Source: an uncultured Prevotellaceae bacterium (lineage in GTDB: Bacteria; Bacteroidota; Bacteroidia; Bacteroidales; Muribaculaceae). From it: DNA of 64,000 nucleotides. How positions within the stretch are numbered: position 1 is the stretch's first letter; each line of letters opens with the position of its first letter. The stretch covers positions 1 to 64,000 of the forward strand of contig CAMVAP010000005.1 of NCBI GenBank assembly GCA_947165485.1, in the 5' to 3' direction. Below are positions 1 through 64,000 of the stretch, piece after piece. The notes beneath the pieces are model-generated. The model saw nothing but the letters and a program-made list of their open reading frames with translations, did not search any database and was not told the DNA's origin. The position numbers and the translations under genes were made by a program.

Positions 1-60
1 CCGTCAGAATGGTGAGCCCGTGAGCGTATGGTTCACCCTCCCCATCACATTCAAGTTATA
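1..60 (+). CDS. Energy transducer TonB, C-terminal fragment (5' end outside window)
   Basis: An open frame running from base 3 to a TAA at 58-60 encodes about 18 residues ending in VWFTLPITFKL. A short beta strand ending in LPI-x-F-x-L at the very C-terminus is typical of TonB-family energy transducers of Bacteroidota, which span the periplasm and power outer-membrane receptors. Only this tail is present, so the call rests on the ending alone. The next gene starts 38 bases downstream on the same strand and may be cotranscribed. Confidence 0.55.
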
Positions 61-98
61 AACGCCATATTGTAGTCGTCTAACAAACACGTATAGAT

Positions 99-1583
99 AT
101 GAGCACGGCAAAAAAATTGCTGGTACTGCTGCTAGTTGTGCTAACGTGCTTGGGAGCAAGTGCTCAAGCACCGTCAGGCGATTATATTGTCCCTACACGA
201 GAACATAACGACTCGATCGCTGCCAGCCTGGAACGCCTTGCCAATGCCTACATGACCGATGTCAATAGCCAATATGAGGCGGGGGCATTCCTAGCCGACA
301 GTGTAGGCAAATACAAGATTGCCTTAAGGTACCTTGAGCGCGGACTGGCACTGGCTCGTGAGCAGTATGGAGATAACAGCCAACCCTATGCCTCTGGTCT
401 TGTGTTAGTTGCCCGCGTCAATACACGATTGGGAGAATATGAGAAGGCGATGGAACTTTTCAACAAGGCCCTTGATTACTATGAAAAGGAACATGACCTC
501 AACAATTTTGACGTGGCGACGGCCTATATCAATATGGGATACATCTATTCTGTACTCGAGGATCATGACCGAGCCATTGATTATTGCCAAAAGGCTCTAG
601 TCGTCGAGGAGAGGATTGTGGACCTTGCCGATCCCGGTATCGCCACAATCATTTCATATCTGGGCGACGCCTACCGTGACAAAGGAGACTACCCCATGGC
701 GCATAAACAGCTCCAACGCGCACTTGACATCCGCGAAAAGGCATTTGGCCCCGACCACCCCTTGACTGCCGAGATTTATTGCAGCATTGGCCAAGTGTAC
801 GCCCGGCAGGGCGACATGGACAAGGCGCTGGAGTACTTGATGAAAGCGCTATCTATCCGTGAAAAGACACTCAGCCCCGATCACGACGATATTGCTTTCA
901 CTCTGGCAATCATCGCCAACGTCTATGCTAATCAAGGGCAAAACGACAAAGCACTTGAGTATCACAATAGAGCCCTAGTCATCTATGAGAAGTCATTAGG
1001 CCCTGAGCATCCGTCGGTTGCGGTGATCAACTTCAATATCGGGTACATTCTGGGCAACCTCGGCCAGCATGACAAGGCATTGGAGCATTACCTCAAGACA
1101 CTGGACATCTATCAAAAAACATTTGGTGCCGAGCATCAACGAGTAGCCACGACCAACTATAATATCGGCTATTCACTGCTCAACCTCGGACAGCACGACC
1201 AGGCATTAGTGTATCTTCTCAAGGCCCTAGACGTCTATGATAAAACCGATGCCAGCATGCAATTGGATGTGGCCAAAGCCCAGGGAAGCATCGGATATAT
1301 CTACTGTCACAAAAAGCATAACTACAACAAAGCCTTACCCTATTTGTTAAGCGCAAAGGATGGTTTTGAGAAGACGATAGGAGCCATCAATACAATTACC
1401 GCCGAAAACTACCATAACCTGAGTTCCTGTTACTATCACTTGAAGAATTACAAGGCCGCCCTCGAGTATGCTAACAAGGCGTTACAGGCTGGTAATGCCA
1501 CATTTGGGCCCAAGCATAAGTTTACCCAGCAAGAGAAGCAGAATATTGATGTGTTAAAAGCATTGCTGAAGCAAAAACACTGA
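99..1583 (+). CDS. Secreted tetratricopeptide repeat protein (kinesin-light-chain-like TPRs)
   Basis: 494 residues. The first 22 form a signal peptide (KK, then a Leu/Val-rich core, ending ASAQA), so the protein is probably periplasmic. From about residue 60 to 480 there are roughly ten 42-residue TPR units of the kinesin light chain type, recognisable by recurring 'A-x-Y-x-x-I/L-G-x-x-Y' and 'DKALEY...AL.I.EK..G..H' patterns. Such arrays are protein-interaction scaffolds; no enzymatic domain is seen. The gene follows a tonB fragment by 38 bases, which hints at an envelope or signalling role, but a specific function cannot be given. Confidence 0.8.
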   Translation: MSTAKKLLVLLLVVLTCLGASAQAPSGDYIVPTREHNDSIAASLERLANAYMTDVNSQYEAGAFLADSVGKYKIALRYLERGLALAREQYGDNSQPYASGLVLVARVNTRLGEYEKAMELFNKALDYYEKEHDLNNFDVATAYINMGYIYSVLEDHDRAIDYCQKALVVEERIVDLADPGIATIISYLGDAYRDKGDYPMAHKQLQRALDIREKAFGPDHPLTAEIYCSIGQVYARQGDMDKALEYLMKALSIREKTLSPDHDDIAFTLAIIANVYANQGQNDKALEYHNRALVIYEKSLGPEHPSVAVINFNIGYILGNLGQHDKALEHYLKTLDIYQKTFGAEHQRVATTNYNIGYSLLNLGQHDQALVYLLKALDVYDKTDASMQLDVAKAQGSIGYIYCHKKHNYNKALPYLLSAKDGFEKTIGAINTITAENYHNLSSCYYHLKNYKAALEYANKALQAGNATFGPKHKFTQQEKQNIDVLKALLKQKH

Positions 1584-1657
1584 AACGACTAATAGACCAC
1601 AATTTAAATTTTCACATCTTTTAGGGAGAAAAGGTTGTGGGGGTCGGGAAATGGGTG

Positions 1658-1665
1658 TATCTTTG
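1658..1665 (+). promoter_or_regulatory. Bacteroidota -7 promoter box
   Basis: TATCTTTG fits the TAnnTTTG consensus. A TTG at 1635-1637 lies 20 bases upstream, suitable for the -33 element. It would give a leader of about 60 bases for the gene starting at 1732. Confidence 0.55.
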
Positions 1666-1731
1666 ACATTTGGTTTGTTAACCGACCATTTACAGTAACT
1701 CAACAGAAGAAAACTCATTAATATCGACCAA

Positions 1732-2820
1732 ATGACCGATAGAATCACTAAGATTGTGTTGACGGGTGGCCCCTGCGCCGGCAAGACGACGGCTATGGCA
1801 AGGATCATCGAGCACTTCAGCGGCCTGGGTTTCCAGGTGTTTGCCATTCCCGAGGTACCCACGATGTTCAGCAGCGCGGGCGTGAACTACCTGACACAGA
1901 ACAAGGCCCTGTTCTTTGAAGCCGAGAAATCGACGCTCAACATCCAGCTGGCACTGGAGGACCACTTCTCCAAGATGGCCAGCGAGTGCAGCAAGCCCGT
2001 GCTCATCGTGTGTGACCGTGGCACGATGGACATCAGCGCATACGTCTCGCCCGAAATCTGGGAAGCGCTGACCGAGGAGATGGGCACCAACACCGTGAAG
2101 CTGCGCGATGCCCGCTACGAGGCCATCCTGCACATGGTGACCGCTGCCGCCGGTGCCGAGCAGTTCTATACCAACGAGAACAACAAGTTCCGCAGCGAGG
2201 ACGTGGAGCTGGCCCGCGAGCTCGACCGCAAGGTGCTGAGCGCCTGGACGGGTCACCCCCACCTGCGCGTGATCGGCAACCACATGGACTTTGATGACAA
2301 GCTGCGCCAGGTGCTCAACGAAATCTCGACGGTGCTGGGCGTACCCAGCCCCATCGAGCAGGAGCGCAAGTACATCGTCAAGGTGACGGGCGACATCCCC
2401 GACTACACCGAGAGCGAGATCACCCAGACCTACCTGCTGAGCGAGCCAGGCACCGAGATGCGCGTGCGCAAGCGTGGTTGGCAGGGCAGCTATGTCTATT
2501 TCCAGACCATCAAGAAGACGGTGAGCAGCGACAAGACCATCGAGACCGAACGCCGCATCACTGCCCAGCAATACGTCGATCTGCTGCAACTGGCCGACCC
2601 CAACCGCAACCCCATCAGCAAGATGCGCAAGTGCTTTGTGTGGAAAAACCACTACTTCGAGATCGACACCTATATTGAGCCCAAGCTGGGTATGCAGATT
2701 CTGGAGCTCGAAGGCATCAAGGAGGGCGACGAGGTGGAATTCCCGCCGTTTATCCAGGTCGTTGAGGACATCACCGGCAACGAGAAGTACTACAATTATC
2801 AGCTGTCGCTGAGGCTTTAG
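1732..2820 (+). CDS. Ttd14-like protein: P-loop ATPase fused to CYTH domain
   Basis: 362 residues. The N-terminal half is an AAA_28/NadR-like nucleotide kinase fold with Walker A GGPCAGKTT at residues 12-20 and a Walker B-like LIVCDRG at about 91-97. The C-terminal half, from about residue 209, is a CYTH (triphosphate tunnel) domain: it opens with the E-x-E-x-K signature (EQERK, 209-213) and carries MRVRKRG and LELEG charged strands. This order matches the family of Drosophila TRPL translocation defect protein 14, which binds GTP and phosphoinositides; bacterial members are uncharacterised. The substrate is unknown; a polyphosphate-bearing nucleotide or lipid is an inference from the CYTH fold. 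The stop codon lies inside the first unit of a TTTAGGN repeat array. Confidence 0.8.
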   Translation: MTDRITKIVLTGGPCAGKTTAMARIIEHFSGLGFQVFAIPEVPTMFSSAGVNYLTQNKALFFEAEKSTLNIQLALEDHFSKMASECSKPVLIVCDRGTMDISAYVSPEIWEALTEEMGTNTVKLRDARYEAILHMVTAAAGAEQFYTNENNKFRSEDVELARELDRKVLSAWTGHPHLRVIGNHMDFDDKLRQVLNEISTVLGVPSPIEQERKYIVKVTGDIPDYTESEITQTYLLSEPGTEMRVRKRGWQGSYVYFQTIKKTVSSDKTIETERRITAQQYVDLLQLADPNRNPISKMRKCFVWKNHYFEIDTYIEPKLGMQILELEGIKEGDEVEFPPFIQVVEDITGNEKYYNYQLSLRL

Positions 2821-2905
2821 GCTTTAGGCTTTAGGCGTTAGGTTTTAGGTTTTAGGTTTTAGGTGCTAGAAGTTTGCGGGTGCCAACCAACAACTGAAAA
2901 CTAGC
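2813..2905 (+). repeat. TTTAGGN heptad array with conserved tail, copy 1
   Basis: About seven imperfect heptads (GGCTTTA/GGTTTTA type) begin inside the last codons of the preceding gene and run to about 2864. They are followed by a tail, GCTAGAAGTTTGCGGGTGCC then AACCAACAACTGAAAACTAG. A second copy with the same tail lies at 3538-3668 in the opposite orientation. Confidence 0.85.
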
Positions 2906-2915
2906 CTATAGATTA

Positions 2916-2957
2916 AAAGGAATCCCCTTGGGCGGTAGTGCCCGAGGGGATTCCTTT
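2916..2957. terminator. Bidirectional hairpin terminator
   Basis: Perfect 13-bp stem AAAGGAATCCCCT (2916-2928) with AGGGGATTCCTTT (2945-2957), extended inward by GGGC/GCCC around a six-base loop. It lies between convergent genes ending at 2820 (+) and 2977 (-), and A/T runs at both feet suit termination in both directions. Confidence 0.85.
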
Positions 2958-2976
2958 GTGTTAAGGATCAACTGCG

Positions 2977-3513
2977 TCAGTTGGTCCTGTACTTGTAGAT
3001 GTCAACCAACTTCAGGTCAAAGATGAGGTTGGTGTAAGGCAGCAAGTCATCGCTCCTCTTGGAGGAGCCATAACCCTGCTGATAAGGGATAACGATGGTG
3101 CAACTGTCGCCCACATGCATGTGGGTCAAGGCAATCATCCATCCCTCCACATTCTGATTCAATATCGAGCGATAGATACTATCGGCAGGGGTGGTCTGAT
3201 TATAGGAAGAATCGACAGCCACTCCATCATACCGCCTCAACTTGTACTTCACATCAACGGTCGAGCTAATCAGCGGCTTGAGGTGATCCTTGGTCAACAT
3301 GGTGTCGTTGTGCCAGCGGATAAGGGTACGAGCCGACGGGTCCCAACTGGCTGTAAGCATCGTGTACTGCCCCGATGCCACCTGCTGGCTGAACCATGCG
3401 TCATTGCTCTCACGCCAGTCCTTGTACTCATCCTCGACGGCCTTGCCCAGGCAAGAGCTCAGCATCGTGATGGCCACGACTGCCATGATGACGGTATAGA
3501 AAAACTTCTTCAT
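2977..3513 (-). CDS. FKBP-type peptidyl-prolyl isomerase lipoprotein
   Basis: 178 residues. A short signal ends in the lipobox LSSC (Cys about 21), so the mature protein should be a lipoprotein. The C-terminal half has the FKBP core: VEGWMIAL, the HVGD turn, CTIVIPYQQGYGS, then LPYTNLIFDLKLVDI, the usual FKBP closing strand. It probably assists folding of secreted or outer-membrane proteins. Several active-site aromatic positions of classical FKBPs are not obvious, so catalysis is inferred from the family. It lies downstream of glyS on the same strand, a neighbourhood I recall from other Bacteroidales, but a 160-base repeat separates them here. Confidence 0.82.
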   Translation of the reverse strand: MKKFFYTVIMAVVAITMLSSCLGKAVEDEYKDWRESNDAWFSQQVASGQYTMLTASWDPSARTLIRWHNDTMLTKDHLKPLISSTVDVKYKLRRYDGVAVDSSYNQTTPADSIYRSILNQNVEGWMIALTHMHVGDSCTIVIPYQQGYGSSKRSDDLLPYTNLIFDLKLVDIYKYRTN

Positions 3514-3537
3514 TATTCTTGGTGTTAAACTTGGGCA

Positions 3538-3668
3538 TTAGTTGTTAGTTGTTAGTTGTTAGTTGTTAGTTGGCATCCGCAAACTGCTAGCGCCTAAAGC
3601 CTAAAGCCTAAAACCTAGAGCCTAAAACCTAAAACCTAAAGCCTAAAACACCTAAAACCTAATGCCTT
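3538..3668 (-). repeat. TTTAGGN heptad array with conserved tail, copy 2 (inverted)
   Basis: Read on the minus strand, about ten TTTAGGN heptads follow the glyS stop. They lead into GCTAGCAGTTTGCGGATGCC and then five units of AACTAACAACTAAC type. The tail differs from copy 1 by two bases over 20. Together the two copies form an imperfect inverted repeat around the FKBP gene. Confidence 0.85.
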
Positions 3669-3676
3669 AAAGAAAA

Positions 3677-5221
3677 CTACATCAACTTGCGCAACACATT
3701 ATTCAGGCTGCACTCGCGAGCCAGGATAGCGGGCAGGTCGGCAATGGCGACGCGCTCCTGCTGCATGGTGTCACGGTCACGCAGGGTGACGGTGTTGTCC
3801 TCCAGCGTCTGGCCATCGACGGTGATGCAATAGGGGGTACCGATGGCATCCTGGCGACGATAGCGCTTGCCGACGGTATCCTTGTCCTCGTAGTGGCAAG
3901 CGAAGTCAAACTTCAACAGGTTCATGATCTCATGAGCCTTCTCGGGCATGCCGTCCTTGCGCACGAGCGGCAGGATGGCACACTTGATGGGAGCCAGGGC
4001 CTTGGGCAGGTGGAGCACCACTCGGGTGTCGCCGCCGTCGAGCTGCTGCTCCTCGTAGCTGGAGCACATTACCGACAGGAACATGCGGTCCACGCCGATC
4101 GAAGTCTCGATGACATAAGGAGTGTAGCTCTCGTTGAGCTCGGCGTCAAAGTACTGGATCTTCTTGCCCGAGAACTTGGCATGCTGGCTCAAGTCAAAGT
4201 CGGTGCGGCTGTGGATACCCTCGACCTCCTTGAAGCCGAACGGCATCTTGAACTCGATGTCGGTGGCAGCGTTGGCATAGTGGGCCAGCTTCTCGTGGTC
4301 GTGGAAGCGGTACTTCTCGTCACCCAGGCCCAGTGCCTTGTGCCAGCGCAGGCGCTGCTCACGCCAGTAGTCGAACCATTTCAACTCCTCACCGGGACGA
4401 ACAAAGAATTGCATCTCCATCTGCTCAAACTCGCGCATACGGAAGATGAACTGACGGGCCACAATCTCGTTGCGGAAGGCCTTGCCGATCTGAGCGATAC
4501 CAAAGGGGATGCGCATGCGGCCTGTCTTCTGCACATTCAGGAAGTTGACAAAGATACCCTGGGCGGTCTCGGGACGCAGATAAACGTCCATCGTCGAGTC
4601 GGCGCTACTACCCATCTGGGTCTTGAACATGAGGTTGAACTGACGCACGTCGGTCCAGTTCTTGGTTCCACTCACGGGATCCACGATACCATAATCGACG
4701 ATAATCTGCTTCAACTCGGCCAAGTCGTTATCATTCATGGCCTTCTCATAGCGGGCGTGCAGTTCATCACGCTTCTTCTGGTTCTCCAGCACGCGGGGAT
4801 TGGTCTGGCGGAACATTGCCTCGTCAAACTTGTCACCGAAGCGCTTGGCGGCCTTTTCACACTCCTTGTTCATCTTCTCCTCGATCTTCCCGATCTCGTC
4901 CTCGATGAGCACATCGGCGCGATAGCGCTTCTTGCTGTCTCGGTTGTCAATCAAGGGGTCGTTGAACGCGTCCACGTGGCCCGAGGCCTTCCAGATGGTG
5001 GGGTGCATAAAGATGGCACTGTCGATGCCCACGATGTTCTCGTGCAGCAGGGTCATGGCCTCCCACCAGTAACGCTTGATATTGTTTTTGAGCTCAACGC
5101 CGTTCTGTGCATAGTCATACACGGCGCCCAAGCCGTCATAGATTTCACTCGAAGGGAACACAAAGCCATACTCCTTGGCGTGTGACACGATCTTCTTGAA
5201 AACGTCTTCCTGTTTTGCCAT
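3677..5221 (-). CDS. glyS: Glycyl-tRNA synthetase (class II, homodimeric type)
   Basis: 514 residues from MAKQEDVFKKIVSHAKEYGF. It charges tRNA-Gly with glycine in the cytoplasm. The single-chain alpha2-type GlyRS signature is clear: SSEIYDGLGAVYDYAQNG near the N-terminus, RPETAQGIFVNF, motif 2 with FRNEIVARQFIFRMREFEQME, and a C-terminal anticodon-binding domain (HLPKALAPIKCAILPLVRKDG). An in-frame ATG exists 14 codons upstream (5263), but the promoter -7 box at 5268-5275 would put the transcript start near that codon, so 5221 is preferred and gives a leader of about 40 bases. Confidence 0.95.
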   Translation of the reverse strand: MAKQEDVFKKIVSHAKEYGFVFPSSEIYDGLGAVYDYAQNGVELKNNIKRYWWEAMTLLHENIVGIDSAIFMHPTIWKASGHVDAFNDPLIDNRDSKKRYRADVLIEDEIGKIEEKMNKECEKAAKRFGDKFDEAMFRQTNPRVLENQKKRDELHARYEKAMNDNDLAELKQIIVDYGIVDPVSGTKNWTDVRQFNLMFKTQMGSSADSTMDVYLRPETAQGIFVNFLNVQKTGRMRIPFGIAQIGKAFRNEIVARQFIFRMREFEQMEMQFFVRPGEELKWFDYWREQRLRWHKALGLGDEKYRFHDHEKLAHYANAATDIEFKMPFGFKEVEGIHSRTDFDLSQHAKFSGKKIQYFDAELNESYTPYVIETSIGVDRMFLSVMCSSYEEQQLDGGDTRVVLHLPKALAPIKCAILPLVRKDGMPEKAHEIMNLLKFDFACHYEDKDTVGKRYRRQDAIGTPYCITVDGQTLEDNTVTLRDRDTMQQERVAIADLPAILARECSLNNVLRKLM

Positions 5222-5267
5222 TGTAGTTTTATTGTTATGATTTGAATGTTTTTTTAATTTCAACCTG

Positions 5268-5275
5268 CAAAGTTA
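5268..5275 (-). promoter_or_regulatory. glyS -7 promoter box
   Basis: TAACTTTG on the minus strand matches TAnnTTTG. Its position supports the start at 5221 rather than the upstream in-frame ATG. Confidence 0.55.
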
Positions 5276-5310
5276 CACAGAATTCTCGTAACTCAGCACT
5301 CTAGCGGCCT

Positions 5311-6291
5311 TTATCCTTCCATGAAGTTCTTGATTTTCTCGTAGTAGCCGTTGGAACCCACAAACTCATACCCGATGTAGTCGGCACTGTTATTGCCTTC
5401 TATCAGTTGGACATATTCACTGGAGATGGCCACATCCCAGCCCACGAGCGCAACACGCGGGAGCCGCCGAGCGGCTTCTAGACAGGTCGTCATCACCTCG
5501 TTCCAGCGGGGCACTTTAAACCCCAGCATCACGATATCAGTACCGGGGTGAACATAAACAAGGTCACCCGCCTTGGAGGTTCCGCCTGATGTCACGATAC
5601 CCAGCGCGGTATCCACCTCATAGTAGTACCCGCCAGTGGCAGTGTTATCGACCAGCGTATCCCCCACTCCGGCCCTGAGAAATGCCTTCATGACCCGCGC
5701 GGTACCATCGGGACGGCAAGCGGTGAGCACCCTGACGGTATTGACCGACCGGTTGCCAAACACCATGAGGGGATGCTGGACAATCAGTTCCTCAAGCAAG
5801 ACATCCTCGTCACACAAGGTCTGGAACAAGCGGCGCAGGCCTTCATCATCCATGCCAGCACATTCCAGCATCCTGATGCCATCGCCCTGCTTGCCGCCAG
5901 CGGGCTTGGCGAGAACCGAGGGATAACTGGCAAGGAAAGCCTTGAAGTCCTCAAACGAGGCCTCTCTCACCCACAACCAGCCACGATGGACATAATCCTT
6001 GAAAAACTCATTAAACTCGGGTTTGTTCTTGAAGTAATGAACATCGGTCGGGTCGTTATACTTGCGTTCAAGGGCCAAGCGCCGGTAGTGGGTCAGGCAC
6101 TTGCCACGCAGGGGGTTGCTATATCGCCAGAAACCGCCTGCAATGTACTGGTCGATGTGTGCGCCATGACGCACCAGCGCCGACAGATAGTCGAACAGGT
6201 GATAGAAGCGGCTGTAACCCGACTGTTGAGACAGTGCAGCCACCTCATGATAAATTCTCTTGAAATACCTGAAAGCAATACCCAGATCCAT
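5311..6291 (-). CDS. Sugar-transfer-associated ATP-grasp family protein
   Basis: 326 residues from MDLGIAFRYF. ATP-grasp features of the polysaccharide-linked family PF14397 are visible: VLAKPAGGKQGDGIRML for ATP binding, LLEELIVQH, FGNRSVNTVRVLT and the metal-binding end VALVGWDVAISSEYVQLIEGNNSADY. Members ligate small molecules or amino acids onto sugars in surface-glycan loci; the substrate here is unknown. The frame is open to an ATG at 6369, but a -7 box at 6327-6334 lies inside that extension, and a good Shine-Dalgarno (AGGAG, seven bases before the ATG) precedes 6291. The gene is distant from the main polysaccharide locus at 50-64 kb. Confidence 0.75.
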   Translation of the reverse strand: MDLGIAFRYFKRIYHEVAALSQQSGYSRFYHLFDYLSALVRHGAHIDQYIAGGFWRYSNPLRGKCLTHYRRLALERKYNDPTDVHYFKNKPEFNEFFKDYVHRGWLWVREASFEDFKAFLASYPSVLAKPAGGKQGDGIRMLECAGMDDEGLRRLFQTLCDEDVLLEELIVQHPLMVFGNRSVNTVRVLTACRPDGTARVMKAFLRAGVGDTLVDNTATGGYYYEVDTALGIVTSGGTSKAGDLVYVHPGTDIVMLGFKVPRWNEVMTTCLEAARRLPRVALVGWDVAISSEYVQLIEGNNSADYIGYEFVGSNGYYEKIKNFMEG

Positions 6292-6326
6292 GTTCTCGCT
6301 CCTCATGAGTTGGTCATTGGAGCCTG

Positions 6327-6334
6327 CAAATTTA
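6327..6334 (-). promoter_or_regulatory. -7 promoter box for the ATP-grasp gene
   Basis: TAAATTTG on the minus strand. It decides the shorter start at 6291 by placing transcription start near 6322. Confidence 0.5.
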
Positions 6335-6377
6335 AGTTTTTTAGTGCAGTTCTCCAATGATTGAGTCAAAAAAACTC

Positions 6378-7598
6378 TTAACGCAGCATGTCACGCACCT
6401 CGTCCAGGGTGCCGTCGTTGGGCGACGGTTCCACGCCCAGCAAGTGGCAAAGCAGCGGATAGATGCACACGTTGCGGAAACGATCGGGCTTCACATAGCC
6501 CAGCTTGAAGTCCGGACCGATGGCTCGGAAACCCACCTGCATGTCGGCTGCCGTGTGGTCAAAGCCGTGACTGCCGCGCTGCGTCTTTGAGGGCTTGTCG
6601 GCAAACAGCCAGCCCACGTCGGGCAGAACCACCACATCGCCCATGTTGGGATGGGTGCCATAATTCAGATAGGCGGGCAGTTCCCCGCGTTTCCACACGC
6701 GGATGTGGTCAACGCCCTGCAAGGCATTGTAGATCGAATCGATGTATTCTGGAGACTTGGCATAGATGAGCGTGGGATAATCGTTGCAGAAACGCTCGTA
6801 CCAGCCCCTGGGCAGCACATCATCGATATCGACAAAGCGCTTGGGGTCAACGCTGGTCATGCCATGGTCGCCCGTGATGATGAGGTTCACCTGGCTGGCG
6901 ATGGGCAACAGCTGGATGCGGGCCCACAGGTTGCTCAGCAGCAGGTCCATATCCTCCATTGCACGGCGGGTCATGCGGTTCAGGGGGCCATAATTGTGGC
7001 CACTGCGATCAGGTTCCTCAAAGTAGGCCATCACCAGATGAGGGCGCTTCTCCTCGGGGAGCTTCAGTAACCTGATGATTTCCTCCACACGACCCGGAAA
7101 ATCGAGTTGCTCGGTCTGGTAGTCGCGCCAGTAGGTGGGATGCTCGCCCTGGATGTCCACATCGCTGCCCACCCAGAACACCGTCGCCGTCTTTACGCCC
7201 TGGCGCTTGGCCGTGAGCCACACCGGGTCGCCACCGTAATAATAACCCTTGCTGCGCGTTTCCTTATTCCCGAGCGAGAATTCCACGCCCCGTTCACGGT
7301 CCCAGAAGGTGTTGGTAATGATGCCATGGTGGTCGGGAACTAGCCCCGTAGCCAGCGTGTAGTGGTTGGGGAACGTCTTGCTGGGGAATGACGGCTGCAT
7401 CACCGCCTTGACGCCCTCACGCGCCAGCTGGTTCATGAAGGGCACGTCATAGGCATCCAGATAGTCCCAGCGCAACCCATCCAGCGAAATAATCACCGTA
7501 TAGTTCTCACGTCCTGCCGACCATCCCTGAATCGGCATCACCGCTATCAACAACAGCAGTACAAATAATCCACGCTTCATCATGTATCTTGTAGTCAT
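6378..7598 (-). CDS. Secreted nucleotide pyrophosphatase/phosphodiesterase (alkaline phosphatase superfamily)
   Basis: 406 residues with an N-terminal signal (KRGLFVLLLLIAVMPIQGWSAG). It is an NPP-type member of the alkaline phosphatase superfamily, which hydrolyses phosphodiester or pyrophosphate bonds in nucleotides or lipids outside the cytoplasm. Metal ligand D40 lies in IISLDGLRWDY and the nucleophile T75 in FPSKTFPNHYTLATG; later ligands lie in YFEEPDRSGHNYGP, ITGDHGMTSVD and SHGFDHTAADMQ. In-frame ATGs at 7583 and 7580 are also possible starts and still leave a complete signal peptide. Substrate specificity is not evident. Confidence 0.88.
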   Translation of the reverse strand: MTTRYMMKRGLFVLLLLIAVMPIQGWSAGRENYTVIISLDGLRWDYLDAYDVPFMNQLAREGVKAVMQPSFPSKTFPNHYTLATGLVPDHHGIITNTFWDRERGVEFSLGNKETRSKGYYYGGDPVWLTAKRQGVKTATVFWVGSDVDIQGEHPTYWRDYQTEQLDFPGRVEEIIRLLKLPEEKRPHLVMAYFEEPDRSGHNYGPLNRMTRRAMEDMDLLLSNLWARIQLLPIASQVNLIITGDHGMTSVDPKRFVDIDDVLPRGWYERFCNDYPTLIYAKSPEYIDSIYNALQGVDHIRVWKRGELPAYLNYGTHPNMGDVVVLPDVGWLFADKPSKTQRGSHGFDHTAADMQVGFRAIGPDFKLGYVKPDRFRNVCIYPLLCHLLGVEPSPNDGTLDEVRDMLR

Positions 7599-7693
7599 AT
7601 CAGTTAGTTCTTTTTATCATGTCAACTGTTCCTGGAGTACAGCCAGTCTGTTTCATTTCTTCATGTGCCATACAGCAGCACGGTGGGTTGATA

Positions 7694-7805
7694 AGGCTGG
7701 TCGAAGACCAGTCCATGTCGTTAACCCATTGTGGAGATCACCGCTATTAGCGGTGGGCTCCACTGTGGGCACCGACCCACAGAGAAAGCACGTCGCAAGA
7801 CGTGC
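7694..7805. repeat. REP-like palindromes, downstream side of the transposase
   Basis: Three palindromes occur in 112 bases. CTGGTC/GACCAG at 7697-7711 is the first. The second is nested: CCCATTGTGGAG (7725-7736) pairs imperfectly with CTCCACTGTGGG (7758-7769) around a perfect CACCGCTA/TAGCGGTG stem (7739-7755). GCACGTC/GACGTGC with loop GCAA (7788-7805) is the third. The nested palindrome has a close relative on the other side of the transposase gene. Confidence 0.7.
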
Positions 7806-7818
7806 GGTTGTGCCGACA

Positions 7819-8262
7819 TCATGTGAGCATATACTCGCTCCACTCCACCCCATTGCGCTCGGCCAATCGCCGATACTCATCATCAAAATCCACCCGCTTG
7901 TGGTGTTCGCGCTGCCCCATAATATAACGTATGACAGCATCACGATGAGAATCAGAAACCGAGAAGGCACCATACTCCTTGCCCCAACCCACAAATTCAG
8001 GAAAGAGCCCACTCTTTTTGGCCCAATCACTACTTGACCGCTTTATGTCCCACAACAGATGAGATAACGAAACCGTTGGTGACAGATCTATTAGCATGTG
8101 AATATGATTCTCGATACCACCTATGCGACAAAGATAACAGTCATTCCGCTTCACAATACTCGTTATAAAACGATACATATCCTCGGCATGCCCGGCATTG
8201 ATGGTCATGTGTCGGTTTTTAGTATTGATAACAATGTGATGCAATGAGACGGTCTTGCTCAT
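7819..8262 (-). CDS. HUH tyrosine transposase, IS200/REP-associated (RAYT) type
   Basis: 147 residues from MSKTVSLHHI. Y1_Tnp family: the HUH metal motif is H53-I-H55 in GGIENHIHMLIDL, and the catalytic tyrosine is probably Y113 in AVIRYIMGQREHH. These enzymes nick single-stranded DNA at hairpins through a 5'-phosphotyrosine intermediate. There is no tnpB neighbour, and both flanks carry related palindromes, so a RAYT acting on REP-like sequences fits better than an active IS200 copy. The start at 8262 lies 14 bases inside the predicted transcript; an upstream in-frame codon at 8283 would lie outside it. Confidence 0.85.
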   Translation of the reverse strand: MSKTVSLHHIVINTKNRHMTINAGHAEDMYRFITSIVKRNDCYLCRIGGIENHIHMLIDLSPTVSLSHLLWDIKRSSSDWAKKSGLFPEFVGWGKEYGAFSVSDSHRDAVIRYIMGQREHHKRVDFDDEYRRLAERNGVEWSEYMLT

Positions 8263-8280
8263 GATGTCTATTATTTTCCA

Positions 8281-8288
8281 CAAAGGTA
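8281..8288 (-). promoter_or_regulatory. -7 promoter box of the transposase gene
   Basis: TACCTTTG on the minus strand, about 19 bases before the start codon at 8262. Confidence 0.5.
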
Positions 8289-8320
8289 ATCATAATAATC
8301 GAAATGTGCAACTCTCGTTG

Positions 8321-8453
8321 GGAAGACCGCACCCCTACGAGGTGCGACACCGGTTTTATTCAAGACCCACAGTGAGACACCCCGCTACGCGGTATGCCTC
8401 ACAATGGGCTAACAACATTGCCACCGCTCTGCGGTGCCCCGTCCACAAGCCCA
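8321..8453. repeat. REP-like palindromes, upstream side of the transposase
   Basis: CGCACC/GGTGCG (8328-8346) is followed by CCCACAGTGAG (8366-8376) paired with CTCACAATGGG (8398-8408) around CCGC-TAC-GCGG. Next is CACCGC-TCT-GCGGTG (8422-8436), enclosed by TGGGCT (8405-8410) and AGCCCA (8448-8453). The outer-stem sequence matches the nested palindrome at 7725-7769. Confidence 0.7.
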
Positions 8454-8542
8454 TCGTTTCCAATAGTCAACCAACTCATCTACAGAGGTAATAAGGCAGT
8501 CACATAGCTCAGGTTAATGCTAGATGCACTGTCGTGAAAATA

Positions 8543-8576
8543 GAGGAGGAAGTCACCGTAATGGTGACTCCCCCCT
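8543..8576 (-). terminator. Hairpin terminator of the BACON lipoprotein transcript
   Basis: AGTCACC (8551-8557) pairs with GGTGACT (8563-8569), extended by an imperfect GGAGG/CCCCC stem. On the minus strand it is followed by a short T-rich stretch. It lies about 60 bases after the stop at 8637. Confidence 0.55.
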
Positions 8577-8636
8577 GGTTAAATTCATGATTGAAATGTA
8601 AAGCTTAGTAACAGGACTCTAGAATAAATAGATGTG

Positions 8637-10160
8637 TTACTGGGCCTTCTCGTGCGAGAAGTAGATACCGTTGGCCAGCTGAGGTGTGCCATTGTAGGTC
8701 GATTTCACACCAATCACGCTGAGCCTGTCACCCACGGTGATACCTGCGGTAGCGAGCCAATTCTTGCGGTTCTCGCCGGTAGCACCCCAACCGGGATAGC
8801 AACCATAGACATAGACGGTGTTGGTCTCATCCTCCAGATAGAGGTTACCATAGGTAGCGTTGACAATCTCGGTAATATTACCCGTGAGCATGTAATAGAC
8901 ATCAGCGTTGTCCTCCTTGTCCAGGAACTCGTCGATGCTGATGGGGGTCACGGTCTTGCTGTCCTCCAGCGTGGAGCTTACCAGCTGGTCGGTGCCCTTA
9001 TAGACGCCACGCGTGCCCACGAGGGTAACGACGTCACCCACCTTCAGGCCTGTGGTCTCAAAGAAGCCCTTCTCGCCGATGCCATAGACATAAACCTCAC
9101 CCGACCAGTCACGGATATAAACGTTGCCATAGGTGGGATTAGCGATGCTGGTGATCACACCAGTGAGGCGATACAGCGACTTGTTGTTCTCGGTGGGCTC
9201 AAGCAGGAAGTCGGCAATCGACAATGCCTGGATCGAACCCTTCTGGCTGATTTCGGCCTCGGCGGTATAAACCTTACCATCGTCGTCGGTGGTCGAGAAG
9301 ACTACCGTAGCGGCACGGTCACCACCAGCGTTGGCAGCGGCACGGAAGGTAACTACGGGCTCTGAGCCACCCGTTACCGACACGATTGACAACCAGCTTC
9401 TCTCCTCCTCGGGAATCTCAACCGAGACACCATTGTTGGTCTTGCAGCTCAGGTTAACGGCTACCGTACCACCCTCAACGGGAATCAAGGCATCAGCGGG
9501 GTCATAACTCTCGACCTTGACCAGAGACTTCTGAATCTTGACAACGGTCACGTTAACGAGCTCAACAGTACCATTATAAACGCTCTTGGGACCCTCGACG
9601 GTAACGATGTCACCCACCTCAAGACCCAGGCTCAGGAAGTTCTTCTCATTGCCCTTGGCATCCAGGGTACCATAGATATAAATCTCACCGGTTTCGTCAC
9701 GCAGATACCAGTTACCATAGGTCGTGTTCACGATCGAGGCAACAGTACCGGTCACGCGGTAGTTCTTGCTCTCGGGACCCTCAAGAACCTCGGCACAGGT
9801 TGCGTTATGCACCACTGCGAGGCCTTGGATCACGTTGACCGTCTGTGACTTGTCGGCACATGCGATATGCAGCACGGTATTGCGGCCATCGGGGGCGGCA
9901 GGTGCGGTAAAGGTCACCTGGGTCTCGCCAGCACCGCCATTCATCGGGCTCACGGTGAGCCAGGCGGGAAGTTCGGCCTCATCAAATGACCAAGCCTCCT
10001 TGGCATTAACGGTAATTGTGTTGGAACCACCGTTTACATCGATGCTCACATAGGAGGACGAAACCTGGATTTCATCGAGCAGAGTCATTGCATTGTCGTC
10101 GGAGCAGCTTGACAGCAGGGCGACCAGTGCAAAAAACGAAAGAAAATATTTAAGTTTCAT
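8637..10160 (-). CDS. Surface lipoprotein with BACON and OB-fold (DUF5689-like) repeats
   Basis: 507 residues. The lipobox LLSSC ends at Cys19, followed by acidic SDDN, which may favour surface export in Bacteroidota. Two BACON-type Ig domains (about 31-115 and 215-310: LPAWLTVSPMNGGAGETQVTFTA; RSWLSIVSVTGGSEPVVTF) alternate with three OB-like modules (about 120-210, 315-395, 410-505) that share the pattern 'YRVTGTVASIVN.TYGN.YLRD.TGE.Y.YG ... GL.VGD.VT..G....YNGT..L'. OB folds of this type bind nucleic acid or sugar; the ligand is not evident. It lies 26 bases downstream of the Oar receptor gene, so it is probably the receptor's surface partner, as SusD-like proteins are for SusC. Confidence 0.8.
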   Translation of the reverse strand: MKLKYFLSFFALVALLSSCSDDNAMTLLDEIQVSSSYVSIDVNGGSNTITVNAKEAWSFDEAELPAWLTVSPMNGGAGETQVTFTAPAAPDGRNTVLHIACADKSQTVNVIQGLAVVHNATCAEVLEGPESKNYRVTGTVASIVNTTYGNWYLRDETGEIYIYGTLDAKGNEKNFLSLGLEVGDIVTVEGPKSVYNGTVELVNVTVVKIQKSLVKVESYDPADALIPVEGGTVAVNLSCKTNNGVSVEIPEEERSWLSIVSVTGGSEPVVTFRAAANAGGDRAATVVFSTTDDDGKVYTAEAEISQKGSIQALSIADFLLEPTENNKSLYRLTGVITSIANPTYGNVYIRDWSGEVYVYGIGEKGFFETTGLKVGDVVTLVGTRGVYKGTDQLVSSTLEDSKTVTPISIDEFLDKEDNADVYYMLTGNITEIVNATYGNLYLEDETNTVYVYGCYPGWGATGENRKNWLATAGITVGDRLSVIGVKSTYNGTPQLANGIYFSHEKAQ

Positions 10161-10186
10161 AATGATGTGTATTCTGTGACTTTGAA

Positions 10187-13100
10187 TTAGTTGAAGATGT
10201 ACTTAATACCGATCGAAGCATTCCAGCACTGACCGAGCGTCTTGTTGGGAACAAAGGTCTTGACGTCGCTGTTGATGGCAGGATTGGTCGAGAAGGTGGC
10301 ATAACCCTCGGCATCAACGCCCTCATACCTAAGCAGGCGGGGATCACTGCCAATCTCGGGGTTGAGATACTTGCTCACGCCCCAGCTCGAGTTGAACAGG
10401 TTCATCAGGTTCTTGATATCGAAGCTCAGCTGCAGGGTGTGCTTTGCGCCACACACGTTCAGCGAGAAGTCATGCTTGTAACTCAGGTCAACACGGTGAA
10501 CCCAGGGGCTGTACAGGCTGTAAGGCTCGGCATACTCGCCCTGGTGGTTCTTCAGGCTCTTGTTGTTGTGAACATAGTCCATGAAGCGGTTCTTGCTGTC
10601 GGTGTTGATGAAGCGGAACTCGCCGTTCTCGACCTGTGCATCGGTGGGAATGTACATGGCATCGTAGTTGTAACCGTCACCGTTCATGTCGTTGTTCATC
10701 ATGTAGGAATACTTGTAACCGCCACGCCAGGTCTCATAGATCAGGCCATAGTGGTTACCGCTCTTGTCGTGACCAGTTGCCGAGAAGACAAAACGGTCAG
10801 GAGTAACATACTGCGAGTTGTGCAGCTTGATGTTGTTGGGACCCTCGACGGTGGGAACATAGGTGAAGGCACTCTCGGCAGCACTGCCGGGCATACCAGT
10901 CACTTCCTTGTTCACGGTGTGGGTATAGGCAGCCATCAGGCTCAACCACTCAACAGGACGGGCATTCAAGGTCACGTTGGCAATCCAACCATAACCACGG
11001 CTGGTGTTCTCAAGAACGAAGGCCTTGGTACCACGACGGAAACCGGCGGGGAAGATCGGACGGTTGTCGGCACCGTTGAAGCGGGCATAACCACCCACGC
11101 CAGGCATACTCCAGTCACTGATGCTGGCAGCGTTGATGTTCTTGGTAAAGATACCCTCAACAGTCACGCTCAGGGGGAACGATACGGGCACGTTGTAGTC
11201 AACAGCCAGTGAGCTCTTCCACACCATCGGCATCTTGAACTTGGGATCTACAGCCGAGATCGATGAGGGAACGGTACCCATGTCGCTGGTCACGTTCTCG
11301 GGATAACCCATGCCGATGAGCTTGTCGCGCAGGGCGTTGATCGAGGCATTGCCATTGGCGTCGGTCACCAGACCGCCAGCAAACTGGCTCATGTCGATAT
11401 AGCGGTTACCCTTGGCATCGGTAGTGTAAGCACCACTGTAGTTCTCATAGCCACGGGTGGGAACATAATTACCATCCTTGTCGAGGCCACCGATCTTGGT
11501 GTTGCCATTGAGCTGTGCCTGATACTGTACCAGACCACCGTTGGTGGGCATGTTGGTGAAGAATACCAGAGGCAGACGACCCGAGAACAGACCCGAACCT
11601 CCACGCAGCTTGAGGGTGTTATTACCCAATACGTCCCAGCTGAAGCCCACGCGAGGTTGAACGATCAGGTTGCTGTTGGGCCACTTACCGGTGTCGATGT
11701 GACGAACGTCGCCGTTCTTGTCATAATAGTCAAGAGCCAGGATGGCATTGTTGGTGAGCAGGTCACCGTTGTTGAAGAACAGACCGTCGAGACGCAGACC
11801 ATAGGTCAACTTGAAGTTGCGGGTCACATTCCACTCGTCCTGTACATACAGGCCAGCCTTGTTGAACTGCACACGGGCAGCAGGCTTGGTCTCACTGCCG
11901 TAACCGTAGGTCAAGCAAACGACCTCGGGAACGGCGCCGTTGATAAAGTCATCCACGCTGTTGTAACGGTAGTAACCGGTACCATTGCGCATGTACTGGT
12001 TGTCGGCCATCTGGTGCTCAAAGGTGAGACCACCCATGATCTTGTGGTTACCATAGTACCAGGTAACATCGTCACGCAGGTTCCAAATGGTATTGTGAAC
12101 GGCGTTGTTCCAGGTAAACAACTCATAACCCAGAGCCATGTAGTTGTCCTTGTTGCCATACTCATCGGTCATCGTGATGTCGATGAAGGGGAACTCGCTC
12201 GAGTTGGTGGCGCGGATGTCATCCAGCTTGGAGTAAGTGGCCAGGAACTCATTAGACAGGTTGTCGGCCAGGCGGCTGTTCAAGTTAGCGGCAAACGAGT
12301 GCACCAGGTTGTCCATGCCATACATCGAGTTGGCAAACGAGAAGGAGTAGGCCGATACACGGTAGTTGGGCATACGTGTTCCACCGTCCATCGAGGTGCC
12401 GTTGGGGTTGGACCAGTAGCGGTTCTTGGTGTAGTTGTAACGCAGCGACAAGTGGTGGTCGTTGGTGATGTTCCAGTCCAAGCGGGCCAGCAACTTGTAG
12501 TTGTTCTCGTCGGCAGGGAAGCTGGTATAGGAACCCGTGTCATAACCATACTTGTTCTTCACAAAATCGCTCACGCGAGCCAGGTCGCTAAGGGTCGTGC
12601 GAGAGATATAGCGCTCATCATCGCCCACGCCGTCCTCGCTGGCGCGATAGCGGTTGACGATGGTGGGCTGCTTGGTCATTTCACCGTTGACAAAGAAGAA
12701 GATCTTGTTCTTCCAGATCGGGCCACCCAAGGTGAAGCCATAGGTAGTCACCTGATCCTTGTCGCGGGCACCTGCAATCTGGAAACGGTCAACAGCGTCA
12801 CCACGCAGGTTCTCGTTGCGGTGATAGATGTAGGCACTGCCGCGGAAGGTGTTGGTACCACTCTTGGTGATCGCGTTCACGCCACCACCGATGAAGTTGG
12901 TCTGACGCACATCATAGGGCGAAACAACCACCTGCATCTCCTCGATGGCTTCGATGCTAATGGGGTTACCACCACCGGGCAGGTTGTCGCTCAGACCAAA
13001 GTTGTTGTTGAAGTTTGCACCATCGACCGTGAAGTTGGCCAGACGACCATCGGTACCACCAAAGCTCATGCCATTGCCACCGAAGGGCGACAGACGGGTA

Positions 13101-13570
13101 ACGTCGGTCAAGCTGCGGGTAACAGTGGGCAGGTTGGTGATCTGGGTGCTGTTGATGTTAGTGGCAGCACCAGTCTTCTCGGCACGGAACTTGGTAGCCT
13201 CGCTGGTAACAACCACCTCACCCAGGGTGTTAGCGTCAACACTCATGTCCACATTCAGGTCATAGGTCTCAGCCAGTTGCAAGGTGACATCCTCAACTCG
13301 ACGAGTCTGATAACCGATGTAGCTCACCGTCACGGTGTAGGGGCCACCGGGACGCATACCCTTGATGGAGTAGCGACCGTCAATGTTAGTGACGGCGTTG
13401 TACTGAGTGCCCGAGGGCGTGTGCAAGGCGGTAATCGTTGCACCGATCATCGCCTCATGATTTTCATCGGTCACAACACCGGACAGCGCCGAAGTCGTCA
13501 CCTGGGCACTTGCCGACAATGCCACAACCAGCATTGCAACCAAGGCCAAAAGCTTAACTGTTCTCAACAT
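10187..13570 (-). CDS. Oar-type TonB-dependent outer membrane receptor
   Basis: 1127 residues. Signal peptide 1-22 (ending SASAQ) is followed by a carboxypeptidase-regulatory-like beta-sandwich at about 25-110 (SGVVTDENHEAMIGATI...DGRYSIKGMRPG). A TonB plug comes next, at about 125-240 (TRSLTDVTRLSPF, GRLANFTVDGANFNNNFG, EEMQVVVSPYDVRQTNFIGGGVNAITKSGTN). The rest is a large 22-strand-type barrel. This matches the Oar family rather than SusC. The chain ends in IKYIFN, not in the usual terminal aromatic residue. The receptor is transcribed with the OB/BACON lipoprotein and preceded by a structured leader with an intrinsic terminator, so expression is probably controlled before the coding region. 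The imported ligand is unknown. Confidence 0.9.
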   Translation of the reverse strand: MLRTVKLLALVAMLVVALSASAQVTTSALSGVVTDENHEAMIGATITALHTPSGTQYNAVTNIDGRYSIKGMRPGGPYTVTVSYIGYQTRRVEDVTLQLAETYDLNVDMSVDANTLGEVVVTSEATKFRAEKTGAATNINSTQITNLPTVTRSLTDVTRLSPFGGNGMSFGGTDGRLANFTVDGANFNNNFGLSDNLPGGGNPISIEAIEEMQVVVSPYDVRQTNFIGGGVNAITKSGTNTFRGSAYIYHRNENLRGDAVDRFQIAGARDKDQVTTYGFTLGGPIWKNKIFFFVNGEMTKQPTIVNRYRASEDGVGDDERYISRTTLSDLARVSDFVKNKYGYDTGSYTSFPADENNYKLLARLDWNITNDHHLSLRYNYTKNRYWSNPNGTSMDGGTRMPNYRVSAYSFSFANSMYGMDNLVHSFAANLNSRLADNLSNEFLATYSKLDDIRATNSSEFPFIDITMTDEYGNKDNYMALGYELFTWNNAVHNTIWNLRDDVTWYYGNHKIMGGLTFEHQMADNQYMRNGTGYYRYNSVDDFINGAVPEVVCLTYGYGSETKPAARVQFNKAGLYVQDEWNVTRNFKLTYGLRLDGLFFNNGDLLTNNAILALDYYDKNGDVRHIDTGKWPNSNLIVQPRVGFSWDVLGNNTLKLRGGSGLFSGRLPLVFFTNMPTNGGLVQYQAQLNGNTKIGGLDKDGNYVPTRGYENYSGAYTTDAKGNRYIDMSQFAGGLVTDANGNASINALRDKLIGMGYPENVTSDMGTVPSSISAVDPKFKMPMVWKSSLAVDYNVPVSFPLSVTVEGIFTKNINAASISDWSMPGVGGYARFNGADNRPIFPAGFRRGTKAFVLENTSRGYGWIANVTLNARPVEWLSLMAAYTHTVNKEVTGMPGSAAESAFTYVPTVEGPNNIKLHNSQYVTPDRFVFSATGHDKSGNHYGLIYETWRGGYKYSYMMNNDMNGDGYNYDAMYIPTDAQVENGEFRFINTDSKNRFMDYVHNNKSLKNHQGEYAEPYSLYSPWVHRVDLSYKHDFSLNVCGAKHTLQLSFDIKNLMNLFNSSWGVSKYLNPEIGSDPRLLRYEGVDAEGYATFSTNPAINSDVKTFVPNKTLGQCWNASIGIKYIFN

Positions 13571-13645
13571 ACTAATAATTTGTTTTAGTGAATGAATTAG
13601 TAATTATTAATTATTAAAAAATTGATTCATTTGATTATCATTTTT

Positions 13646-13697
13646 AAAAAAGAGTTCGCGCCACACTAGGGGTACTTCTACCTTCTAGTGTGGCGCG
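13646..13697 (-). terminator. Intrinsic terminator inside Oar leader
   Basis: Perfect 13-bp stem CGCGCCACACTAG (minus strand, 13697-13685) with CTAGTGTGGCGCG (13669-13657). The sequence GAACTC and a run of six T (13651-13646) follow. It lies upstream of the start codon, so it can only act as an attenuator of the downstream gene or as the end of a short RNA. Confidence 0.8.
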
Positions 13698-13826
13698 TGT
13701 GTCGCTAGAATCCCTCTCTTGTAACGGGTTATGAAACTGGCTTGTAGCCTCACCGCGACAAGATATCTTGAAAGGTATGCCAAAGATATGCCTCAACACT
13801 TCTTCTTGGACTCTTTTTATAAATCG
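13646..13826 (-). promoter_or_regulatory. Structured leader RNA with attenuator, copy A (Oar operon)
   Basis: The predicted 5' leader contains a block at 13749-13780 that matches the leader of the neighbouring gene at 26 of 32 positions. The block starts GCATACCTT and ends GCGGTGA, and includes a small CAAG-N4-CTTG stem. A variable region follows, then a terminator hairpin. About 75 bases separate the terminator from the ATG. The arrangement resembles a riboswitch or attenuator; it matches no class I can recognise. Confidence 0.6.
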
Positions 13827-13830
13827 AGCA

Positions 13831-13838
13831 CAAAATTA
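13831..13838 (-). promoter_or_regulatory. -7 promoter box of Oar operon
   Basis: TAATTTTG on the minus strand, fitting TAnnTTTG; predicted start near 13825, giving a leader of about 255 bases. Confidence 0.5.
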
Positions 13839-13932
13839 CTCTATTTTTTCCACCCGACCAAAAAGAATGATGAAGATTTTATTAACATCAACCGATTTAA
13901 CATTTAACATTTGGCCTACTCATGGCCATCGA

Positions 13933-15396
13933 TTACCGTGCGATGCCAAATTTCACGTCATCGAGGCACCAGGTGGCATAGTTGGCATCCTGGGTGGCTT
14001 GGTAGCGGAAGCCGATGTAATACGTTCCGTCGGCCCACTGGCTCAAGTCAATGTCGCCCGATTCACACCAGCCGCTATAAGTAGGGCCGTTAGTGGTTGG
14101 GGTAGCCAATGCGGCATCCAATTTCACCTTCACGGTCGCCGTTGCCGGGTCTAAAGAATTAAGGATATAGACTTCCAGTCGGGAAGTGGTGCTGCCATAG
14201 CCCGCCACCTCGGTGCGGAACGACAAGGTCCTGTTGACGGCATTCTTGATATCCACTGGAGGGGTGATCAACCAGGTATCAAACGGGGGCAGAGCACCCT
14301 TGTAGCCAGTCACTGCGGCATAGCCGTTCTCTTGAAATACAGTCTGGTACCATCTCTTGTCACCACTCACGATCACATTATACCAAGTCTGGGGCAACGA
14401 GACATCAAAACCTTCGTTGAGCGAGGTTACGGGGTCGGCCTCGGGCTCATGCGGAGTGATATTGCCGCCCACCACGTCATCGCGGTCACGCAGGTAGAGC
14501 CGCCATGTGGTGTTATAGCAACCCAGCACACCCACGACGTCCACCTGGCCCCACGGCAGGATGTCACCCTTGAAGTCGGCATAATTGCTGTTGTACACGA
14601 CGAGCATGTGCCCCTCATCATCAACGAGGAAACGGCTCGTTGATGATGAGGGTTCAGAGAAGGTCATCACACCGTCGGCATCCTTGAAGCTCACGTTCTT
14701 GAGTCTCACGAGCATACCCTGATACTTGAGCATGGTCGCGGCATCCGTCTTGTCGGCAATCTCTTCCAGAGTGATCTCGGTGGGCACCGCCCTCGACGGG
14801 TCGGGGTCGCCATTGAGTATCACCATCTGTTGCCACGTCTCTTGGGGCAGGAAGGTCATTTCCCATGTGTTGCCCGCTGAATACCACATCGGATATCCCA
14901 CCACTTGCATGCCGTTGAACTTACCCACCCAGTAGCCCTTGAGCGGTAGAATGAGTTCTTGCCCGATGGGGTAATCCCGGTACAGGTTATTCTTGTTGAT
15001 CGAGATGGCCAGCCCCGCACCCGACTCATCCATGATATAGAGCGTCTTGTAGATGTTGCCCGACTCGTCGCTAGACACGACCCAGCCATGGATAATCTCA
15101 TCCTGGGTGATGGTGTCGGCATAGTAGCGACCGTCCTGCCAATGCTTGGCCTTGAACTCGGCAATGCTCATGTTGGGCCCAATCACTGGCTTGACGGGGG
15201 GCTCTTCACCCATGATCACACCGAGCAGCACATTCATGTCGGCAAGATTCACCTCTCGGTCATAATTCAGATCGCCAAACGGGTACTCATCAACAATTCC
15301 CGTCGGCACGTTACGGGGCAGTCCCTGGGCAACAGCCGTCAAAGAAACACAACACAACACTACTAGCAAGACAATAAAAGATGTTTGTTTAAACAT
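13933..15396 (-). CDS. Secreted DUF5689 / choice-of-anchor-J protein with N-terminal dockerin-like repeat
   Basis: 487 residues. Signal peptide 1-24 is followed by a single calcium-loop repeat of dockerin I type (GDLNYDREVNLADMNVLLGV, about 41-60). A DUF5689 OB-like domain (about 75-180; IHGWVVSSDESGNIYKTLYIMDE, with DYPIGQELILPLKGYWVG) comes next, then a second OB-like part to about 315, and a C-terminal jelly-roll of the choice-of-anchor-J type (about 330-487; WYQTVFQENGYAAVTGYKG, DTWLITPPVDI, CLDDVKFG). Its OB modules resemble those of the lipoprotein at 8637 and its leader resembles that of the Oar operon, so the three genes probably serve one uptake or surface-capture function. No catalytic residues are recognised. 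Confidence 0.75.
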   Translation of the reverse strand: MFKQTSFIVLLVVLCCVSLTAVAQGLPRNVPTGIVDEYPFGDLNYDREVNLADMNVLLGVIMGEEPPVKPVIGPNMSIAEFKAKHWQDGRYYADTITQDEIIHGWVVSSDESGNIYKTLYIMDESGAGLAISINKNNLYRDYPIGQELILPLKGYWVGKFNGMQVVGYPMWYSAGNTWEMTFLPQETWQQMVILNGDPDPSRAVPTEITLEEIADKTDAATMLKYQGMLVRLKNVSFKDADGVMTFSEPSSSTSRFLVDDEGHMLVVYNSNYADFKGDILPWGQVDVVGVLGCYNTTWRLYLRDRDDVVGGNITPHEPEADPVTSLNEGFDVSLPQTWYNVIVSGDKRWYQTVFQENGYAAVTGYKGALPPFDTWLITPPVDIKNAVNRTLSFRTEVAGYGSTTSRLEVYILNSLDPATATVKVKLDAALATPTTNGPTYSGWCESGDIDLSQWADGTYYIGFRYQATQDANYATWCLDDVKFGIAR

Positions 15397-15452
15397 AACG
15401 AATTTTGATTTATAAAATTAATAATACAACAAATAAGAAAAGCCTAGCCCAT

Positions 15453-15501
15453 AAAAAACAGTTCGCGCCACATTAGCGGGAATCTCCGTCTAACGCAGCG
15501 C
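15453..15501 (-). terminator. Intrinsic terminator inside DUF5689 gene leader
   Basis: On the minus strand GCGCTGCGTTAG (15501-15490) pairs with CTAATGTGGCGC (15476-15465) over 12 bp, three of them G-U. It is followed by GAACTG and six T (15458-15453). Compared with copy A, four pairs differ and all remain paired, one by a full C-G to U-A exchange. Confidence 0.75.
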
Positions 15502-15626
15502 TGCCAGTGATAGCGACCTCAAGAAATCGCAGGGTTGATGATGCAAGTGCACCTCTTCACCGCCACAAGTTAACCTGTAAGGTATGCTATATATATGTAA
15601 AGACATTCTTCTTTCCTGTTATTTTG
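15453..15626 (-). promoter_or_regulatory. Structured leader RNA with attenuator, copy B
   Basis: Leader of the DUF5689 gene. A block at about 15554-15587 matches leader A (GCATACCTT, then a CAGG-N4-CTTG stem, then GCGGTGA). The terminator hairpin at the other end has the same 3' arm sequence GTGGCGCGAACT and a T6 run. The middle part differs in sequence from copy A. Confidence 0.6.
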
Positions 15627-15630
15627 CCCG

Positions 15631-15638
15631 CAAAGGTA
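15631..15638 (-). promoter_or_regulatory. -7 promoter box of DUF5689 gene
   Basis: TACCTTTG on the minus strand; leader of about 230 bases. The rest of the gap up to 15981 shows no gene or recognisable element. Confidence 0.55.
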
Positions 15639-15981
15639 CTCATTTACATCCAATTAGCATCTACCGATTCCAATAGTTCATCATCACACGGCCCTTTTTT
15701 AACTTTTGTTAGATTCCGTTCACTTTCATCTTCATGTCACCCAACTATTCACCAAATCGCCAGCCGAAAAACCTCTCAACTTGAAAAAAGAGTAGAGGCA
15801 GGCATGAGCTAAAGGTTCTCGGTGCAAAGCACGGATCATATTGCAAGCATAGCATGATGACACAGCGCCAAACCGTCGATACCCAAATCGAGCCCTGAAA
15901 GGGGTCACTCACAGCAGCAACCCCTTCAGGCAGCAATGATTTCTAATCGATAATTGAAAGCAGTGATGAAAACCCGACCCA

Positions 15982-17805
15982 TCATCGGGTCTTGGTCAGC
16001 AGGATGTCGATAAGACTCGTGATATCGCCCAGATCCACTTGGCCATCATCATTAGGGTCACTGGCGGGATGGGTGAGCAGCACGGGGTCCTCGGTCAAGA
16101 GACCGTCAACCAATTGAGCCACATCATCGACGCTCCATTGCGTTTCCTCGCACACGAAGGCTTCTTCACCACTGTTATAGGACAACACATTGTCACAGAA
16201 GGTGCTGCTTGACCACAGGCCATTACCGTCACCAAAGGTCGTGTTCCCCCACGTGAGGGCACTTGCCGTCGCTTTGCCTTTCACGCCACGCAACCGGTGC
16301 AGATAGGTCACCACCGTCAGCATCACTTCGCCTTCGGGCGTGTAGGAGCGATAAGGCGTGTAATTGTACCAGCAGCCACCATCATCCTTGTAGCCACACG
16401 CTTGCCATGCCCAGTCAAAGAAGCCGTTGTCCAGCACGATGCGGTTGCATCCACCCATGTTATAGAGGTTCCACACCATCACCGTGTCCTCCTGCTGCTC
16501 GATGTAAACTTGAGCAAACCGCTGATTGAATGGGATAACCGTGGGGTCAATGAAGGAATTGCCACCTGGTGCAATGTTTGCCATCGGCGAGACTGTTCCT
16601 GGATCGGGTTCTGGTGGCGTGCTGCAGCGATGCGTTCCATTGGGCTTGGCCAGTACCATGTTGCGGTAAAGCTGAGTGGATTGTGTCGTGCTTGTCGACA
16701 CCACCTTGTTGGTCATGGTATTGACAACGGTCACTTCCCTCACACTTGTGACAACAAAGTCATCAAACGCTATTGACCCATCGGCTCGAATGCGGCCCTC
16801 CACATCGTAGGGACCATGCTGCAAGTCGTCCAGGCACTCGGCGCCATCGAGGTAATAACGGGTCACTGTGGTGGTCTTCAGGGATCCATCGATTGACGTA
16901 GCAGTCTCCTGGGAACTGTTATAGTACATCCGCGCCGTCATGTTATCCCGGTCAACCATCATGTACATGAGGCCATTGTGCCAATTCAAGACAATCGATC
17001 CTCCCGCGTCTTGGCAAGTGGCAAGGTGACCACACCGCGAGGGCTGAGCGGGTGTCAACTCATACTCTCCTTCTCTCTCCCCCTTCTCCACATCTAACAC
17101 ATCGGCCATGCACATCAGGTAATAGTTTCTCTCGCTGGGTGTCGCCATGCCATACAACTTGATGATAATATCGTTGGCATAATGGCTCCACACCAGAATC
17201 GTGGTCGTGTCGCAACCCACCTCTTGGGGACGATAGAATACCGTGACCGTAGTGGTGTCGCCCGTCTGGTTGAGCGGGATGCTGGTCCTGTCGAGGCTGA
17301 AGGCGCCCGATGGATGGTCCTCAAGAATCAGCCAAATGCTCTCCTCCAGGTTGCCACCCGTGACATTAAAAGTCGCCGAGGCTATGCCTTCTGAAGGGCA
17401 AGTCAAGTAAAGCTCCGTCGTGTCGGTGACAATGTAGGGCAATGCGGCGGTAGTTCCCTTCAATAGCACAGAGCCCTTCACCTCGCTTGATGTGATCCAG
17501 ATGCGGCCTTCATACTCGCCGTCGGCCATGGGCGCATAACGCACCTTGACAGTCACACCAGCCATGGCCTCCTGGGCTGTGATGGTCGTTCTGTCCATCA
17601 TGAAGGTGTGGGTGTCACCAAACATCGTGAGCGTCAAGTCCTCGGTCAAATCGGTAGCGCTTACAGTGAATGACTGATAATAAGAACGTCCAGTCTCACA
17701 CTCATAGATCAACCTCTCGGGGTGAACTGTTAGCGTTGGCGCTGCCCAAGCAGGAAAGACAGCGACCCACATCAGGGCACAAAATAAGAACGTTAACCTT
17801 TTCAT
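15982..17805 (-). CDS. Secreted protein with Ig-like repeats and C-terminal dockerin-like motif
   Basis: 607 residues. Signal peptide 1-21 (ending AWAAP). Two to three Ig-like beta domains follow (about 22-105, 106-205; 'LTVHPERLIYECETG', 'ITAQEAMAGVTVKVRYAPMADGEYEGRIWITS'), of the choice-of-anchor-D type used as spacers in surface proteins. A beta-rich region of unknown type at about 210-530 includes WNLYNMGGCNRIVLDNGFFDWAWQ split across strands. The end (about 578-607) has one dockerin-type calcium loop, DPNDDGQVDLGDITSLIDILL. No enzyme domain is recognised. It has its own promoter (17938-17945) and lacks the shared leader of its neighbours, so it may belong to a different regulon. Confidence 0.7.
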   Translation of the reverse strand: MKRLTFLFCALMWVAVFPAWAAPTLTVHPERLIYECETGRSYYQSFTVSATDLTEDLTLTMFGDTHTFMMDRTTITAQEAMAGVTVKVRYAPMADGEYEGRIWITSSEVKGSVLLKGTTAALPYIVTDTTELYLTCPSEGIASATFNVTGGNLEESIWLILEDHPSGAFSLDRTSIPLNQTGDTTTVTVFYRPQEVGCDTTTILVWSHYANDIIIKLYGMATPSERNYYLMCMADVLDVEKGEREGEYELTPAQPSRCGHLATCQDAGGSIVLNWHNGLMYMMVDRDNMTARMYYNSSQETATSIDGSLKTTTVTRYYLDGAECLDDLQHGPYDVEGRIRADGSIAFDDFVVTSVREVTVVNTMTNKVVSTSTTQSTQLYRNMVLAKPNGTHRCSTPPEPDPGTVSPMANIAPGGNSFIDPTVIPFNQRFAQVYIEQQEDTVMVWNLYNMGGCNRIVLDNGFFDWAWQACGYKDDGGCWYNYTPYRSYTPEGEVMLTVVTYLHRLRGVKGKATASALTWGNTTFGDGNGLWSSSTFCDNVLSYNSGEEAFVCEETQWSVDDVAQLVDGLLTEDPVLLTHPASDPNDDGQVDLGDITSLIDILLTKTR

Positions 17806-17937
17806 CTTCTTGTAGTTATTTAGAGTTATACAATGAGGTCATGATCTGATTGAAACCTAAGAAAAATGTGTCACATCGACTCATTCACTTGACCATGTAA
17901 TGTGAGATAGTAATGACACCTTTTCCAGCATTATTCA

Positions 17938-17945
17938 CAAAGGTA
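17938..17945 (-). promoter_or_regulatory. -7 promoter box
   Basis: TACCTTTG on the minus strand, about 130 bases before the start at 17805. The remainder of 17806-18106 shows no gene. Confidence 0.5.
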
Positions 17946-18106
17946 CTCATTCTCAACCACATGACAAGCACTCATCGGCACAAATGCCTGATATTTAACT
18001 TTTTTTCAATCTTCGGCACCTTTCTGGTCACCAATTCTGCGAATAGTACTTCACGCTAAGGCGCCAAGGCGCTAAACTCTTTATGATCAATTTTATATGA
18101 GGTGTA

Positions 18107-18673
18107 TCATTTCTTCACCCGGTCAGGATGCTGCGCGATGAAGGATTTCCAGGATTTACTGCCCTTGCCCTGAAAAGGCTTGTTGCGCTCATAGAAGTGG
18201 CACAGCGCGGCTGCCAAAGCATCGGTGGCATCGAGCAGAGCGGGCATCTCTGCCTCAGCAATGCCCAGCGTGCGTTGCACCATCAGCGCCACTTGTTCCT
18301 TGCTGGCAGCGCCATTGCCTGTGATGGCCATCTTAATCTTGCGGGGCTCATACTCTGTGATGGGGATTTCCCTGTTGAGCGCGGCGACCATCGCCACTCC
18401 CTGGGCACGACCCAACTTGAGCATCGACTGCACGTTCTTGCCGTAGAATGGCGCCTCAATCGCCATCTCGTCGGGCAGGTATTCGTCAATCACGCCGCTC
18501 ACCCGCTCATAGATATGCCGCAGTCGCATGTAGTGATCCTCCATGCGGTTGAGCCGCAGCACGCCCATGACGATGAGTTCGGGCTTCTTGCCGTTCACCC
18601 CCAGCAGGGCATAACCCATGACATTGGTCCCCGGGTCAATACCGATAATGATATTCTCGTACTGCTTCTCCAT
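18107..18673 (-). CDS. ruvC: Crossover junction endodeoxyribonuclease RuvC
   Basis: 188 residues. RuvC resolves Holliday junctions by symmetric cleavage during recombination repair. The acidic catalytic set is present: D in [15 protein letters not shown] near the N-terminus, E in [11 protein letters not shown], and the DD pair region [14 protein letters not shown] near the C-terminus. The start ATG at 18673 follows a -7 box at 18683-18690 by only a few bases, so the mRNA would be leaderless or nearly so; a TTG four codons upstream lies inside the promoter box region and is unlikely. The C-terminal extension [19 protein letters not shown] is basic. Confidence 0.93.
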
Positions 18674-18682
18674 CACTGACCG

Positions 18683-18690
18683 CAAAATTA
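18683..18690 (-). promoter_or_regulatory. -7 promoter box of ruvC
   Basis: TAATTTTG on the minus strand, ending 10 bases upstream of the ATG. With the usual spacing the transcript would begin about five bases before the start codon. Confidence 0.45.
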
Positions 18691-18734
18691 CTAAAAAAAC
18701 TCACGCCAAGATGCAAAGGCACTAAGTTCAATAA

Positions 18735-18783
18735 AAAAATCAAGTTTTTAAAGTGGACAAACCACTTTAAAAACTTGATTTTT
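18735..18783. terminator. Strong bidirectional hairpin
   Basis: Perfect 22-bp stem (18735-18756 with 18762-18783) around the loop ACAAA. The stem foot is A6 on one side and T6 on the other, so a U-tract forms on either strand. It ends the amylase transcript and separates it from ruvC. Confidence 0.88.
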
Positions 18784-18845
18784 CCCACCCGACAGGGCGG
18801 TTATTATGCTAGCTGTTGAGTCACGCAACAGCGACGAAACTTCAA

Positions 18846-21800
18846 TTACCAGTTGCCCGAGAGCAGGTAGTCGATGAGACCCGTGATATCCTCGATGTTC
18901 ACCGCACCGTCCTCGTTGCAATCGGCATTTTTCATATTCACGCCACTGGCGTTTCCACTCAGCAGGTAGTCAATGAGAGCCGTGACATCCAAGATGTTCA
19001 CCTCACCGTCTTGATCCACATCACCGCGCATCACTACGACGGGTTCGGTCCACTTATCCACTACCAGGATGCCCTGACTCAGGTACAGCGTGAGGTTGTA
19101 CTTGCCGGTGGCTACCCTGAAGGAGTTCTCACCAGGCACAACACTCAGGTTGGTACCCAGGCGCGCCTCGTTGATGAGGAAGTTGTTGCTGGTGGCACCC
19201 ATGCGGCTAGATGCGATCTCACTCCATGCATCGGCAGCCGAGCCCAGAGCCGTGGTGAAGCTGAAGTAGCTGTAGCCACCGTAGGGGTCAACAAAGTCGA
19301 TGGTTGCGGTGTATTTCTCGCCATTGGTGGTCGTCATCTCGTAGCCGTTGTTGGCAGCCCAACCGGTGCGGTTGATGTTACCCAGCACATAAACCTTCTC
19401 ATAGCTTGCTGAACCAGCTCCGGCATACCGCTCGGTCACATCCAGATAGGTGTCGGCAGCGGCATAGTTCAAGCCCGTCAATTCACTGTTGGGATAGATG
19501 AAGAAGGCATCACGGGTCACGTCGATGGTCTGAGTCTGGTTCTCAAAGCCTCCGTCTCCGTTGTTAAAGATGACCGAAACCTGGTCGGCATCCACGTGCA
19601 GACGGTACCACTCGATGTCGTTGACGGTCACCTTGTCCAGGCTGCTGATGGCCTTGCCGGGCCAGTTGTTACCCGTCACACTGCCCTCACCGGTCCAAGC
19701 CCAGATATAGGCCTTGCTCATCGAGGTCTTGACATAGACGTTGATTCCCGTGGTGGCCTCATCGGTGATCGTGTAGATGTATTCCTCGACATTCTCCACC
19801 TGGTCGCCATTGAGAACACCCACCTTGAGCGTGGTGCTCTCGGTAAAGGTCATCGCTGTCGAGGCCGTGATCGTGGCACTCGTGGCGGTGGGAATGCTGC
19901 CGTCGGTGGTATAGACGAGGGTCGTGCCAGTGGCGTTGGGAGCCACGGTCAGATCCACGCTGCCCACATAGTTGCCGGCCTGCTTGCTCACGACGGGATA
20001 ACCCAGGATGCGGCCATCCTTGCCCACATGGCGCCAGTCGATGCCGTAGGTGATATACATCGCATAACCATCACCCGCTTGAACGAGTTCGTAGCCGTAG
20101 GGGCAACCGTTGGCCGTGGCACCGCCCACCTGCACGTACAGGTTGCCACGGGTACCCTGTGTCTCCAGGATGTAACCGCCGTTGCTCTCCTGCTGGGTGA
20201 GAATTGCGCTCTGGTTGTGAACACCAGCGGCGCGGCGTGCCTTAATGCAGTTATTGATCTCGGTAGTATAGACGTTGTAATGCTTGTAGAAGATACACGG
20301 GGTACCAGGCATCGCCAGGATAAAGGCGTTGGCGGGCATGATGTTGGTCTTCAAGCAATCATAGTTGGTGTTTTGACCCGTGTCGTGATTATCGACAAAG
20401 GTAACCGAGTAGCGCTGATAGTTCAAGTCGGCTGCAAGGCCCTTATCGTTCAGGGCGCTCCACGTGCCGCCACCAAATGCGGCTTGCATCGGGTACTTCA
20501 ACGCAAAGTCAAACACGGCGCTCTGGATGCGGTCATCCTGCTTAGTGCTTTCCAGCCACCAGCGCAGGGTCTCGGCATTGCCGTCCCAGTACTCGCCCAC
20601 CGAGAATGTGGGTTGGCTCTCCTTATTATACAAGCCCACATAGTAGCCTGCAAAACCCTTACACATATCGTAGCGGAAGCCATCGTAGCCCAATTCCTGC
20701 ATCAAGAACTTCTGGTAAGCCTTAACGTTCTTCTGCACATTGGCACTCGTGTGGTCCAAGTCACGGCTGCCGTCAAAGTCCTCGCCCTCGTCGGGAGCTC
20801 CCGTTGCGGCATATCCGCCTCCAACGCACTCGTCGGTGCGGCAGATGTCGGCCAGGCTCCACTTCAGGCTATAGGTATCACCTGTCACGGGACCCGTCAC
20901 CGTCTCCTCGGGGAAGTCCACCCAGCCGGTCTTGCCACTCTTGTGATTAAGCACCATATCCATCATCACGCTGGTGTTGTGCTCGTGGAAGGTCGAGATC
21001 ATCTCCTTCAACTGGTTCTCGGTACCAAAGATGGTGTTGTGCTTGAGCCAGTAAACGGGCATATAACCCATGCTCTGCGACATGCCAAACTCGTCGATGC
21101 TGCCCGAGTTGGGAACCCACACCACGTCAAAGTATTGACCCAGGTCCTGAGCTTTCTCGGTCAGGTTGGTCCAGCGGGTGGCATCGAAGCTGTCCCAGTA
21201 GAAGCCCTGCAACATCACACCGCCATACATGGCAGGCCATCCCTTACCTGCAACGGGGCCACCGCCGCTGTCGCGGGTGATGACACAGGTGAGGTTGTTC
21301 ATGTTCACCGTGATCGTGTAGGTGCCGGCGGGAATGCGGAAGGCCACATCGATGTTCTCGCCCATGGCATTCAACTGGATCGTTTGTCCCAGCATCGACG
21401 AGGTGACCCAGAAGTTGGTACCCTCGTCGGCGACAGGCGACAAGCGATAGGCGGCAATGCCGTCCCAGTCATCGGCGTCTTCAGCCAGCTTGGTCGTGAA
21501 CGAGAAGTAGCTCACGTTGGCATCCTCCTCGCTGTTCTCGCCATTGAACGTCACTTGAGCGCTGTACAGGCCCGTCGTTTCGTCCTGGGGCAACATCACG
21601 CCCACATTGGGTGCCCACGTGTTGCCGTTGGCCTCTCCCAGGATATACAGGTTGCCTGTGGGGTGCGGAACAGGCGTGCCGCCCTCATTCTCGACGACCA
21701 GATAACCGCTCGTGAGGCTCACGGTAAACTTCCAGGTTCCAGCAGGAATTTTAAAGGCGGTCTCACCCCTTTGCAACGGCATCTGGGTGTCCTCGGTCAC

Positions 21801-22445
21801 CAGATAGTCCTCACTGCCCTCAGCACCGTATCGATAGCCGGCAATACCGTCCCAGTCATCGGCGTTGGCGCCCAGACGGGTCGTGAACGAGAAGTAACTG
21901 TAGCCCTCATTCTCGCCAGTGGTGGTCACCGTGGCCGTAAACAGGCCACCAGCCTCATTATAATCCATCTCAACCCCGGTGGCGGGCGACCACGTGTTGC
22001 CATTCACCTCACCCAGGATGTACAGGCTGCTCGCAGCAGGAGCAGCGCCATTGGTCACCTTGAAGCGATGATTGGTCTCATCAAAGGTGAACACATATTC
22101 ACCTCCGTTACCGCTCAAGTAATAGGCGCCATGGTCTCCAGCCTTCTGGGTCGTCGTCCAGGTATCAAGTGTCACAGGTGTGTCACCAGTGGCCGGACCA
22201 TAACGATAGCTGCTGTTGAAGGTGTCCCAACTGCTGCTTAGCCCATCGGCAAACACAAAGTACACATCACCGCTCAAGGTGGCAGTGTAGCTGTAGGTGC
22301 CATTCCCATTGCTGGTCATGGCAACGCCATCAGCTGGTTTCCAGCCGCCAAACGGTTCCGAGCCCACGATATACATCGCGGCACTGGCTTGTAGTGCCAT
22401 CATCGACACTACAAGCGCGAGAAATAGTGTAAGCGTTTTTTTCAT
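18846..22445 (-). CDS. Secreted multidomain GH13 alpha-amylase with starch-binding modules and dockerin-like pair
   Basis: 1199 residues. It hydrolyses alpha-1,4-glucan outside the cell. Signal peptide 1-23. Three N-terminal beta modules (about 24-130, 140-255, 265-390; 'LYILGEVNGNTW' and 'YSYFSFTTRLGANADDWDGIA' types) are probable starch-binding units. The GH13 barrel spans about 405-830 with region I DMVLNH, region II GFRYDMCKG (nucleophile D593), region III VGEYWD (acid/base E618) and region IV FVDNHD (D688). A chitobiase-like Ig domain, a CBM26-like module (AYIWAWTGEGS...WPGKAI) and one more N-terminal-type module follow. Two dockerin-type calcium loops (GDVDQDGEVNILDVTALIDYLL; about 1135-1199) end the protein. 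The start at 22445 follows AGGA and lies downstream of the promoter; the frame is open to 22613 but that part is not transcribed. Confidence 0.92.
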   Translation of the reverse strand: MKKTLTLFLALVVSMMALQASAAMYIVGSEPFGGWKPADGVAMTSNGNGTYSYTATLSGDVYFVFADGLSSSWDTFNSSYRYGPATGDTPVTLDTWTTTQKAGDHGAYYLSGNGGEYVFTFDETNHRFKVTNGAAPAASSLYILGEVNGNTWSPATGVEMDYNEAGGLFTATVTTTGENEGYSYFSFTTRLGANADDWDGIAGYRYGAEGSEDYLVTEDTQMPLQRGETAFKIPAGTWKFTVSLTSGYLVVENEGGTPVPHPTGNLYILGEANGNTWAPNVGVMLPQDETTGLYSAQVTFNGENSEEDANVSYFSFTTKLAEDADDWDGIAAYRLSPVADEGTNFWVTSSMLGQTIQLNAMGENIDVAFRIPAGTYTITVNMNNLTCVITRDSGGGPVAGKGWPAMYGGVMLQGFYWDSFDATRWTNLTEKAQDLGQYFDVVWVPNSGSIDEFGMSQSMGYMPVYWLKHNTIFGTENQLKEMISTFHEHNTSVMMDMVLNHKSGKTGWVDFPEETVTGPVTGDTYSLKWSLADICRTDECVGGGYAATGAPDEGEDFDGSRDLDHTSANVQKNVKAYQKFLMQELGYDGFRYDMCKGFAGYYVGLYNKESQPTFSVGEYWDGNAETLRWWLESTKQDDRIQSAVFDFALKYPMQAAFGGGTWSALNDKGLAADLNYQRYSVTFVDNHDTGQNTNYDCLKTNIMPANAFILAMPGTPCIFYKHYNVYTTEINNCIKARRAAGVHNQSAILTQQESNGGYILETQGTRGNLYVQVGGATANGCPYGYELVQAGDGYAMYITYGIDWRHVGKDGRILGYPVVSKQAGNYVGSVDLTVAPNATGTTLVYTTDGSIPTATSATITASTAMTFTESTTLKVGVLNGDQVENVEEYIYTITDEATTGINVYVKTSMSKAYIWAWTGEGSVTGNNWPGKAISSLDKVTVNDIEWYRLHVDADQVSVIFNNGDGGFENQTQTIDVTRDAFFIYPNSELTGLNYAAADTYLDVTERYAGAGSASYEKVYVLGNINRTGWAANNGYEMTTTNGEKYTATIDFVDPYGGYSYFSFTTALGSAADAWSEIASSRMGATSNNFLINEARLGTNLSVVPGENSFRVATGKYNLTLYLSQGILVVDKWTEPVVVMRGDVDQDGEVNILDVTALIDYLLSGNASGVNMKNADCNEDGAVNIEDITGLIDYLLSGNW

Positions 22446-22497
22446 TTTTCCTGTTTTTAAAGTTATTAATAAATTTTGGTCATTCAGATGGCAAGGG

Positions 22498-22542
22498 CGG
22501 CGACTGCGCCGCACGTTAAAAGTTTTTTCGTGCTCAAAGTTA
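22498..22542 (-). promoter_or_regulatory. Amylase promoter -7 box and leader hairpin
   Basis: TAACTTTG lies at 22535-22542 on the minus strand. Downstream in the leader is a perfect GCGGCG-ACTG-CGCCGC palindrome (22498-22513). The leader is about 85 bases long. Confidence 0.5.
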
Positions 22543-22716
22543 CTGATTATTATCCATTTCGCCCCTACCCAATCCAACCAATCCTCTCCAAAAAAACATG
22601 CAAACGATTGCACCCCTGCCTCACAATCACCCCATCACCACATCTTAATGATTGAGCCACGCCACCGATGCCTGTAAAAACTAACAACTAAAAACCAACA
22701 ACTAAAAACTTATTAC

Positions 22717-22724
22717 TACCTTTG
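22717..22724 (+). promoter_or_regulatory. -7 promoter box of gph
   Basis: TACCTTTG on the plus strand, 32 bases before the gph start. Just upstream (22676-22711) are repeats of AACAACTAAAAACC type that resemble the tail of the TTTAGGN elements at 2.9 and 3.5 kb. Confidence 0.6.
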
Positions 22725-22756
22725 CAGTCTCAAAACAAATAATACAGAGACACAAC

Positions 22757-23425
22757 ATGAAGAAACTCGTTATATTTGACCTGGACGGCACGCTGCTCAA
22801 CACCATCGAGGACTTGGGGCAGGCAGCCAACTATGCGCTGCAGCGCAATGGCTATGCCACACACAGCATGGCCAGCTACCCCTACTTTGTGGGCAACGGA
22901 GTGCGCCGCTTGATGACCCGCGTGTTGCCCGAGGATGCCCGCGACGACGAGACAGTGGACCGCGTGTTGGGCGATTTTATCCAATACTATGACGAGCATT
23001 GCACCGACTACACCAAACCCTATAACGGCATGCACGAACTGCTGCAAGACCTGCGGGACATGGGAGTGATCATGGCTGTGGCCAGCAACAAGTACCAGAA
23101 AGCCGTTGATAAGATCATTCCACATTTCTACCCCGACATTGATTTCATCGCCATCGAGGGGCACCGCGAGGGTGTCAACGTCAAGCCCGACCCCAGCGTG
23201 GTATTCACGATCCTGGCTAGGGCGGGCGTGGCCAAGGCCGACACACTCTATGTGGGCGACAGCGGTGTGGACATGGAGACGGCGCGTCGGGCCTGCATCG
23301 ACTCGGTGGGCGTGACATGGGGGTTCCGCAGCAAGAAGGAACTCGTCGAGTACTACGCCAACGCCATCGTCAACAACCCCGTCGATATTCTCAACATCGT
23401 GGAAAACGGCATCGGCATCTCCTGA
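22757..23425 (+). CDS. gph: HAD-family phosphatase, phosphoglycolate phosphatase-like
   Basis: 222 residues. HAD motif I is FDLDGTLLNT with nucleophile D8 and acid/base D10. Motif II is VASNKYQKAV, and motifs III/IV lie at KPDPS and VGDSGVDMETARRA. A helical cap at about 18-85 fits the Gph/PGP subfamily, which removes phosphate from 2-phosphoglycolate or similar small phosphoesters in the cytoplasm. The exact substrate cannot be read from sequence, so the symbol is provisional. A transporter gene follows after 38 bases and is probably cotranscribed. Confidence 0.85.
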   Translation: MKKLVIFDLDGTLLNTIEDLGQAANYALQRNGYATHSMASYPYFVGNGVRRLMTRVLPEDARDDETVDRVLGDFIQYYDEHCTDYTKPYNGMHELLQDLRDMGVIMAVASNKYQKAVDKIIPHFYPDIDFIAIEGHREGVNVKPDPSVVFTILARAGVAKADTLYVGDSGVDMETARRACIDSVGVTWGFRSKKELVEYYANAIVNNPVDILNIVENGIGIS

Positions 23426-23463
23426 AAAACTGAAAAACTGAAAACTAAAAAACCTAGAAGACA

Positions 23464-25149
23464 ATGAACTGGTTCACTGATTTATGGATAGGCAACGGTG
23501 TGGCACACACCATCCTGATTTATGCCATCGTCATCGCCATTGGCGTCATGCTGGGCAAGGTCAAGATATTCGGCATTTCGCTGGGTGCCACGTTTGTGCT
23601 GTTTTGTGGCATTTTAGCCGGCCACCTTGGGATCGAGGTTGATCCTGCAACCCTCAAGTTCATACAGGAATTTGGACTCATCCTGTTTATCTTCTCTATC
23701 GGTCTGCAAGTGGGCCCCAGTTTCTTCTCGTCGTTCAAGCATGAGGGCATCCAACTCAACGGCATCGCGATGCTCATCGTGGGCCTCAACGTGGTGGTAG
23801 CCCTAGCCATATACTTCATCGCAGGCAACATCTCCATCACCGACCTGGTGGGCGTGATGAGCGGCGCCGTGACCAACACGCCCGGACTGGGTGCTGCCCA
23901 GCAGGCGCTCATCGAGACAGTGGGCAACCGTGCGGGCGACCTCAACGAGTCGATGTCGCTGGGCTATGCCGCTGCCTATCCGCTGGGCGTGATTGGCATC
24001 ATCCTGTCGATGATCATCGTCAAGATGCTGTTCAATATCAACGTCGAGAAGGAGATCAACGACATCGAGCGCGAGAAAGAAGACAGCCAGCTCAAGCCCC
24101 ACGTTGTCACCTATCGCGTGACCAACAAGCTCATCTTTGACAAGACCCTGACTAGCCTGCACGCCATCATCGACCACAATTTCACCATTTCACGCCTCAA
24201 GCGTGCCGACGGCACCGTCGAGCTGCCGCAGGGCGAGACCATCATCCGCAAGGACGACGTGATGCGCATCGTCATGAGCGCTCACGACGAGGAAATCTTC
24301 AATGCCATCATCGGTCCTCACGTCGATTTTGACTGGAAGCTCGAGACCGCACCTCATGGTATCGTGAGCAAGCGCATTGTCGTCACCCGCAACGACATTA
24401 TCGGCCACAAGATTGGATCCATACGCCTGCGCGAGGGCTACAAGGTCAACGTCACCCGCATCCACCGCGCCGGTGTGGAGCTGCTGGCCAGCCCCAACCT
24501 GTCGTTGCAAGTGGGAGACCGTCTCACCGTCGTGGGCCGCGAGGAGGATGTGGACCGTCTGGGCAAACGCTTGGGCGACAGCTACAAGCGTCTGGACCAT
24601 CCCAACCTGTTCACGATGTTCATCGGCATCTTTCTGGGCATCCTCGTGGGGTCCATACCCATCATGCTGCCCGGCATGTCGGTGCCCATGAAGCTCGGCC
24701 TTGCTGGTGGTCCACTGGTAGTGGCCATTCTCATTGGCCGCTATGGACACAAGGTCAAGCTGGTGACCTATACCAGCACGGCGGCCAGCCTGATGCTGCG
24801 TGAGCTGGGATTGTGCCTATTCCTGGCCTCGGTGGGCATTGCTGCCGGTGGCAGGTTTGTATCAACCATCCTGAGCGCCAATGGTGCGATGTGGGTGCTT
24901 TATGGTTTCCTCATCACTATCATCCCGCTGCTCGTAGCCGTCATCGTTGCTCGCGGCAAGATGCACCTCAACTACTGCACGATCATGGGTGTCGTCGCTG
25001 GTGCCACGACCGACCCGCCCGCTCTGGGCTATGCTAACACCACAGCGGGCAATGATGCCCCCGCCGTTGCCTATGCCACGGTCTATCCCTTGACGATGTT
25101 TATGCGCGTCCTCATTGCCGAACTGATCATCATCTTCGCCGTAGCCTAG
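23464..25149 (+). CDS. YidE/YbjL-type transporter with TrkA-C domains (AspT family)
   Basis: 561 residues. Two membrane halves, about 10-185 and 375-560, each contain five or so hydrophobic segments and the duplicated family motif (MSGAVTNTPGLGAAQQAL in the first half, GVVAGATTDPPALGYANTT in the second). Between them lie two TrkA-C/RCK_C-like cytoplasmic domains (about 200-370; IIRKDDVMRIV, LQVGDRLTVVGREEDVDRLGK). The family includes the aspartate:alanine exchanger AspT and uncharacterised YidE; ions or dicarboxylate-like anions are likely substrates, but this is inference. Confidence 0.88.
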   Translation: MNWFTDLWIGNGVAHTILIYAIVIAIGVMLGKVKIFGISLGATFVLFCGILAGHLGIEVDPATLKFIQEFGLILFIFSIGLQVGPSFFSSFKHEGIQLNGIAMLIVGLNVVVALAIYFIAGNISITDLVGVMSGAVTNTPGLGAAQQALIETVGNRAGDLNESMSLGYAAAYPLGVIGIILSMIIVKMLFNINVEKEINDIEREKEDSQLKPHVVTYRVTNKLIFDKTLTSLHAIIDHNFTISRLKRADGTVELPQGETIIRKDDVMRIVMSAHDEEIFNAIIGPHVDFDWKLETAPHGIVSKRIVVTRNDIIGHKIGSIRLREGYKVNVTRIHRAGVELLASPNLSLQVGDRLTVVGREEDVDRLGKRLGDSYKRLDHPNLFTMFIGIFLGILVGSIPIMLPGMSVPMKLGLAGGPLVVAILIGRYGHKVKLVTYTSTAASLMLRELGLCLFLASVGIAAGGRFVSTILSANGAMWVLYGFLITIIPLLVAVIVARGKMHLNYCTIMGVVAGATTDPPALGYANTTAGNDAPAVAYATVYPLTMFMRVLIAELIIIFAVA

Positions 25150-25205
25150 TAACCATCACCTATCCATCAAGTGGGTGTGTCATCATTCCGATCATGTTTT
25201 TAATC

Positions 25206-25292
25206 GGCCTAACGGCCAAGAACCTTTAGGCGAAGCCAAATCAAACAAAAAATTTGTATTTATTGGTATCCGGGGAAAGTCCCGTTAGGGAC
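25206..25292. repeat. Short palindromes with TAAC/GTTA loops
   Basis: GGCC-TAAC-GGCC (25206-25217) and GTCCC-GTTA-GGGAC (25279-25292) lie in the gap after the transporter gene. A third hairpin of the same design is inside the adjacent MITE-like unit. They look like a dispersed small-palindrome family. Confidence 0.55.
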
Positions 25293-25306
25293 GACCAGGT
25301 CATAGA

Positions 25307-25480
25307 GGCTGTGACATAATTGCGACTCAATAATATTACCGTGCTAACGCACGGGAAATTTATCAAATTTTTAAATTAAAATTAATTATTATTTTATATT
25401 TATATCAATTTAATTATAATTTGAATAATTTCCCGCCCGCAGGGCGGTTAGAATTGCAACTTATCAATTATGACACAGCC
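25307..25480. mobile_element. MITE-like element with 16-bp terminal inverted repeats
   Basis: GGCTGTGACATAATTG at 25307-25322 and CAATTATGACACAGCC at 25465-25480 are inverted repeats with one mismatch. The 174-base unit has no gene and is very AT-rich inside. It carries nested palindromes: CCGTGC-TAAC-GCACGG (25339-25354), CGGGAAATT with AATTTCCCG, and CCGCCC-GCA-GGGCGG (25433-25447). The ends resemble insertion-sequence termini. The right end lies five bases from the tamL stop codon. Confidence 0.6.
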
Positions 25481-25484
25481 CCGT

Positions 25485-27827
25485 CTAGAAGGGGTAGCCC
25501 ACCGAGAAGTGGAACTCGCTGTCGCGCTTGAACTTGGGATGCAGCAACGGCCAGTGCTCTTGCCCACTGGCAGGATTATGGGCCTTCATACCCATATCGA
25601 CACGCACGAGGAAGTACTTGAAGTCCAAGCGGATGCCAGCGCCATAGGAGGCCGCTATCTGTTCATAGAACTTATTGAACTTGAACACGCCGCCCGGTTG
25701 ATCCTCATAGTCCTTGATGGTCCAGATGTTACCAGCATCCAGGAACAAGCCCAATTCCACCACCCAGAACAACTTGGCTCGATACTCAAGATTCACGTCA
25801 AAGCGGATGTCTCCACACTGAATGATGAAGTTGTTCAGGTCATTATTGCTGTTGTAGCTACCAGGTCCCAGGGTGCGCACGCCCCAGCCGCGCACGCTGT
25901 TGGCACCACCGCTATAGAATCGTTTCTCAAAGGGTAACACGTCACTGTTGCCATAGGGGATGGCAATACCAGCCCCCACGTGGAAGGCAATCGACTGCCT
26001 GCGATCGATGTTGTGCGTTATCGCATAGTCGGCATCGGCCTTGAAATACTGCGAATAACGGATTCCCAGCGCCTTGTAGCTGCCATCGGCGGCGGCCTTC
26101 TGCCCTGTGATGTGGGACAGGCCATAGAGCAAGTTGCCCGCAGTCTCGGCATTGGCTCTGATGGTAAACACATTGCGCTGGAAACGGCCCATCTGCAACA
26201 CGTTCATCTCGGCCTTGTTGGTGCGGTAGAAGTTGTAGCCCATCCTCATGATCAAGTGGTCCTTGTAACTGTATTGCAGCAATGTGTTGATGCGGTCAAA
26301 GAACGTTTCGTTCAACTTGGGCACACTGATCACGCTCACGTCCACAAGCGTCAACGTGTGGGACATGCGACGGCTGCGCTCGGTCCACTGGTAACGCCAA
26401 CCACCGCCAGCGATAACTCGCGTGTACTCGGGGCGCGCCTGGTAATCCAAGTTGAGCGTAAAGGCCGTGGAGGCCTGGATCTTGCGCTTGAACGAGCGCT
26501 TGAGGAACGGGGCCATAAACTTGGGGAAAGTGATGCCCAGCTCGGTCGAATATTCGCTATAATTGTTATTGATCAATCCACTCACGTTACCCGAGAGGCT
26601 CTCGTAGGAGACCTTAGCCTTGGCACTCAACACCTCGGCACCCTTAAACAGGTTGCGGTGCTGATAGTCCACGCCCACACCAAATCCCAGATCACCCTCG
26701 CTGTTGGTGCCCTCCAGCGAGACCGAGATGGTCTTGGACTTGTCGGGCTGCAAGAGGACAAAGGCATCTACCATGAGCTGCCCGTTTATCTCACCCAGGG
26801 GACGCATGTCAATATTCACCTGCTTGATGACGCTCAAGCGTCCCAGCGCGCGATAGGTGCGGTTGATGGCATCGACATTGTAGAGCTGGCCTGGCTCGAT
26901 ATAGTTACACTCGTCAAACACACGCGGACTCATATAGTGGTCAGCGCCCTGCATAATCTTGATGCCTGAACTCAGCACCACGGTGTCCTCGCCCCAGTAT
27001 TCATCATGCATCGTCAGGGGGTCATAATTGGTGACATAGGTCACATTGCGCACGATGAATGGCCTGTGCTCGGTATAGTACGGCATCCGGTCGTTGCGGT
27101 AGGGCTCACGGGTGTTGAGGGTCAAGTCCACCGAACGGGAACCGGCGGCTGTGTCGGCAATAAAGGTGATGTATTCCTTGTTGAATGCAAAATAGCCGTG
27201 GTTGCGCAGGTTATCGGTAATGGTCTGGCGCCACTCGTCGAGTTGGGTGTTGTTGAGCAGGTCACCGGTATGCACATTGAAGTGGGCCGAATCAGCCAGA
27301 ATGATGTCCGACAGTTCTTCATCAGGGATCTCATAGGAGATAGACCTGATAAAATACGGCTCACCCAGGGTGATGTCAAAATCCACCTTTGCCTTGCGCT
27401 TAGCGCTATCGGCATTCACGCGGTAGGTCACCACGTTATTCATAAACCCCCGGTTGCTCAACGCCATGTGCAACTGGTCGGCACTGGCACTGGTCAGCGA
27501 GCTGTCATAGATGACAGGTGGAGTCCCCACACGCTTTATCCAGCGGTTATACCACTTGGAATCATCCTTGCCAGCCATGTTATAGAATGCCAGCTGCAAC
27601 TTGAGGCCTCCCAGCACACGATGGTTGGCATTCTGCCGCAGGTAGTTGGCCAGTTCGTTAGCACGGACCTCATGATGGGGATCAGCGATATTGATATTCA
27701 CCCGGTCGAGCAAGAGTTCCCCCTCGGGAACATGACGGGTCGAGGAACAGGACGACAATACCGCCATCAGCAACAATGCCACAGCGATACTGCATAATAT
27801 TCTCGATAACACCCTGTTCATCTTCAA
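25485..27827 (-). CDS. tamL: TamL: BamA/TamA-family outer membrane lipoprotein
   Basis: 780 residues. A signal with the lipobox LSSC (Cys27) is followed by STRHVPEGELLLDRVNI, the opening typical of TamL, the lipidated BamA paralogue of Bacteroidota. POTRA-like segments cover about 40-400 (LNNTQLDEWRQTITDNLRNHGYF; YNVDAINRTYRALGRLSVIK). The C-terminal half is an Omp85 barrel with FYSGGANSVRGWGVRTLGPG, the conserved strand-loop of the family, and ends FHFSVGYPF. It should act in outer-membrane protein insertion together with a TamB-like partner, which is not in this window. Confidence 0.88.
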   Translation of the reverse strand: MKMNRVLSRILCSIAVALLLMAVLSSCSSTRHVPEGELLLDRVNINIADPHHEVRANELANYLRQNANHRVLGGLKLQLAFYNMAGKDDSKWYNRWIKRVGTPPVIYDSSLTSASADQLHMALSNRGFMNNVVTYRVNADSAKRKAKVDFDITLGEPYFIRSISYEIPDEELSDIILADSAHFNVHTGDLLNNTQLDEWRQTITDNLRNHGYFAFNKEYITFIADTAAGSRSVDLTLNTREPYRNDRMPYYTEHRPFIVRNVTYVTNYDPLTMHDEYWGEDTVVLSSGIKIMQGADHYMSPRVFDECNYIEPGQLYNVDAINRTYRALGRLSVIKQVNIDMRPLGEINGQLMVDAFVLLQPDKSKTISVSLEGTNSEGDLGFGVGVDYQHRNLFKGAEVLSAKAKVSYESLSGNVSGLINNNYSEYSTELGITFPKFMAPFLKRSFKRKIQASTAFTLNLDYQARPEYTRVIAGGGWRYQWTERSRRMSHTLTLVDVSVISVPKLNETFFDRINTLLQYSYKDHLIMRMGYNFYRTNKAEMNVLQMGRFQRNVFTIRANAETAGNLLYGLSHITGQKAAADGSYKALGIRYSQYFKADADYAITHNIDRRQSIAFHVGAGIAIPYGNSDVLPFEKRFYSGGANSVRGWGVRTLGPGSYNSNNDLNNFIIQCGDIRFDVNLEYRAKLFWVVELGLFLDAGNIWTIKDYEDQPGGVFKFNKFYEQIAASYGAGIRLDFKYFLVRVDMGMKAHNPASGQEHWPLLHPKFKRDSEFHFSVGYPF

Positions 27828-27841
27828 TATTGATCCAAACC

Positions 27842-27898
27842 CCTAAAACCTAAAGCCTAAAACCTAAAGCCTAAAGCCTAAAACCTAAAACCTAAAAT
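27842..27898 (-). repeat. TTTAGGN heptad array, copy 3
   Basis: About eight imperfect heptads, read as TTTAGG on the minus strand. The array begins inside the last codons of the upstream TPR gene, supplying its terminal Arg-Phe and stop, and runs to 15 bases before the tamL start. The GCTAG tail of copies 1 and 2 is missing. Confidence 0.8.
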
Positions 27899-29480
27899 TC
27901 CCCTGCGCCTTTTCGACAAGCAGGTCAAAGGCCGGATCCGACCTCAAGGGCTCCAGGCTCAACGGCGACAACACATCATACTTCAACTGGTAAAGGCTGC
28001 CAAAGCCATTGTCAAGTGCCTTCTGCACATATTCCATGGCCTTGTAGTTATCGCCTCTCATCGACATGAGTATTGCGGCATAATAATAGTTCTCACCACC
28101 TGGCATTTGCACCCTGGTGACATCATTCAGCCACTTGAGCGCATCGTTATCGCGACCCAGTTCATTCAGGGCCAGCCCCTTGAGATCAAAGACCTCATCT
28201 CCAAGCAGGCACATCGTATTGAAATCCTTGTCGGCCAGTGTGGGCATTTCCAGTTTCTTGAGCAGCATCCCTCGTGTGAGCAGGGCCTGCGCGTTGTCAG
28301 GCTCATTGGCCACAGCCGCATTCAGGTAGCCCAGGGCATCCTTTTCCTTGCCTTGACTGGCAAGCAGGGCGGCCTTGGTCATCAACATGGGAACATATTG
28401 CGGGGCGATAGCCGAACAATCGTCCAGCACCTGCATCGCATCGTCATAATTCTTGCCTTCACCGGCATTGAACAGGGCTAGCGCCTTCACCAGATAATAC
28501 TCGGGCTGTGAAGCGTTCATGGCAAGGGCCTGATTGGCCTGTTCCAGCGCTTCATCAAAGCGGCCCAGTTCCACGTAACACTTGGCGATGTTGCCATACA
28601 TCGAGTGACTGTTATACAGGTGGTTATTCTTGATGAAGTTCAAGTCATTCAAGGCTTGAGCAAAATGCAGATGATCCATAGCGATATGGGCACGCAGGTA
28701 TCGGTACGTGCCGCCCTCGCTGGTCTTCTCGGCCAGATCGGCCAACGAACGCATCACATCATCGTAGTGTGTATCACTCAATTCAAACAGCCGCTGGGCC
28801 GCAATGCCTCCATCACCCACAGCCATGCCCTGCAACAGGTCGTTGACTGCGGCGTCAATGTTTCCCTGGCGGGTATAAATGTCGGCGCGGTTGACAAACA
28901 CCTGCGGCTCAGCACGGAACAGGGACACAGCCTTATCGGCCTGTTCAATGGCTTCCTTATGGTTGCCTCGCGCCATCTCCACCAGGGCCAGGCCATACAT
29001 CGCATCATAGTTCATCGACTCGGCACGCAAGATGCTCTTGAAGGCTTTCTCGGCGGCATTCAGGTTGCCTGCCTTGAGGTTGGTCTTGGCAATCAGGTCG
29101 GTGCAAGCCAGTGACTTGGGCTCCAAGTCTTGAGCCAGACGCAGGTCGGCCAGTGCACTCGTGTAATCCATGCGGGCATCACTGATGCGGGCACGCAGGA
29201 TGTGCTCGTCAAAGCGCAATTCCTTCTCATTCTTGGGTGTGAGCAGGATGGCCTGGTTCACATCGGCTAGCGCTTCCAGGTACTCACCATTGTAGAAATG
29301 CTGGTGGGCACGGGCAAACAGCGTGTTATAGTCGTTGGGATTCTTGGTCAGTTCCTCGTCATAGACCTTCATCACCGCATTGGTGATCTTGTCCCTGAGC
29401 ACAGCGTCACTGCTTTGAGCGCCAGCGCTCAGGACGCACAGGACTGCCATGATCGACAGAATGAACGTTCTTGCATTCAT
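27885..29480 (-). CDS. Secreted tetratricopeptide repeat protein
   Basis: 531 residues. Signal peptide 1-20 (ending LSAGAQ). TPR units fill most of the chain: 'YNTLFARAHQHFYNGEYLEALADVNQAILL', split here into helix A and B, recurs at about 34-residue spacing through residue 500. It is a periplasmic scaffold of unknown partners, a common gene type upstream of tamL-like genes. The start at 29480 is chosen because AGGA sits seven bases before it; the ATG two codons upstream overlaps the ribosome-binding site. The C-terminus NFRF and its stop come from a TTTAGGN repeat. Confidence 0.82.
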   Translation of the reverse strand: MNARTFILSIMAVLCVLSAGAQSSDAVLRDKITNAVMKVYDEELTKNPNDYNTLFARAHQHFYNGEYLEALADVNQAILLTPKNEKELRFDEHILRARISDARMDYTSALADLRLAQDLEPKSLACTDLIAKTNLKAGNLNAAEKAFKSILRAESMNYDAMYGLALVEMARGNHKEAIEQADKAVSLFRAEPQVFVNRADIYTRQGNIDAAVNDLLQGMAVGDGGIAAQRLFELSDTHYDDVMRSLADLAEKTSEGGTYRYLRAHIAMDHLHFAQALNDLNFIKNNHLYNSHSMYGNIAKCYVELGRFDEALEQANQALAMNASQPEYYLVKALALFNAGEGKNYDDAMQVLDDCSAIAPQYVPMLMTKAALLASQGKEKDALGYLNAAVANEPDNAQALLTRGMLLKKLEMPTLADKDFNTMCLLGDEVFDLKGLALNELGRDNDALKWLNDVTRVQMPGGENYYYAAILMSMRGDNYKAMEYVQKALDNGFGSLYQLKYDVLSPLSLEPLRSDPAFDLLVEKAQGNFRF

Positions 29481-29510
29481 AAACATTTCCTTACTACTAA
29501 TATATCAATC

Positions 29511-30332
29511 TTATCTTATATTGTCCATTTCCACAATAGTTTCACGCAGGCGGGTCAAGCGCGTGAGGAGGCCTTCGAGCAAGTCCAGACGCAACATGTT
29601 GGCGCCATCGCTCTTGGCAACCGAGGGATCTTGATGAGTCTCCAGGAACAGGCCATCGGCTCCGGTGGCAATAGCGGCACGGGCCATGGTCTCGATGAGC
29701 TCGGGACGACCTCCGGTCACCCCACCGCCCTGATTGGGTTGCTGCAGGGAGTGGGTGACATCCACAATCACGGGGGCAAAAGCCTGCATCACTGGCACGC
29801 CGCGAAAGTCCACCACCAGGTCTTGATACCCAAAGGTGGTGCCACGCTCGGTAATCGTCACCTGGTCATTGCCCGCATCGCGCACCTTCTGCACGGCAAA
29901 ACGCATCGACTCGGGGGCCAGGAACTGTCCCTTCTTGATGTTGACCAGACGACCCGTGTGGGCTGCCGCCACCAGCAGCTCGGTCTGGCGGCACAGGAAG
30001 GCGGGAATCTGCAACACGTCAACATACTCGGCTGCTATATCAGCCTCGACTGGCTCGTGGATATCGGTCACTACGGGAATCTTAAAGGTTTCTCCCACCT
30101 TGCGCAGGATGCGCAGCGCCTTCTCGTCACCGATGCCGGTAAACGAGTCGATACGCGACCGGTTGGCCTTGCGGTAACTGCCCTTGAACACATAGGGGAT
30201 GCCCAGCGACTGGGTAATCTTCAATGCCTTCTCGGCAATATCCATCGCCATCTCCTCGCCCTCGATCACACAGGGACCGGCTAGCAGGAAGAAATTATGT
30301 CGAGGTGACGACAGCAATTCGTTCAACATCAT
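29511..30332 (-). CDS. kdsA: 3-deoxy-8-phosphooctulonate synthase (KDO-8-P synthase)
   Basis: 273 residues. It condenses phosphoenolpyruvate with arabinose 5-phosphate to KDO-8-phosphate for the lipopolysaccharide core. Family motifs are complete: LAGPCVIEG near the N-terminus, FKGSYRKANRSR, VVTDIHE, LQIPAFLCRQTELL, KKGQFLAPE and THSLQQPN. Length is close to the usual 275-285. It lies between a TPR gene and rsmE, all on the minus strand with gaps of 30-65 bases. Confidence 0.95.
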   Translation of the reverse strand: MMLNELLSSPRHNFFLLAGPCVIEGEEMAMDIAEKALKITQSLGIPYVFKGSYRKANRSRIDSFTGIGDEKALRILRKVGETFKIPVVTDIHEPVEADIAAEYVDVLQIPAFLCRQTELLVAAAHTGRLVNIKKGQFLAPESMRFAVQKVRDAGNDQVTITERGTTFGYQDLVVDFRGVPVMQAFAPVIVDVTHSLQQPNQGGGVTGGRPELIETMARAAIATGADGLFLETHQDPSVAKSDGANMLRLDLLEGLLTRLTRLRETIVEMDNIR

Positions 30333-30396
30333 GATATATAATCGTTTTTCTAGTTATAAAATTATAAAAGTCAGCTATTGATAAAAAACGGCATTC

Positions 30397-31116
30397 CTAG
30401 GCCCCACTCTGGTCCACCGCATGGATTGCCGCCACGGCCATCATGCCGGCTGTCTCGGTGCGCAAGCGGCTCTCGCCCAGCGTCACGGGGAGAAAGCCTG
30501 CGGCACGGGCCATCTGCACCTCCTCGGGACTGAAGTCCCCCTCGGGGCCGATGAGCACCACCACGTCCTGGCGGGGATGATAGGCACCCACCAGGGTGCG
30601 ACGCTCATCGCGTGGCAGCATTTCGTCACAATAGGCGATGCAGCGGGTACCGTCAAACGGCTCGGCCAACACCTGCTCGATGGGGGTCATCTCGTCGAGA
30701 CGGGGCAAGGTTGCCTTGAGCGACTGCTTCATGGCCGACACCATGATCTTCCTCAGCCGTTCGGTCTTGAGCACCGTTCGCTCGCTGTTGTGGCAACGCA
30801 GCGGGATGATGCGGTCAACACCCATCTCCACACATTTCTCAACGAGCCACTCGATGCGGTCCACATTCTTGGTGGGAGCGATGCCCAGCACAATTTGATG
30901 TCCCCAGTGCGGGGGCTGGTGTTGCTTGTCCAGCACTTCGATGGCACACCGCTTGGGGTGCGCCATCGTGATGCGGCAGGTGTATAACACACCGTTGCCG
31001 TCCACCACCTGGATAGTATCGCCCTCACCCATGCGCAACACCCTCACACAGTGCTTGGAATCTTCTTCGCCCAGTGTCAACGTGTCTGCTATGTCAGGAC
31101 AATAGAAACGGTGCAT
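30397..31116 (-). CDS. rsmE: 16S rRNA (uracil-1498-N3)-methyltransferase RsmE
   Basis: 239 residues. The SPOUT-fold enzyme methylates N3 of U1498 in 16S rRNA using SAM. It opens with MHRFYCPDI and HCVRVLRMGEGD (PUA-like domain), continues with VLGIAPTKNVDRIEWLVEKCVEMGVD and closes with the SAM-binding knot VVLIGPEGDFSPEEVQMA ... LGESRLRTETAGM. All are family hallmarks and the length is normal. Confidence 0.93.
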   Translation of the reverse strand: MHRFYCPDIADTLTLGEEDSKHCVRVLRMGEGDTIQVVDGNGVLYTCRITMAHPKRCAIEVLDKQHQPPHWGHQIVLGIAPTKNVDRIEWLVEKCVEMGVDRIIPLRCHNSERTVLKTERLRKIMVSAMKQSLKATLPRLDEMTPIEQVLAEPFDGTRCIAYCDEMLPRDERRTLVGAYHPRQDVVVLIGPEGDFSPEEVQMARAAGFLPVTLGESRLRTETAGMMAVAAIHAVDQSGA

Positions 31117-31168
31117 GATGATCGGTGATCAGTGTTCAGTGGGCCGCGGCTGCGCCGTGGCCTGCATC

Positions 31169-32494
31169 TTATTTATTCTCTTCTCTCACGTGCTTGTACT
31201 TGAACAGGAACATGAAGGCCACAGCAACCGCCAGAGCAAAGCCGGCAAAGATATACCATGCGGTGCTCCAGCTTGTGGGCGTATTACCCACCAGGAAGCC
31301 GTCATCGGTCCAGTGGCACAGGCTATTGACGATGGCTCCAGCGGCAAGCGTACCGATGGTGGCACCCAGGCCGTTGGTCATCAACATAAACAGGCCCTGA
31401 GCCGAAGCCTTGATGTTGGGGTCACACTCCTTATCGACAAAGATGCCGCCCGAGACGTTGAAGAAGTCAAACGCAACGCCATATACCACACACGACAGAA
31501 CAATAAGAATAACACCCGGGAAGGCGGGATTGCCAGCGCCAAAGAAGCCGAACCTGAGCACCCAGGCAAACATGGCGATCAACATCACCACCTTGATGCC
31601 ATAACGCTTCAAGAAGAACGGAATCATGAGGATGCACAGTGCCTCGGCAATCTGCGAAAGCGACACGAGCATCGTCGCATTGTTGGCACCAAAGGTGTCG
31701 GCCATCGCGGGATCACTCTTGAAGTGGGTCAGATAGGGAGTGGCAAAGCCGTTGGTCACCTGCAGGGACATGCCCAGCATGGCCGAGAAGATGAAGAACA
31801 TCGCCATCTTCTTGGACTTGAACAGCTTGAAGGCATTCAGGCCCAACGACTCCACAAGGGACTGCGACTCTTTCTTAACCAACTTGCAAGCGGGCAACGT
31901 CATGCAGTACAGGAACAGCACGACACTGAGCAAGCCCGATACCATAAACTGCATGTAGGTGTACTGGAACTTGTCGGCATTCTCTCCTAGCGTGAAGCCA
32001 AAGCTGCCGTTATCAAGCACTGCACAGTTGACAAACCACATCGTGGCGATAAAACCGATTGTGCCGAACACGCGGATGGGCGGGAAGTCCTTCTCGGTAT
32101 CCATACCGTTGTCCTTCAGAATCGTGAAGGCTACCGTGTTGGACAAGGCCAGCGTGGGCATGTAGAAGGCCACACTCACGGTGTAAATGGCTATAAACGC
32201 CACCTTGTCGGGGGTGGGATTGGTCATTCCCATGTAGGCCAGGGCAATCATGGCCATACCTGCCAGCAAGTGGCAGATGCCCAGCAAGCGCTGGGGCTGA
32301 ATATACTTGTCGGCAACGATACCCATGAGGGTGGGCATGAAAATCGACACGATACCCTGGATGGCATAGAACCACGAAATCTCGGCTCCCATACCGGCAC
32401 GTCCCAGATAGTTACCCATGCAGGTGAGGTACGCTCCCCACACGGCAAACTCCAGGAAATTCATCACGATGAGTCTCAACTTTAGATTTTTCAT
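31169..32494 (-). CDS. Nucleoside permease (NupG-like, NHS family, MFS)
   Basis: 441 residues with about twelve hydrophobic segments. The start LRLIVMNFLEFAVWGAYLT and the segment FPPIRVFGTIGFIATMW are typical of the nucleoside:H+ symporter branch of the major facilitator superfamily (NupG, XapB). It would import nucleosides across the inner membrane. The second half contains VYGVAFDFFNVSGGIFVDKE, another family motif. The substrate range is not readable. Confidence 0.87.
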   Translation of the reverse strand: MKNLKLRLIVMNFLEFAVWGAYLTCMGNYLGRAGMGAEISWFYAIQGIVSIFMPTLMGIVADKYIQPQRLLGICHLLAGMAMIALAYMGMTNPTPDKVAFIAIYTVSVAFYMPTLALSNTVAFTILKDNGMDTEKDFPPIRVFGTIGFIATMWFVNCAVLDNGSFGFTLGENADKFQYTYMQFMVSGLLSVVLFLYCMTLPACKLVKKESQSLVESLGLNAFKLFKSKKMAMFFIFSAMLGMSLQVTNGFATPYLTHFKSDPAMADTFGANNATMLVSLSQIAEALCILMIPFFLKRYGIKVVMLIAMFAWVLRFGFFGAGNPAFPGVILIVLSCVVYGVAFDFFNVSGGIFVDKECDPNIKASAQGLFMLMTNGLGATIGTLAAGAIVNSLCHWTDDGFLVGNTPTSWSTAWYIFAGFALAVAVAFMFLFKYKHVREENK

Positions 32495-32564
32495 AAGAGA
32501 ATCTGTATTTAATTGTTGTTTGAATAGTTTTTATCTACACTGTCATGAGAATTATCGGGAGTGG

Positions 32565-33161
32565 CTATTCCTCACCACGGGTGGAATTGGTCTTCTGAGC
32601 GATAATCTTCTGCACCCGTGCCGCTTTCTCATACTCTTCCTTGTCCACATAGTGCTGCAAGCGACGTTCCAGCTTCTCGACAGGCAGATCTTCCAGCCTG
32701 ACGGGCTTCTGGGGCTTGTAATTGCCGTCGCGGCGCCACTCATATCCTGTGAGCTGCATCACTTCGCTGGTGGTGTAAATGGGTGAACCCGTGCGCAATG
32801 CAATAGCAATCGCATCGCTCGTGCGGGAATCGATATCCACCATGGTCGTCCCATTGGTCACCTGCATGATGGCGGCAAACACTCCGTCCTTGAAGCTATA
32901 AATCACAACTCGCTGCAACTCGATGCCGAACACGTGAAACATACTCACAAACAAGTCGTGCGTCAACGGGCGTGAGGGCACCACCTGCTCCAGATTGATG
33001 GCGATGGCCTGGGCCTCGGCTGCTCCCACGACAATGGGAATGCGGCGTGCCTCTTCGGGCGTGCTGTCGTCATTCTCAAGCAACAGGGCGTAAGCGCCTG
33101 GCTGCACCTCACTGCGTGTGATGCCCAGCACCTTGAGTTTTATCAAATCTTCATTGTCCAT
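32565..33161 (-). CDS. Bifunctional nuclease family protein (DUF151) with UvrB/UvrC motif
   Basis: 198 residues. Residues 1-135 are a BFN/DUF151 domain (IPIVVGAAEAQAIAINLE, RPLTHDLF, VDSRTSDAIAIALR-type pattern, here DIDSRTSDAIAIALRTGSPIY). A short UvrB/UvrC-interaction helix pair follows (LERRLQHYVDKEEYEKAARVQKI). Plant BFN1-like homologues have nuclease activity; the bacterial function is mostly undefined. It has its own promoter. Confidence 0.85.
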   Translation of the reverse strand: MDNEDLIKLKVLGITRSEVQPGAYALLLENDDSTPEEARRIPIVVGAAEAQAIAINLEQVVPSRPLTHDLFVSMFHVFGIELQRVVIYSFKDGVFAAIMQVTNGTTMVDIDSRTSDAIAIALRTGSPIYTTSEVMQLTGYEWRRDGNYKPQKPVRLEDLPVEKLERRLQHYVDKEEYEKAARVQKIIAQKTNSTRGEE

Positions 33162-33208
33162 TTGATACCAAATGTGTCCTTGAAATACCGGTTTAACAAA
33201 TGTGTTTG

Positions 33209-33216
33209 CAAAAATA
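33209..33216 (-). promoter_or_regulatory. -7 promoter box of the DUF151 gene
   Basis: TATTTTTG on the minus strand, about 48 bases before the start at 33161. Confidence 0.45.
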
Positions 33217-33274
33217 GCGACATTTCACGATAACACCAAATTTTTTGGGGACTTTAGTCGCCAGCCGTCATGCT

Positions 33275-35080
33275 TTACCGCTTGCCCGAAACCAGTTGGT
33301 CATAGTCGATGCCGTCATAGATGATGCGAGGCGAGGGCCGATAGGCTGGATGCAAGACATTGCGGGTGCTGTCGGTCCACGGGCTCTGCACCTGCCCCAA
33401 CCACAGCATCATCTGCCCGACGAGATCACTCATCAACGGGCGGGACGCGGCTCGCTGGATAGCAGCAAAGCGCTCAGGATGAGCCTGCTTATAACGTGGC
33501 GAACACCAGATAAACAGCGGTATGTCATTTTCACAGCGCACCATCTCGGGTGTCTTGTGGGTATTGTGGTCACGCTCGGTGAAGTCGCGGTAGTCATACA
33601 CCTCCTCACCATGGTCGCTCAACATCACCACCACCGCATTGCGGTCACGGTAATGGTCCAGGATCATGGCCAGCACGTGGTCGTTATATCGCGTTGCGCG
33701 CGCATAGTCCAGCATCACTTCCCGGCGCTGTTCATCCATGTAGGGGGCATCGGCATGAGGCAGATCGGCAGTTGTCCACTTTTCCCACTCGGCGGTGTGG
33801 GGATAGCGGGCGTCATAGGCGGTGTGCTGCCCCATCAAGTGGAAAATCACGAGGTTGCGTTTGCCGGGTTGCCACTTGCTGTAGTAATCCTCTACCAGTT
33901 GCCCATCCATCACAAAGGGTTTGTCATTGACAGCGTGATACACTTGCTCAACCACCTGGGGGTCAAACAACACCGAGTTGAGCGATGCGCCAAACACCAT
34001 TCCTGTCATGAAGTTGCGCTGATTGCCCCACACGTCAACCTGCCATCCGGCACGACGCATGACCGCTAGCCACAAGGGGAACTCATGCCAGCGCTCGCCA
34101 TGTCCCAAGCTATTCAGGCTGAGCATGTTCTTGATGGCTATGCTCGTGAGATTGTAAGGCGAGACGGCGTCGGTGAACACGGTCAACAGTCCCGCATCAC
34201 GCTCGGCACGCATCATGGGATTGGTCTCCAGCGCATAACCATATAGACTGGAGCGCCGCTTGTTGAAACTCTCGCCGATGACCAGCACCAGATCCATCGA
34301 ATCGACATCACACGTCGCAACGCCCTCCCGAGCGGTCTTGAGCGTGAGATTGACAGTGGCATCGGTTTCCTCCACCTGGAACTTGAGCGCCAGGATCGAC
34401 GCGTGGAGCGTGGATATGACATCATTGCTCTGCATGCGTATCTCGGCCAGTTCCACCTCGTGCAACGAGTGGTAGGGCATCACCAGTTTGCGGCCCACCC
34501 ACAAGCCCCACACGAGCAGCACACCCAACATGGCCGCGACAATGACGGTGGATACCCGCCGTGACAAGAACGTGGCAATCGACTGGCGTTTCCACTCGGC
34601 CACAAGCACAATGACCAGGGTAAGGAATGTGTAAAAATAAGCTCGCAGTGAGCCTGGTGCCAACAGCCACGTGCGCAAGAACTCACTGCTCTCGCTAGCG
34701 TTGGTGTCCAGCACCAGTTGCAGTATCTGAGGGGTATAGGTGGTGTTAAAATTTGTTGAGATAAACAGGCTGACCAGCCACAGCGAGATCAATATCACAT
34801 AGGCCAGGCACTTGAGCCACCGCCCGTGCTTCCACCGGGCAACGAGCCACACCAGCAAGGTTGCGGGCACCGCCACCACACCCATGCTCGCCAGCGTCCA
34901 CCTCATGAAGTCCCATTCAAACTCGTGACGCAACAGCACATGGTGAATCCAGCCGCCCCACGTCGAGGGAACGAGCGTGAGCACCATCGTCAACCACAAG
35001 GGAAATTCCTGCACCACTGGCCTGACCATCATGCGCAGGAAATCCATCACTTTACAGTCCGTTTTCTTTTCCACTATCAT
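33275..35080 (-). CDS. Membrane phosphoethanolamine transferase-like sulfatase-fold protein
   Basis: 601 residues. Five N-terminal membrane helices (to about 195) precede a periplasmic alkaline-phosphatase-type domain. The active-site strand reads LVLVIGESFNKRRSSLYGY, with E270 as metal ligand and S271 where EptA-type enzymes carry the catalytic Thr; SDHGEEVYD supplies later ligands. Members transfer phosphoethanolamine from phospholipid to lipid A or glycans. Acceptor and donor are inferred from the family. The ATG at 35080 is used; an ATG at 35047 is an alternative and neither has a strong ribosome-binding site. It follows mnmA by 52 bases. Confidence 0.82.
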   Translation of the reverse strand: MIVEKKTDCKVMDFLRMMVRPVVQEFPLWLTMVLTLVPSTWGGWIHHVLLRHEFEWDFMRWTLASMGVVAVPATLLVWLVARWKHGRWLKCLAYVILISLWLVSLFISTNFNTTYTPQILQLVLDTNASESSEFLRTWLLAPGSLRAYFYTFLTLVIVLVAEWKRQSIATFLSRRVSTVIVAAMLGVLLVWGLWVGRKLVMPYHSLHEVELAEIRMQSNDVISTLHASILALKFQVEETDATVNLTLKTAREGVATCDVDSMDLVLVIGESFNKRRSSLYGYALETNPMMRAERDAGLLTVFTDAVSPYNLTSIAIKNMLSLNSLGHGERWHEFPLWLAVMRRAGWQVDVWGNQRNFMTGMVFGASLNSVLFDPQVVEQVYHAVNDKPFVMDGQLVEDYYSKWQPGKRNLVIFHLMGQHTAYDARYPHTAEWEKWTTADLPHADAPYMDEQRREVMLDYARATRYNDHVLAMILDHYRDRNAVVVMLSDHGEEVYDYRDFTERDHNTHKTPEMVRCENDIPLFIWCSPRYKQAHPERFAAIQRAASRPLMSDLVGQMMLWLGQVQSPWTDSTRNVLHPAYRPSPRIIYDGIDYDQLVSGKR

Positions 35081-35132
35081 CCTTGTGCACAATTCATTAA
35101 CTCTTCTCGCTCAACAAGAAAGCACGCCACGG

Positions 35133-36200
35133 CTAGCTGGTGATGACACCGCTGCCGTAACACAGATGTCCCTGCGGGTCATAGATCACGGCAAACTGCC
35201 CGGGGGCAATACCCTGCACGTCCTCCTCGCTATCGATAACCCATTGCCGGTCCTCGACATGGGTAAACTTGCCCCGCATCATGTGAGGCGTGTGACGGTT
35301 CTTGAACATGACATCCACCGGTCCCTCAACACCCTCCCAGGGGTTACCCGAGATGAAGTGCATCTCGTCGAGACGCAGCGTGCGCCCATACTGCTGGGCC
35401 GTGCCATAACCGTTGCTCACGTAGATGATGTTCTCCTTCACGTTCTTGCGCACCACATACCACGGGCCGCCGCTCAACCCCAGCCCCTTACGCTGCCCGA
35501 TGGTGTGGAACCAGAACCCGCGGTGCTCGCCCAGCTTGCGCCCCGTCTCCAGTTCAATGATGGGACCGGGACGCTCACCCAGGTGACGCCTGATGAAGTC
35601 ATTATAGTCAATCTGACCCAGGAAACAGATGCCCTGGCTGTCGCGACGATGCGCATTGGGCAGATGGGCGGCCTCGGCAATGCGGCGCACTTCATCCTTG
35701 GGCAGGTGGCCGATGGGGAATATGACGTGTTGCAGCTGCTGATAGGTGATCTGTGCCAGAAAATCGGTCTGATCCTTGACGGGATCAACTGCTGTGGCAA
35801 GATATTTCACGCCATCAATGACCTGGGTCGTGGCATAGTGACCGGTCGCCGTCTGGTCAAAATCCTTGCCCCACCGCTGCTCAAAGTAGCCAAACTTGAT
35901 CATCCGGTTGCACATCATGTCGGGATTGGGAGTGAGGCCAGCGCGCACGGTGCGCAGGGCATATTCCATCACATGGTCCCAATACTCCTCGTGCAACGAC
36001 ACCACATCCAGGGGCAGACCATAACGGCGCGCGATGAGCGTGCACATCTCGATGTCCTCCTCGGCGCTGCAATCGCCCTCGTCATTGTCCATGCCGATGC
36101 GTATATAGAACAAGTGCAGGTCTTCACCTCGCTCGACCAGCTGGTGAACCACCACGGCGCTATCCACGCCTCCTGATATCAATACCGCTGTTGTTTTCAA
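35133..36200 (-). CDS. mnmA: tRNA 2-thiouridine(34) synthase MnmA
   Basis: 355 residues. It thiolates U34 of tRNA-Lys/Glu/Gln in the cytoplasm. The PP-loop SGGVDS is at 9-14. [15 protein letters not shown] carries the first catalytic cysteine and [11 protein letters not shown] the second. [19 protein letters not shown] is the usual central motif. The length is normal. Confidence 0.95.
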
Positions 36201-36238
36201 GTTGGGTCAATTATCTTTTTAACTGAATGATGGATTTC

Positions 36239-36721
36239 TCACGCTTCGTCCAGCACCTTCTCATCATTAACGCTCTCGGTGAAATGGGCTGCAATGATGT
36301 AGTCCAGCGAGATCTTGCCGGGTCCGGCCAGCAACATGTAGATGAAGATGCCGATAAACATCACGGGATAACCGGGATGGAAATTAAACAACTGGGGAAA
36401 CGTCTCGCCTGCCGACATGATGACATTCTCGGCCACCAGCATCAAGGCCAGCGGGAACAGCACCGCAAGGCGCGTCAAGAATCCCAACATGATGCACACG
36501 GCACACAGCAACTCGATGACAACCAGTACCGTCATCGATGTCTCGGGGCTCATTCCCATGAAACCGCCAAAGTTGGGCACGATCGCATCAAAGTCGAGCA
36601 TCTGACGGATGCTCAGCTGCAAGAACATGATGCCTGCAAACAGACGCAAGAACAGCCGCGACAGGTTGCTATAGGTGTGACCCACACTATAGAGAAACAG
36701 GTTTTTGATAAATCCAGCCAT
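36239..36721 (-). CDS. DoxX-family membrane protein
   Basis: 160 residues with four hydrophobic segments (about 23-40, 62-82, 88-108, 118-138). The opening LSRLFLRLFAGIMFLQLS and the middle VVIELLCAVCIMLGFLTRLAVLFPLALML fit the DoxX/DoxD-like family of small inner-membrane proteins. The function of such members in Bacteroidota is unknown. It is 21 bases downstream of the DUF5106 gene and upstream of mnmA, so probably part of one operon. Confidence 0.8.
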   Translation of the reverse strand: MAGFIKNLFLYSVGHTYSNLSRLFLRLFAGIMFLQLSIRQMLDFDAIVPNFGGFMGMSPETSMTVLVVIELLCAVCIMLGFLTRLAVLFPLALMLVAENVIMSAGETFPQLFNFHPGYPVMFIGIFIYMLLAGPGKISLDYIIAAHFTESVNDEKVLDEA

Positions 36722-36742
36722 AGCCTATCTGAGAAATGATGA

Positions 36743-37639
36743 TTAATAGTTGGGATTCACAGCCGACATCAGACCTTGAACCGACAAGCTCTTATTCACA
36801 ATATTCAACTGATCATCAAGTACATAGCAGCAAGGAAACACACGCAAGTCCAGGTCGCGTGCCATCGTCTCGCTGCAACCGATCGTCCAGTTGTCGGCAT
36901 AACCGGCTGCCGTGGTTGCCCACTCGGCACTGTACTTGTTACCACACAGGCACACCAGCACCGCTTCGCCCGAGTTCAACAAGGCGTTGAGAGCCACGTC
37001 AGTGCTCAGTCGCAACCGACCGATCATGCTGTCGGTACTATCATCCAGGAACAGCAACACATAGGACTTGACACCAGCCAAGTCGCTCAAGCGATGCTTC
37101 AACCCGTCGATGCCAACATACTCTAAATCAAGCTTTGCGCCCACCTGCACCGCATTGATGCGGGCCAACTGGGAGGCATAGTGGTCACGCACTTCACGCG
37201 GCAACTGCTTGGATGCCGCTAGTGGCTTGGCAAACGCCACATAGACCTCATCACTCCAGTACTCGGCTTCGGTACCATACAACGCACGCTCGGCCACCTC
37301 GCCCAGCTTCTGCAAGTTGGCGGTGTTGGACTGGGCCTTGTTGATCAGGTCTCGCACCACGCTCATCACGATATTGCGATGGGAATAGCGGAAGAAGTCC
37401 ACAAAGTCGCGGAAAGTCCTCTCAAACGCCACATCATCGGCAATCGGACGGCTGATGTCGTAGTTGTCCCAAAAGTGTGTGATGATGTAATTACAGCGGC
37501 TTTCCAGGGTCGAACACGTGTCAGGAGCCATCGGATAGGCAAACAACGTGCCTGGCTGCTGTTCGGCCTGCTGATCCTGGGCTATCGCCACAGCACCAGC
37601 CATCGTCAAAGCGGTGATTAATAGCAATATACGTTTCAT
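36743..37639 (-). CDS. Secreted DUF5106 protein with thioredoxin-like C-terminal half
   Basis: 298 residues from MKRILLLITALTMAGAVAIAQ, a signal peptide. The N-terminal half (about 30-150; YIITHFWDNYDISRP, FVDFFRYS) is DUF5106-like and helical. The C-terminal half (about 160-298) looks like a thioredoxin fold (VKSYVLLFLDDSTDSM, RDLDLRVFPCCYVLDDQ) without a CXXC active site; the CC pair lies elsewhere. A redox role is therefore doubtful. An in-frame codon at 37666 would extend the protein by nine residues before the signal and is less likely. Confidence 0.72.
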   Translation of the reverse strand: MKRILLLITALTMAGAVAIAQDQQAEQQPGTLFAYPMAPDTCSTLESRCNYIITHFWDNYDISRPIADDVAFERTFRDFVDFFRYSHRNIVMSVVRDLINKAQSNTANLQKLGEVAERALYGTEAEYWSDEVYVAFAKPLAASKQLPREVRDHYASQLARINAVQVGAKLDLEYVGIDGLKHRLSDLAGVKSYVLLFLDDSTDSMIGRLRLSTDVALNALLNSGEAVLVCLCGNKYSAEWATTAAGYADNWTIGCSETMARDLDLRVFPCCYVLDDQLNIVNKSLSVQGLMSAVNPNY

Positions 37640-37815
37640 TATCTTCAATATATACTCATTGAACACTTTTAATTAAGGTGCTAAATTACTACAAAACGGG
37701 CAATCACACCCCACCCTGGCCCAAAAAATAGCTACCCGACAACATTTTTTCACAATACCAGCACCCACCCTGGCATCCAGCCAGCCTGCATCACCACACC
37801 CCGGGCAAGAAAATG

Positions 37816-37856
37816 GGCTGGAGCGCCGTCCCGTGGGAAGCACATCCAGCCTTTTT
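37816..37856 (+). terminator. Hairpin with T-run in a gene-free gap
   Basis: GGCTGGA (37816-37822) pairs with TCCAGCC (37845-37851), enclosing an inner TCCC/GGGA stem, followed on the plus strand by five T. No plus-strand gene ends here, so it is either a terminator of an unseen small RNA or a structure in the minus-strand leader of the DUF5106 operon. The rest of 37640-38180 shows no gene I can support. Confidence 0.45.
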
Positions 37857-37926
37857 ATCATGACGCTAATGGGGTAGTTTTCAAGCGTGGTAGTTCATTA
37901 TGAGGGTGATTGGATTTAATGTGATG

Positions 37927-37934
37927 CAAAATTA
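37927..37934 (-). promoter_or_regulatory. -7 promoter box, possible start of the DUF5106-doxX-mnmA operon
   Basis: TAATTTTG on the minus strand. If used for the gene at 37639, the leader would be about 280 bases and contain the 37816-37851 hairpin. Confidence 0.4.
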
Positions 37935-38186
37935 CAACACTATTGATTTTACCATTATGAAAATTGTAACTATTTGTTAGGATTTTTTGTGGTTTTTTGA
38001 CCTGAACTTTGTGTTTTTTTAACCCGATTATATAGCAAAACATTAACACACAGTATATTACTTATCCAAATTACAGTTATCAACCATCTTTTTTCCACAC
38101 CAGCCATGTTGCACGTAGCGACAGGACGCTGCCCGCTTGGGTTTCCAGTAGTTCATGCAGGTTTTTATTAAAAAAACCTTAACTTA

Positions 38187-38218
38187 TTTGCGCAGGATAA
38201 AAGTTTGATGTAATTTTG
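38187..38218 (+). promoter_or_regulatory. tRNA-Val promoter
   Basis: TTTG (38187-38190), a 20-base spacer and TAATTTTG (38211-38218): a complete Bacteroidota housekeeping promoter about 30 bases before the tRNA. Confidence 0.8.
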
Positions 38219-38247
38219 CAGTGCTTTTCGACTAGGGAAGCCCCATT

Positions 38248-38325
38248 GGGCAGTTAGCGCAGTTGGTTCAGAGCATCTGCCTTACAAGCAGAGGGTCGGG
38301 GGTTCGAATCCCTCACTGCCCACCA
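38248..38325 (+). tRNA. tRNA-Val (anticodon UAC)
   Basis: 78 bases with encoded CCA. The acceptor stem is GGGCAGT/ACTGCCC, the anticodon stem-loop is TCTGC-CTTACAA-GCAGA with anticodon TAC, and the T-loop is GGTTCGAATCC. The fold is complete. Confidence 0.96.
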
Positions 38326-38444
38326 TAACTTGAAGCATTGACTACATTTTGACATTATATTTATTTTAGAAAGGCCGCGAGGCCAATGTAGAGCAAGATA
38401 ACTAAGTAACGATTAACAACAATTTCTAAAGAAAAAAACTCAAC

Positions 38445-39929
38445 ATGATGGACGAAAATCTGAAGAAGCCCAAAAGGCCTAGAATCGGCGAGAGCAACGG
38501 CAATTTTGAGGAGAATGTCGAAGGCGCACGCTATGAAAAGGTAGAGTACAGCGCCCATGAGTCGCAACAAGGTGATGAATCAACTCCTCACGCTGAAGGT
38601 TACCAGCAACAAGAAGGTTATCAACCCCGACAGGGTGGATACCACCGTCAGGGTGGATATCAGCCTCGTCAAGGTGGCTACCAGCAGCGACAGGGCGGCT
38701 ATCAGCCCCGCTATCAGCAGCGACAGGGTGGCTACCAGCCCCGTTATCAGCAACGTTATCAACAACCGCAGGCCGCTAGCGAGCCTCAAACCGACGCTGA
38801 AGGCAACATCATCAACAACCCCGAGCAGCAGGGCGGATATCAGCCCCGTCAGCAGGGTGGATATCAACAGCGTCAGGGTGGCTATCAGCAGCGTCAGGGC
38901 GGTTACCAGCAGCGCCAGGGTGGTTACCAGCAGCGCCAGGGTGGTTACCAGCAGCGCCAGGGTGGTTACCAGCAGCGCCAGGGTGGCTACCAGCAGCGTC
39001 AGGGCGGCTACCAGCAGCGTCAAGGCGGCTACCAGCAGCGACAGGGTGGCTACCAGCAGCGTCAGGGTGGCTATCAGCAGCGACAGGGCGGCTACCAGCA
39101 GCGACAGGGTGGCTATCAGCAGCGCCCCAAGCACCATGGCCCCAAGCCCCAGATGCGCTTCACACCCAAGCCCCAGCGCGTCATCTATGAGGAGCCCGCG
39201 ATCGACCCCAACATGGAGGTTCGCCTCAACAAGTTCATGGCCAACGCCGGCATCTGCTCGCGCCGTGTAGCCGATGAATATATCCAGAAGGGACTCGTCA
39301 TGGTTAACGATGTCGTAGTGACCGAGCTCGGCATGAAGATCACCCCCAAGGATGTCGTGAAGTACAACGGCGAGGTAGTGACCACCGAGAAGAAGTGCTA
39401 CATCCTGCTCAACAAGCCCAAGGACACCGTCACCACCAGCGACGACCCCAATGGCCGCAAGACCGTCATGGACCTTGTCAAGGGTGCATGTGAAGAGCGC
39501 ATCTATCCCGTGGGACGACTCGACCGCAACACCACTGGTGTGCTACTGCTCACCAACGATGGTGACCTCGCTGCCAAGCTCGCCCATCCCCAATATGTCA
39601 AGAAGAAAATCTACCAGGTGTGGACCGACAAGCCCATCAGCGAGGAGGACATGCAGCACATCGCCGATGGCGTTGAGCTCGATGATGGCCCCATCCATGC
39701 CGATGCCGTGAGCTACGTCTCCCCCACCGACCGCAAGCAGGCCGGTATCGAGATCCACTCTGGCCGCAACCGCGTCGTTCGCCGCATCTTTGAAGCACTG
39801 GGTTACCACGTGGTGAAGCTCGACCGCGTTTACTTCGCCGGCCTCACCAAGAAGAACCTGCCACGCGGACGCTGGCGCTACCTCACCCAGGAAGAGGTCA
39901 ACTTCTTGAAGCAAAACTCATTTGAATAA
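38445..39929 (+). CDS. rluB: RluB-like pseudouridine synthase with long Gly-Tyr-Gln-Arg repeat region
   Basis: 494 residues (493 from the second ATG). Residues 1-55 are charged. Residues about 56-230 are low-complexity: mixed GGYQPRQ/GGYHRQ units, then about 13 uninterrupted GGYQQRQ heptads. After a basic linker comes an S4 RNA-binding domain (VRLNKFMANAGICSRRVADEYI) and the RsuA/RluB catalytic domain with GRLDRNTTGVLLLTNDG, whose D is the nucleophile. It should isomerise a uridine in 23S rRNA helix 80 to 93 region, as RluB does; exact site inferred. The Arg/Gly/Tyr-rich part probably binds RNA or drives condensation. Cotranscription with the tRNA upstream is possible. Confidence 0.88.
   Translation: MMDENLKKPKRPRIGESNGNFEENVEGARYEKVEYSAHESQQGDESTPHAEGYQQQEGYQPRQGGYHRQGGYQPRQGGYQQRQGGYQPRYQQRQGGYQPRYQQRYQQPQAASEPQTDAEGNIINNPEQQGGYQPRQQGGYQQRQGGYQQRQGGYQQRQGGYQQRQGGYQQRQGGYQQRQGGYQQRQGGYQQRQGGYQQRQGGYQQRQGGYQQRQGGYQQRQGGYQQRPKHHGPKPQMRFTPKPQRVIYEEPAIDPNMEVRLNKFMANAGICSRRVADEYIQKGLVMVNDVVVTELGMKITPKDVVKYNGEVVTTEKKCYILLNKPKDTVTTSDDPNGRKTVMDLVKGACEERIYPVGRLDRNTTGVLLLTNDGDLAAKLAHPQYVKKKIYQVWTDKPISEEDMQHIADGVELDDGPIHADAVSYVSPTDRKQAGIEIHSGRNRVVRRIFEALGYHVVKLDRVYFAGLTKKNLPRGRWRYLTQEEVNFLKQNSFE
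38620..39125 (+). repeat. 21-bp coding minisatellite in the rluB-like gene
   Basis: In-frame 21-base units encode GGYQQRQ; about 13 near-perfect units run from about 38855 to 39125. A more diverged block lies at 38620-38770. Third-position changes (GGC/GGT, TAC/TAT, CGT/CGC/CGA) show that selection keeps the peptide. Confidence 0.9.
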
Positions 39930-39942
39930 TCAGCATTCCACT

Positions 39943-39970
39943 CTTGACCCGGCAATGGTGCCGGGTCAAG
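39943..39970 (+). terminator. Hairpin between rluB and asnS
   Basis: Perfect 12-bp stem CTTGACCCGGCA/TGCCGGGTCAAG around ATGG. There is no T-run after it, so it may only reduce read-through into asnS, 35 bases downstream. Confidence 0.55.
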
Positions 39971-40004
39971 ATGAATCAACAATAAGGACATCAAGAAAAT
40001 CACA

Positions 40005-41396
40005 ATGGCTTTGAAACGTACTAGAATCGTTGACATCTTTGATCCCGCGCTTGTGGGTCAACAGGTGTGTGTGAAGGGCTGGGTACGCAGCCGCCGCGGT
40101 AACAAGTTTGTGCAGTTCGTCGCTCTTAACGACGGCTCCACCATCCACAATCTGCAAATCGTCATCGACCTCGAGAAGTTCACCGAGGAGGAGCTGAGAC
40201 CCATCACCACGGGCGCCAGCCTGCACGTTGAGGGTATGCTCGTACAGTCACAGGGCAAGGGCCAGACCGTCGAGGTACAGGCCCAGTCCATTGAGATATA
40301 CGGCACTTGCGGCGATGACTATCCCATGCAGAAGAAAGGCCACACCCTGGAGTTCCTGCGCACCAAGGCGCACCTGCGCATGCGCACCAACACCTTTGGT
40401 GCCGTCTTCCGCATCCGTCACCACCTGGCATTTGCCATCCACAAGTTCTTCAACGACAAGGGATTCTTCTACCTGCACACGCCGCTCATCACCGCCAGCG
40501 ACTGCGAGGGTGCCGGCGACATGTTCCAGGTAACCACGCTCGACCTGGGCGACCTGCCCAAGACCGAGGACGGCAAGACCGACTACTCGAAGGACTTCTT
40601 TGGCAAATCAACCAGCCTCACCGTGTCGGGGCAGCTTGAGGGCGAGCTGGGCGCAACGGCCTTGGGTGCCATCTATACCTTTGGCCCCACCTTCCGCGCC
40701 GAGAACAGCAACACGCCGCGCCACCTGGCCGAGTTCTGGATGATTGAACCGGAGATGGCTTTCTACGACATCACCGACAACATGGACCTCGCCGAGGAGT
40801 TCATCAAGTTCTGCGTGAACTATGCGCTGGAGCACTGCCAGGACGACCTGGAGTTCCTCAACAAGATGTATGACAACACCCTCATCGAGCGCTTGCACAG
40901 CGTCTTGAAGGAACCGTTTGTGCGCCTCACCTACACCGAGGGCATCGACATCCTCAAGCAGGCCAAGAAGAAGTTTGAATTTCCCGTTGACTGGGGTGTG
41001 GACCTCCAGAGCGAGCACGAGCGTTACCTCGTCGAGGAGCACTTCAAGCGCCCTGTCATCCTCACCGACTACCCGCGTGAGATCAAGGCCTTCTACATGA
41101 AGCAGAACGAGGACGGCAAGACCGTTCGCGCCATGGACGTGCTCTTCCCCATGATCGGTGAGATCATTGGCGGCAGCGAGCGAGAGGCCGACTACGACAA
41201 GCTCATGAGCGAAATCGAGCGCCGCGGCATCCCCATGAAGGACATGTGGTGGTATCTCGACACGCGCCGCTTTGGCACCGTACCTCACAGCGGTTTCGGT
41301 CTGGGCTTCGAGCGCCTCATCCTCTTTGTCACTGGTATGGCCAACATCCGTGACGTCATCCCCTTCCCCCGCACGCCCAACAACGCCGAGTTCTAA
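40005..41396 (+). CDS. asnS: Asparaginyl-tRNA synthetase
   Basis: 463 residues. It charges tRNA-Asn. An N-terminal OB anticodon-binding domain ([25 protein letters not shown]) precedes the class IIb core with DMFQVTTL, the motif 2 region [21 protein letters not shown] and motif 3 [27 protein letters not shown] in parts. AsnRS rather than AspRS is indicated by the [13 protein letters not shown]-type C-terminus ([10 protein letters not shown]) and by length. Confidence 0.95.
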
Positions 41397-41442
41397 CCTC
41401 CCCTCCCACCATCGCTCGACGTTAACGCGACAATACAATGCC

Positions 41443-41472
41443 AGCCGCGACAGCACCACCGCTGCCGCGGCT
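41443..41472 (+). terminator. asnS terminator hairpin
   Basis: AGCCGCG-A-CAGC (41443-41454) pairs with GCTG-C-CGCGGCT (41461-41472) around ACCACC, with one internal mismatch, followed by AGTTATTT. Confidence 0.65.
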
Positions 41473-41514
41473 AGTTATTTGGGAATCATCACAACGTTAA
41501 CTTAATTTAGATTA

Positions 41515-41552
41515 CCAGTGCCATTTTTCGGCACTGGATTATTTTTACTTTG
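41515..41552 (+). promoter_or_regulatory. Hairpin abutting a degenerate promoter before recA
   Basis: CCAGTGCC (41515-41522) pairs with GGCACTGG (41530-41537). It is followed by ATTATTTTTA and then TTACTTTG (41545-41552), one base off TAnnTTTG. The hairpin occupies the place of the -33 region. It may be a second terminator with the recA promoter directly behind it, or an operator; the sequence does not decide. Confidence 0.4.
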
Positions 41553-41666
41553 CATCGTCAAATCGACCCACCCCCTGTCACCAGGATGCCTGGGTCAATC
41601 CATGCCGTGGCTCTCGTCACGGCCAGCAAGGAACTCACAACAATTCACCAATAACAAGAAACAACT

Positions 41667-42776
41667 ATGACTGAGCAGATTTTAAAACAAGAAGTGATGA
41701 TTGACGGGCAACAGGTGCTGAGCATCGCCACGCCCGACATTGTGAACAACCACGTCACCGAGACCGCCCCACACTCGCCGCGAGTCATCGAGGTGGATCC
41801 CATGAAGATGCAAGTGATGCAGAATGCTGTGGCCAAGATTGAGAAGGCCTTTGGCCACTGCGCCATCATGCGCATGAATGATGAGAGCGTCGAGGATGTC
41901 GATGTCATCCCCACGGGCTCGATCGGCCTGGACAAGGCTCTGGGCGTGGGGGGCTATCCACGCGGACGCATCATCGAGATCTATGGTCCCGAGGCTTCGG
42001 GCAAAACCACACTGGCGCTTCACGCCATTGCCCAGGCGCAGCTCATGGGCGGCATCGCAGCCTATATCGATGCCGAGCACGCCTTCGACCGCTCCTATGC
42101 CGAGGCTGTTGGTGTCAACACGCGCAACTTGTGGATCTCGCAGCCCGACAACGGTGAGCAGGCACTGGAAATCGCCGACCAGCTCATCCGCTCGGCGGCC
42201 ATCGATGTCATCGTCATCGACAGTGTTGCAGCCCTTACCCCCAAGGCCGAAATCGAGGGCGAGATGGGCGAGAGCAAGATGGGTCTCCAGGCACGATTGA
42301 TGAGCCAAGCCCTTAGGAAATTAACAGCCACCATTGCAAAAACACGCACCTGCTGCATCTTCATCAATCAGCTGAGGGAGAAACTCGGCGTCTTGTTCGG
42401 CAACCCTGAGACGACCACTGGCGGCAATGCCTTGAAGTTCTATAGCAGCGTCAGGCTCGACATCCGACGCCTGGCACACATCAAGGATGGCGAACGCGTC
42501 TTGGGTGCCCAAACCCGGGTCAAGGTTGTCAAGAACAAGGTCGCCCCACCCTTCCGCAAGGCCGAGTTTGACGTCATCTACGGTCAGGGCATCAGCCGCG
42601 AGAGCGAAATCATCGACATGGGCGTCGAGGCCGGTGTTGTCAAGAAGAGCGGCGCTTGGTTCAGTTGGCAGGACATGCGACTGGGACAGGGGCGCGAGGC
42701 TGCCAAGCAGTACCTCATCGACAACCCTGACACTGCCAACGCCATTGCCGACGCCATCCTCCACAACAACCATTAA
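41667..42776 (+). CDS. recA: Recombinase RecA with extended N-terminus
   Basis: 369 residues. RecA forms ATP-dependent filaments on single-stranded DNA for strand exchange and LexA cleavage. Walker A is GPEASGKTT at 107-115; [29 protein letters not shown], the L2 loop region [16 protein letters not shown] and LDIRR are conserved. Compared with the usual RecA, about 40 extra residues precede the core ([18 protein letters not shown] begins at 46). The extension is acidic and polar and of unknown function; an internal start at codon 46 would give a normal length. Confidence 0.95.
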
Positions 42777-42810
42777 GCACAATTCTAATACCACGAGAAA
42801 CCACCGCAAC

Positions 42811-42840
42811 CGAGTGTGCTGGCACCAGCACACTCGGTCA
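42811..42840 (+). terminator. recA terminator hairpin
   Basis: Perfect 13-bp stem ACCGAGTGTGCTG/CAGCACACTCGGT with loop GCAC, 35 bases after the stop. A second palindrome, GCCGCGAC-TCCC-GTCGCGGC, lies at 42907-42926. The rest of 42777-43010 shows no gene. Confidence 0.75.
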
Positions 42841-43010
42841 TTGCCATCCACACCAGCAACCACAAGATCATCCACAAGACAGCAGCCACACGACAGAGTC
42901 ACCTATGCCGCGACTCCCGTCGCGGCCACCAATCAATCACATTGCAATCGATTACATTTAAAAAATCGTTAACGCCACTCGCATTTACACATTATAAATA
43001 TAAAATGGTA

Positions 43011-43018
43011 TATATTTG
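43011..43018 (+). promoter_or_regulatory. -7 promoter box of the starch-binding protein gene
   Basis: TATATTTG on the plus strand; predicted leader of about 150 bases before 43177. Confidence 0.5.
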
Positions 43019-43176
43019 CGCACTTTGTTGAGCTTGGGTTATTCCGCAACCATCCGATTCACCTGTAAAAATCAAACATCCATCCGATGATTAAGGTTTT
43101 AACTTCTTGCCATTCAAGGTACCATTATCTTTTATGAACAATTTCAACATTAACAACCAAAATAGAACGATTAAAG

Positions 43177-46100
43177 ATGAAAAATTTAAGATTTCTAACA
43201 AAAACATGTTTCAGGCAACTTGCCTTGATGCTATGCCTCGCGGCATCCATCCCGCAGATACAGGCCGATGTAACCATTTTGGTGAGAGGCACGGCACCGC
43301 ACATACATGTATTCAACACAGATGGCACGCCCCCCACTGATGGTTCAACGGGATGGCCTGGAATTCAGATGACCAATAGTACAACTTCCTCAGATGGAAC
43401 TACTTGGTACTATGTCAACTATGAAGGGCTGAACTCATGCTCGATTGTCTTCAATAACGGTAATAGCGGCAATAATAACCAGACTTGGGACATCGACAAT
43501 GTCAGTGGAACTAATTATTACTATAGCAATGGCAGCAACTATTATCTAAACCTGACGGTTGCCAAGGACAAGGCCGGATATGTTTTCTTTGAAGACACCT
43601 ATAACTGGGGTGGCACCCTCAGAGCCCACTGCTGGAACGACAACTACTCCACAGAGTGGCCAGGCGACATAATGACCTTTGTCGGTGGCACCAATGGTGG
43701 TCGTAACGTTTATGCCTGGAGCAATGAGACCAGCACCCCTGGCATGATTATCTTCACCAATAAAAATGGCGGCACACAACAGACTGGCGACCTCACATAC
43801 GTCAACGGTCGCTACTATTACAACAACGGCAATTCAACTAACGACGACTACTCGAATCTTGCTTTTCCGACACTTCCTACCGCTCCAGTTGTGCCCGACT
43901 ATTATGTGGTGGGCGATGATGCATTGATCGGCTATAACTGGGCCACGAATGCCAACTCCCTGATGACCGAGAGCTCGGGCACCTATACATGGACTAAGAC
44001 CGGCATCCACCTCAACATAGGCACCTATAAACTCAAGGTGCTCGATTCAAACAACACGTGGTATGGTGGCAACGACGGCGGCAATGTGGAGGTTTGCGCC
44101 AACGAGAACGGCACCTACACGCTCACGGTCAACTTCGATCCCAGCACCGGCATCGTCACAGCTACATTGAACCGAACTGCTACCGATGCGACCCAAGCCT
44201 ACAACATCTACGTTCGCTATACCGGCAGCGTGGATCCCAGCCATGTCTATCTGCACACATGGAATTCGGCTGCCAGCTATAACGAATGGCCTGGCACCGC
44301 CTTGTCAGACTTGACCACCCAGACCATCAATGGTTATACCTACTATGTATATACCATCAATACCACAGCATCAAGCATCGGCCTGTTGTTCAACGAGAAC
44401 GGCTCTAGTTCTACCCAAACCGGCGACTTGTCGGCTCAACCCGGCGACAACTACTTCACCTATGGCGGCGGCAGTTCTGTGACAGGTCCCAGCACCGAAC
44501 CTGATGCCATGGTAAACTACTACATCACTGGTTCTGAGGGCCTGGGCCTGGGATGGAGCCACGACAATCCCACAGCCTTGACCTATAACGAGACAACCCA
44601 ACTCTACTCTTACACCTACAACGTTGAAAAGGACGGCACCTACAACTTCATCTTTGCCAATGGCACAAGTGACAACTGGGACACTTTCAACGCCAACTAC
44701 CGCATTGGTCCGCAAAGCGGCAACCAAGCCATCGCTCTCAACAACAACTGGGTAGGAACCCAGTTGGCACATACCGATGGCGGGTCTTACCAGATCAACT
44801 GTGCCGCTGGACAGGTGACCATCTACTTCAATCCTGCTACCATGCAGTTTAAGGTCGATGCCACGGCACCCACCTATCAGTACACGTTCTACATCTACCC
44901 GTCGGATGGCGCCACAACACCCCACATCTACCTGTGGGACAACGCCACGCCCGAGAACATCTATACCCACGCCTTCCCTGGCAACGAGGTGACAGCGACC
45001 GAGGTGCTCGCCGATGGCCGCACTTGGTACAAGTACAGCACTACCATCCTGGTTGATGTTCTCAATGCCATCGTCAGTGGCGGTGGCAGCAATGCCGACA
45101 ATACCAAGACCAAGAACATCACCAACTTTGAGCCTGGCACTTACTACATCGTGTGGGATCCTGTGCGCGCCAACGGTGATGAATACAACCACTTTGAGTT
45201 GTACAATAACCCACCCAGTGCCGTTGGTGACCACAAACTCTTTATCCATGGCGGCTATTATCACGGCGGACAGACCTTCTCCTACACTAGTAACACGGGC
45301 TCGGAGTTGAAGTATGACGGTAACACGGGCAACTACTACATCAACAACATCACCCTGAGCAGCAACGCCACCTTCTGCTTCACTACCCTATTGGGAGAAG
45401 ACTGGCAAAGTGTGGGCACCCGTTATGGCAATGGTGGTGCCGATGGTTACACCGTTAACCCCACTGGCAGCACCAACTATCTGGAAGTGACCGACTCAAG
45501 GATTAACACCAACATGTCGATGGGCGTGTGGAGCGAGACCTATGGTGAATACAAGATGTTCACTGCTGGCGTGTACAACATCATTGCCAACCCCACACAG
45601 GGATGGGTCAAGCTCATCAAGACCGACCACAAGAACCTCTCGCCCATGAATGTGTACCTGGAACAGACTGGCAATGTGGAAATCGACAACATCATGACTC
45701 CCGGTACCACCTACACGACAGCGATGTTCAGCGGTTACTGGCCCCTGAGTGCCTACAATCAGGAGCAAGGCGGCTGGGACCCCAATAGCGACAGCCAGCA
45801 CTATCCCGTGACCTATATCGGCGACACGACCACCGTTGATGGAAAGAAGTGGTGGCACTGGCAAGTGAGCGCCTCGATTGCCGAGGTATTCTTCACCCGC
45901 ACCAACAAGGAGCCTTTCCAGAGCGAAACCATCCATCGCCGCGCTGGCGTGATGTGGTACACCTGGGATGAAGAGAACGGGCAGACCGTCATGACCGACC
46001 ACACCCGCGAATACTTTGAGGCCGCTGCCAACGCTTTGCCCTCCAACGCTGTCGTGATTGAAGGCCACTACTATGTCTATTTCATCAACACGCTCGGCTG

Positions 46101-47979
46101 GGACAGGGTGTTCTGCTACGCTTGGGAAAATGGTGATGGCCTATATACCGACGGCTACAACCGTATTCTGGAAAATTGGCCTGGCCACGTGTGCGAGCCC
46201 GTGGGCATCGACCCCGTTACCGGTTATGAGGTGTGGCGCTATGACTTGGGCACTATCTCCAGCATCGAGGAGGCCCCCGACGGCATCCTCTTCAACGATG
46301 GTGACCCCAATGCCCTGAGCGACAACAAGGAGCAGACGGGTGACTTTGAGTACATCAATGGTGGCGTGTACGATTATCTGGGTCTGTTTGACGGCGCTTA
46401 CACGTTGAACAACCTCATCCGCACCGCGGCTAAGGAAGTGCGCTACACCGTGAGCAACGACCTGCTCGCTGTGTATTACGATCCCAATGCAGTCACCACC
46501 ATTGAGTATCAAAACGAGTACGGTGAGGACACCTCCGAGGACATCAAGGGCGCACTCTATGCCAAGGATTTGAACCAGTATGGCGAGAAGTCTGTCATGC
46601 CCAATGACGACGTCACCGACTATGTTTATCAGACCTGCGGCAGCAACCACACCCCTGGCCGCTCCCAGATCATGATCAAGAAGACAACCTATGACCAGAG
46701 CAACTGGGTGAAGCTCGTCATGTCGCCCAACTACGACGGCGGCAACCCCGAGCCGGTTGACAAGAACGAGCGTCCCAATCTCGCTCAATATGTGGGTCAC
46801 ATCATTCCCGCCGGCACCCTTGATGTGTTCATGACCGACACCGTCAACCCCACGGCACATGTGCTGGACATCAAGATGGGTGAAACGATGTCCTACGAGC
46901 CCAATGTATATATCTCGGCACACTTCAACGACACGGTGGTATTCAACTACACCCACCGCGACTGGCAGCCCAAGGACGAGAACGGCAATCCTGCCTATAA
47001 GGGCAATTACCGCACCAAACCAGTGGTCACTTGGAACTACACCTATGACGAGCAAGGCAACGTGAGTGGCGTGAGTGGCGGCACCGTGACGCGCGAGCGG
47101 GTTGTGAAAGAACCTTATTACATGTACTATGTGGCTCCCAAGCCTCAAGAGCTGGCTTACATCACATGGGTGGTCTATGACAACTATAATGACCCAACTC
47201 AGTGGCAGGGATATGTGCATGGTGAGTACCATCCTTACACCTCGGCCAACGGCAGCGACACTCCGCCCAGCGACCCGGGTCGATTCTACGGACCGATGAA
47301 CTGGGACCGCAGCATCCAGCTCACTGCCAATGACTACAATAATATGAAGAACCTGAGCACTACCGAGATTGAAGAGTACCTCAGTCAAGGCGCTCATTCC
47401 AGTGACTATGGTCCCTACAGCAATGGATACATGCAGTATGGCGGTATCAAGGTCAACTGGTCGCTGTTTGACAACGAGGGCAACGGTGGCCCCTGGTGGC
47501 AGATCTTCAAGCCTGGACAGGCCTACAAATTCCTGGCTATCATCCGTTATGCCCGTGGTAGCGGCGAGACAAACAGTGGCAACAACTGCTGCTATCAGCC
47601 TAGCATCGGCTACTATGTAAAGGATCAGGACACTGCACCCTATCAGGACCGGGGCACTGTATTCAGCGCACCGCGTCGCGATCAAGAAGCACCCTCGGGT
47701 TATATCAACATGTACTTCTCCAGCTATGACGACCTGGACCAGAGCAAGTTCATCATCTTCCCCATCAAGGCCAGCGCCAGCAACTCCCGTGGTGATGAGA
47801 TCGGCAATGTCACCGAGGTCAAGGAGGTGATTGCCGAGGTCAATGTGCCGCGCGACATCGTGTCGGTGAACTACTACAACCTGATGGGTGTCGAGAGCGA
47901 CAAGCCCTTTGACGGCATCAACATTGTGGTCACTACCTATAGTGACGGCACAAGAACCTCCCGCAAGATCCTGCGATAA
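43177..47979 (+). CDS. Giant secreted starch-binding protein with repeated CBM26-like modules and T9SS-like C-terminal signal
   Basis: 1600 residues with no recognisable catalytic domain. A signal peptide ends near residue 30. CBM26-like modules recur: about 32-125 (ILVRGTAPHIHVFNTDG...GWPGIQM), 130-225 (LRAHCWNDNYSTEWPGDI), 342-440 (SHVYLHTWNSAASYNEWPGTAL), 570-680 and about 965-1060 (VFCYAWENGDG...WPGHV). Between them are modules like those of the amylase at 18846, for example FIFANGTSDNWDTFNANY against its FVFADGLSSSWDTFNSSY. The last 40 residues (IVSVNYYNLMGVESDKP ... KILR) look like a type IX-type sorting tail. It probably holds starch at the cell surface for separate amylases. Confidence 0.8.
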   Translation: MKNLRFLTKTCFRQLALMLCLAASIPQIQADVTILVRGTAPHIHVFNTDGTPPTDGSTGWPGIQMTNSTTSSDGTTWYYVNYEGLNSCSIVFNNGNSGNNNQTWDIDNVSGTNYYYSNGSNYYLNLTVAKDKAGYVFFEDTYNWGGTLRAHCWNDNYSTEWPGDIMTFVGGTNGGRNVYAWSNETSTPGMIIFTNKNGGTQQTGDLTYVNGRYYYNNGNSTNDDYSNLAFPTLPTAPVVPDYYVVGDDALIGYNWATNANSLMTESSGTYTWTKTGIHLNIGTYKLKVLDSNNTWYGGNDGGNVEVCANENGTYTLTVNFDPSTGIVTATLNRTATDATQAYNIYVRYTGSVDPSHVYLHTWNSAASYNEWPGTALSDLTTQTINGYTYYVYTINTTASSIGLLFNENGSSSTQTGDLSAQPGDNYFTYGGGSSVTGPSTEPDAMVNYYITGSEGLGLGWSHDNPTALTYNETTQLYSYTYNVEKDGTYNFIFANGTSDNWDTFNANYRIGPQSGNQAIALNNNWVGTQLAHTDGGSYQINCAAGQVTIYFNPATMQFKVDATAPTYQYTFYIYPSDGATTPHIYLWDNATPENIYTHAFPGNEVTATEVLADGRTWYKYSTTILVDVLNAIVSGGGSNADNTKTKNITNFEPGTYYIVWDPVRANGDEYNHFELYNNPPSAVGDHKLFIHGGYYHGGQTFSYTSNTGSELKYDGNTGNYYINNITLSSNATFCFTTLLGEDWQSVGTRYGNGGADGYTVNPTGSTNYLEVTDSRINTNMSMGVWSETYGEYKMFTAGVYNIIANPTQGWVKLIKTDHKNLSPMNVYLEQTGNVEIDNIMTPGTTYTTAMFSGYWPLSAYNQEQGGWDPNSDSQHYPVTYIGDTTTVDGKKWWHWQVSASIAEVFFTRTNKEPFQSETIHRRAGVMWYTWDEENGQTVMTDHTREYFEAAANALPSNAVVIEGHYYVYFINTLGWDRVFCYAWENGDGLYTDGYNRILENWPGHVCEPVGIDPVTGYEVWRYDLGTISSIEEAPDGILFNDGDPNALSDNKEQTGDFEYINGGVYDYLGLFDGAYTLNNLIRTAAKEVRYTVSNDLLAVYYDPNAVTTIEYQNEYGEDTSEDIKGALYAKDLNQYGEKSVMPNDDVTDYVYQTCGSNHTPGRSQIMIKKTTYDQSNWVKLVMSPNYDGGNPEPVDKNERPNLAQYVGHIIPAGTLDVFMTDTVNPTAHVLDIKMGETMSYEPNVYISAHFNDTVVFNYTHRDWQPKDENGNPAYKGNYRTKPVVTWNYTYDEQGNVSGVSGGTVTRERVVKEPYYMYYVAPKPQELAYITWVVYDNYNDPTQWQGYVHGEYHPYTSANGSDTPPSDPGRFYGPMNWDRSIQLTANDYNNMKNLSTTEIEEYLSQGAHSSDYGPYSNGYMQYGGIKVNWSLFDNEGNGGPWWQIFKPGQAYKFLAIIRYARGSGETNSGNNCCYQPSIGYYVKDQDTAPYQDRGTVFSAPRRDQEAPSGYINMYFSSYDDLDQSKFIIFPIKASASNSRGDEIGNVTEVKEVIAEVNVPRDIVSVNYYNLMGVESDKPFDGINIVVTTYSDGTRTSRKILR

Positions 47980-48002
47980 ACTCAGTATCAAGCGATAACT
48001 AT

Positions 48003-48040
48003 GCGAGAGCCGCGACCAGCAAAATGGCCACGGCTCTCGC
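48003..48040 (+). terminator. Terminator after the starch-binding protein gene
   Basis: GCGAGAGCCG (48003-48012) pairs with CGGCTCTCGC (48031-48040), with further pairing inside, followed by TATTCG. Confidence 0.7.
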
Positions 48041-48163
48041 TATTCGATTCAATTGTTAATTACGTTAACCGCCCCGCACGACCTCAATGACACACATCGC
48101 ACCCCACTAGAATGAGCCAGGCAAGCAGTTCGGCCAATATTTTTCAAATTAATGCAAGAATGC

Positions 48164-48194
48164 TTTGTTTTATTCAATATAATCAGTAAATTTG
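48164..48194 (+). promoter_or_regulatory. Promoter of the dockerin protein gene
   Basis: TTTG (48164-48167), 19-base spacer, TAAATTTG (48187-48194). Predicted start near 48199; leader of about 80 bases to 48279. Confidence 0.75.
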
Positions 48195-48278
48195 TGGGCT
48201 TAATTGCACTACCATCAAAATTTTCACGATTTATTTTTATTTTTTTATTTATCATTAATCAATAAACCTAACATCAAA

Positions 48279-49667
48279 ATGACAAGAATTTCTAGACTGA
48301 TTGCTCTTGCCACAATGGCACTCGTGTGCTTCAATATCGTGGCCCAGAACATCACTTTCCGTGGCGTGTACCAAACCAGCCGTGACGATGCCTATCCTAA
48401 TGGCTACTACAGTGAGTATGTGGGCTGGAGCAGCACCTACATGAAGCCCATCTTCATCGTTCAACAGGGTCTCTACAAGATGGAGTGGAACGGCAACACG
48501 CTCGCCATGCCCGAGAAGTTTCCCGCTATCAACAAGGACGAGTTCAGCAGCAATGGCATGATTACCGATGAAGCCAAGGCTCTGTGGGTAACCAACTTCA
48601 ATATGATGTATGCCAACTCTGGCGCTATCATTGCCGACGGTATCCTCACCACCGTCATGTCACGCACCGACATGGATGGTAACAGCGGGGCACACGTGGT
48701 GCCTGGTGCATCGGTCAACGACACGACCCGTTTTGCCGTACGCAAGTGGAATGCCGCTACCGGCGACCTCATCAGTGAGGAAATACGACCCGCTTGGGAC
48801 TGCCTGCAGTCGGCTGGCATGGCTAGGAATCCTAAGGACGGCAAGGTGTACGGCTTGTTCTATATTGCCAATAAATATCTCCCTGATTCTCTGCTCAACG
48901 ATCCCGATTTCTTTGCCGACGAAGCTGCCGACTCGACCGATAGCGGCTACGCTATCTGCACCATCGATCTCGACAAGATGGAAATCACCCAGATCACCCC
49001 GGGCATGTACTATCACAACTTCATCACATTCACCATCAACAGCGAGGGACGCGCATTCGCTCTGACCAGTGGCGGAACAGCAGCTGTGCTCGGTGACGAT
49101 GGCCGCTACTATGACATTAACGGCAACCTGTCAGGTGCTCATCTGTTTGAGTTTGACCTCACCACTGGACGCATCATTGCCGACAACCGCTCCAACACAG
49201 GCTACATGTCACAAGTGAAGCGCCAGGCAGCCTGCTTCAGCAAGAACGACCCCAACAAGATGTACTGGATGGGATACTTCAATAGCGGCCTTGGATATGA
49301 CGACAGCGGCAACTGGAATCCACTGCCCGACAAGAACTGGTTGACCAATGGCAAGTATGACACTTCTCTCTATGAGGTTGATGTCACAACCGGTGAGGCA
49401 CATCGCATCAGCAACATCGACGACCGCTACATGTTTGCCTACATGTGGATTGACGGCGAGGAGGAGACTCTTCCCACAGTCGTCCGCGGTGATGTGAACA
49501 ATGACGGTAAAGTCACCATCGATGACGCAAGCAATCTGATCGACTACCTGCTCACTGGCAACGCACAGGACATTAGCCTGGACAACACCGACTGTGACAA
49601 CGATGGCAACGTCAACATCAACGATGCCTCCGCACTCATCGATTACCTGCTCTCAGGCGCCTGGTAA
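48279..49667 (+). CDS. Secreted protein, probable beta-propeller, with C-terminal dockerin-like pair
   Basis: 462 residues. Signal peptide 1-22 (MTRISRLIALATMALVCF, ending NIVAQ). The middle (about 25-395) consists of strand-rich repeats such as YAICTIDLDKMEITQITPG, LFEFDLTTGRIIADN and LYEVDVTTGEAHRISN, which suggest propeller blades; no family is recognised. The end (about 398-462) has two dockerin-type calcium loops, GDVNNDGKVTIDDASNLIDYLL and CDNDGNVNINDASALIDYLL in separate halves, very similar to those of the amylase. The frame stays open upstream to 48204, but 48279 gives the only good signal peptide. Confidence 0.75.
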   Translation: MTRISRLIALATMALVCFNIVAQNITFRGVYQTSRDDAYPNGYYSEYVGWSSTYMKPIFIVQQGLYKMEWNGNTLAMPEKFPAINKDEFSSNGMITDEAKALWVTNFNMMYANSGAIIADGILTTVMSRTDMDGNSGAHVVPGASVNDTTRFAVRKWNAATGDLISEEIRPAWDCLQSAGMARNPKDGKVYGLFYIANKYLPDSLLNDPDFFADEAADSTDSGYAICTIDLDKMEITQITPGMYYHNFITFTINSEGRAFALTSGGTAAVLGDDGRYYDINGNLSGAHLFEFDLTTGRIIADNRSNTGYMSQVKRQAACFSKNDPNKMYWMGYFNSGLGYDDSGNWNPLPDKNWLTNGKYDTSLYEVDVTTGEAHRISNIDDRYMFAYMWIDGEEETLPTVVRGDVNNDGKVTIDDASNLIDYLLTGNAQDISLDNTDCDNDGNVNINDASALIDYLLSGAW

Positions 49668-49710
49668 TCACCTGGCCATAACACATTAAGCGCCCACATG
49701 ACAGGGCACA

Positions 49711-49745
49711 AAGAGAGCCGACTCAATCATCAAGCCGGCTCTCTT
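49711..49745. terminator. Terminator between convergent genes
   Basis: AAGAGAGCCG (49711-49720) pairs with CGGCTCTCTT (49736-49745). It lies between the dockerin gene (+) and the first polysaccharide gene (-) and can serve both. The stem core GAGAGCCG is the same as in the terminator at 48003-48040. Confidence 0.75.
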
Positions 49746-49769
49746 GTTCTATTCATTAAAGACTTAGCC

Positions 49770-50525
49770 TTACTTGACCAAGCCCAACTTCCACCTAAGT
49801 TTGAACAAAGCAATTCCAATCACGCGGTGCAACATCCTAGAAAGCCACATCTTGACAGGATTCTGTTTTTGCCACGTTCTGGCATACCAATGGATTGACC
49901 TTGTTCTATCGGTCTTCTTCAGGCGCCCAGTAATATCTTCAAACGGGTTGAAATAGTCCTCAGGGTAAATCCAGACGCCATCGACCTGCTGCAAATCTTC
50001 ATGTTTCTGCAAGCCTACCTGCACCAGCAACTTGGTCGTATGATAAACAACTGTACCACTAATGATGCTGCCGTCGTCACGCAGGTAGCTAAGACCCGAA
50101 TAATAATCCAGCACCTTTTTATAAAAGCCAGTTCCAGCTGGGGCTCCAATGCCCAAGCCAGGGTTTACCAATGGATACCCGATAAAAACTTCAGGTATGG
50201 CTTTGCACATTGATTCAACACCCATAAAAGGGCCTTTCTCAACAATGTCATCAATTGGCTTGATGACTTCGACGTCGGTGTCAAAATACAAGCCACCATA
50301 GTGATACAGGATCCAAAACCGGGCATAATCACTCACAAAGGCATATTTACCAACACTGTATGCCTGGGCAGTGTACGGGATGATATTGACATCAAAGTTG
50401 TCCTCGTTCCACTCCTTGATCTCATAATCAGGCAGGTACTTGCGCCAACTCTCAATGCACTTCACCGCACTGTCAGGCAACGGATTGCGCCCAAACCAGC
50501 AATAATGAATCACCTTAGGTATCAT
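49770..50525 (-). CDS. Glycosyltransferase, DXD sugar-binding (GT32-like)
   Basis: 251 residues. It opens with MIPKVIHYCWFG and has the DXD nucleotide-sugar site in FWILYHYGGLYFDTDVEVI, the mark of the Gly_transf_sug/OCH1-like family. It should add a hexose to a lipid-linked oligosaccharide at the cytoplasmic face. It is the last gene of the minus-strand polysaccharide locus, 52 bases after the WbsX gene. Donor and acceptor are unknown. Confidence 0.85.
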   Translation of the reverse strand: MIPKVIHYCWFGRNPLPDSAVKCIESWRKYLPDYEIKEWNEDNFDVNIIPYTAQAYSVGKYAFVSDYARFWILYHYGGLYFDTDVEVIKPIDDIVEKGPFMGVESMCKAIPEVFIGYPLVNPGLGIGAPAGTGFYKKVLDYYSGLSYLRDDGSIISGTVVYHTTKLLVQVGLQKHEDLQQVDGVWIYPEDYFNPFEDITGRLKKTDRTRSIHWYARTWQKQNPVKMWLSRMLHRVIGIALFKLRWKLGLVK

Positions 50526-50577
50526 CTCGTTTTCTATTTCGTGTTATAACAATGAGCACATTATCAAGCATGCTGTT

Positions 50578-51669
50578 TCAAGTCAAGCAATCCTTGAGAA
50601 CATCAAGGTATTGGGTGCCGAATTCGGCATCAGGCTCCACATAGTTGCCCTCACCCCACTCGTTCCACGAGCGCAGGAAGAGGATGCGATGCTCTGGTCG
50701 TTTTGCCTGGATGACATCTATAGCCTGCTCCACATGGGTTTTAAACAACTCAGGAGTCGATCCATAATAGATAACCGCCTTATTAGCCCCACGAGGCGAA
50801 CGGTCAAAATTAGCGACAATCGTCGGATAAACATTCTCTAATCGATCGACCTCGGTAAAATAATGGCTGATGATGTCACGATAATGATATTTCTTGAGCA
50901 GGAGGCGGGAATCACAACAACGGTGCAACTTGGTAAAAAGATATGTTTTGAGCCAGGATGTCCTCATCTCGGCAGAATAGAAGTTCTCCCAACACATGGC
51001 GTCAAACCCCAGGTCCAGTGTACGTCTATATTTCCTCACCGGACCACCCTGAAGTCCCACAAAGTGCACGCCTGTTAAACCATTTTCTATCGCCAATCGG
51101 TTCCAAATCTCCATGAAATGAGCCGGATCGGGTAAGTTAATTGGCGACCAAATCAGGAACAATGGCTTGCCCTCCACGGTAATGTAACGTTTGTCCCTAA
51201 ATGCGGGCAACACTTGGTGAAAATGCGCAATGATATCCTCGTCACCTGGATAAGTCTGCTCAATCAGGATGCGGGAGCCCTCAGTCTTATTGTACTTGGT
51301 CCAGTCTTTAAATTTCCAGGTATGGTTCGCCCAACCCAAACAAAAAGGGAAATCGGGACGACCTGAATGCAGCACCTCGTTAAACGGGCGTTCAAGCAAC
51401 TGCCTGCCGTTTCCAAACCAGTAATGCCAATAACAAAAGCCTTCTATACCGGCATTACGTGCCAATTCGGCCTGCCTTTCCCTCACTGCGGGATCAAGCA
51501 AGTTGTAGTATCCCAACTCACCAGGAACCTTGGGCTGGACATGACCCTTGAAGAGCGGCTTGGCATTCTTGACGCTCGTCCACTCGGTAAATCCCTTGCC
51601 CCACCACTGGTTGTTCTCGGGAATTTCGTGAAACTGGGGTAGATAAAATGCTATAACCCTAGCCTTCAT
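50578..51669 (-). CDS. WbsX-like protein, GH99-like domain
   Basis: 363 residues. MKARVIAFYLPQFHEIPENN, WWGKGFTEWTSV, FCYWHYWFGNGRQLLERP and LRSWNEWGEGNYVEPD are signatures of the Glyco_tran_WbsX family, common in O-antigen and capsule loci. The fold relates to GH99, so it may be a glycan-processing or transfer enzyme; the activity is not established for the family as far as I know. Its ATG overlaps the stop of the DUF616 gene upstream by four bases, showing translational coupling. Confidence 0.85.
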   Translation of the reverse strand: MKARVIAFYLPQFHEIPENNQWWGKGFTEWTSVKNAKPLFKGHVQPKVPGELGYYNLLDPAVRERQAELARNAGIEGFCYWHYWFGNGRQLLERPFNEVLHSGRPDFPFCLGWANHTWKFKDWTKYNKTEGSRILIEQTYPGDEDIIAHFHQVLPAFRDKRYITVEGKPLFLIWSPINLPDPAHFMEIWNRLAIENGLTGVHFVGLQGGPVRKYRRTLDLGFDAMCWENFYSAEMRTSWLKTYLFTKLHRCCDSRLLLKKYHYRDIISHYFTEVDRLENVYPTIVANFDRSPRGANKAVIYYGSTPELFKTHVEQAIDVIQAKRPEHRILFLRSWNEWGEGNYVEPDAEFGTQYLDVLKDCLT

Positions 51670-52565
51670 CTCGTCATAATTAATTTAAACAATCTTGGAA
51701 AACTTGAGATGATGGTGATAATTCCATCACAATATAGCATAGCAACCGGATGCGGTGACTTATACATTGCCAACCATCGGTTGAGATGTTTCTCCTTATT
51801 GAACGATTTACTCTTGATGCGAAGTTTTTCTATCAAACCGCGTTTAACCAGTTTAGTTCTTACCACATTTTCCCGTCCATCATGGTCAACCAGGCGAAAA
51901 TGGGTACTTGTCCTCGTGTCTTCGCCCTGTGGCAGGAAATAGTTAAGCTCAACATTGTGCTTCCACAGGCAATACATGTAAGAGAACTGGTCCCTAGACG
52001 AATAATTCACGATCCATTGCCACCAGTCATCATCCACCGATTTCATCCTCACGGTGTGGCGCCTGTAGATGACATTATTCTCATTTAAACCATAGTGCCG
52101 CGGGAATCCCAGTTCATAGAGCCGATGGCACTGCTTGATGGCAACGTAATCATGCTCCAACAGGTTCTGGCACATGTCAAATGAGTGCTCATAGATACAA
52201 TCGCGGCCTGTTAACACCAACTTGATGCCGGCATATTCAATTCCCTGATTAAACAGTTCTATGAACCGGTCATATACCCATTGATCCTGGATTTGAATAT
52301 TAGCATCGATATATAACGATGCCTTGTAGCCACACAGCATGGCCACGGGGTGTGTCTTGGGATAACGGGAAAGCCGCTTATTGTCTCCCTTAACCACTTC
52401 GGGAATTGGTCTGATGCACCAATGGCCAACGCGGGCCGCCTTGATATCATTAGTGAACAGGATATAGTCAAACCTCTCATCGGTAACAACAGGCTGCAAC
52501 ACGTCGTCATAGCCGCCCACCAGAACCGTATATACCACAAAGTCGCTCACCGCTTGATTGGGCAT
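51666..52565 (-). CDS. DUF616 putative glycosyltransferase
   Basis: 299 residues. FVVYTVLVGGYDDVLQP, YILFTND, RLSRYPKTHPVAML and SLYIDANIQI match DUF616 (TOD1/MUCI70-like), a GT-A-type family with D-x-N/D in the nucleotide-sugar site. It would act as a sugar transferase in the locus. It overlaps the upstream ATP-grasp gene by 19 bases and the downstream WbsX gene by four. Confidence 0.78.
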   Translation of the reverse strand: MPNQAVSDFVVYTVLVGGYDDVLQPVVTDERFDYILFTNDIKAARVGHWCIRPIPEVVKGDNKRLSRYPKTHPVAMLCGYKASLYIDANIQIQDQWVYDRFIELFNQGIEYAGIKLVLTGRDCIYEHSFDMCQNLLEHDYVAIKQCHRLYELGFPRHYGLNENNVIYRRHTVRMKSVDDDWWQWIVNYSSRDQFSYMYCLWKHNVELNYFLPQGEDTRTSTHFRLVDHDGRENVVRTKLVKRGLIEKLRIKSKSFNKEKHLNRWLAMYKSPHPVAMLYCDGIITIISSFPRLFKLIMTR

Positions 52566-53458
52566 CGTTTTGCGGGAAGAACAACTTGCTCCCCAAGGTG
52601 GTTAAGATGCGATTGCGCCTTATTGAGCATTCTGCCCTTGTTGCCCGAGAGCGTCATTTCTCCAAAATAGAGTTTGCCGTTAGCCTCATAAAAATCGACT
52701 CTCACTTGAGGGAACCCACGGGAAAGGGTTGACGCTGCCGCAATCATTTCATCCAAGCACTGGGGACGCGGCACGATTCCTCGACCATCCTGGTAATAAT
52801 CATCAAACACCGAACACTCGGGGTGACAATTCCAGTCCAAGTCGTACACATTGGTATAAACGTGTTCTTGGGTCCGGTCATAATAAACCCATACACACTC
52901 AACCTGCCCGTCAAACGCCCATAACTTGTAATCAACCAGAGTAGAGGAGTAATCACATTTAGCATCCTCAATCCATTCCTCGGCAAGGACAAGAGGCCTA
53001 ATTTTATTATAGTATGGCTCGCAATTCAAGTAACCGAATTTCCGTCTCAAGCGCTGATTAATCTGAGCATTGAGCTCTTCTTTATTGAAGCCGCTTGCCT
53101 TGTCTATCAAGAATGTCGAGCCACTGTCATGATTGCACTTGAGCACAAACCGCCCTGGCAGCGAGTCATAGTCAATGTCTCGGGCATCGGCCCACACGCC
53201 ATACAATTTTATCAAGAGTGACCCAAGCCCCCTTTCCTCAACAAAACCACGCACCCTGTACTTGTCGGCAAGCTGCGGCCATTGGCTGGTATCGGAATAG
53301 CACATCAGCCACTGGATTTTTTCATTCAGGTCACGAGGATGATCCCAGTCTATCTTGTGGCCAAACAGATGAGGCCACTCGTGGTCGATAATCAACTTGG
53401 GATAATGATCCACCAGCAACTTGCGGATCTGCCATTTGAGCTGACGCTTGATGCTCAT
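52547..53458 (-). CDS. TupA-like ATP-grasp protein
   Basis: 303 residues from MSIKRQLKWQ. LNEKIQWLM, LADKYRVRGFVEERG, RFVLKCNHDSGS, WAFDGQVECVWVYYDR and RVDFYEANGKLYFGEMTLS fit the ATPgrasp_TupA family, named from teichuronopeptide synthesis and found in capsule loci, where it is thought to add amino acids or similar groups to uronic-acid-containing glycans. That fits the Ugd and epimerase genes of this locus. The start at 53458 overlaps the flippase stop by four bases (ATGA); an ATG 11 codons upstream lies inside the flippase gene. Confidence 0.82.
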   Translation of the reverse strand: MSIKRQLKWQIRKLLVDHYPKLIIDHEWPHLFGHKIDWDHPRDLNEKIQWLMCYSDTSQWPQLADKYRVRGFVEERGLGSLLIKLYGVWADARDIDYDSLPGRFVLKCNHDSGSTFLIDKASGFNKEELNAQINQRLRRKFGYLNCEPYYNKIRPLVLAEEWIEDAKCDYSSTLVDYKLWAFDGQVECVWVYYDRTQEHVYTNVYDLDWNCHPECSVFDDYYQDGRGIVPRPQCLDEMIAAASTLSRGFPQVRVDFYEANGKLYFGEMTLSGNKGRMLNKAQSHLNHLGEQVVLPAKRCPIKR

Positions 53459-54972
53459 CGACTTATAGAATGCGCCAAATAGCTCCAGCACTTCTCGCGC
53501 TCACCACGATTCAGCCCCAAGAAAAGCACCATCATTGTACCAATAACGCCCGTCACAACAAATCCCAGGACCTGTTGGCCTGTCGTCGCTATGTCCAACT
53601 GGCTGTAGGCCATAATATAGCACACCATGATAGCCGCAATTATCAATGGCTTGGTATATGCATCGCGCATGAACGACTTGACATCAAAATCATAAATCAC
53701 CTTCATCAGCGCCAGCTGGGTAATGCGGCAGATGACATCAGCAATCACATATAGCACAAGAATCGTCACTGGGGGATACCCCATCTTGTATAGCACATAA
53801 CCCACGGGCAACGTGAGCAGAAACCAGAACGAATAGGTGATCTTGAACCACTTGATCTTGCCCAGCGCATCCTTGAGTCGCAGGATGCCCCCACCCGTGC
53901 CAGCGACAACAATGGTAATCAACATGACACGGCAAAACAACGGGGTGTATTCAGGAACAACACCCAGCCACAGACGCAACAGCAATTCCACCTCAACAAA
54001 CAGCGGGAATGCCACCATCAACGACAAGAGCTGGCACATGCGACAAGACCTGCTAGCAATGAAAGATGCCCTTGCCAGGTCACCTCGGCCTACGCTTTGG
54101 GTGATTTGCGGTGAAGCCGCTACGTCAAAATTGACCGTAAATGATTCAACAAACGCCTGCACCGTCCTAGCGATGCCAAAGGCTCCATTAACCACGGTAC
54201 CAAAGAAAAAATTGATGAGCATATTGGAACCCTGGGAACGGCCCATCAACGCAAACGCCGACATTATGGTATAATTGTTAAACACCAGCAGTTCCTTATA
54301 CTCCTTGAAGCGGTTACAGAACTTCCACTTCACCAGCCCAGGCCACATGCGGAAACACAGATAATGATAAACGACAAACGAAATCAACGTTGTTGCCGTC
54401 ATGATCACCGCATAAAAACGCAACGCATTACCACTATAAAAGAGAAGCAGAATAACCAGCCCTAATTTAACCAGGGCATTGATGGTGTCTATTACAGCAA
54501 TCAGTAAGAAACGCTCCTTAGCGACAAACACGCTCTGATAAGGCACATTGATGATACCCACACAGGTAACAAGTGTTGACACCTGGAACACAAACATCGC
54601 ATCACTGGCTTTACCAGGTTCAACATTCAGGTAGTTGAGTATGTAGAAGATGCCAACGGTTTCAGCCAACAACAGAACAATCACCGCAAATGCAATGTGA
54701 TTGACCTGGCAGATATTGAATAATCTGTTAGGATCGCCTTCAGGCTTGCCCATTTCATAATTCAGAAATCTGATAGTCGTTGACGATAAAGCTCCAGCAA
54801 TAACAGCAAACAACGATAAGACACCACCAACGACACCATACAAGCCATAATCCGACACACCCAACGCCTGCAGCACAAACCGAGCCGTCAGCAAGCCTAT
54901 CACCGTTGTCACCAACAGCCTGACATACACAACAACCGTATTCCTAGCAATCAGCCTATCACCCGCCTCCAC
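53455..54972 (-). CDS. Polysaccharide flippase (Wzx-like, MOP superfamily)
   Basis: 505 residues with 12-14 hydrophobic segments. RNTVVVYVRLLVTTVIGLLTARFVLQALG at the N-terminus (first helix), GVVGGVLSLFAVIAGALSS and RSQGSNMLINFFFG are typical of the O-antigen/polysaccharide exporters. It should flip the lipid-linked repeat unit across the inner membrane. A Wzy polymerase is not seen in the window. Confidence 0.88.
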   Translation of the reverse strand: MEAGDRLIARNTVVVYVRLLVTTVIGLLTARFVLQALGVSDYGLYGVVGGVLSLFAVIAGALSSTTIRFLNYEMGKPEGDPNRLFNICQVNHIAFAVIVLLLAETVGIFYILNYLNVEPGKASDAMFVFQVSTLVTCVGIINVPYQSVFVAKERFLLIAVIDTINALVKLGLVILLLFYSGNALRFYAVIMTATTLISFVVYHYLCFRMWPGLVKWKFCNRFKEYKELLVFNNYTIMSAFALMGRSQGSNMLINFFFGTVVNGAFGIARTVQAFVESFTVNFDVAASPQITQSVGRGDLARASFIASRSCRMCQLLSLMVAFPLFVEVELLLRLWLGVVPEYTPLFCRVMLITIVVAGTGGGILRLKDALGKIKWFKITYSFWFLLTLPVGYVLYKMGYPPVTILVLYVIADVICRITQLALMKVIYDFDVKSFMRDAYTKPLIIAAIMVCYIMAYSQLDIATTGQQVLGFVVTGVIGTMMVLFLGLNRGEREKCWSYLAHSISR

Positions 54973-55066
54973 CGTCTGCTCCTATCACCTCTACCTGGCA
55001 CAATAAGTAACCAGTATTGCGTCCACTTGGTCCAAAGATCAAGGCATATTCACAATAACAACGCCT

Positions 55067-56077
55067 TTATTTCTTAAAACCATTACGGTTTAATCGCTTG
55101 ATAATCGCCACTTGTGACAGGAGATCCATTATCCTTGTTACAAGGACATGACCCCAGTATGGCAAGTTCAAAAAAGACCAAGCAATAATCTTAGTCGCTA
55201 TCGAACGCTTGTCAGCTCTCATGGGCGCTTCAGACCATTGCGTCATGGAATGATAATGAATAAACACATCACGTAGCGGATGTAATGAATTCTCAATCCA
55301 GGGACGGTTAAAAAAGCCCTCAGTGAAATGGATAACGGCAGGGGAGCTCTTGGCATCATCCACTTCTTGCTGGCTATAGAATGGAGAATTATGCCTAGCC
55401 AGCAGCGAGAAGGAGTGGGAAAAATAAGAAGTAGTCGCATTAAACTTGGGATGAACCACTAGTTTATGATGATTGCACACCCCGTTAATGATACCTTGAT
55501 CATGGTGCACGACCTTGCCATCATGGTCAAGCAGGAAGTCAAGACATTGCTGCGTAACATTATTCTCACGCCATGCCTCAAGATTCATCAACAATACACC
55601 TGAATTAAGGTATTCATCTGATGGAGCCATACCAACTACGGTTTTGGTGTATTCGCTGTATAAAGTATCACGAACACCTGCTACCCACCGCTCATTAAAC
55701 CGAACCTGATAAAAATCCCTTACCGAATCATGAACCACAACATCACAATCAAGATACAATACCCGATCTACATCTTCACTAATTATTATCGGCAAAAAGA
55801 GGCGACCATAAGCAGTAATGGCAATCGTTGACGGCACATCTATTCCCAAGTCATCTTTGAGGGAGTGTATGTCATACACTTTGAGCTCACCTCGGCCATC
55901 AGGCACATGTTGACTCAATTTCTCGATTGTGGCCTCGTCAATACCATTGGATAACAAATGAACTGTTGTGAAGTCCTGCCAATGATTGGTATCAAACAGC
56001 GATACAATCACTACAGCGACAAACTCAGCATAATTCTGGTCGCTCGCTAATGCAACATGAAGATGATTGTTATCCAT
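55067..56077 (-). CDS. Glycosyltransferase family 8
   Basis: 336 residues from MDNNHLHVALASDQNY. The GT8 core is clear: ITAYGRLFLPIIISEDVDRVLYLDCDVVVHDS in strand-helix-strand order with the DXD in LDCDVVV, followed by YLNSGVLLMNLEAWR, HHDQGIING and VIHFTEG. GT8 enzymes add galactose or glucose with retention. An ATG nine codons upstream (56104) overlaps the licD remnant by 17 bases and is also possible. Confidence 0.87.
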   Translation of the reverse strand: MDNNHLHVALASDQNYAEFVAVVIVSLFDTNHWQDFTTVHLLSNGIDEATIEKLSQHVPDGRGELKVYDIHSLKDDLGIDVPSTIAITAYGRLFLPIIISEDVDRVLYLDCDVVVHDSVRDFYQVRFNERWVAGVRDTLYSEYTKTVVGMAPSDEYLNSGVLLMNLEAWRENNVTQQCLDFLLDHDGKVVHHDQGIINGVCNHHKLVVHPKFNATTSYFSHSFSLLARHNSPFYSQQEVDDAKSSPAVIHFTEGFFNRPWIENSLHPLRDVFIHYHSMTQWSEAPMRADKRSIATKIIAWSFLNLPYWGHVLVTRIMDLLSQVAIIKRLNRNGFKK

Positions 56078-56087
56078 AATTCTACAA

Positions 56088-56885
56088 TTATAACCAATAT
56101 GCATGTATATTGTGTCGTCCTATACGTCGCTCCACAGGCGGTAACTGCATGTAGTCGCCATAAAGACTTTCTAAAAACTGGTGAGTATCAGCAACACAAT
56201 AGAAAGATAAGCCCTCAAACTGAATGAGTTTATATTGTTCATACACTAAACGGGGCAGCACTGCCATCAATCTGTCAAAGAAAAACATGCCGGCCACAGG
56301 TGAATTGTCAAATGAGTTATCCAGAAACAAATTGTCTATCTTTGTAATCGTACGCTGGCGAGAATCAATCAATAAGTGACGATATTGATATTTCAAAAAA
56401 TGAATAATCTTATCTTTTCCATTAGTTTTCACCTTATACTCTCGTGTAGCCCAGCGCAAGTCACGATTTGTCAACAATATTGCCTTGTCAAGAATAGAAT
56501 CTCTCTTGGACTTATCCTCGGGGAATCCATCCACTGGGAACACATCTATATATACGCCATTTCGAGCAGCACTTTCTATAAACAACGTCCTGTTATCAAA
56601 CACTTTAACAAAGCTAAACCAATAGGTATCATCATCATGGTAACTTTGAACTGAGTAGTGAGGATTGAATCCTGGATATGACACACGGAATTTCTCATAA
56701 TCAGGACGCGGCATCATGATATCAATATCATCATCCCATGGAATGAACCCTTGGTGACGAACAGCACCAAGCAATGTGCCTCAACTGAGCGAATACCTCA
56801 AGCCTTGCTCTACACAGAACTCATGAACTAACTTAAGAATGTTCACTTGGATCTCACGCAATTCTTCTTTACCGACTTCTCTCAT
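56088..56885 (-). pseudogene. LicD-family phosphotransferase gene interrupted by an in-frame TGA
   Basis: The ATG at 56885 has a good ribosome-binding site (AAGGA, ATA spacing) and starts MREVGKEELREIQVNILKLV, the normal LicD opening. Codon 35 is TGA (56783-56781) in the context YSLS-stop-GTLLGAVRH, where LicD proteins have GGTLLGAVRH: one base turns GGA into TGA. The rest of the frame is intact for 230 codons, with the catalytic WDDDIDI and FPVDGFP. LicD proteins transfer phosphocholine or a similar group to surface glycans. Unless the stop is read through or is a sequencing error, no active protein is made; no start codon lies close after the stop and before WDDDIDI. Confidence 0.8.
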
Positions 56886-56892
56886 TATTCCT

Positions 56893-58098
56893 TTAATTGA
56901 GGCCTACCAATTTATAAATCTTTTCCACCTCAGCCTCATTGCCATAGTCATGAGTACTGAGATAGTCAATGATCTTCATCTGTTTTTCTTTATCTCGTGC
57001 AAGGTCAACAATCGCACGAGCCACGCTCCCGTTATCCATGCCACAGATCACGCCATCCACTCCATCCATCACCTGGCTCCCGCTCGTAGGATAACGTGTA
57101 ATCACGACTGGCTTACAAAGGATCTGAGCCTCACGCACGGAGATACTCTTACCTTCATAACGACTGGGTTGGACATATATATCACTTGCCTTGATATAGG
57201 GATAGGGGTTCTCCTTTTTGCCCAGTATAGTAATGTGATCTTCAACTCCAAATTTTCGCATATTATCAACTATACTTTCACTGTTACCATAGCCAATAAT
57301 AAACCATTGAAAATCTTTGTATCCCATGTCAATCATTAATCTTGCCATCTCGGGGATATTCTCAAAGTTCTTTTGATAGGTATATCGTCCTATTGAGAGA
57401 AGCTTTAGTCCGCATGAAGGCATCTCGCTATTGACATCCAACAAACATGATTGTTTTCTTATCAACTCAGGTGAGAGAATATTTTCAATCACAATTATCT
57501 TATCTTTCAGTAGCGGAAAGGCCTTGAGAAATGAAACAGTTATATCTGGAGAAATCGAAGCAATATAATCATTCGCAGCCCATCTCGGCATCAGCCGATC
57601 ATAATCTAGATTCATAATACCAAAGTCAGTATGAATCCACTCAATTCGTTTTTTAGCGAGCACCTTGTCTTGAACTATATGTGGAGGATCAAGAAAACTT
57701 ATAGCTAAGTCATATTCTCCTAAATAATGTAATGATGGCAATAATCCTATTACACTATCCATAACATAATGAGTAGCGCTGGCATCACTGGTAATACCCT
57801 TTTTCTTTTTATATTTTTTATAAGCAAGCTTTGAGCGCAATCTAGCCACTGCTATTTGCCACTGACCTTCCTTTACTATCTGCTTCATCGGTCGCTCAAT
57901 TGCATTATAGCCCTTCTGCTCTGGCAATAGATTGATTTTCTTCGGTATCAACGGCATGAATTCTCCCGTGTGTTGATTGATGAACAAGTCAACATCCACC
58001 CGGTTGGTATCCAGAGCGTTTAACAGGCCAAGCAATGCCCGCTCGGCCCCACCCAGCTCCATATAATGCATATTGATAAAAATCCGTGGCTTTTTCAT
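56893..58098 (-). CDS. Glycosyltransferase family 4
   Basis: 401 residues. INMHYMELGGAERALLGLLN near the N-terminus and KLLSIGRYTYQKNFENIPEMARLM ... PYPYIKASDIYVQPSRYEGKSISVREAQ in the second half give the GT-B fold and the E-x7-E-type donor site (YEGKSISVREA). It is separated by seven bases from the licD gene downstream. The donor sugar is unknown. The gene is visibly AT-richer than the UDP-glucuronate epimerase gene next to it. Confidence 0.88.
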   Translation of the reverse strand: MKKPRIFINMHYMELGGAERALLGLLNALDTNRVDVDLFINQHTGEFMPLIPKKINLLPEQKGYNAIERPMKQIVKEGQWQIAVARLRSKLAYKKYKKKKGITSDASATHYVMDSVIGLLPSLHYLGEYDLAISFLDPPHIVQDKVLAKKRIEWIHTDFGIMNLDYDRLMPRWAANDYIASISPDITVSFLKAFPLLKDKIIVIENILSPELIRKQSCLLDVNSEMPSCGLKLLSIGRYTYQKNFENIPEMARLMIDMGYKDFQWFIIGYGNSESIVDNMRKFGVEDHITILGKKENPYPYIKASDIYVQPSRYEGKSISVREAQILCKPVVITRYPTSGSQVMDGVDGVICGMDNGSVARAIVDLARDKEKQMKIIDYLSTHDYGNEAEVEKIYKLVGLN

Positions 58099-58162
58099 TT
58101 TAAGTGATTGATTAATATGACTTCATGACAAGCCAATTCTTATGCCAATGATTATTATAAAT

Positions 58163-59209
58163 TCAACTCATATAATAGTCTCTAAACCATGCCACATAGC
58201 GGCTGACTCCTTCATTGATATTCACACGTGGGACGAAGCCAAAGTCGCGTTTCATGTCCTCCATGTCACTAAAGGTCTCCAGCACGTCTCCTGGCTGCAA
58301 CGGCAAGTACTCCTTATTCGCCTCACGGCCAAATGCCGCTTCAAACGCCTTGATGTAATCGATCAACTCAATAGAATGGGTGTTGCCTATGTTATAAATG
58401 GCAAATGGGGCTGACGAAGTTGCGCCATCAGCTTTGACTTGATCCCACAAGGGATTGGATTGAGGAGGACGATTAACCACCAGAAGGATACCCTCCACCA
58501 CATCATCGATGTAGGTGAAGTCACGGCGCATCTTGCCACGGTTATAAACCTTCAATGGCTTGTTAGAACTGATGGCATCAGCAAACAGATACGGAGACAT
58601 GTCGGGGCGTCCCCATGGGCCATAAACGGTAAACAGCCTCAATCCAGTGCATGAAATACCGAACAGGTGTGAATAAGCATGAGCCATCACCTCATCAGCA
58701 ATCTTAGTCGCGGCATACAGGCTCACTGGATGTGAAACGCCATCATGTGGCGAATTGGGCATCTTGGCATTCAAGCCATAAACGCTGCTGGAACTTGCAA
58801 ACACCAGATGTTTCACGGGATGGTGCCGTATTGCCTCCAACACGTGAAGGAATCCTACCACATTGCTTTGCACGTAGGCGTCGGGGTGTTCCAGCGAGTA
58901 ACGGGCATCGGCTTGAGCAGCCAGATGGATGACGACCTCAGGTTTAAAGCGCTTAAATGTCTCCAGCATCCATGTTTTGTCAAGCAAATCTCCCTTCAGG
59001 AACGTCAGAGAGGGGTATTTATCGCTTTGTGACTCAGCGATTTTATCGTTAACATTAAAACCCAGTTCACTCAACCGGTCTAGCTTCAAACGAGGACTAT
59101 AGTAGTCATTCAGATTGTCGAGTATGATTACCTCATGACACTGGCCTGCAAGTGAGCGAGCCACATGCATACCAATAAACCCAGCACCTCCAGTGACTAT
59201 TACTTTCAT
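58163..59209 (-). CDS. UDP-glucuronate 4-epimerase-like NAD-dependent epimerase
   Basis: 348 residues. SDR-extended fold: NAD site GGAGFIG (7-13), SSSSVYG and the catalytic Y165-x3-K169 in SLYAATK. DNLNDYYSPRLKLDRL, RLFTVYGPWGRPDMSPYLFADAI in two parts and RDFTYIDDVVEGI are characteristic of the UDP-GlcA 4-epimerase group, which makes UDP-galacturonate. With Ugd at 61100 it forms a two-step route from UDP-glucose to UDP-galacturonate. A GalE role on neutral sugars is less likely from these motifs. Confidence 0.85.
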   Translation of the reverse strand: MKVIVTGGAGFIGMHVARSLAGQCHEVIILDNLNDYYSPRLKLDRLSELGFNVNDKIAESQSDKYPSLTFLKGDLLDKTWMLETFKRFKPEVVIHLAAQADARYSLEHPDAYVQSNVVGFLHVLEAIRHHPVKHLVFASSSSVYGLNAKMPNSPHDGVSHPVSLYAATKIADEVMAHAYSHLFGISCTGLRLFTVYGPWGRPDMSPYLFADAISSNKPLKVYNRGKMRRDFTYIDDVVEGILLVVNRPPQSNPLWDQVKADGATSSAPFAIYNIGNTHSIELIDYIKAFEAAFGREANKEYLPLQPGDVLETFSDMEDMKRDFGFVPRVNINEGVSRYVAWFRDYYMS

Positions 59210-59252
59210 TCTAGGTAAAATGAGACTGAAAAGATATGTTAACCTTTATATT

Positions 59253-60326
59253 TTAGATCAAGCGCTTTTTTATTATCCATTTTAAGGACTTAACAAACCT
59301 ATCTAATAAATATGGGACTTTATATATCAATATACTTCGTTTTTCAATCGCTTCAAAATAAAGCCTTGGTATAAATTTCGTGGGGACCAAGTCCAAGGTA
59401 TATAAATTCGAAATGCAATCTGTTGTTTCTTCACAACACATGATCAATTTCATATAATTGTACCTTTCCCTATAATACCTGTTTGTTGAATCTATCGATA
59501 CAAATGAATTTAATGACCCAACAATTGAATGATAGAATCTTTTATACACATACCGCAACATCCGCACGTCATCTAATGACCAATGTGAATACAATTTTAA
59601 GAATTCATTTTTTACAGTATTGTGGATCTCATAGCGATTAGGAATAAAAAATGAACGAGTATTCCCCTTATCATAGACTTTGTAATGATATAATATCCTT
59701 GAAGACAACGATAGGCTATTTAGAAACTGATATGCCCGCACATTAAAAACCTCATCTTGCTGAATCAGCAAATGTGGAAATTTAACTTCATTTTTCATTA
59801 AAAAAGAGCGGGAATAAACCTTGTTCCACACAAAACCATTCTGGTTCTTTAATCCAAGCAGGTGATCCACGTAGATGCTTTTTATCTCATCATTGCTTTG
59901 ACACTTTATTGGCTCAAATACAGATGTCACCAATGATTTATATTTCACATCATAGCTATCGTAACTGAATATCAGCATCTCAGGGAATCCATTGGAAGAA
60001 AGTTCCTCATAACATTCTTGCAATAGCGTCTTCTCAATACTGTCATCAATGTCAAAGAATACTATATATTTACCCTTTGACTCATCTATTCCCTTATTGC
60101 GCGCCGGACCAGACCCCGCATTTGATTGATGGAAAACCCTTATCAATTCATTTTCTGAGGCCAATTGATCACACATCACATCCGAGCCGTCGGTCGAGCC
60201 GTCGTCAACCAATATCACCTCATAATCCTCAAATGTCTGATTGAGGACATATTTAATGCCCGAATCGATAAACCGTGAAACGTTATAAATCGGGATAATT
60301 ATCGAGAAATAAGGATGCTCAGTCAC
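59253..60326 (-). CDS. Glycosyltransferase family 2
   Basis: 357 residues. YFSIIIPIYNVSRFIDSGI, VILVDDGSTDGSD and KGKYIVFFDIDDSIE give the inverting GT-A fold with its DXD-like metal site. The C-terminal 130 residues are unlike well-known subfamilies. The gene and the acyltransferase upstream, which it overlaps by eight bases, are the most AT-rich in the window. Confidence 0.88.
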   Translation of the reverse strand: MTEHPYFSIIIPIYNVSRFIDSGIKYVLNQTFEDYEVILVDDGSTDGSDVMCDQLASENELIRVFHQSNAGSGPARNKGIDESKGKYIVFFDIDDSIEKTLLQECYEELSSNGFPEMLIFSYDSYDVKYKSLVTSVFEPIKCQSNDEIKSIYVDHLLGLKNQNGFVWNKVYSRSFLMKNEVKFPHLLIQQDEVFNVRAYQFLNSLSLSSRILYHYKVYDKGNTRSFFIPNRYEIHNTVKNEFLKLYSHWSLDDVRMLRYVYKRFYHSIVGSLNSFVSIDSTNRYYRERYNYMKLIMCCEETTDCISNLYTLDLVPTKFIPRLYFEAIEKRSILIYKVPYLLDRFVKSLKWIIKKRLI

Positions 60327-61062
60327 TTAGATTATGATTTGCCAATACCTTTAGAGTGATTTCCTGAACAACACGACTATCTGATGGAATAGTTTTTCCT
60401 ACTACCGTGGTTTTATATCCGATGATCGAGCCATCACCAATTTGAGAACCTTTCAAGATAGAAACTCCCTCTCCAATCCAGCAGTCATCTCCAATAATTG
60501 TCGGTGCTGATTTTGGCTTTGTTTCCTCATAGCCAAAATAAGGATAATACTTTTCAGCAATCTTACGCCTGTCATCCTTGCCCATAATACTATGAGTATT
60601 CGTATCCCAGATATTCACCCAATATGAAATCTGATTATATGAACCGATGGAAACACTCTCATCACAACGTATCTCACTACCATTATTAATGTTAGTATAA
60701 TTCCCAATTGTAAGATTGCCTCCAAAACGTATCCAGATCTTTTTACATGAAATCCTAGAATGATGGCCAACACTTACTTTTCCATCATTAATGATCAATA
60801 AAAGACGATCATGAGAATTCATTCCTTGAATAAGACTGAACTCATCAATTTTTAGGCATCCCTTTTCAACATATATTTCAGCGTTCCTTATGTTCACATT
60901 TGGGCCAATTGTGACCTCTGCTCCTGGACTGACAATAATTTTACTATTGGATATCTTCACATTTGGGCCAACGATCACTGTCGCACCAGGAAAAACCCAA
61001 AAAAATGTTTGCTTAAAAATATATTTAAACAAAAATTTTTTATCTAATCGTAGTATTTCCAT
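60319..61062 (-). CDS. Hexapeptide-repeat (left-handed beta-helix) acyltransferase
   Basis: 247 residues. From about 28 to 235 the chain has hexapeptide repeats with I/V/L every six residues (VIVGPNVKISNSKIIVSPG, VTIGPNVNIRNAEIYV, IIGDDCWIGEGVSILKG). The loop IWDTNTHSIMGKDDRRKI carries the probable catalytic His of the CysE/LacA/WbbJ group. It probably O-acetylates a sugar of the glycan. Confidence 0.85.
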   Translation of the reverse strand: MEILRLDKKFLFKYIFKQTFFWVFPGATVIVGPNVKISNSKIIVSPGAEVTIGPNVNIRNAEIYVEKGCLKIDEFSLIQGMNSHDRLLLIINDGKVSVGHHSRISCKKIWIRFGGNLTIGNYTNINNGSEIRCDESVSIGSYNQISYWVNIWDTNTHSIMGKDDRRKIAEKYYPYFGYEETKPKSAPTIIGDDCWIGEGVSILKGSQIGDGSIIGYKTTVVGKTIPSDSRVVQEITLKVLANHNLSD

Positions 61063-61099
61063 TTTGGTTCAATATCTTCATCCTAAAAGCCCTATCATT

Positions 61100-62338
61100 T
61101 CAGTCTCGCATGAACAAGTCCCTGCTGTATACCTTATCCGCCACATCTGCCAGTGAGGCATCATTGCGGTTGGCCACAATCACCTGGCTCTGGGCTTTGA
61201 ACTGGGCAAGATCATTCACCACCTTGCTGCCAAAGAAGGTCGTTCCATCCTCCAGTGTGGGCTCATAGACAATGACCTCGGCTCCCTTAGCCTTGATACG
61301 CTTCATCACGCCCTGTATGCTGGACTGGCGGAAGTTGTCACTCCCCGATTTCATGGTCAGGCGATACACACCGATCACACAACGGCGCTCATCGCTGCTG
61401 GAGTAGCCTCCGCGCTGCGAGTAGTCATAATATCCCGCCTTGCGCAGGATGCGGTCGGCAATGAAGTCCTTGCGCGTGCGGTTGCTCTCAACGATGGCCT
61501 CGATTAGGTTCTCTGGCACATCGGCATAGTTAGCCAGCAACTGCTTGGTGTCCTTGGGCAGGCAGTATCCGCCGTAGCCAAAGGACGGGTTATTGTAATG
61601 CGAGCCGATGCGCGGGTCAAGGCACACACCCTCGATGATCGAGCGAGAGTCAAGGCCTTTCATCTCAGCATAGGTATCCAGCTCGTTGAAGTAGCTAACG
61701 CGCAACGCCAGATAGGTGTTGGCGAACAGTTTCACCGCCTCGGCCTCGGTCAAGCCCATGAACAACGTGTCGATATCCTGTTTGATGGCACCCTGCTGGA
61801 GCAGCTCGGCAAACTGGTGAGCCGCCTTGTCAAGCCGTTCGTCTCCCTCTGGGCGACCAACGATGATGCGGCTCGGATACAGGTTGTCATACAAAGCCTT
61901 GGTCTCCCGAAGGAATTCCGGGGCAAACAGAATGTTGCGCGAGCCCGTCTGCTCCGAGACACGCTGGGTGAACCCAACGGGTATGGTTGACTTGATCACC
62001 ATCACAGCCTGGGGATTCACCCTGATCACCTCTTGGATCACGCCCTCGACCAGCGATGTGTCAAAGTAGTTCGTCACTGGGTCATAGTTGGTGGGCGTGG
62101 CAATCACCACAAATCGCGCATCGCGGTAGGCCATCCCGGCATCAAGCGTGGCCGTGAGATTCAACTCCTTCTCGGCCAGATACTTCTCTATATATTCGTC
62201 CTGGATGGGAGAGATACGTTGGTTGATCTTCTCCACCTTATCGGGGAGTACATCCACCGCAACGACCTCATTGTGCTGCGCCAGCAACGTCGCGACACTC
62301 AATCCCACATATCCAGTTCCAACAACAGCTATCTTCAT
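61100..62338 (-). CDS. ugd: UDP-glucose 6-dehydrogenase
   Basis: 412 residues. It oxidises UDP-glucose to UDP-glucuronate with NAD+. The Rossmann motif GTGYVG lies at 7-12, followed by [18 protein letters not shown] and the catalytic Cys259 in [15 protein letters not shown]. The C-terminal domain ([20 protein letters not shown]) binds UDP-sugar. GC content is close to that of the housekeeping genes, unlike its AT-rich neighbours on both sides. Confidence 0.94.
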
Positions 62339-62359
62339 CTTAAATAAAGCTATTTACGA

Positions 62360-63274
62360 TTATCTTTTTATCTCAAACTCCTGCAGCAATCTGCCATAAT
62401 ATGTCAGTTCACCATCTTCTGTTTTAGTTTCATATTTGAAACGCCATGTCAATGACAGGAATGTATTATCGTGAATCATTTGCTGAAAAACACTTTCATC
62501 ACATTTATCATTGAAGAGGTATCTACTGCTATGGAGATCTATATTATTCAATGGCACCTCATCGATAATTCTTTTTATATCACTATTATTTCTATACGCC
62601 AGTTGGAAAACATTATCTAATAACAGATAATCAATCGGTCTGTTATAAGTTTTCCAATAATCGATCAAAAAACAATAAGCAAACTCAAAGAGATAGAAGC
62701 CTTGATTTGATGCGAGGCAGCCAACCGTCCATTTTTGATTGATCAGATCCTCATTCGTGAACTTTGGCGTAAAAAAGCCAATATCATGAAAGCAAACTTC
62801 CTTCAATACATACAATGCAGCGTCTATCCATATTCCTCCATACTTCCATAGCAAGTAACATCTAACTATATCCGAAAAATGAGTATTGGATATAATACCC
62901 TTATCATGTTTAATTATTATGTGATTCGGCAGCGAAACATAATCACTCAGGTTTTCATTCGTTATAAGTACAACACTGTGGTTGCCTTTGTTTCTTAAGA
63001 GCGAATCATAACACCTTTTTATTACCTCTGGCATTTTTGCCTCTCCTTGAAGCCAACAAACCCATATATTGCAGTCCCGAGGCAGTGTTCCTAATTCATG
63101 TTGCGTGTTTACACGCAATTCATCCATTCTCTCTTTAGAAACCCTTTCAAGAAATGAAAGAATCCCTTCAGACCTCTTTCGAGACTTGAATAATCTTGGG
63201 CCTATAGCAACCTCCCACATGGCTCGAATGCCAAAATGCCATGCAATATAAAAAATTTCTTTATACCACCTCAT
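62360..63274 (-). CDS. Capsular polysaccharide synthesis protein (GT32-like)
   Basis: 304 residues. NIWVCWLQGEAKMPEVIKRCYDS, THFSDIVRCYLLWKYGGIWIDAALYV and YFLIDYWKTYNRP-like segments fit the Caps_synth family (PF05704), probable glycosyltransferases of capsule loci. The DXD position reads WIDAALYV, so the second Asp is missing, as in other members I recall. AT-rich. Confidence 0.82.
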   Translation of the reverse strand: MRWYKEIFYIAWHFGIRAMWEVAIGPRLFKSRKRSEGILSFLERVSKERMDELRVNTQHELGTLPRDCNIWVCWLQGEAKMPEVIKRCYDSLLRNKGNHSVVLITNENLSDYVSLPNHIIIKHDKGIISNTHFSDIVRCYLLWKYGGIWIDAALYVLKEVCFHDIGFFTPKFTNEDLINQKWTVGCLASNQGFYLFEFAYCFLIDYWKTYNRPIDYLLLDNVFQLAYRNNSDIKRIIDEVPLNNIDLHSSRYLFNDKCDESVFQQMIHDNTFLSLTWRFKYETKTEDGELTYYGRLLQEFEIKR

Positions 63275-63334
63275 TGCTATTAGATTCTAGGGCGATTTTT
63301 ATTCTTTTTGATTCACCTAAACAGCTGCATTTGG

Positions 63335-64000
63335 CTAACAATCAAGAAGATTTCTCAAATGAAACTTTACCCTCCAGCGGAATGATTGGAACGGGAAAAT
63401 CATTCTCTGCCACTGATTCATCAAATTATTTTCATACTTAATACGTAATATCGTTTGCTTTGCCTCTTCAATGCGCTGTTGTATGTATTTAGAATACTTC
63501 TTTTGCGTGTATTCATCTAAGGCTTTCCAAGCAGGAATGCAACGCTCTTTAAACCCAATAATCTTTTCAGGCGTACTAAATACATTGCTCATATATCCTC
63601 CAGAACCAGTTCGATAGCATCCAGTATAGTCGGGTATGTAATAGCCTTTCCCTTGAAAGAGACAAGATAGCAACAAGGGTTGATCTCCAAATGGGAATTT
63701 CCCGTACAGCGTTGATCTTAATTGATCATGCAATTCGAGACAACTTTTCCTGTAGCAGAATGTTGACGTATGGAAAGTCCACCTTGCATAATAATATTCT
63801 TCTTTCATGTAATCATCCAGCGTCAATTCTCCATATGGTATTTTGCTTTCAGCACTTGGGATAGTCCAATTGCGAGGTCGCCCTTCCTTAGTAACTGTAT
63901 GCACCTTACAAAAAACGATGGAGCACTCTGGATGTGTTTCAAGTATATCCACCTGTTTCTGCAACTTGTTTGGATCGGTCCAATAGTCGTCACCCTCGCA
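63335..64000 (-). CDS. Glycosyltransferase family 2, C-terminal part (5' end outside window)
   Basis: The frame enters from the window edge as CEGDDYWTDPNKLQKQVDILE, the GT2 acceptor-site segment (usually ALCEGDDYWTDPLKL), so about 80-90 N-terminal residues lie beyond base 64000. The visible 221 residues include YARWTFHTSTFCYRKSC, FGDQPLLLSCLFQGKGYYI and GCYRTGSGGYMSN, the typical end of this GT2 group. The codon at 63964 is a TTG inside the domain and not a start. Confidence 0.88.
   Translation of the reverse strand, partial: CEGDDYWTDPNKLQKQVDILETHPECSIVFCKVHTVTKEGRPRNWTIPSAESKIPYGELTLDDYMKEEYYYARWTFHTSTFCYRKSCLELHDQLRSTLYGKFPFGDQPLLLSCLFQGKGYYIPDYTGCYRTGSGGYMSNVFSTPEKIIGFKERCIPAWKALDEYTQKKYSKYIQQRIEEAKQTILRIKYENNLMNQWQRMIFPFQSFRWRVKFHLRNLLDC

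Follow-up and report, generated by a model that had tools for sequence, protein, structure and literature searches.

Twin leaders of Oar-like and DUF5689 genes in an uncultured Bacteroidales bacterium: conserved small ORFs that run into terminator-like hairpins, and a candidate case of translation-coupled attenuation

Twin leaders and their neighboring genes

The window analyzed here is the whole 64,000-nucleotide stretch of contig CAMVAP010000005.1. From high to low coordinates, its minus strand carries ruvC (18107-18685), a gene (15982-17805) whose product weakly matches choice-of-anchor-D, a gene assigned by domain match to a DUF5689 and choice-of-anchor J surface protein (13933..15396), a gene for an Oar-like outer-membrane beta-barrel with a CarboxypepD_reg domain (10187..13570; PF25183, PF13620) and, directly 3' of Oar, a gene for a BACON-domain protein (8637..10160, domain match). 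The spacing suggests that the BACON gene is probably co-transcribed with Oar. Two similar leaders precede the Oar gene (leader A) and the DUF5689 gene (leader B), which are their presumed targets.

These twin leaders had been noticed in a preliminary description of the DNA, and they proved to be real, with terminator-like hairpins that covary across the genus. Their shared block spans 13750-13780 in leader A, where it falls inside codons 7-17 of the ORF described below, and 15557-15587 in leader B (both minus strand); 26 of the 31 bases are identical and 5 differ. A pattern search allowing up to 3 mismatches found only the two known copies in the window, the same two in the genome of this organism, and none in 100 shuffles. 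Both leaders end in the same hairpin arm core followed by U6, GTGGCGCGAACTNTTTTTT, at 13646-13664 and at 15453-15471. Fold and stem covariation place hairpin A at 13657..13697 (-), followed after a 5-nt spacer (AACUC) by its U6 run at 13646..13651 (-), and hairpin B at 15465..15501 (-), followed after a 6-nt spacer by its U6 run at 15453..15458 (-). As had been described, the two stems differ at 4 pairs, all of which remain paired, one by a double change from C-G to U-A. The small CARG-N4-CUUG stem proposed within the block can be drawn, but it sits inside conserved codons and is without independent support, and its CUUG is also part of a longer possible helix.

Each leader ORF is preceded by a promoter-like box of the form TAnnTTTG, which we take to be the -7 promoter element of Bacteroidota: TAATTTTG at 13831..13838 (-) for the Oar leader and TACCTTTG at 15631..15638 (-) for the DUF5689 leader. 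This box was invariant upstream of the leader ORF in 29 of 29 aligned leaders. A point that goes beyond the preliminary description is that the whole conserved stretch of the leader is an ORF running into the hairpin. ORF A (13644..13799, minus strand; GTG start, 51 codons, VLRHIFGIPFKISCRGEATSQFHNPLQERDSSDTRATLEGRSTPSVARTLF) overlaps hairpin A, and its TAA overlaps the end of the U-run; it was identified by translation and by the codon-position test given below. ORF B (15490..15606, minus strand; ATG start, 38 codons, MSLHIYSIPYRLTCGGEEVHLHHQPCDFLRSLSLAALR), identified by translation, ends with a TAG in the 5' arm of hairpin B. The distance from start codon to hairpin was 102 and 105 nt in the window and 98-115 nt among the leaders as a whole. 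A possible helix, P1, lies inside ORF A at 13718..13762 (-), where CUUGUCGCGG could pair with CCGUUACAAG; pairing across leaders makes it a candidate pause hairpin. DUF5689-leader peptides (for example MSKQTHSLPFLI... and MLLHIHSIPLSITCGG...) resemble those of the Oar leaders, which makes common descent of the twin leaders probable.

Leader classes within the genus and Oar loci outside it

Allowing up to 3 mismatches, the block pattern was present in 28 of the 101 genomes from the same genus, singly except in the window's own genome, which has two copies, and a reversed control pattern had no match in the same 101 genomes. A guessed pattern for the common hairpin core found no match in the window's own genome, and a covariance model was used instead. 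At E 0.01, this model, built from 32 leaders, matched in 44 of the 101 genomes. The full-length matches below E 1e-12 comprised 39 leaders in 39 of the 101 genomes, all before Oar, and 11 second full-length copies, all 11 of which precede a DUF5689 gene. The DUF5689 neighbors were read directly for the window and five further loci; in the remaining five, the downstream protein was recognized by 47-70% identity over 250-491 residues to the window protein. The window's own genome holds exactly two leader copies; a third listed model match is the hairpin itself, read on the other strand. Lower-scoring model matches were not counted (other-strand hairpins, G039, G051, G058:C48, G074:C1, G075, G077, G079:C15 and G080); on inspection, G075 proved to be an Oar leader from a different class, and G080 no leader at all. 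The earlier proposal that these leaders are cis-regulatory, have an attenuator-like hairpin and occur in further copies before similar genes was supported, and the covariance search suggested at the time did find further copies in the genus, before Oar and DUF5689 genes.

We also took 28 same-genus genomes that lacked a strict block-pattern match, 4 of which had already been matched by a peptide search. The Oar N-terminus was matched in all 28, closely (E 1e-66 or better) in 27. Six of these 27 genomes carry a divergent leader of the kind described so far (clade 1), and 12 carry a different leader (clade 2), with the peptide M(A/K)LLQFFIFDxHxPGSQTYTAGDLISHS followed by a hairpin, CACACCGCTATTAG..CTAATAACGGTGTG, and then a U-run. 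These 12, together with 4 from a further Oar search, formed the clade 2 test set (n = 16). Another 4 Oar matches came without a locus, and only that of G075 was examined later (L210). Several loci near contig ends were read by eye and stand outside all counts: L159 has a seventeenth leader of clade 2, its stop falling in the hairpin; both L150 and L151 carry a leader of another kind, with an ORF that runs into a hairpin; L156 is without a promoter-like box; and L155 is without upstream bases. By eye, no leader hairpin was seen before the same-genus Oar genes L101, L102, L105, L152-154, L168, L169 and L171, and none of three loci of the choice-of-anchor-D-like gene had such a leader.

Outside the genus, 33 Oar loci (4 from the family and 29 from the order, taken from the top matches of each search, 30 at most) had no promoter-ORF-hairpin leader by eye or scan. 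At a distance of about 190 bases or more 5' of Oar, six of the outside loci (L115, L117, L119, L121, L124 and L134) do have a hairpin with a U-tail; these hairpins lie beyond the nearest promoter-like box, where one is present, and were taken as the end of the previous gene. A peptide alignment search across the family matched 21 of 297 genomes; three of these lie outside the genus, with E values of 0.001-0.009 only, and in one of the three the match contains an internal stop. Because the leader is absent from the outside loci sampled, the element appears to be bound to the genus as far as sampled.

Coding signature and overlap of the ORF with the hairpin

Translation of the block-pattern copies gave, in a single frame, the clade 1 peptide MxxHxFGIPFRITCSGEAASQFYNPLQER. 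Parsimony on the Oar-gene tree, with 39 leaders including the divergent copies and one leader per genome, assigned 114, 95 and 208 changes to positions 1, 2 and 3 of codons 2-28 (chi-square p 3.6e-12). The ratio of amino-acid to codon changes was 0.59 in frame, compared to 0.83 and 0.88 for the two other frames. In the 15 codons of the hairpin region, mismatch rates were flat by codon position (.31,.30 and.28; 28 leaders); the codon signal thus vanishes past the conserved part of the ORF, whereas the RNA pairing stays. The third-position bias indicates that the conserved block is the start of a small coding ORF. These data suggest that the leader ORF is under coding selection, and we presume that it is translated. 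The leader peptides hit no Pfam family among 27 members, and a single member of the 27 matched an unrelated family in NCBIfam, at E 0.082.

The clade 2 leaders behaved likewise. Codons 2-26 had 73, 55 and 100 changes at the three positions (p 0.0012) and a ratio of 0.66 versus 0.85 and 0.93 in the other frames; in codons 27-33 the signal was gone (37, 37 and 38 changes). The p value depends on the choice of start, being 0.0012 with the conserved ATG throughout and 0.17 when upstream ATGs were used in 4 of the 16. Judged by these codon patterns, two peptides of little similarity follow one partition, with a coding N-terminal part, a non-coding remainder, and a stop in or past the hairpin.

The reach of the ORFs was scored as an ORF of at least 20 codons extending to the hairpin, and the expectation was obtained by dinucleotide-shuffling the stretch 5' of the hairpin 300 times for each leader. 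With ATG, GTG or TTG starts, all 39 clade 1 leaders had such an ORF (12.4 expected). With ATG starts alone the count was 24 of 39 (5.8 expected); the other 15, ORF A included, reach the hairpin only from GTG or TTG. ATG-started ORFs reached the hairpin in 16 of 16 clade 2 leaders (3.4 expected), and an ORF did so in 6 of 6 DUF5689 leaders (1.8 expected), with 5 of 5 further ones in agreement (11/11). In a mixed bag of other leader classes the figure was 9 of 12 scored (2.8 expected), out of 17; L158 and L161-163, which are without a promoter-like box 5' of the hairpin, and L100, where none was found, were left out. One additional Oar leader also has an ORF that reaches its hairpin. Hairpin borders were set by hand in 10 leaders (L007, L014, L085, L089, L094, L103, L148, L149, L164 and L172). 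The shuffles take leaders as independent and ignore relatedness within a class, but classes with dissimilar peptides agree, and that agreement between classes is independent of relatedness. Four clade 1 leaders (L020, L026, L029 and L030) have indels past the core, and their ORFs are open to the hairpin nonetheless. Stops in clade 2 fall 11-28 nt inside the hairpin, with 10 leaders in one frame relative to the hairpin and 6 in another. The end point of the ORF is conserved, and its frame is not.

Pairing was assessed in 29 leaders, leader B included for the hairpin. Double-sided changes were found in 7 of 12 pairs of the hairpin's outer stem. The helix within the ORF (CUUGUAGCGG with CCGCUGCAAG) was paired in 95.2% of cells, and in clade 1 none of the 10 pairs of P1 had a double change; the clade 2 counterpart of P1 had two pairs with one double change each. 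A U-run of at least 4 within 13 nt followed the hairpin in 37 of 39 clade 1, 15 of 16 clade 2 and 5 of 6 DUF5689 leaders (57 of 61 in total). In most leaders a spacer of about 2-6 nt separates hairpin and U-run, which departs from the canonical terminator, and a simple terminator scan of the window listed neither leader hairpin. A U-run was present at only 2 of 35 listed gene-end hairpins in the window, which makes use of intrinsic terminators by this organism uncertain.

Candidate mechanism, alternatives and related systems

We propose, with a probability of roughly two in three, that the twin leaders are translation-coupled transcription attenuators of the pyrBI kind. Transcription would begin just 3' of the TAnnTTTG box, and the short leader ORF with its conserved N-terminal peptide would be translated. 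This ORF enters, and in most clade 1 Oar leaders crosses, a G+C-rich hairpin that a U-run follows. A ribosome close behind RNA polymerase would cover the 5' arm of the hairpin, leaving the terminator unfolded and the Oar or DUF5689 gene transcribed. If the ribosome did not start, stalled in the conserved N-terminal part, or lagged, the hairpin would fold and transcription would stop. In E. coli, termination efficiency fell from about 90% to less than 10% when a stop codon was relocated to 5 bp before the terminator, and the effect was lost once translation was uncoupled (PMC4824070). The same paper states that a terminator less than 100 bp into a coding region is hardly repressed by ribosomes unless special pausing helps, and it names pyrBI as a short leader in which pausing couples the ribosome (PMC4824070). 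Given such weak repression within the first 100 bp and the 98-115 nt between start codon and hairpin, a pause would be needed here; helix P1 may be the pause site.

The preliminary description had read the leaders as a riboswitch or attenuator and proposed one ligand for all three surface genes, a shared signal that is hypothetical here. In a riboswitch, the block would be the aptamer, the hairpin the expression platform, and the ORF incidental. Conserved sequence 5' of a covarying hairpin fits that reading, as do the fold of leader A, which is predicted to be strong (z -5.86), and the nearly invariant third positions of codons 8, 12 and 13, a constraint beyond the amino acid. However, leader B folds weakly (z -1.46), the start codon is conserved, and another group of the genus swaps the block for a different peptide while retaining the ORF-hairpin layout. 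The third-position bias with in-frame conservation of amino acids, the absence of double changes in the upstream helix of clade 1, and the overlap of ORF and hairpin together point to ribosome-mediated attenuation. The description's view that the leaders fit no recognized class was supported: at gathering scores Rfam gave no leader match (the sole match in the window was a tRNA elsewhere), at E values up to 5 it gave nothing credible for the leaders, merely implausible plant miRNAs and snoRNAs, and the leaders of ten relatives had no match. No report of such a leader was found in the open-access literature, subscription papers and preprints being outside the scope of that search. A metabolite-binding RNA is improbable, and the one-ligand riboswitch is not supported.

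Two further explanations keep the ORF and assign it a different part. The leader could be a small-protein gene with its own terminator, its peptide acting in trans and the downstream gene being served by read-through; a conserved peptide core and the presence of one leader for each target gene would suit this. Yet the C-terminal third is unconserved and tolerant of frame, the ORF enters or crosses the hairpin rather than stopping 5' of it, and none of the 39 clade 1 leaders has a TAnnTTTG box between hairpin and Oar, and we consider a trans-acting peptide unlikely. Alternatively, the ORF could work by translational or Rho-linked control (masking of Rho sites, re-initiation, or mRNA stability), with a hairpin that is not an intrinsic terminator. 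This would account for the spacer between hairpin and U-run, for the scarcity of U-tailed hairpins at gene ends, and for the clade 1 ORFs that stay open into Oar (5/39) or stop 4 bases past the Oar start (3/39), and an E. coli uORF with Rho termination offers a precedent (PMC12121999). Retention of the U-run in 57 of 61 leaders and the clustering of clade 2 and DUF5689 stops within the hairpin argue against it, and we regard control of this type as doubtful.

What a translation-coupled attenuator of this kind might sense is suggested by its codons. Of the 606 Ile codons in 18 window genes, 5% are AUA; the leader cores use AUA for 90 of 101 Ile codons in clade 1 and for 29 of 39 in clade 2. At codon 8, AUA occurs in 36 of 39 clade 1 and 16 of 16 clade 2 leaders, and at codon 12 in 37 of 39. 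Third-position changes numbered 1 at codon 8 and 0 at codon 12, with up to 15 at other core codons. Codon 13, mostly ACU and not an Ile codon, also had 0, so an RNA constraint on this stretch would explain the AUA conservation as well. The cores also have a higher A+T content than the genes (G+C 45% and 41% versus 55%), and the AUA counts come from few sites in related sequences. Slow decoding at the conserved rare AUA codons, or stalling by the nascent peptide, is a candidate signal, offered as a lead and not as a result.

In E. coli, the pyrL ORF overlaps its terminator. Tight coupling of ribosome and polymerase over the pyrL leader peptide blocks terminator formation at pyrBI (PMC5021804; PMC4824070), and coupling across the leader peptide would similarly keep the window's terminators from forming. 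The window leaders differ in having outer-surface targets and a conserved N-terminal peptide, with no link to UTP shown. Leader-peptide attenuators of the trp/his type, which include the Bacteroid-trp family of Rfam, have a translated leader and a terminator hairpin in common with the window leaders; the latter, however, are without a run of codons for a single amino acid or a biosynthetic operon, their ORF enters the hairpin, and they have no Rfam match. To our knowledge, the regulatory leader peptides of gut Bacteroidota are poorly charted, and few studies have addressed how ribosome and polymerase are coupled in these bacteria. In Bacteroides thetaiotaomicron, small ORFs that lie within long 5' UTRs are called reminiscent of attenuation leader peptides in the available text of PMC7366714; the example given there, BT_4401, awaits validation, and that text describes no terminator overlap or conserved family. 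For Flavobacterium psychrophilum, of the same phylum as the window organism, PMC9723704 proposes leader-peptide attenuation before amino-acid biosynthesis operons, whereas the targets here are surface genes. If surface barrels are indeed preceded by a conserved ORF-over-terminator leader, coupling would become testable in gut Bacteroidota, and outer-membrane proteins would join the targets of leader-peptide attenuation. Two dissimilar conserved peptides within one layout would represent quick turnover, an attenuator evolving while its architecture is retained.

The downstream genes offer a lead as to function. A transposon screen in Riemerella anatipestifer found that natural transformation needs adjacent genes for a DUF5689/choice-of-anchor-J protein and an outer-membrane protein with a carboxypeptidase-regulatory domain (PMC8459023). 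The DUF5689-Oar pair of the window is also adjacent and has the same domains, and may resemble the Riemerella pair; this likeness is one of domains and adjacency, and both families are large. Against the NCBIfam subfamily M949_1556, the window DUF5689 protein scored 190 bits, below the cut-off of 475 bits, and Oar-like proteins and their BACON neighbors may serve quite different roles. If the pair does correspond to the DNA-uptake pair, the leader would be a handle on the control of uptake. The fullest version of this idea, in which genus-specific translated attenuators read AUA decoding speed or nascent-peptide arrest and switch an outer-membrane DNA-uptake pair, so that competence is controlled by ribosome coupling, is a long shot. 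The Oar leader (28 loci) is shared by metagenome assemblies that bear the labels Prevotellaceae, Muribaculaceae, Porphyromonadaceae or simply Bacteroidales, and many of these leader-carrying relatives originate from the rumen or another ruminant gut, RUG standing for rumen genomes.

Oar leaders with other peptides

Further leader loci upstream of Oar genes in the same genus (L103, L170, L104, L210, L148, L149, L164, L172, L173, L150, and L151) carried differing peptides. The leader ORF in these loci ended at or overlapped a hairpin, as it does in the main leader classes. Short motifs were shared pairwise by some of them, for example FI.IR in L103 and L170.

Leader ORFs and the Oar start codon

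In 5 leaders upstream of Oar (L004, L009, L010, L012, and L021), the leader ORF had no stop and ran in frame into the start codon of Oar. In three others (L006, L023, and L028), the leader ORF stopped 4 bases beyond the start of Oar. These extensions may be due to chance. The assembly of L007 has AAG in place of the conserved ATG start of Oar; this could be a sequencing error, or Oar could start at another codon.

The gene pair and its surroundings

Natural transformation of Riemerella anatipestifer requires two neighboring genes (PMC8459023), and their DUF5689/choice-of-anchor-J and CarboxypepD_reg barrel domains are also those of the window pair (13933-15396 and 10187-13570, minus strand). 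A ruvC homologue was located within 3 kb upstream in 21 of 28 related loci.

Arrays of a TTTAGGC/TTTAGGT-like heptamer lie immediately 3' of several window genes, at about 2814-2864, 3588-3645, and 27834-27882, and were picked up as hairpin candidates.
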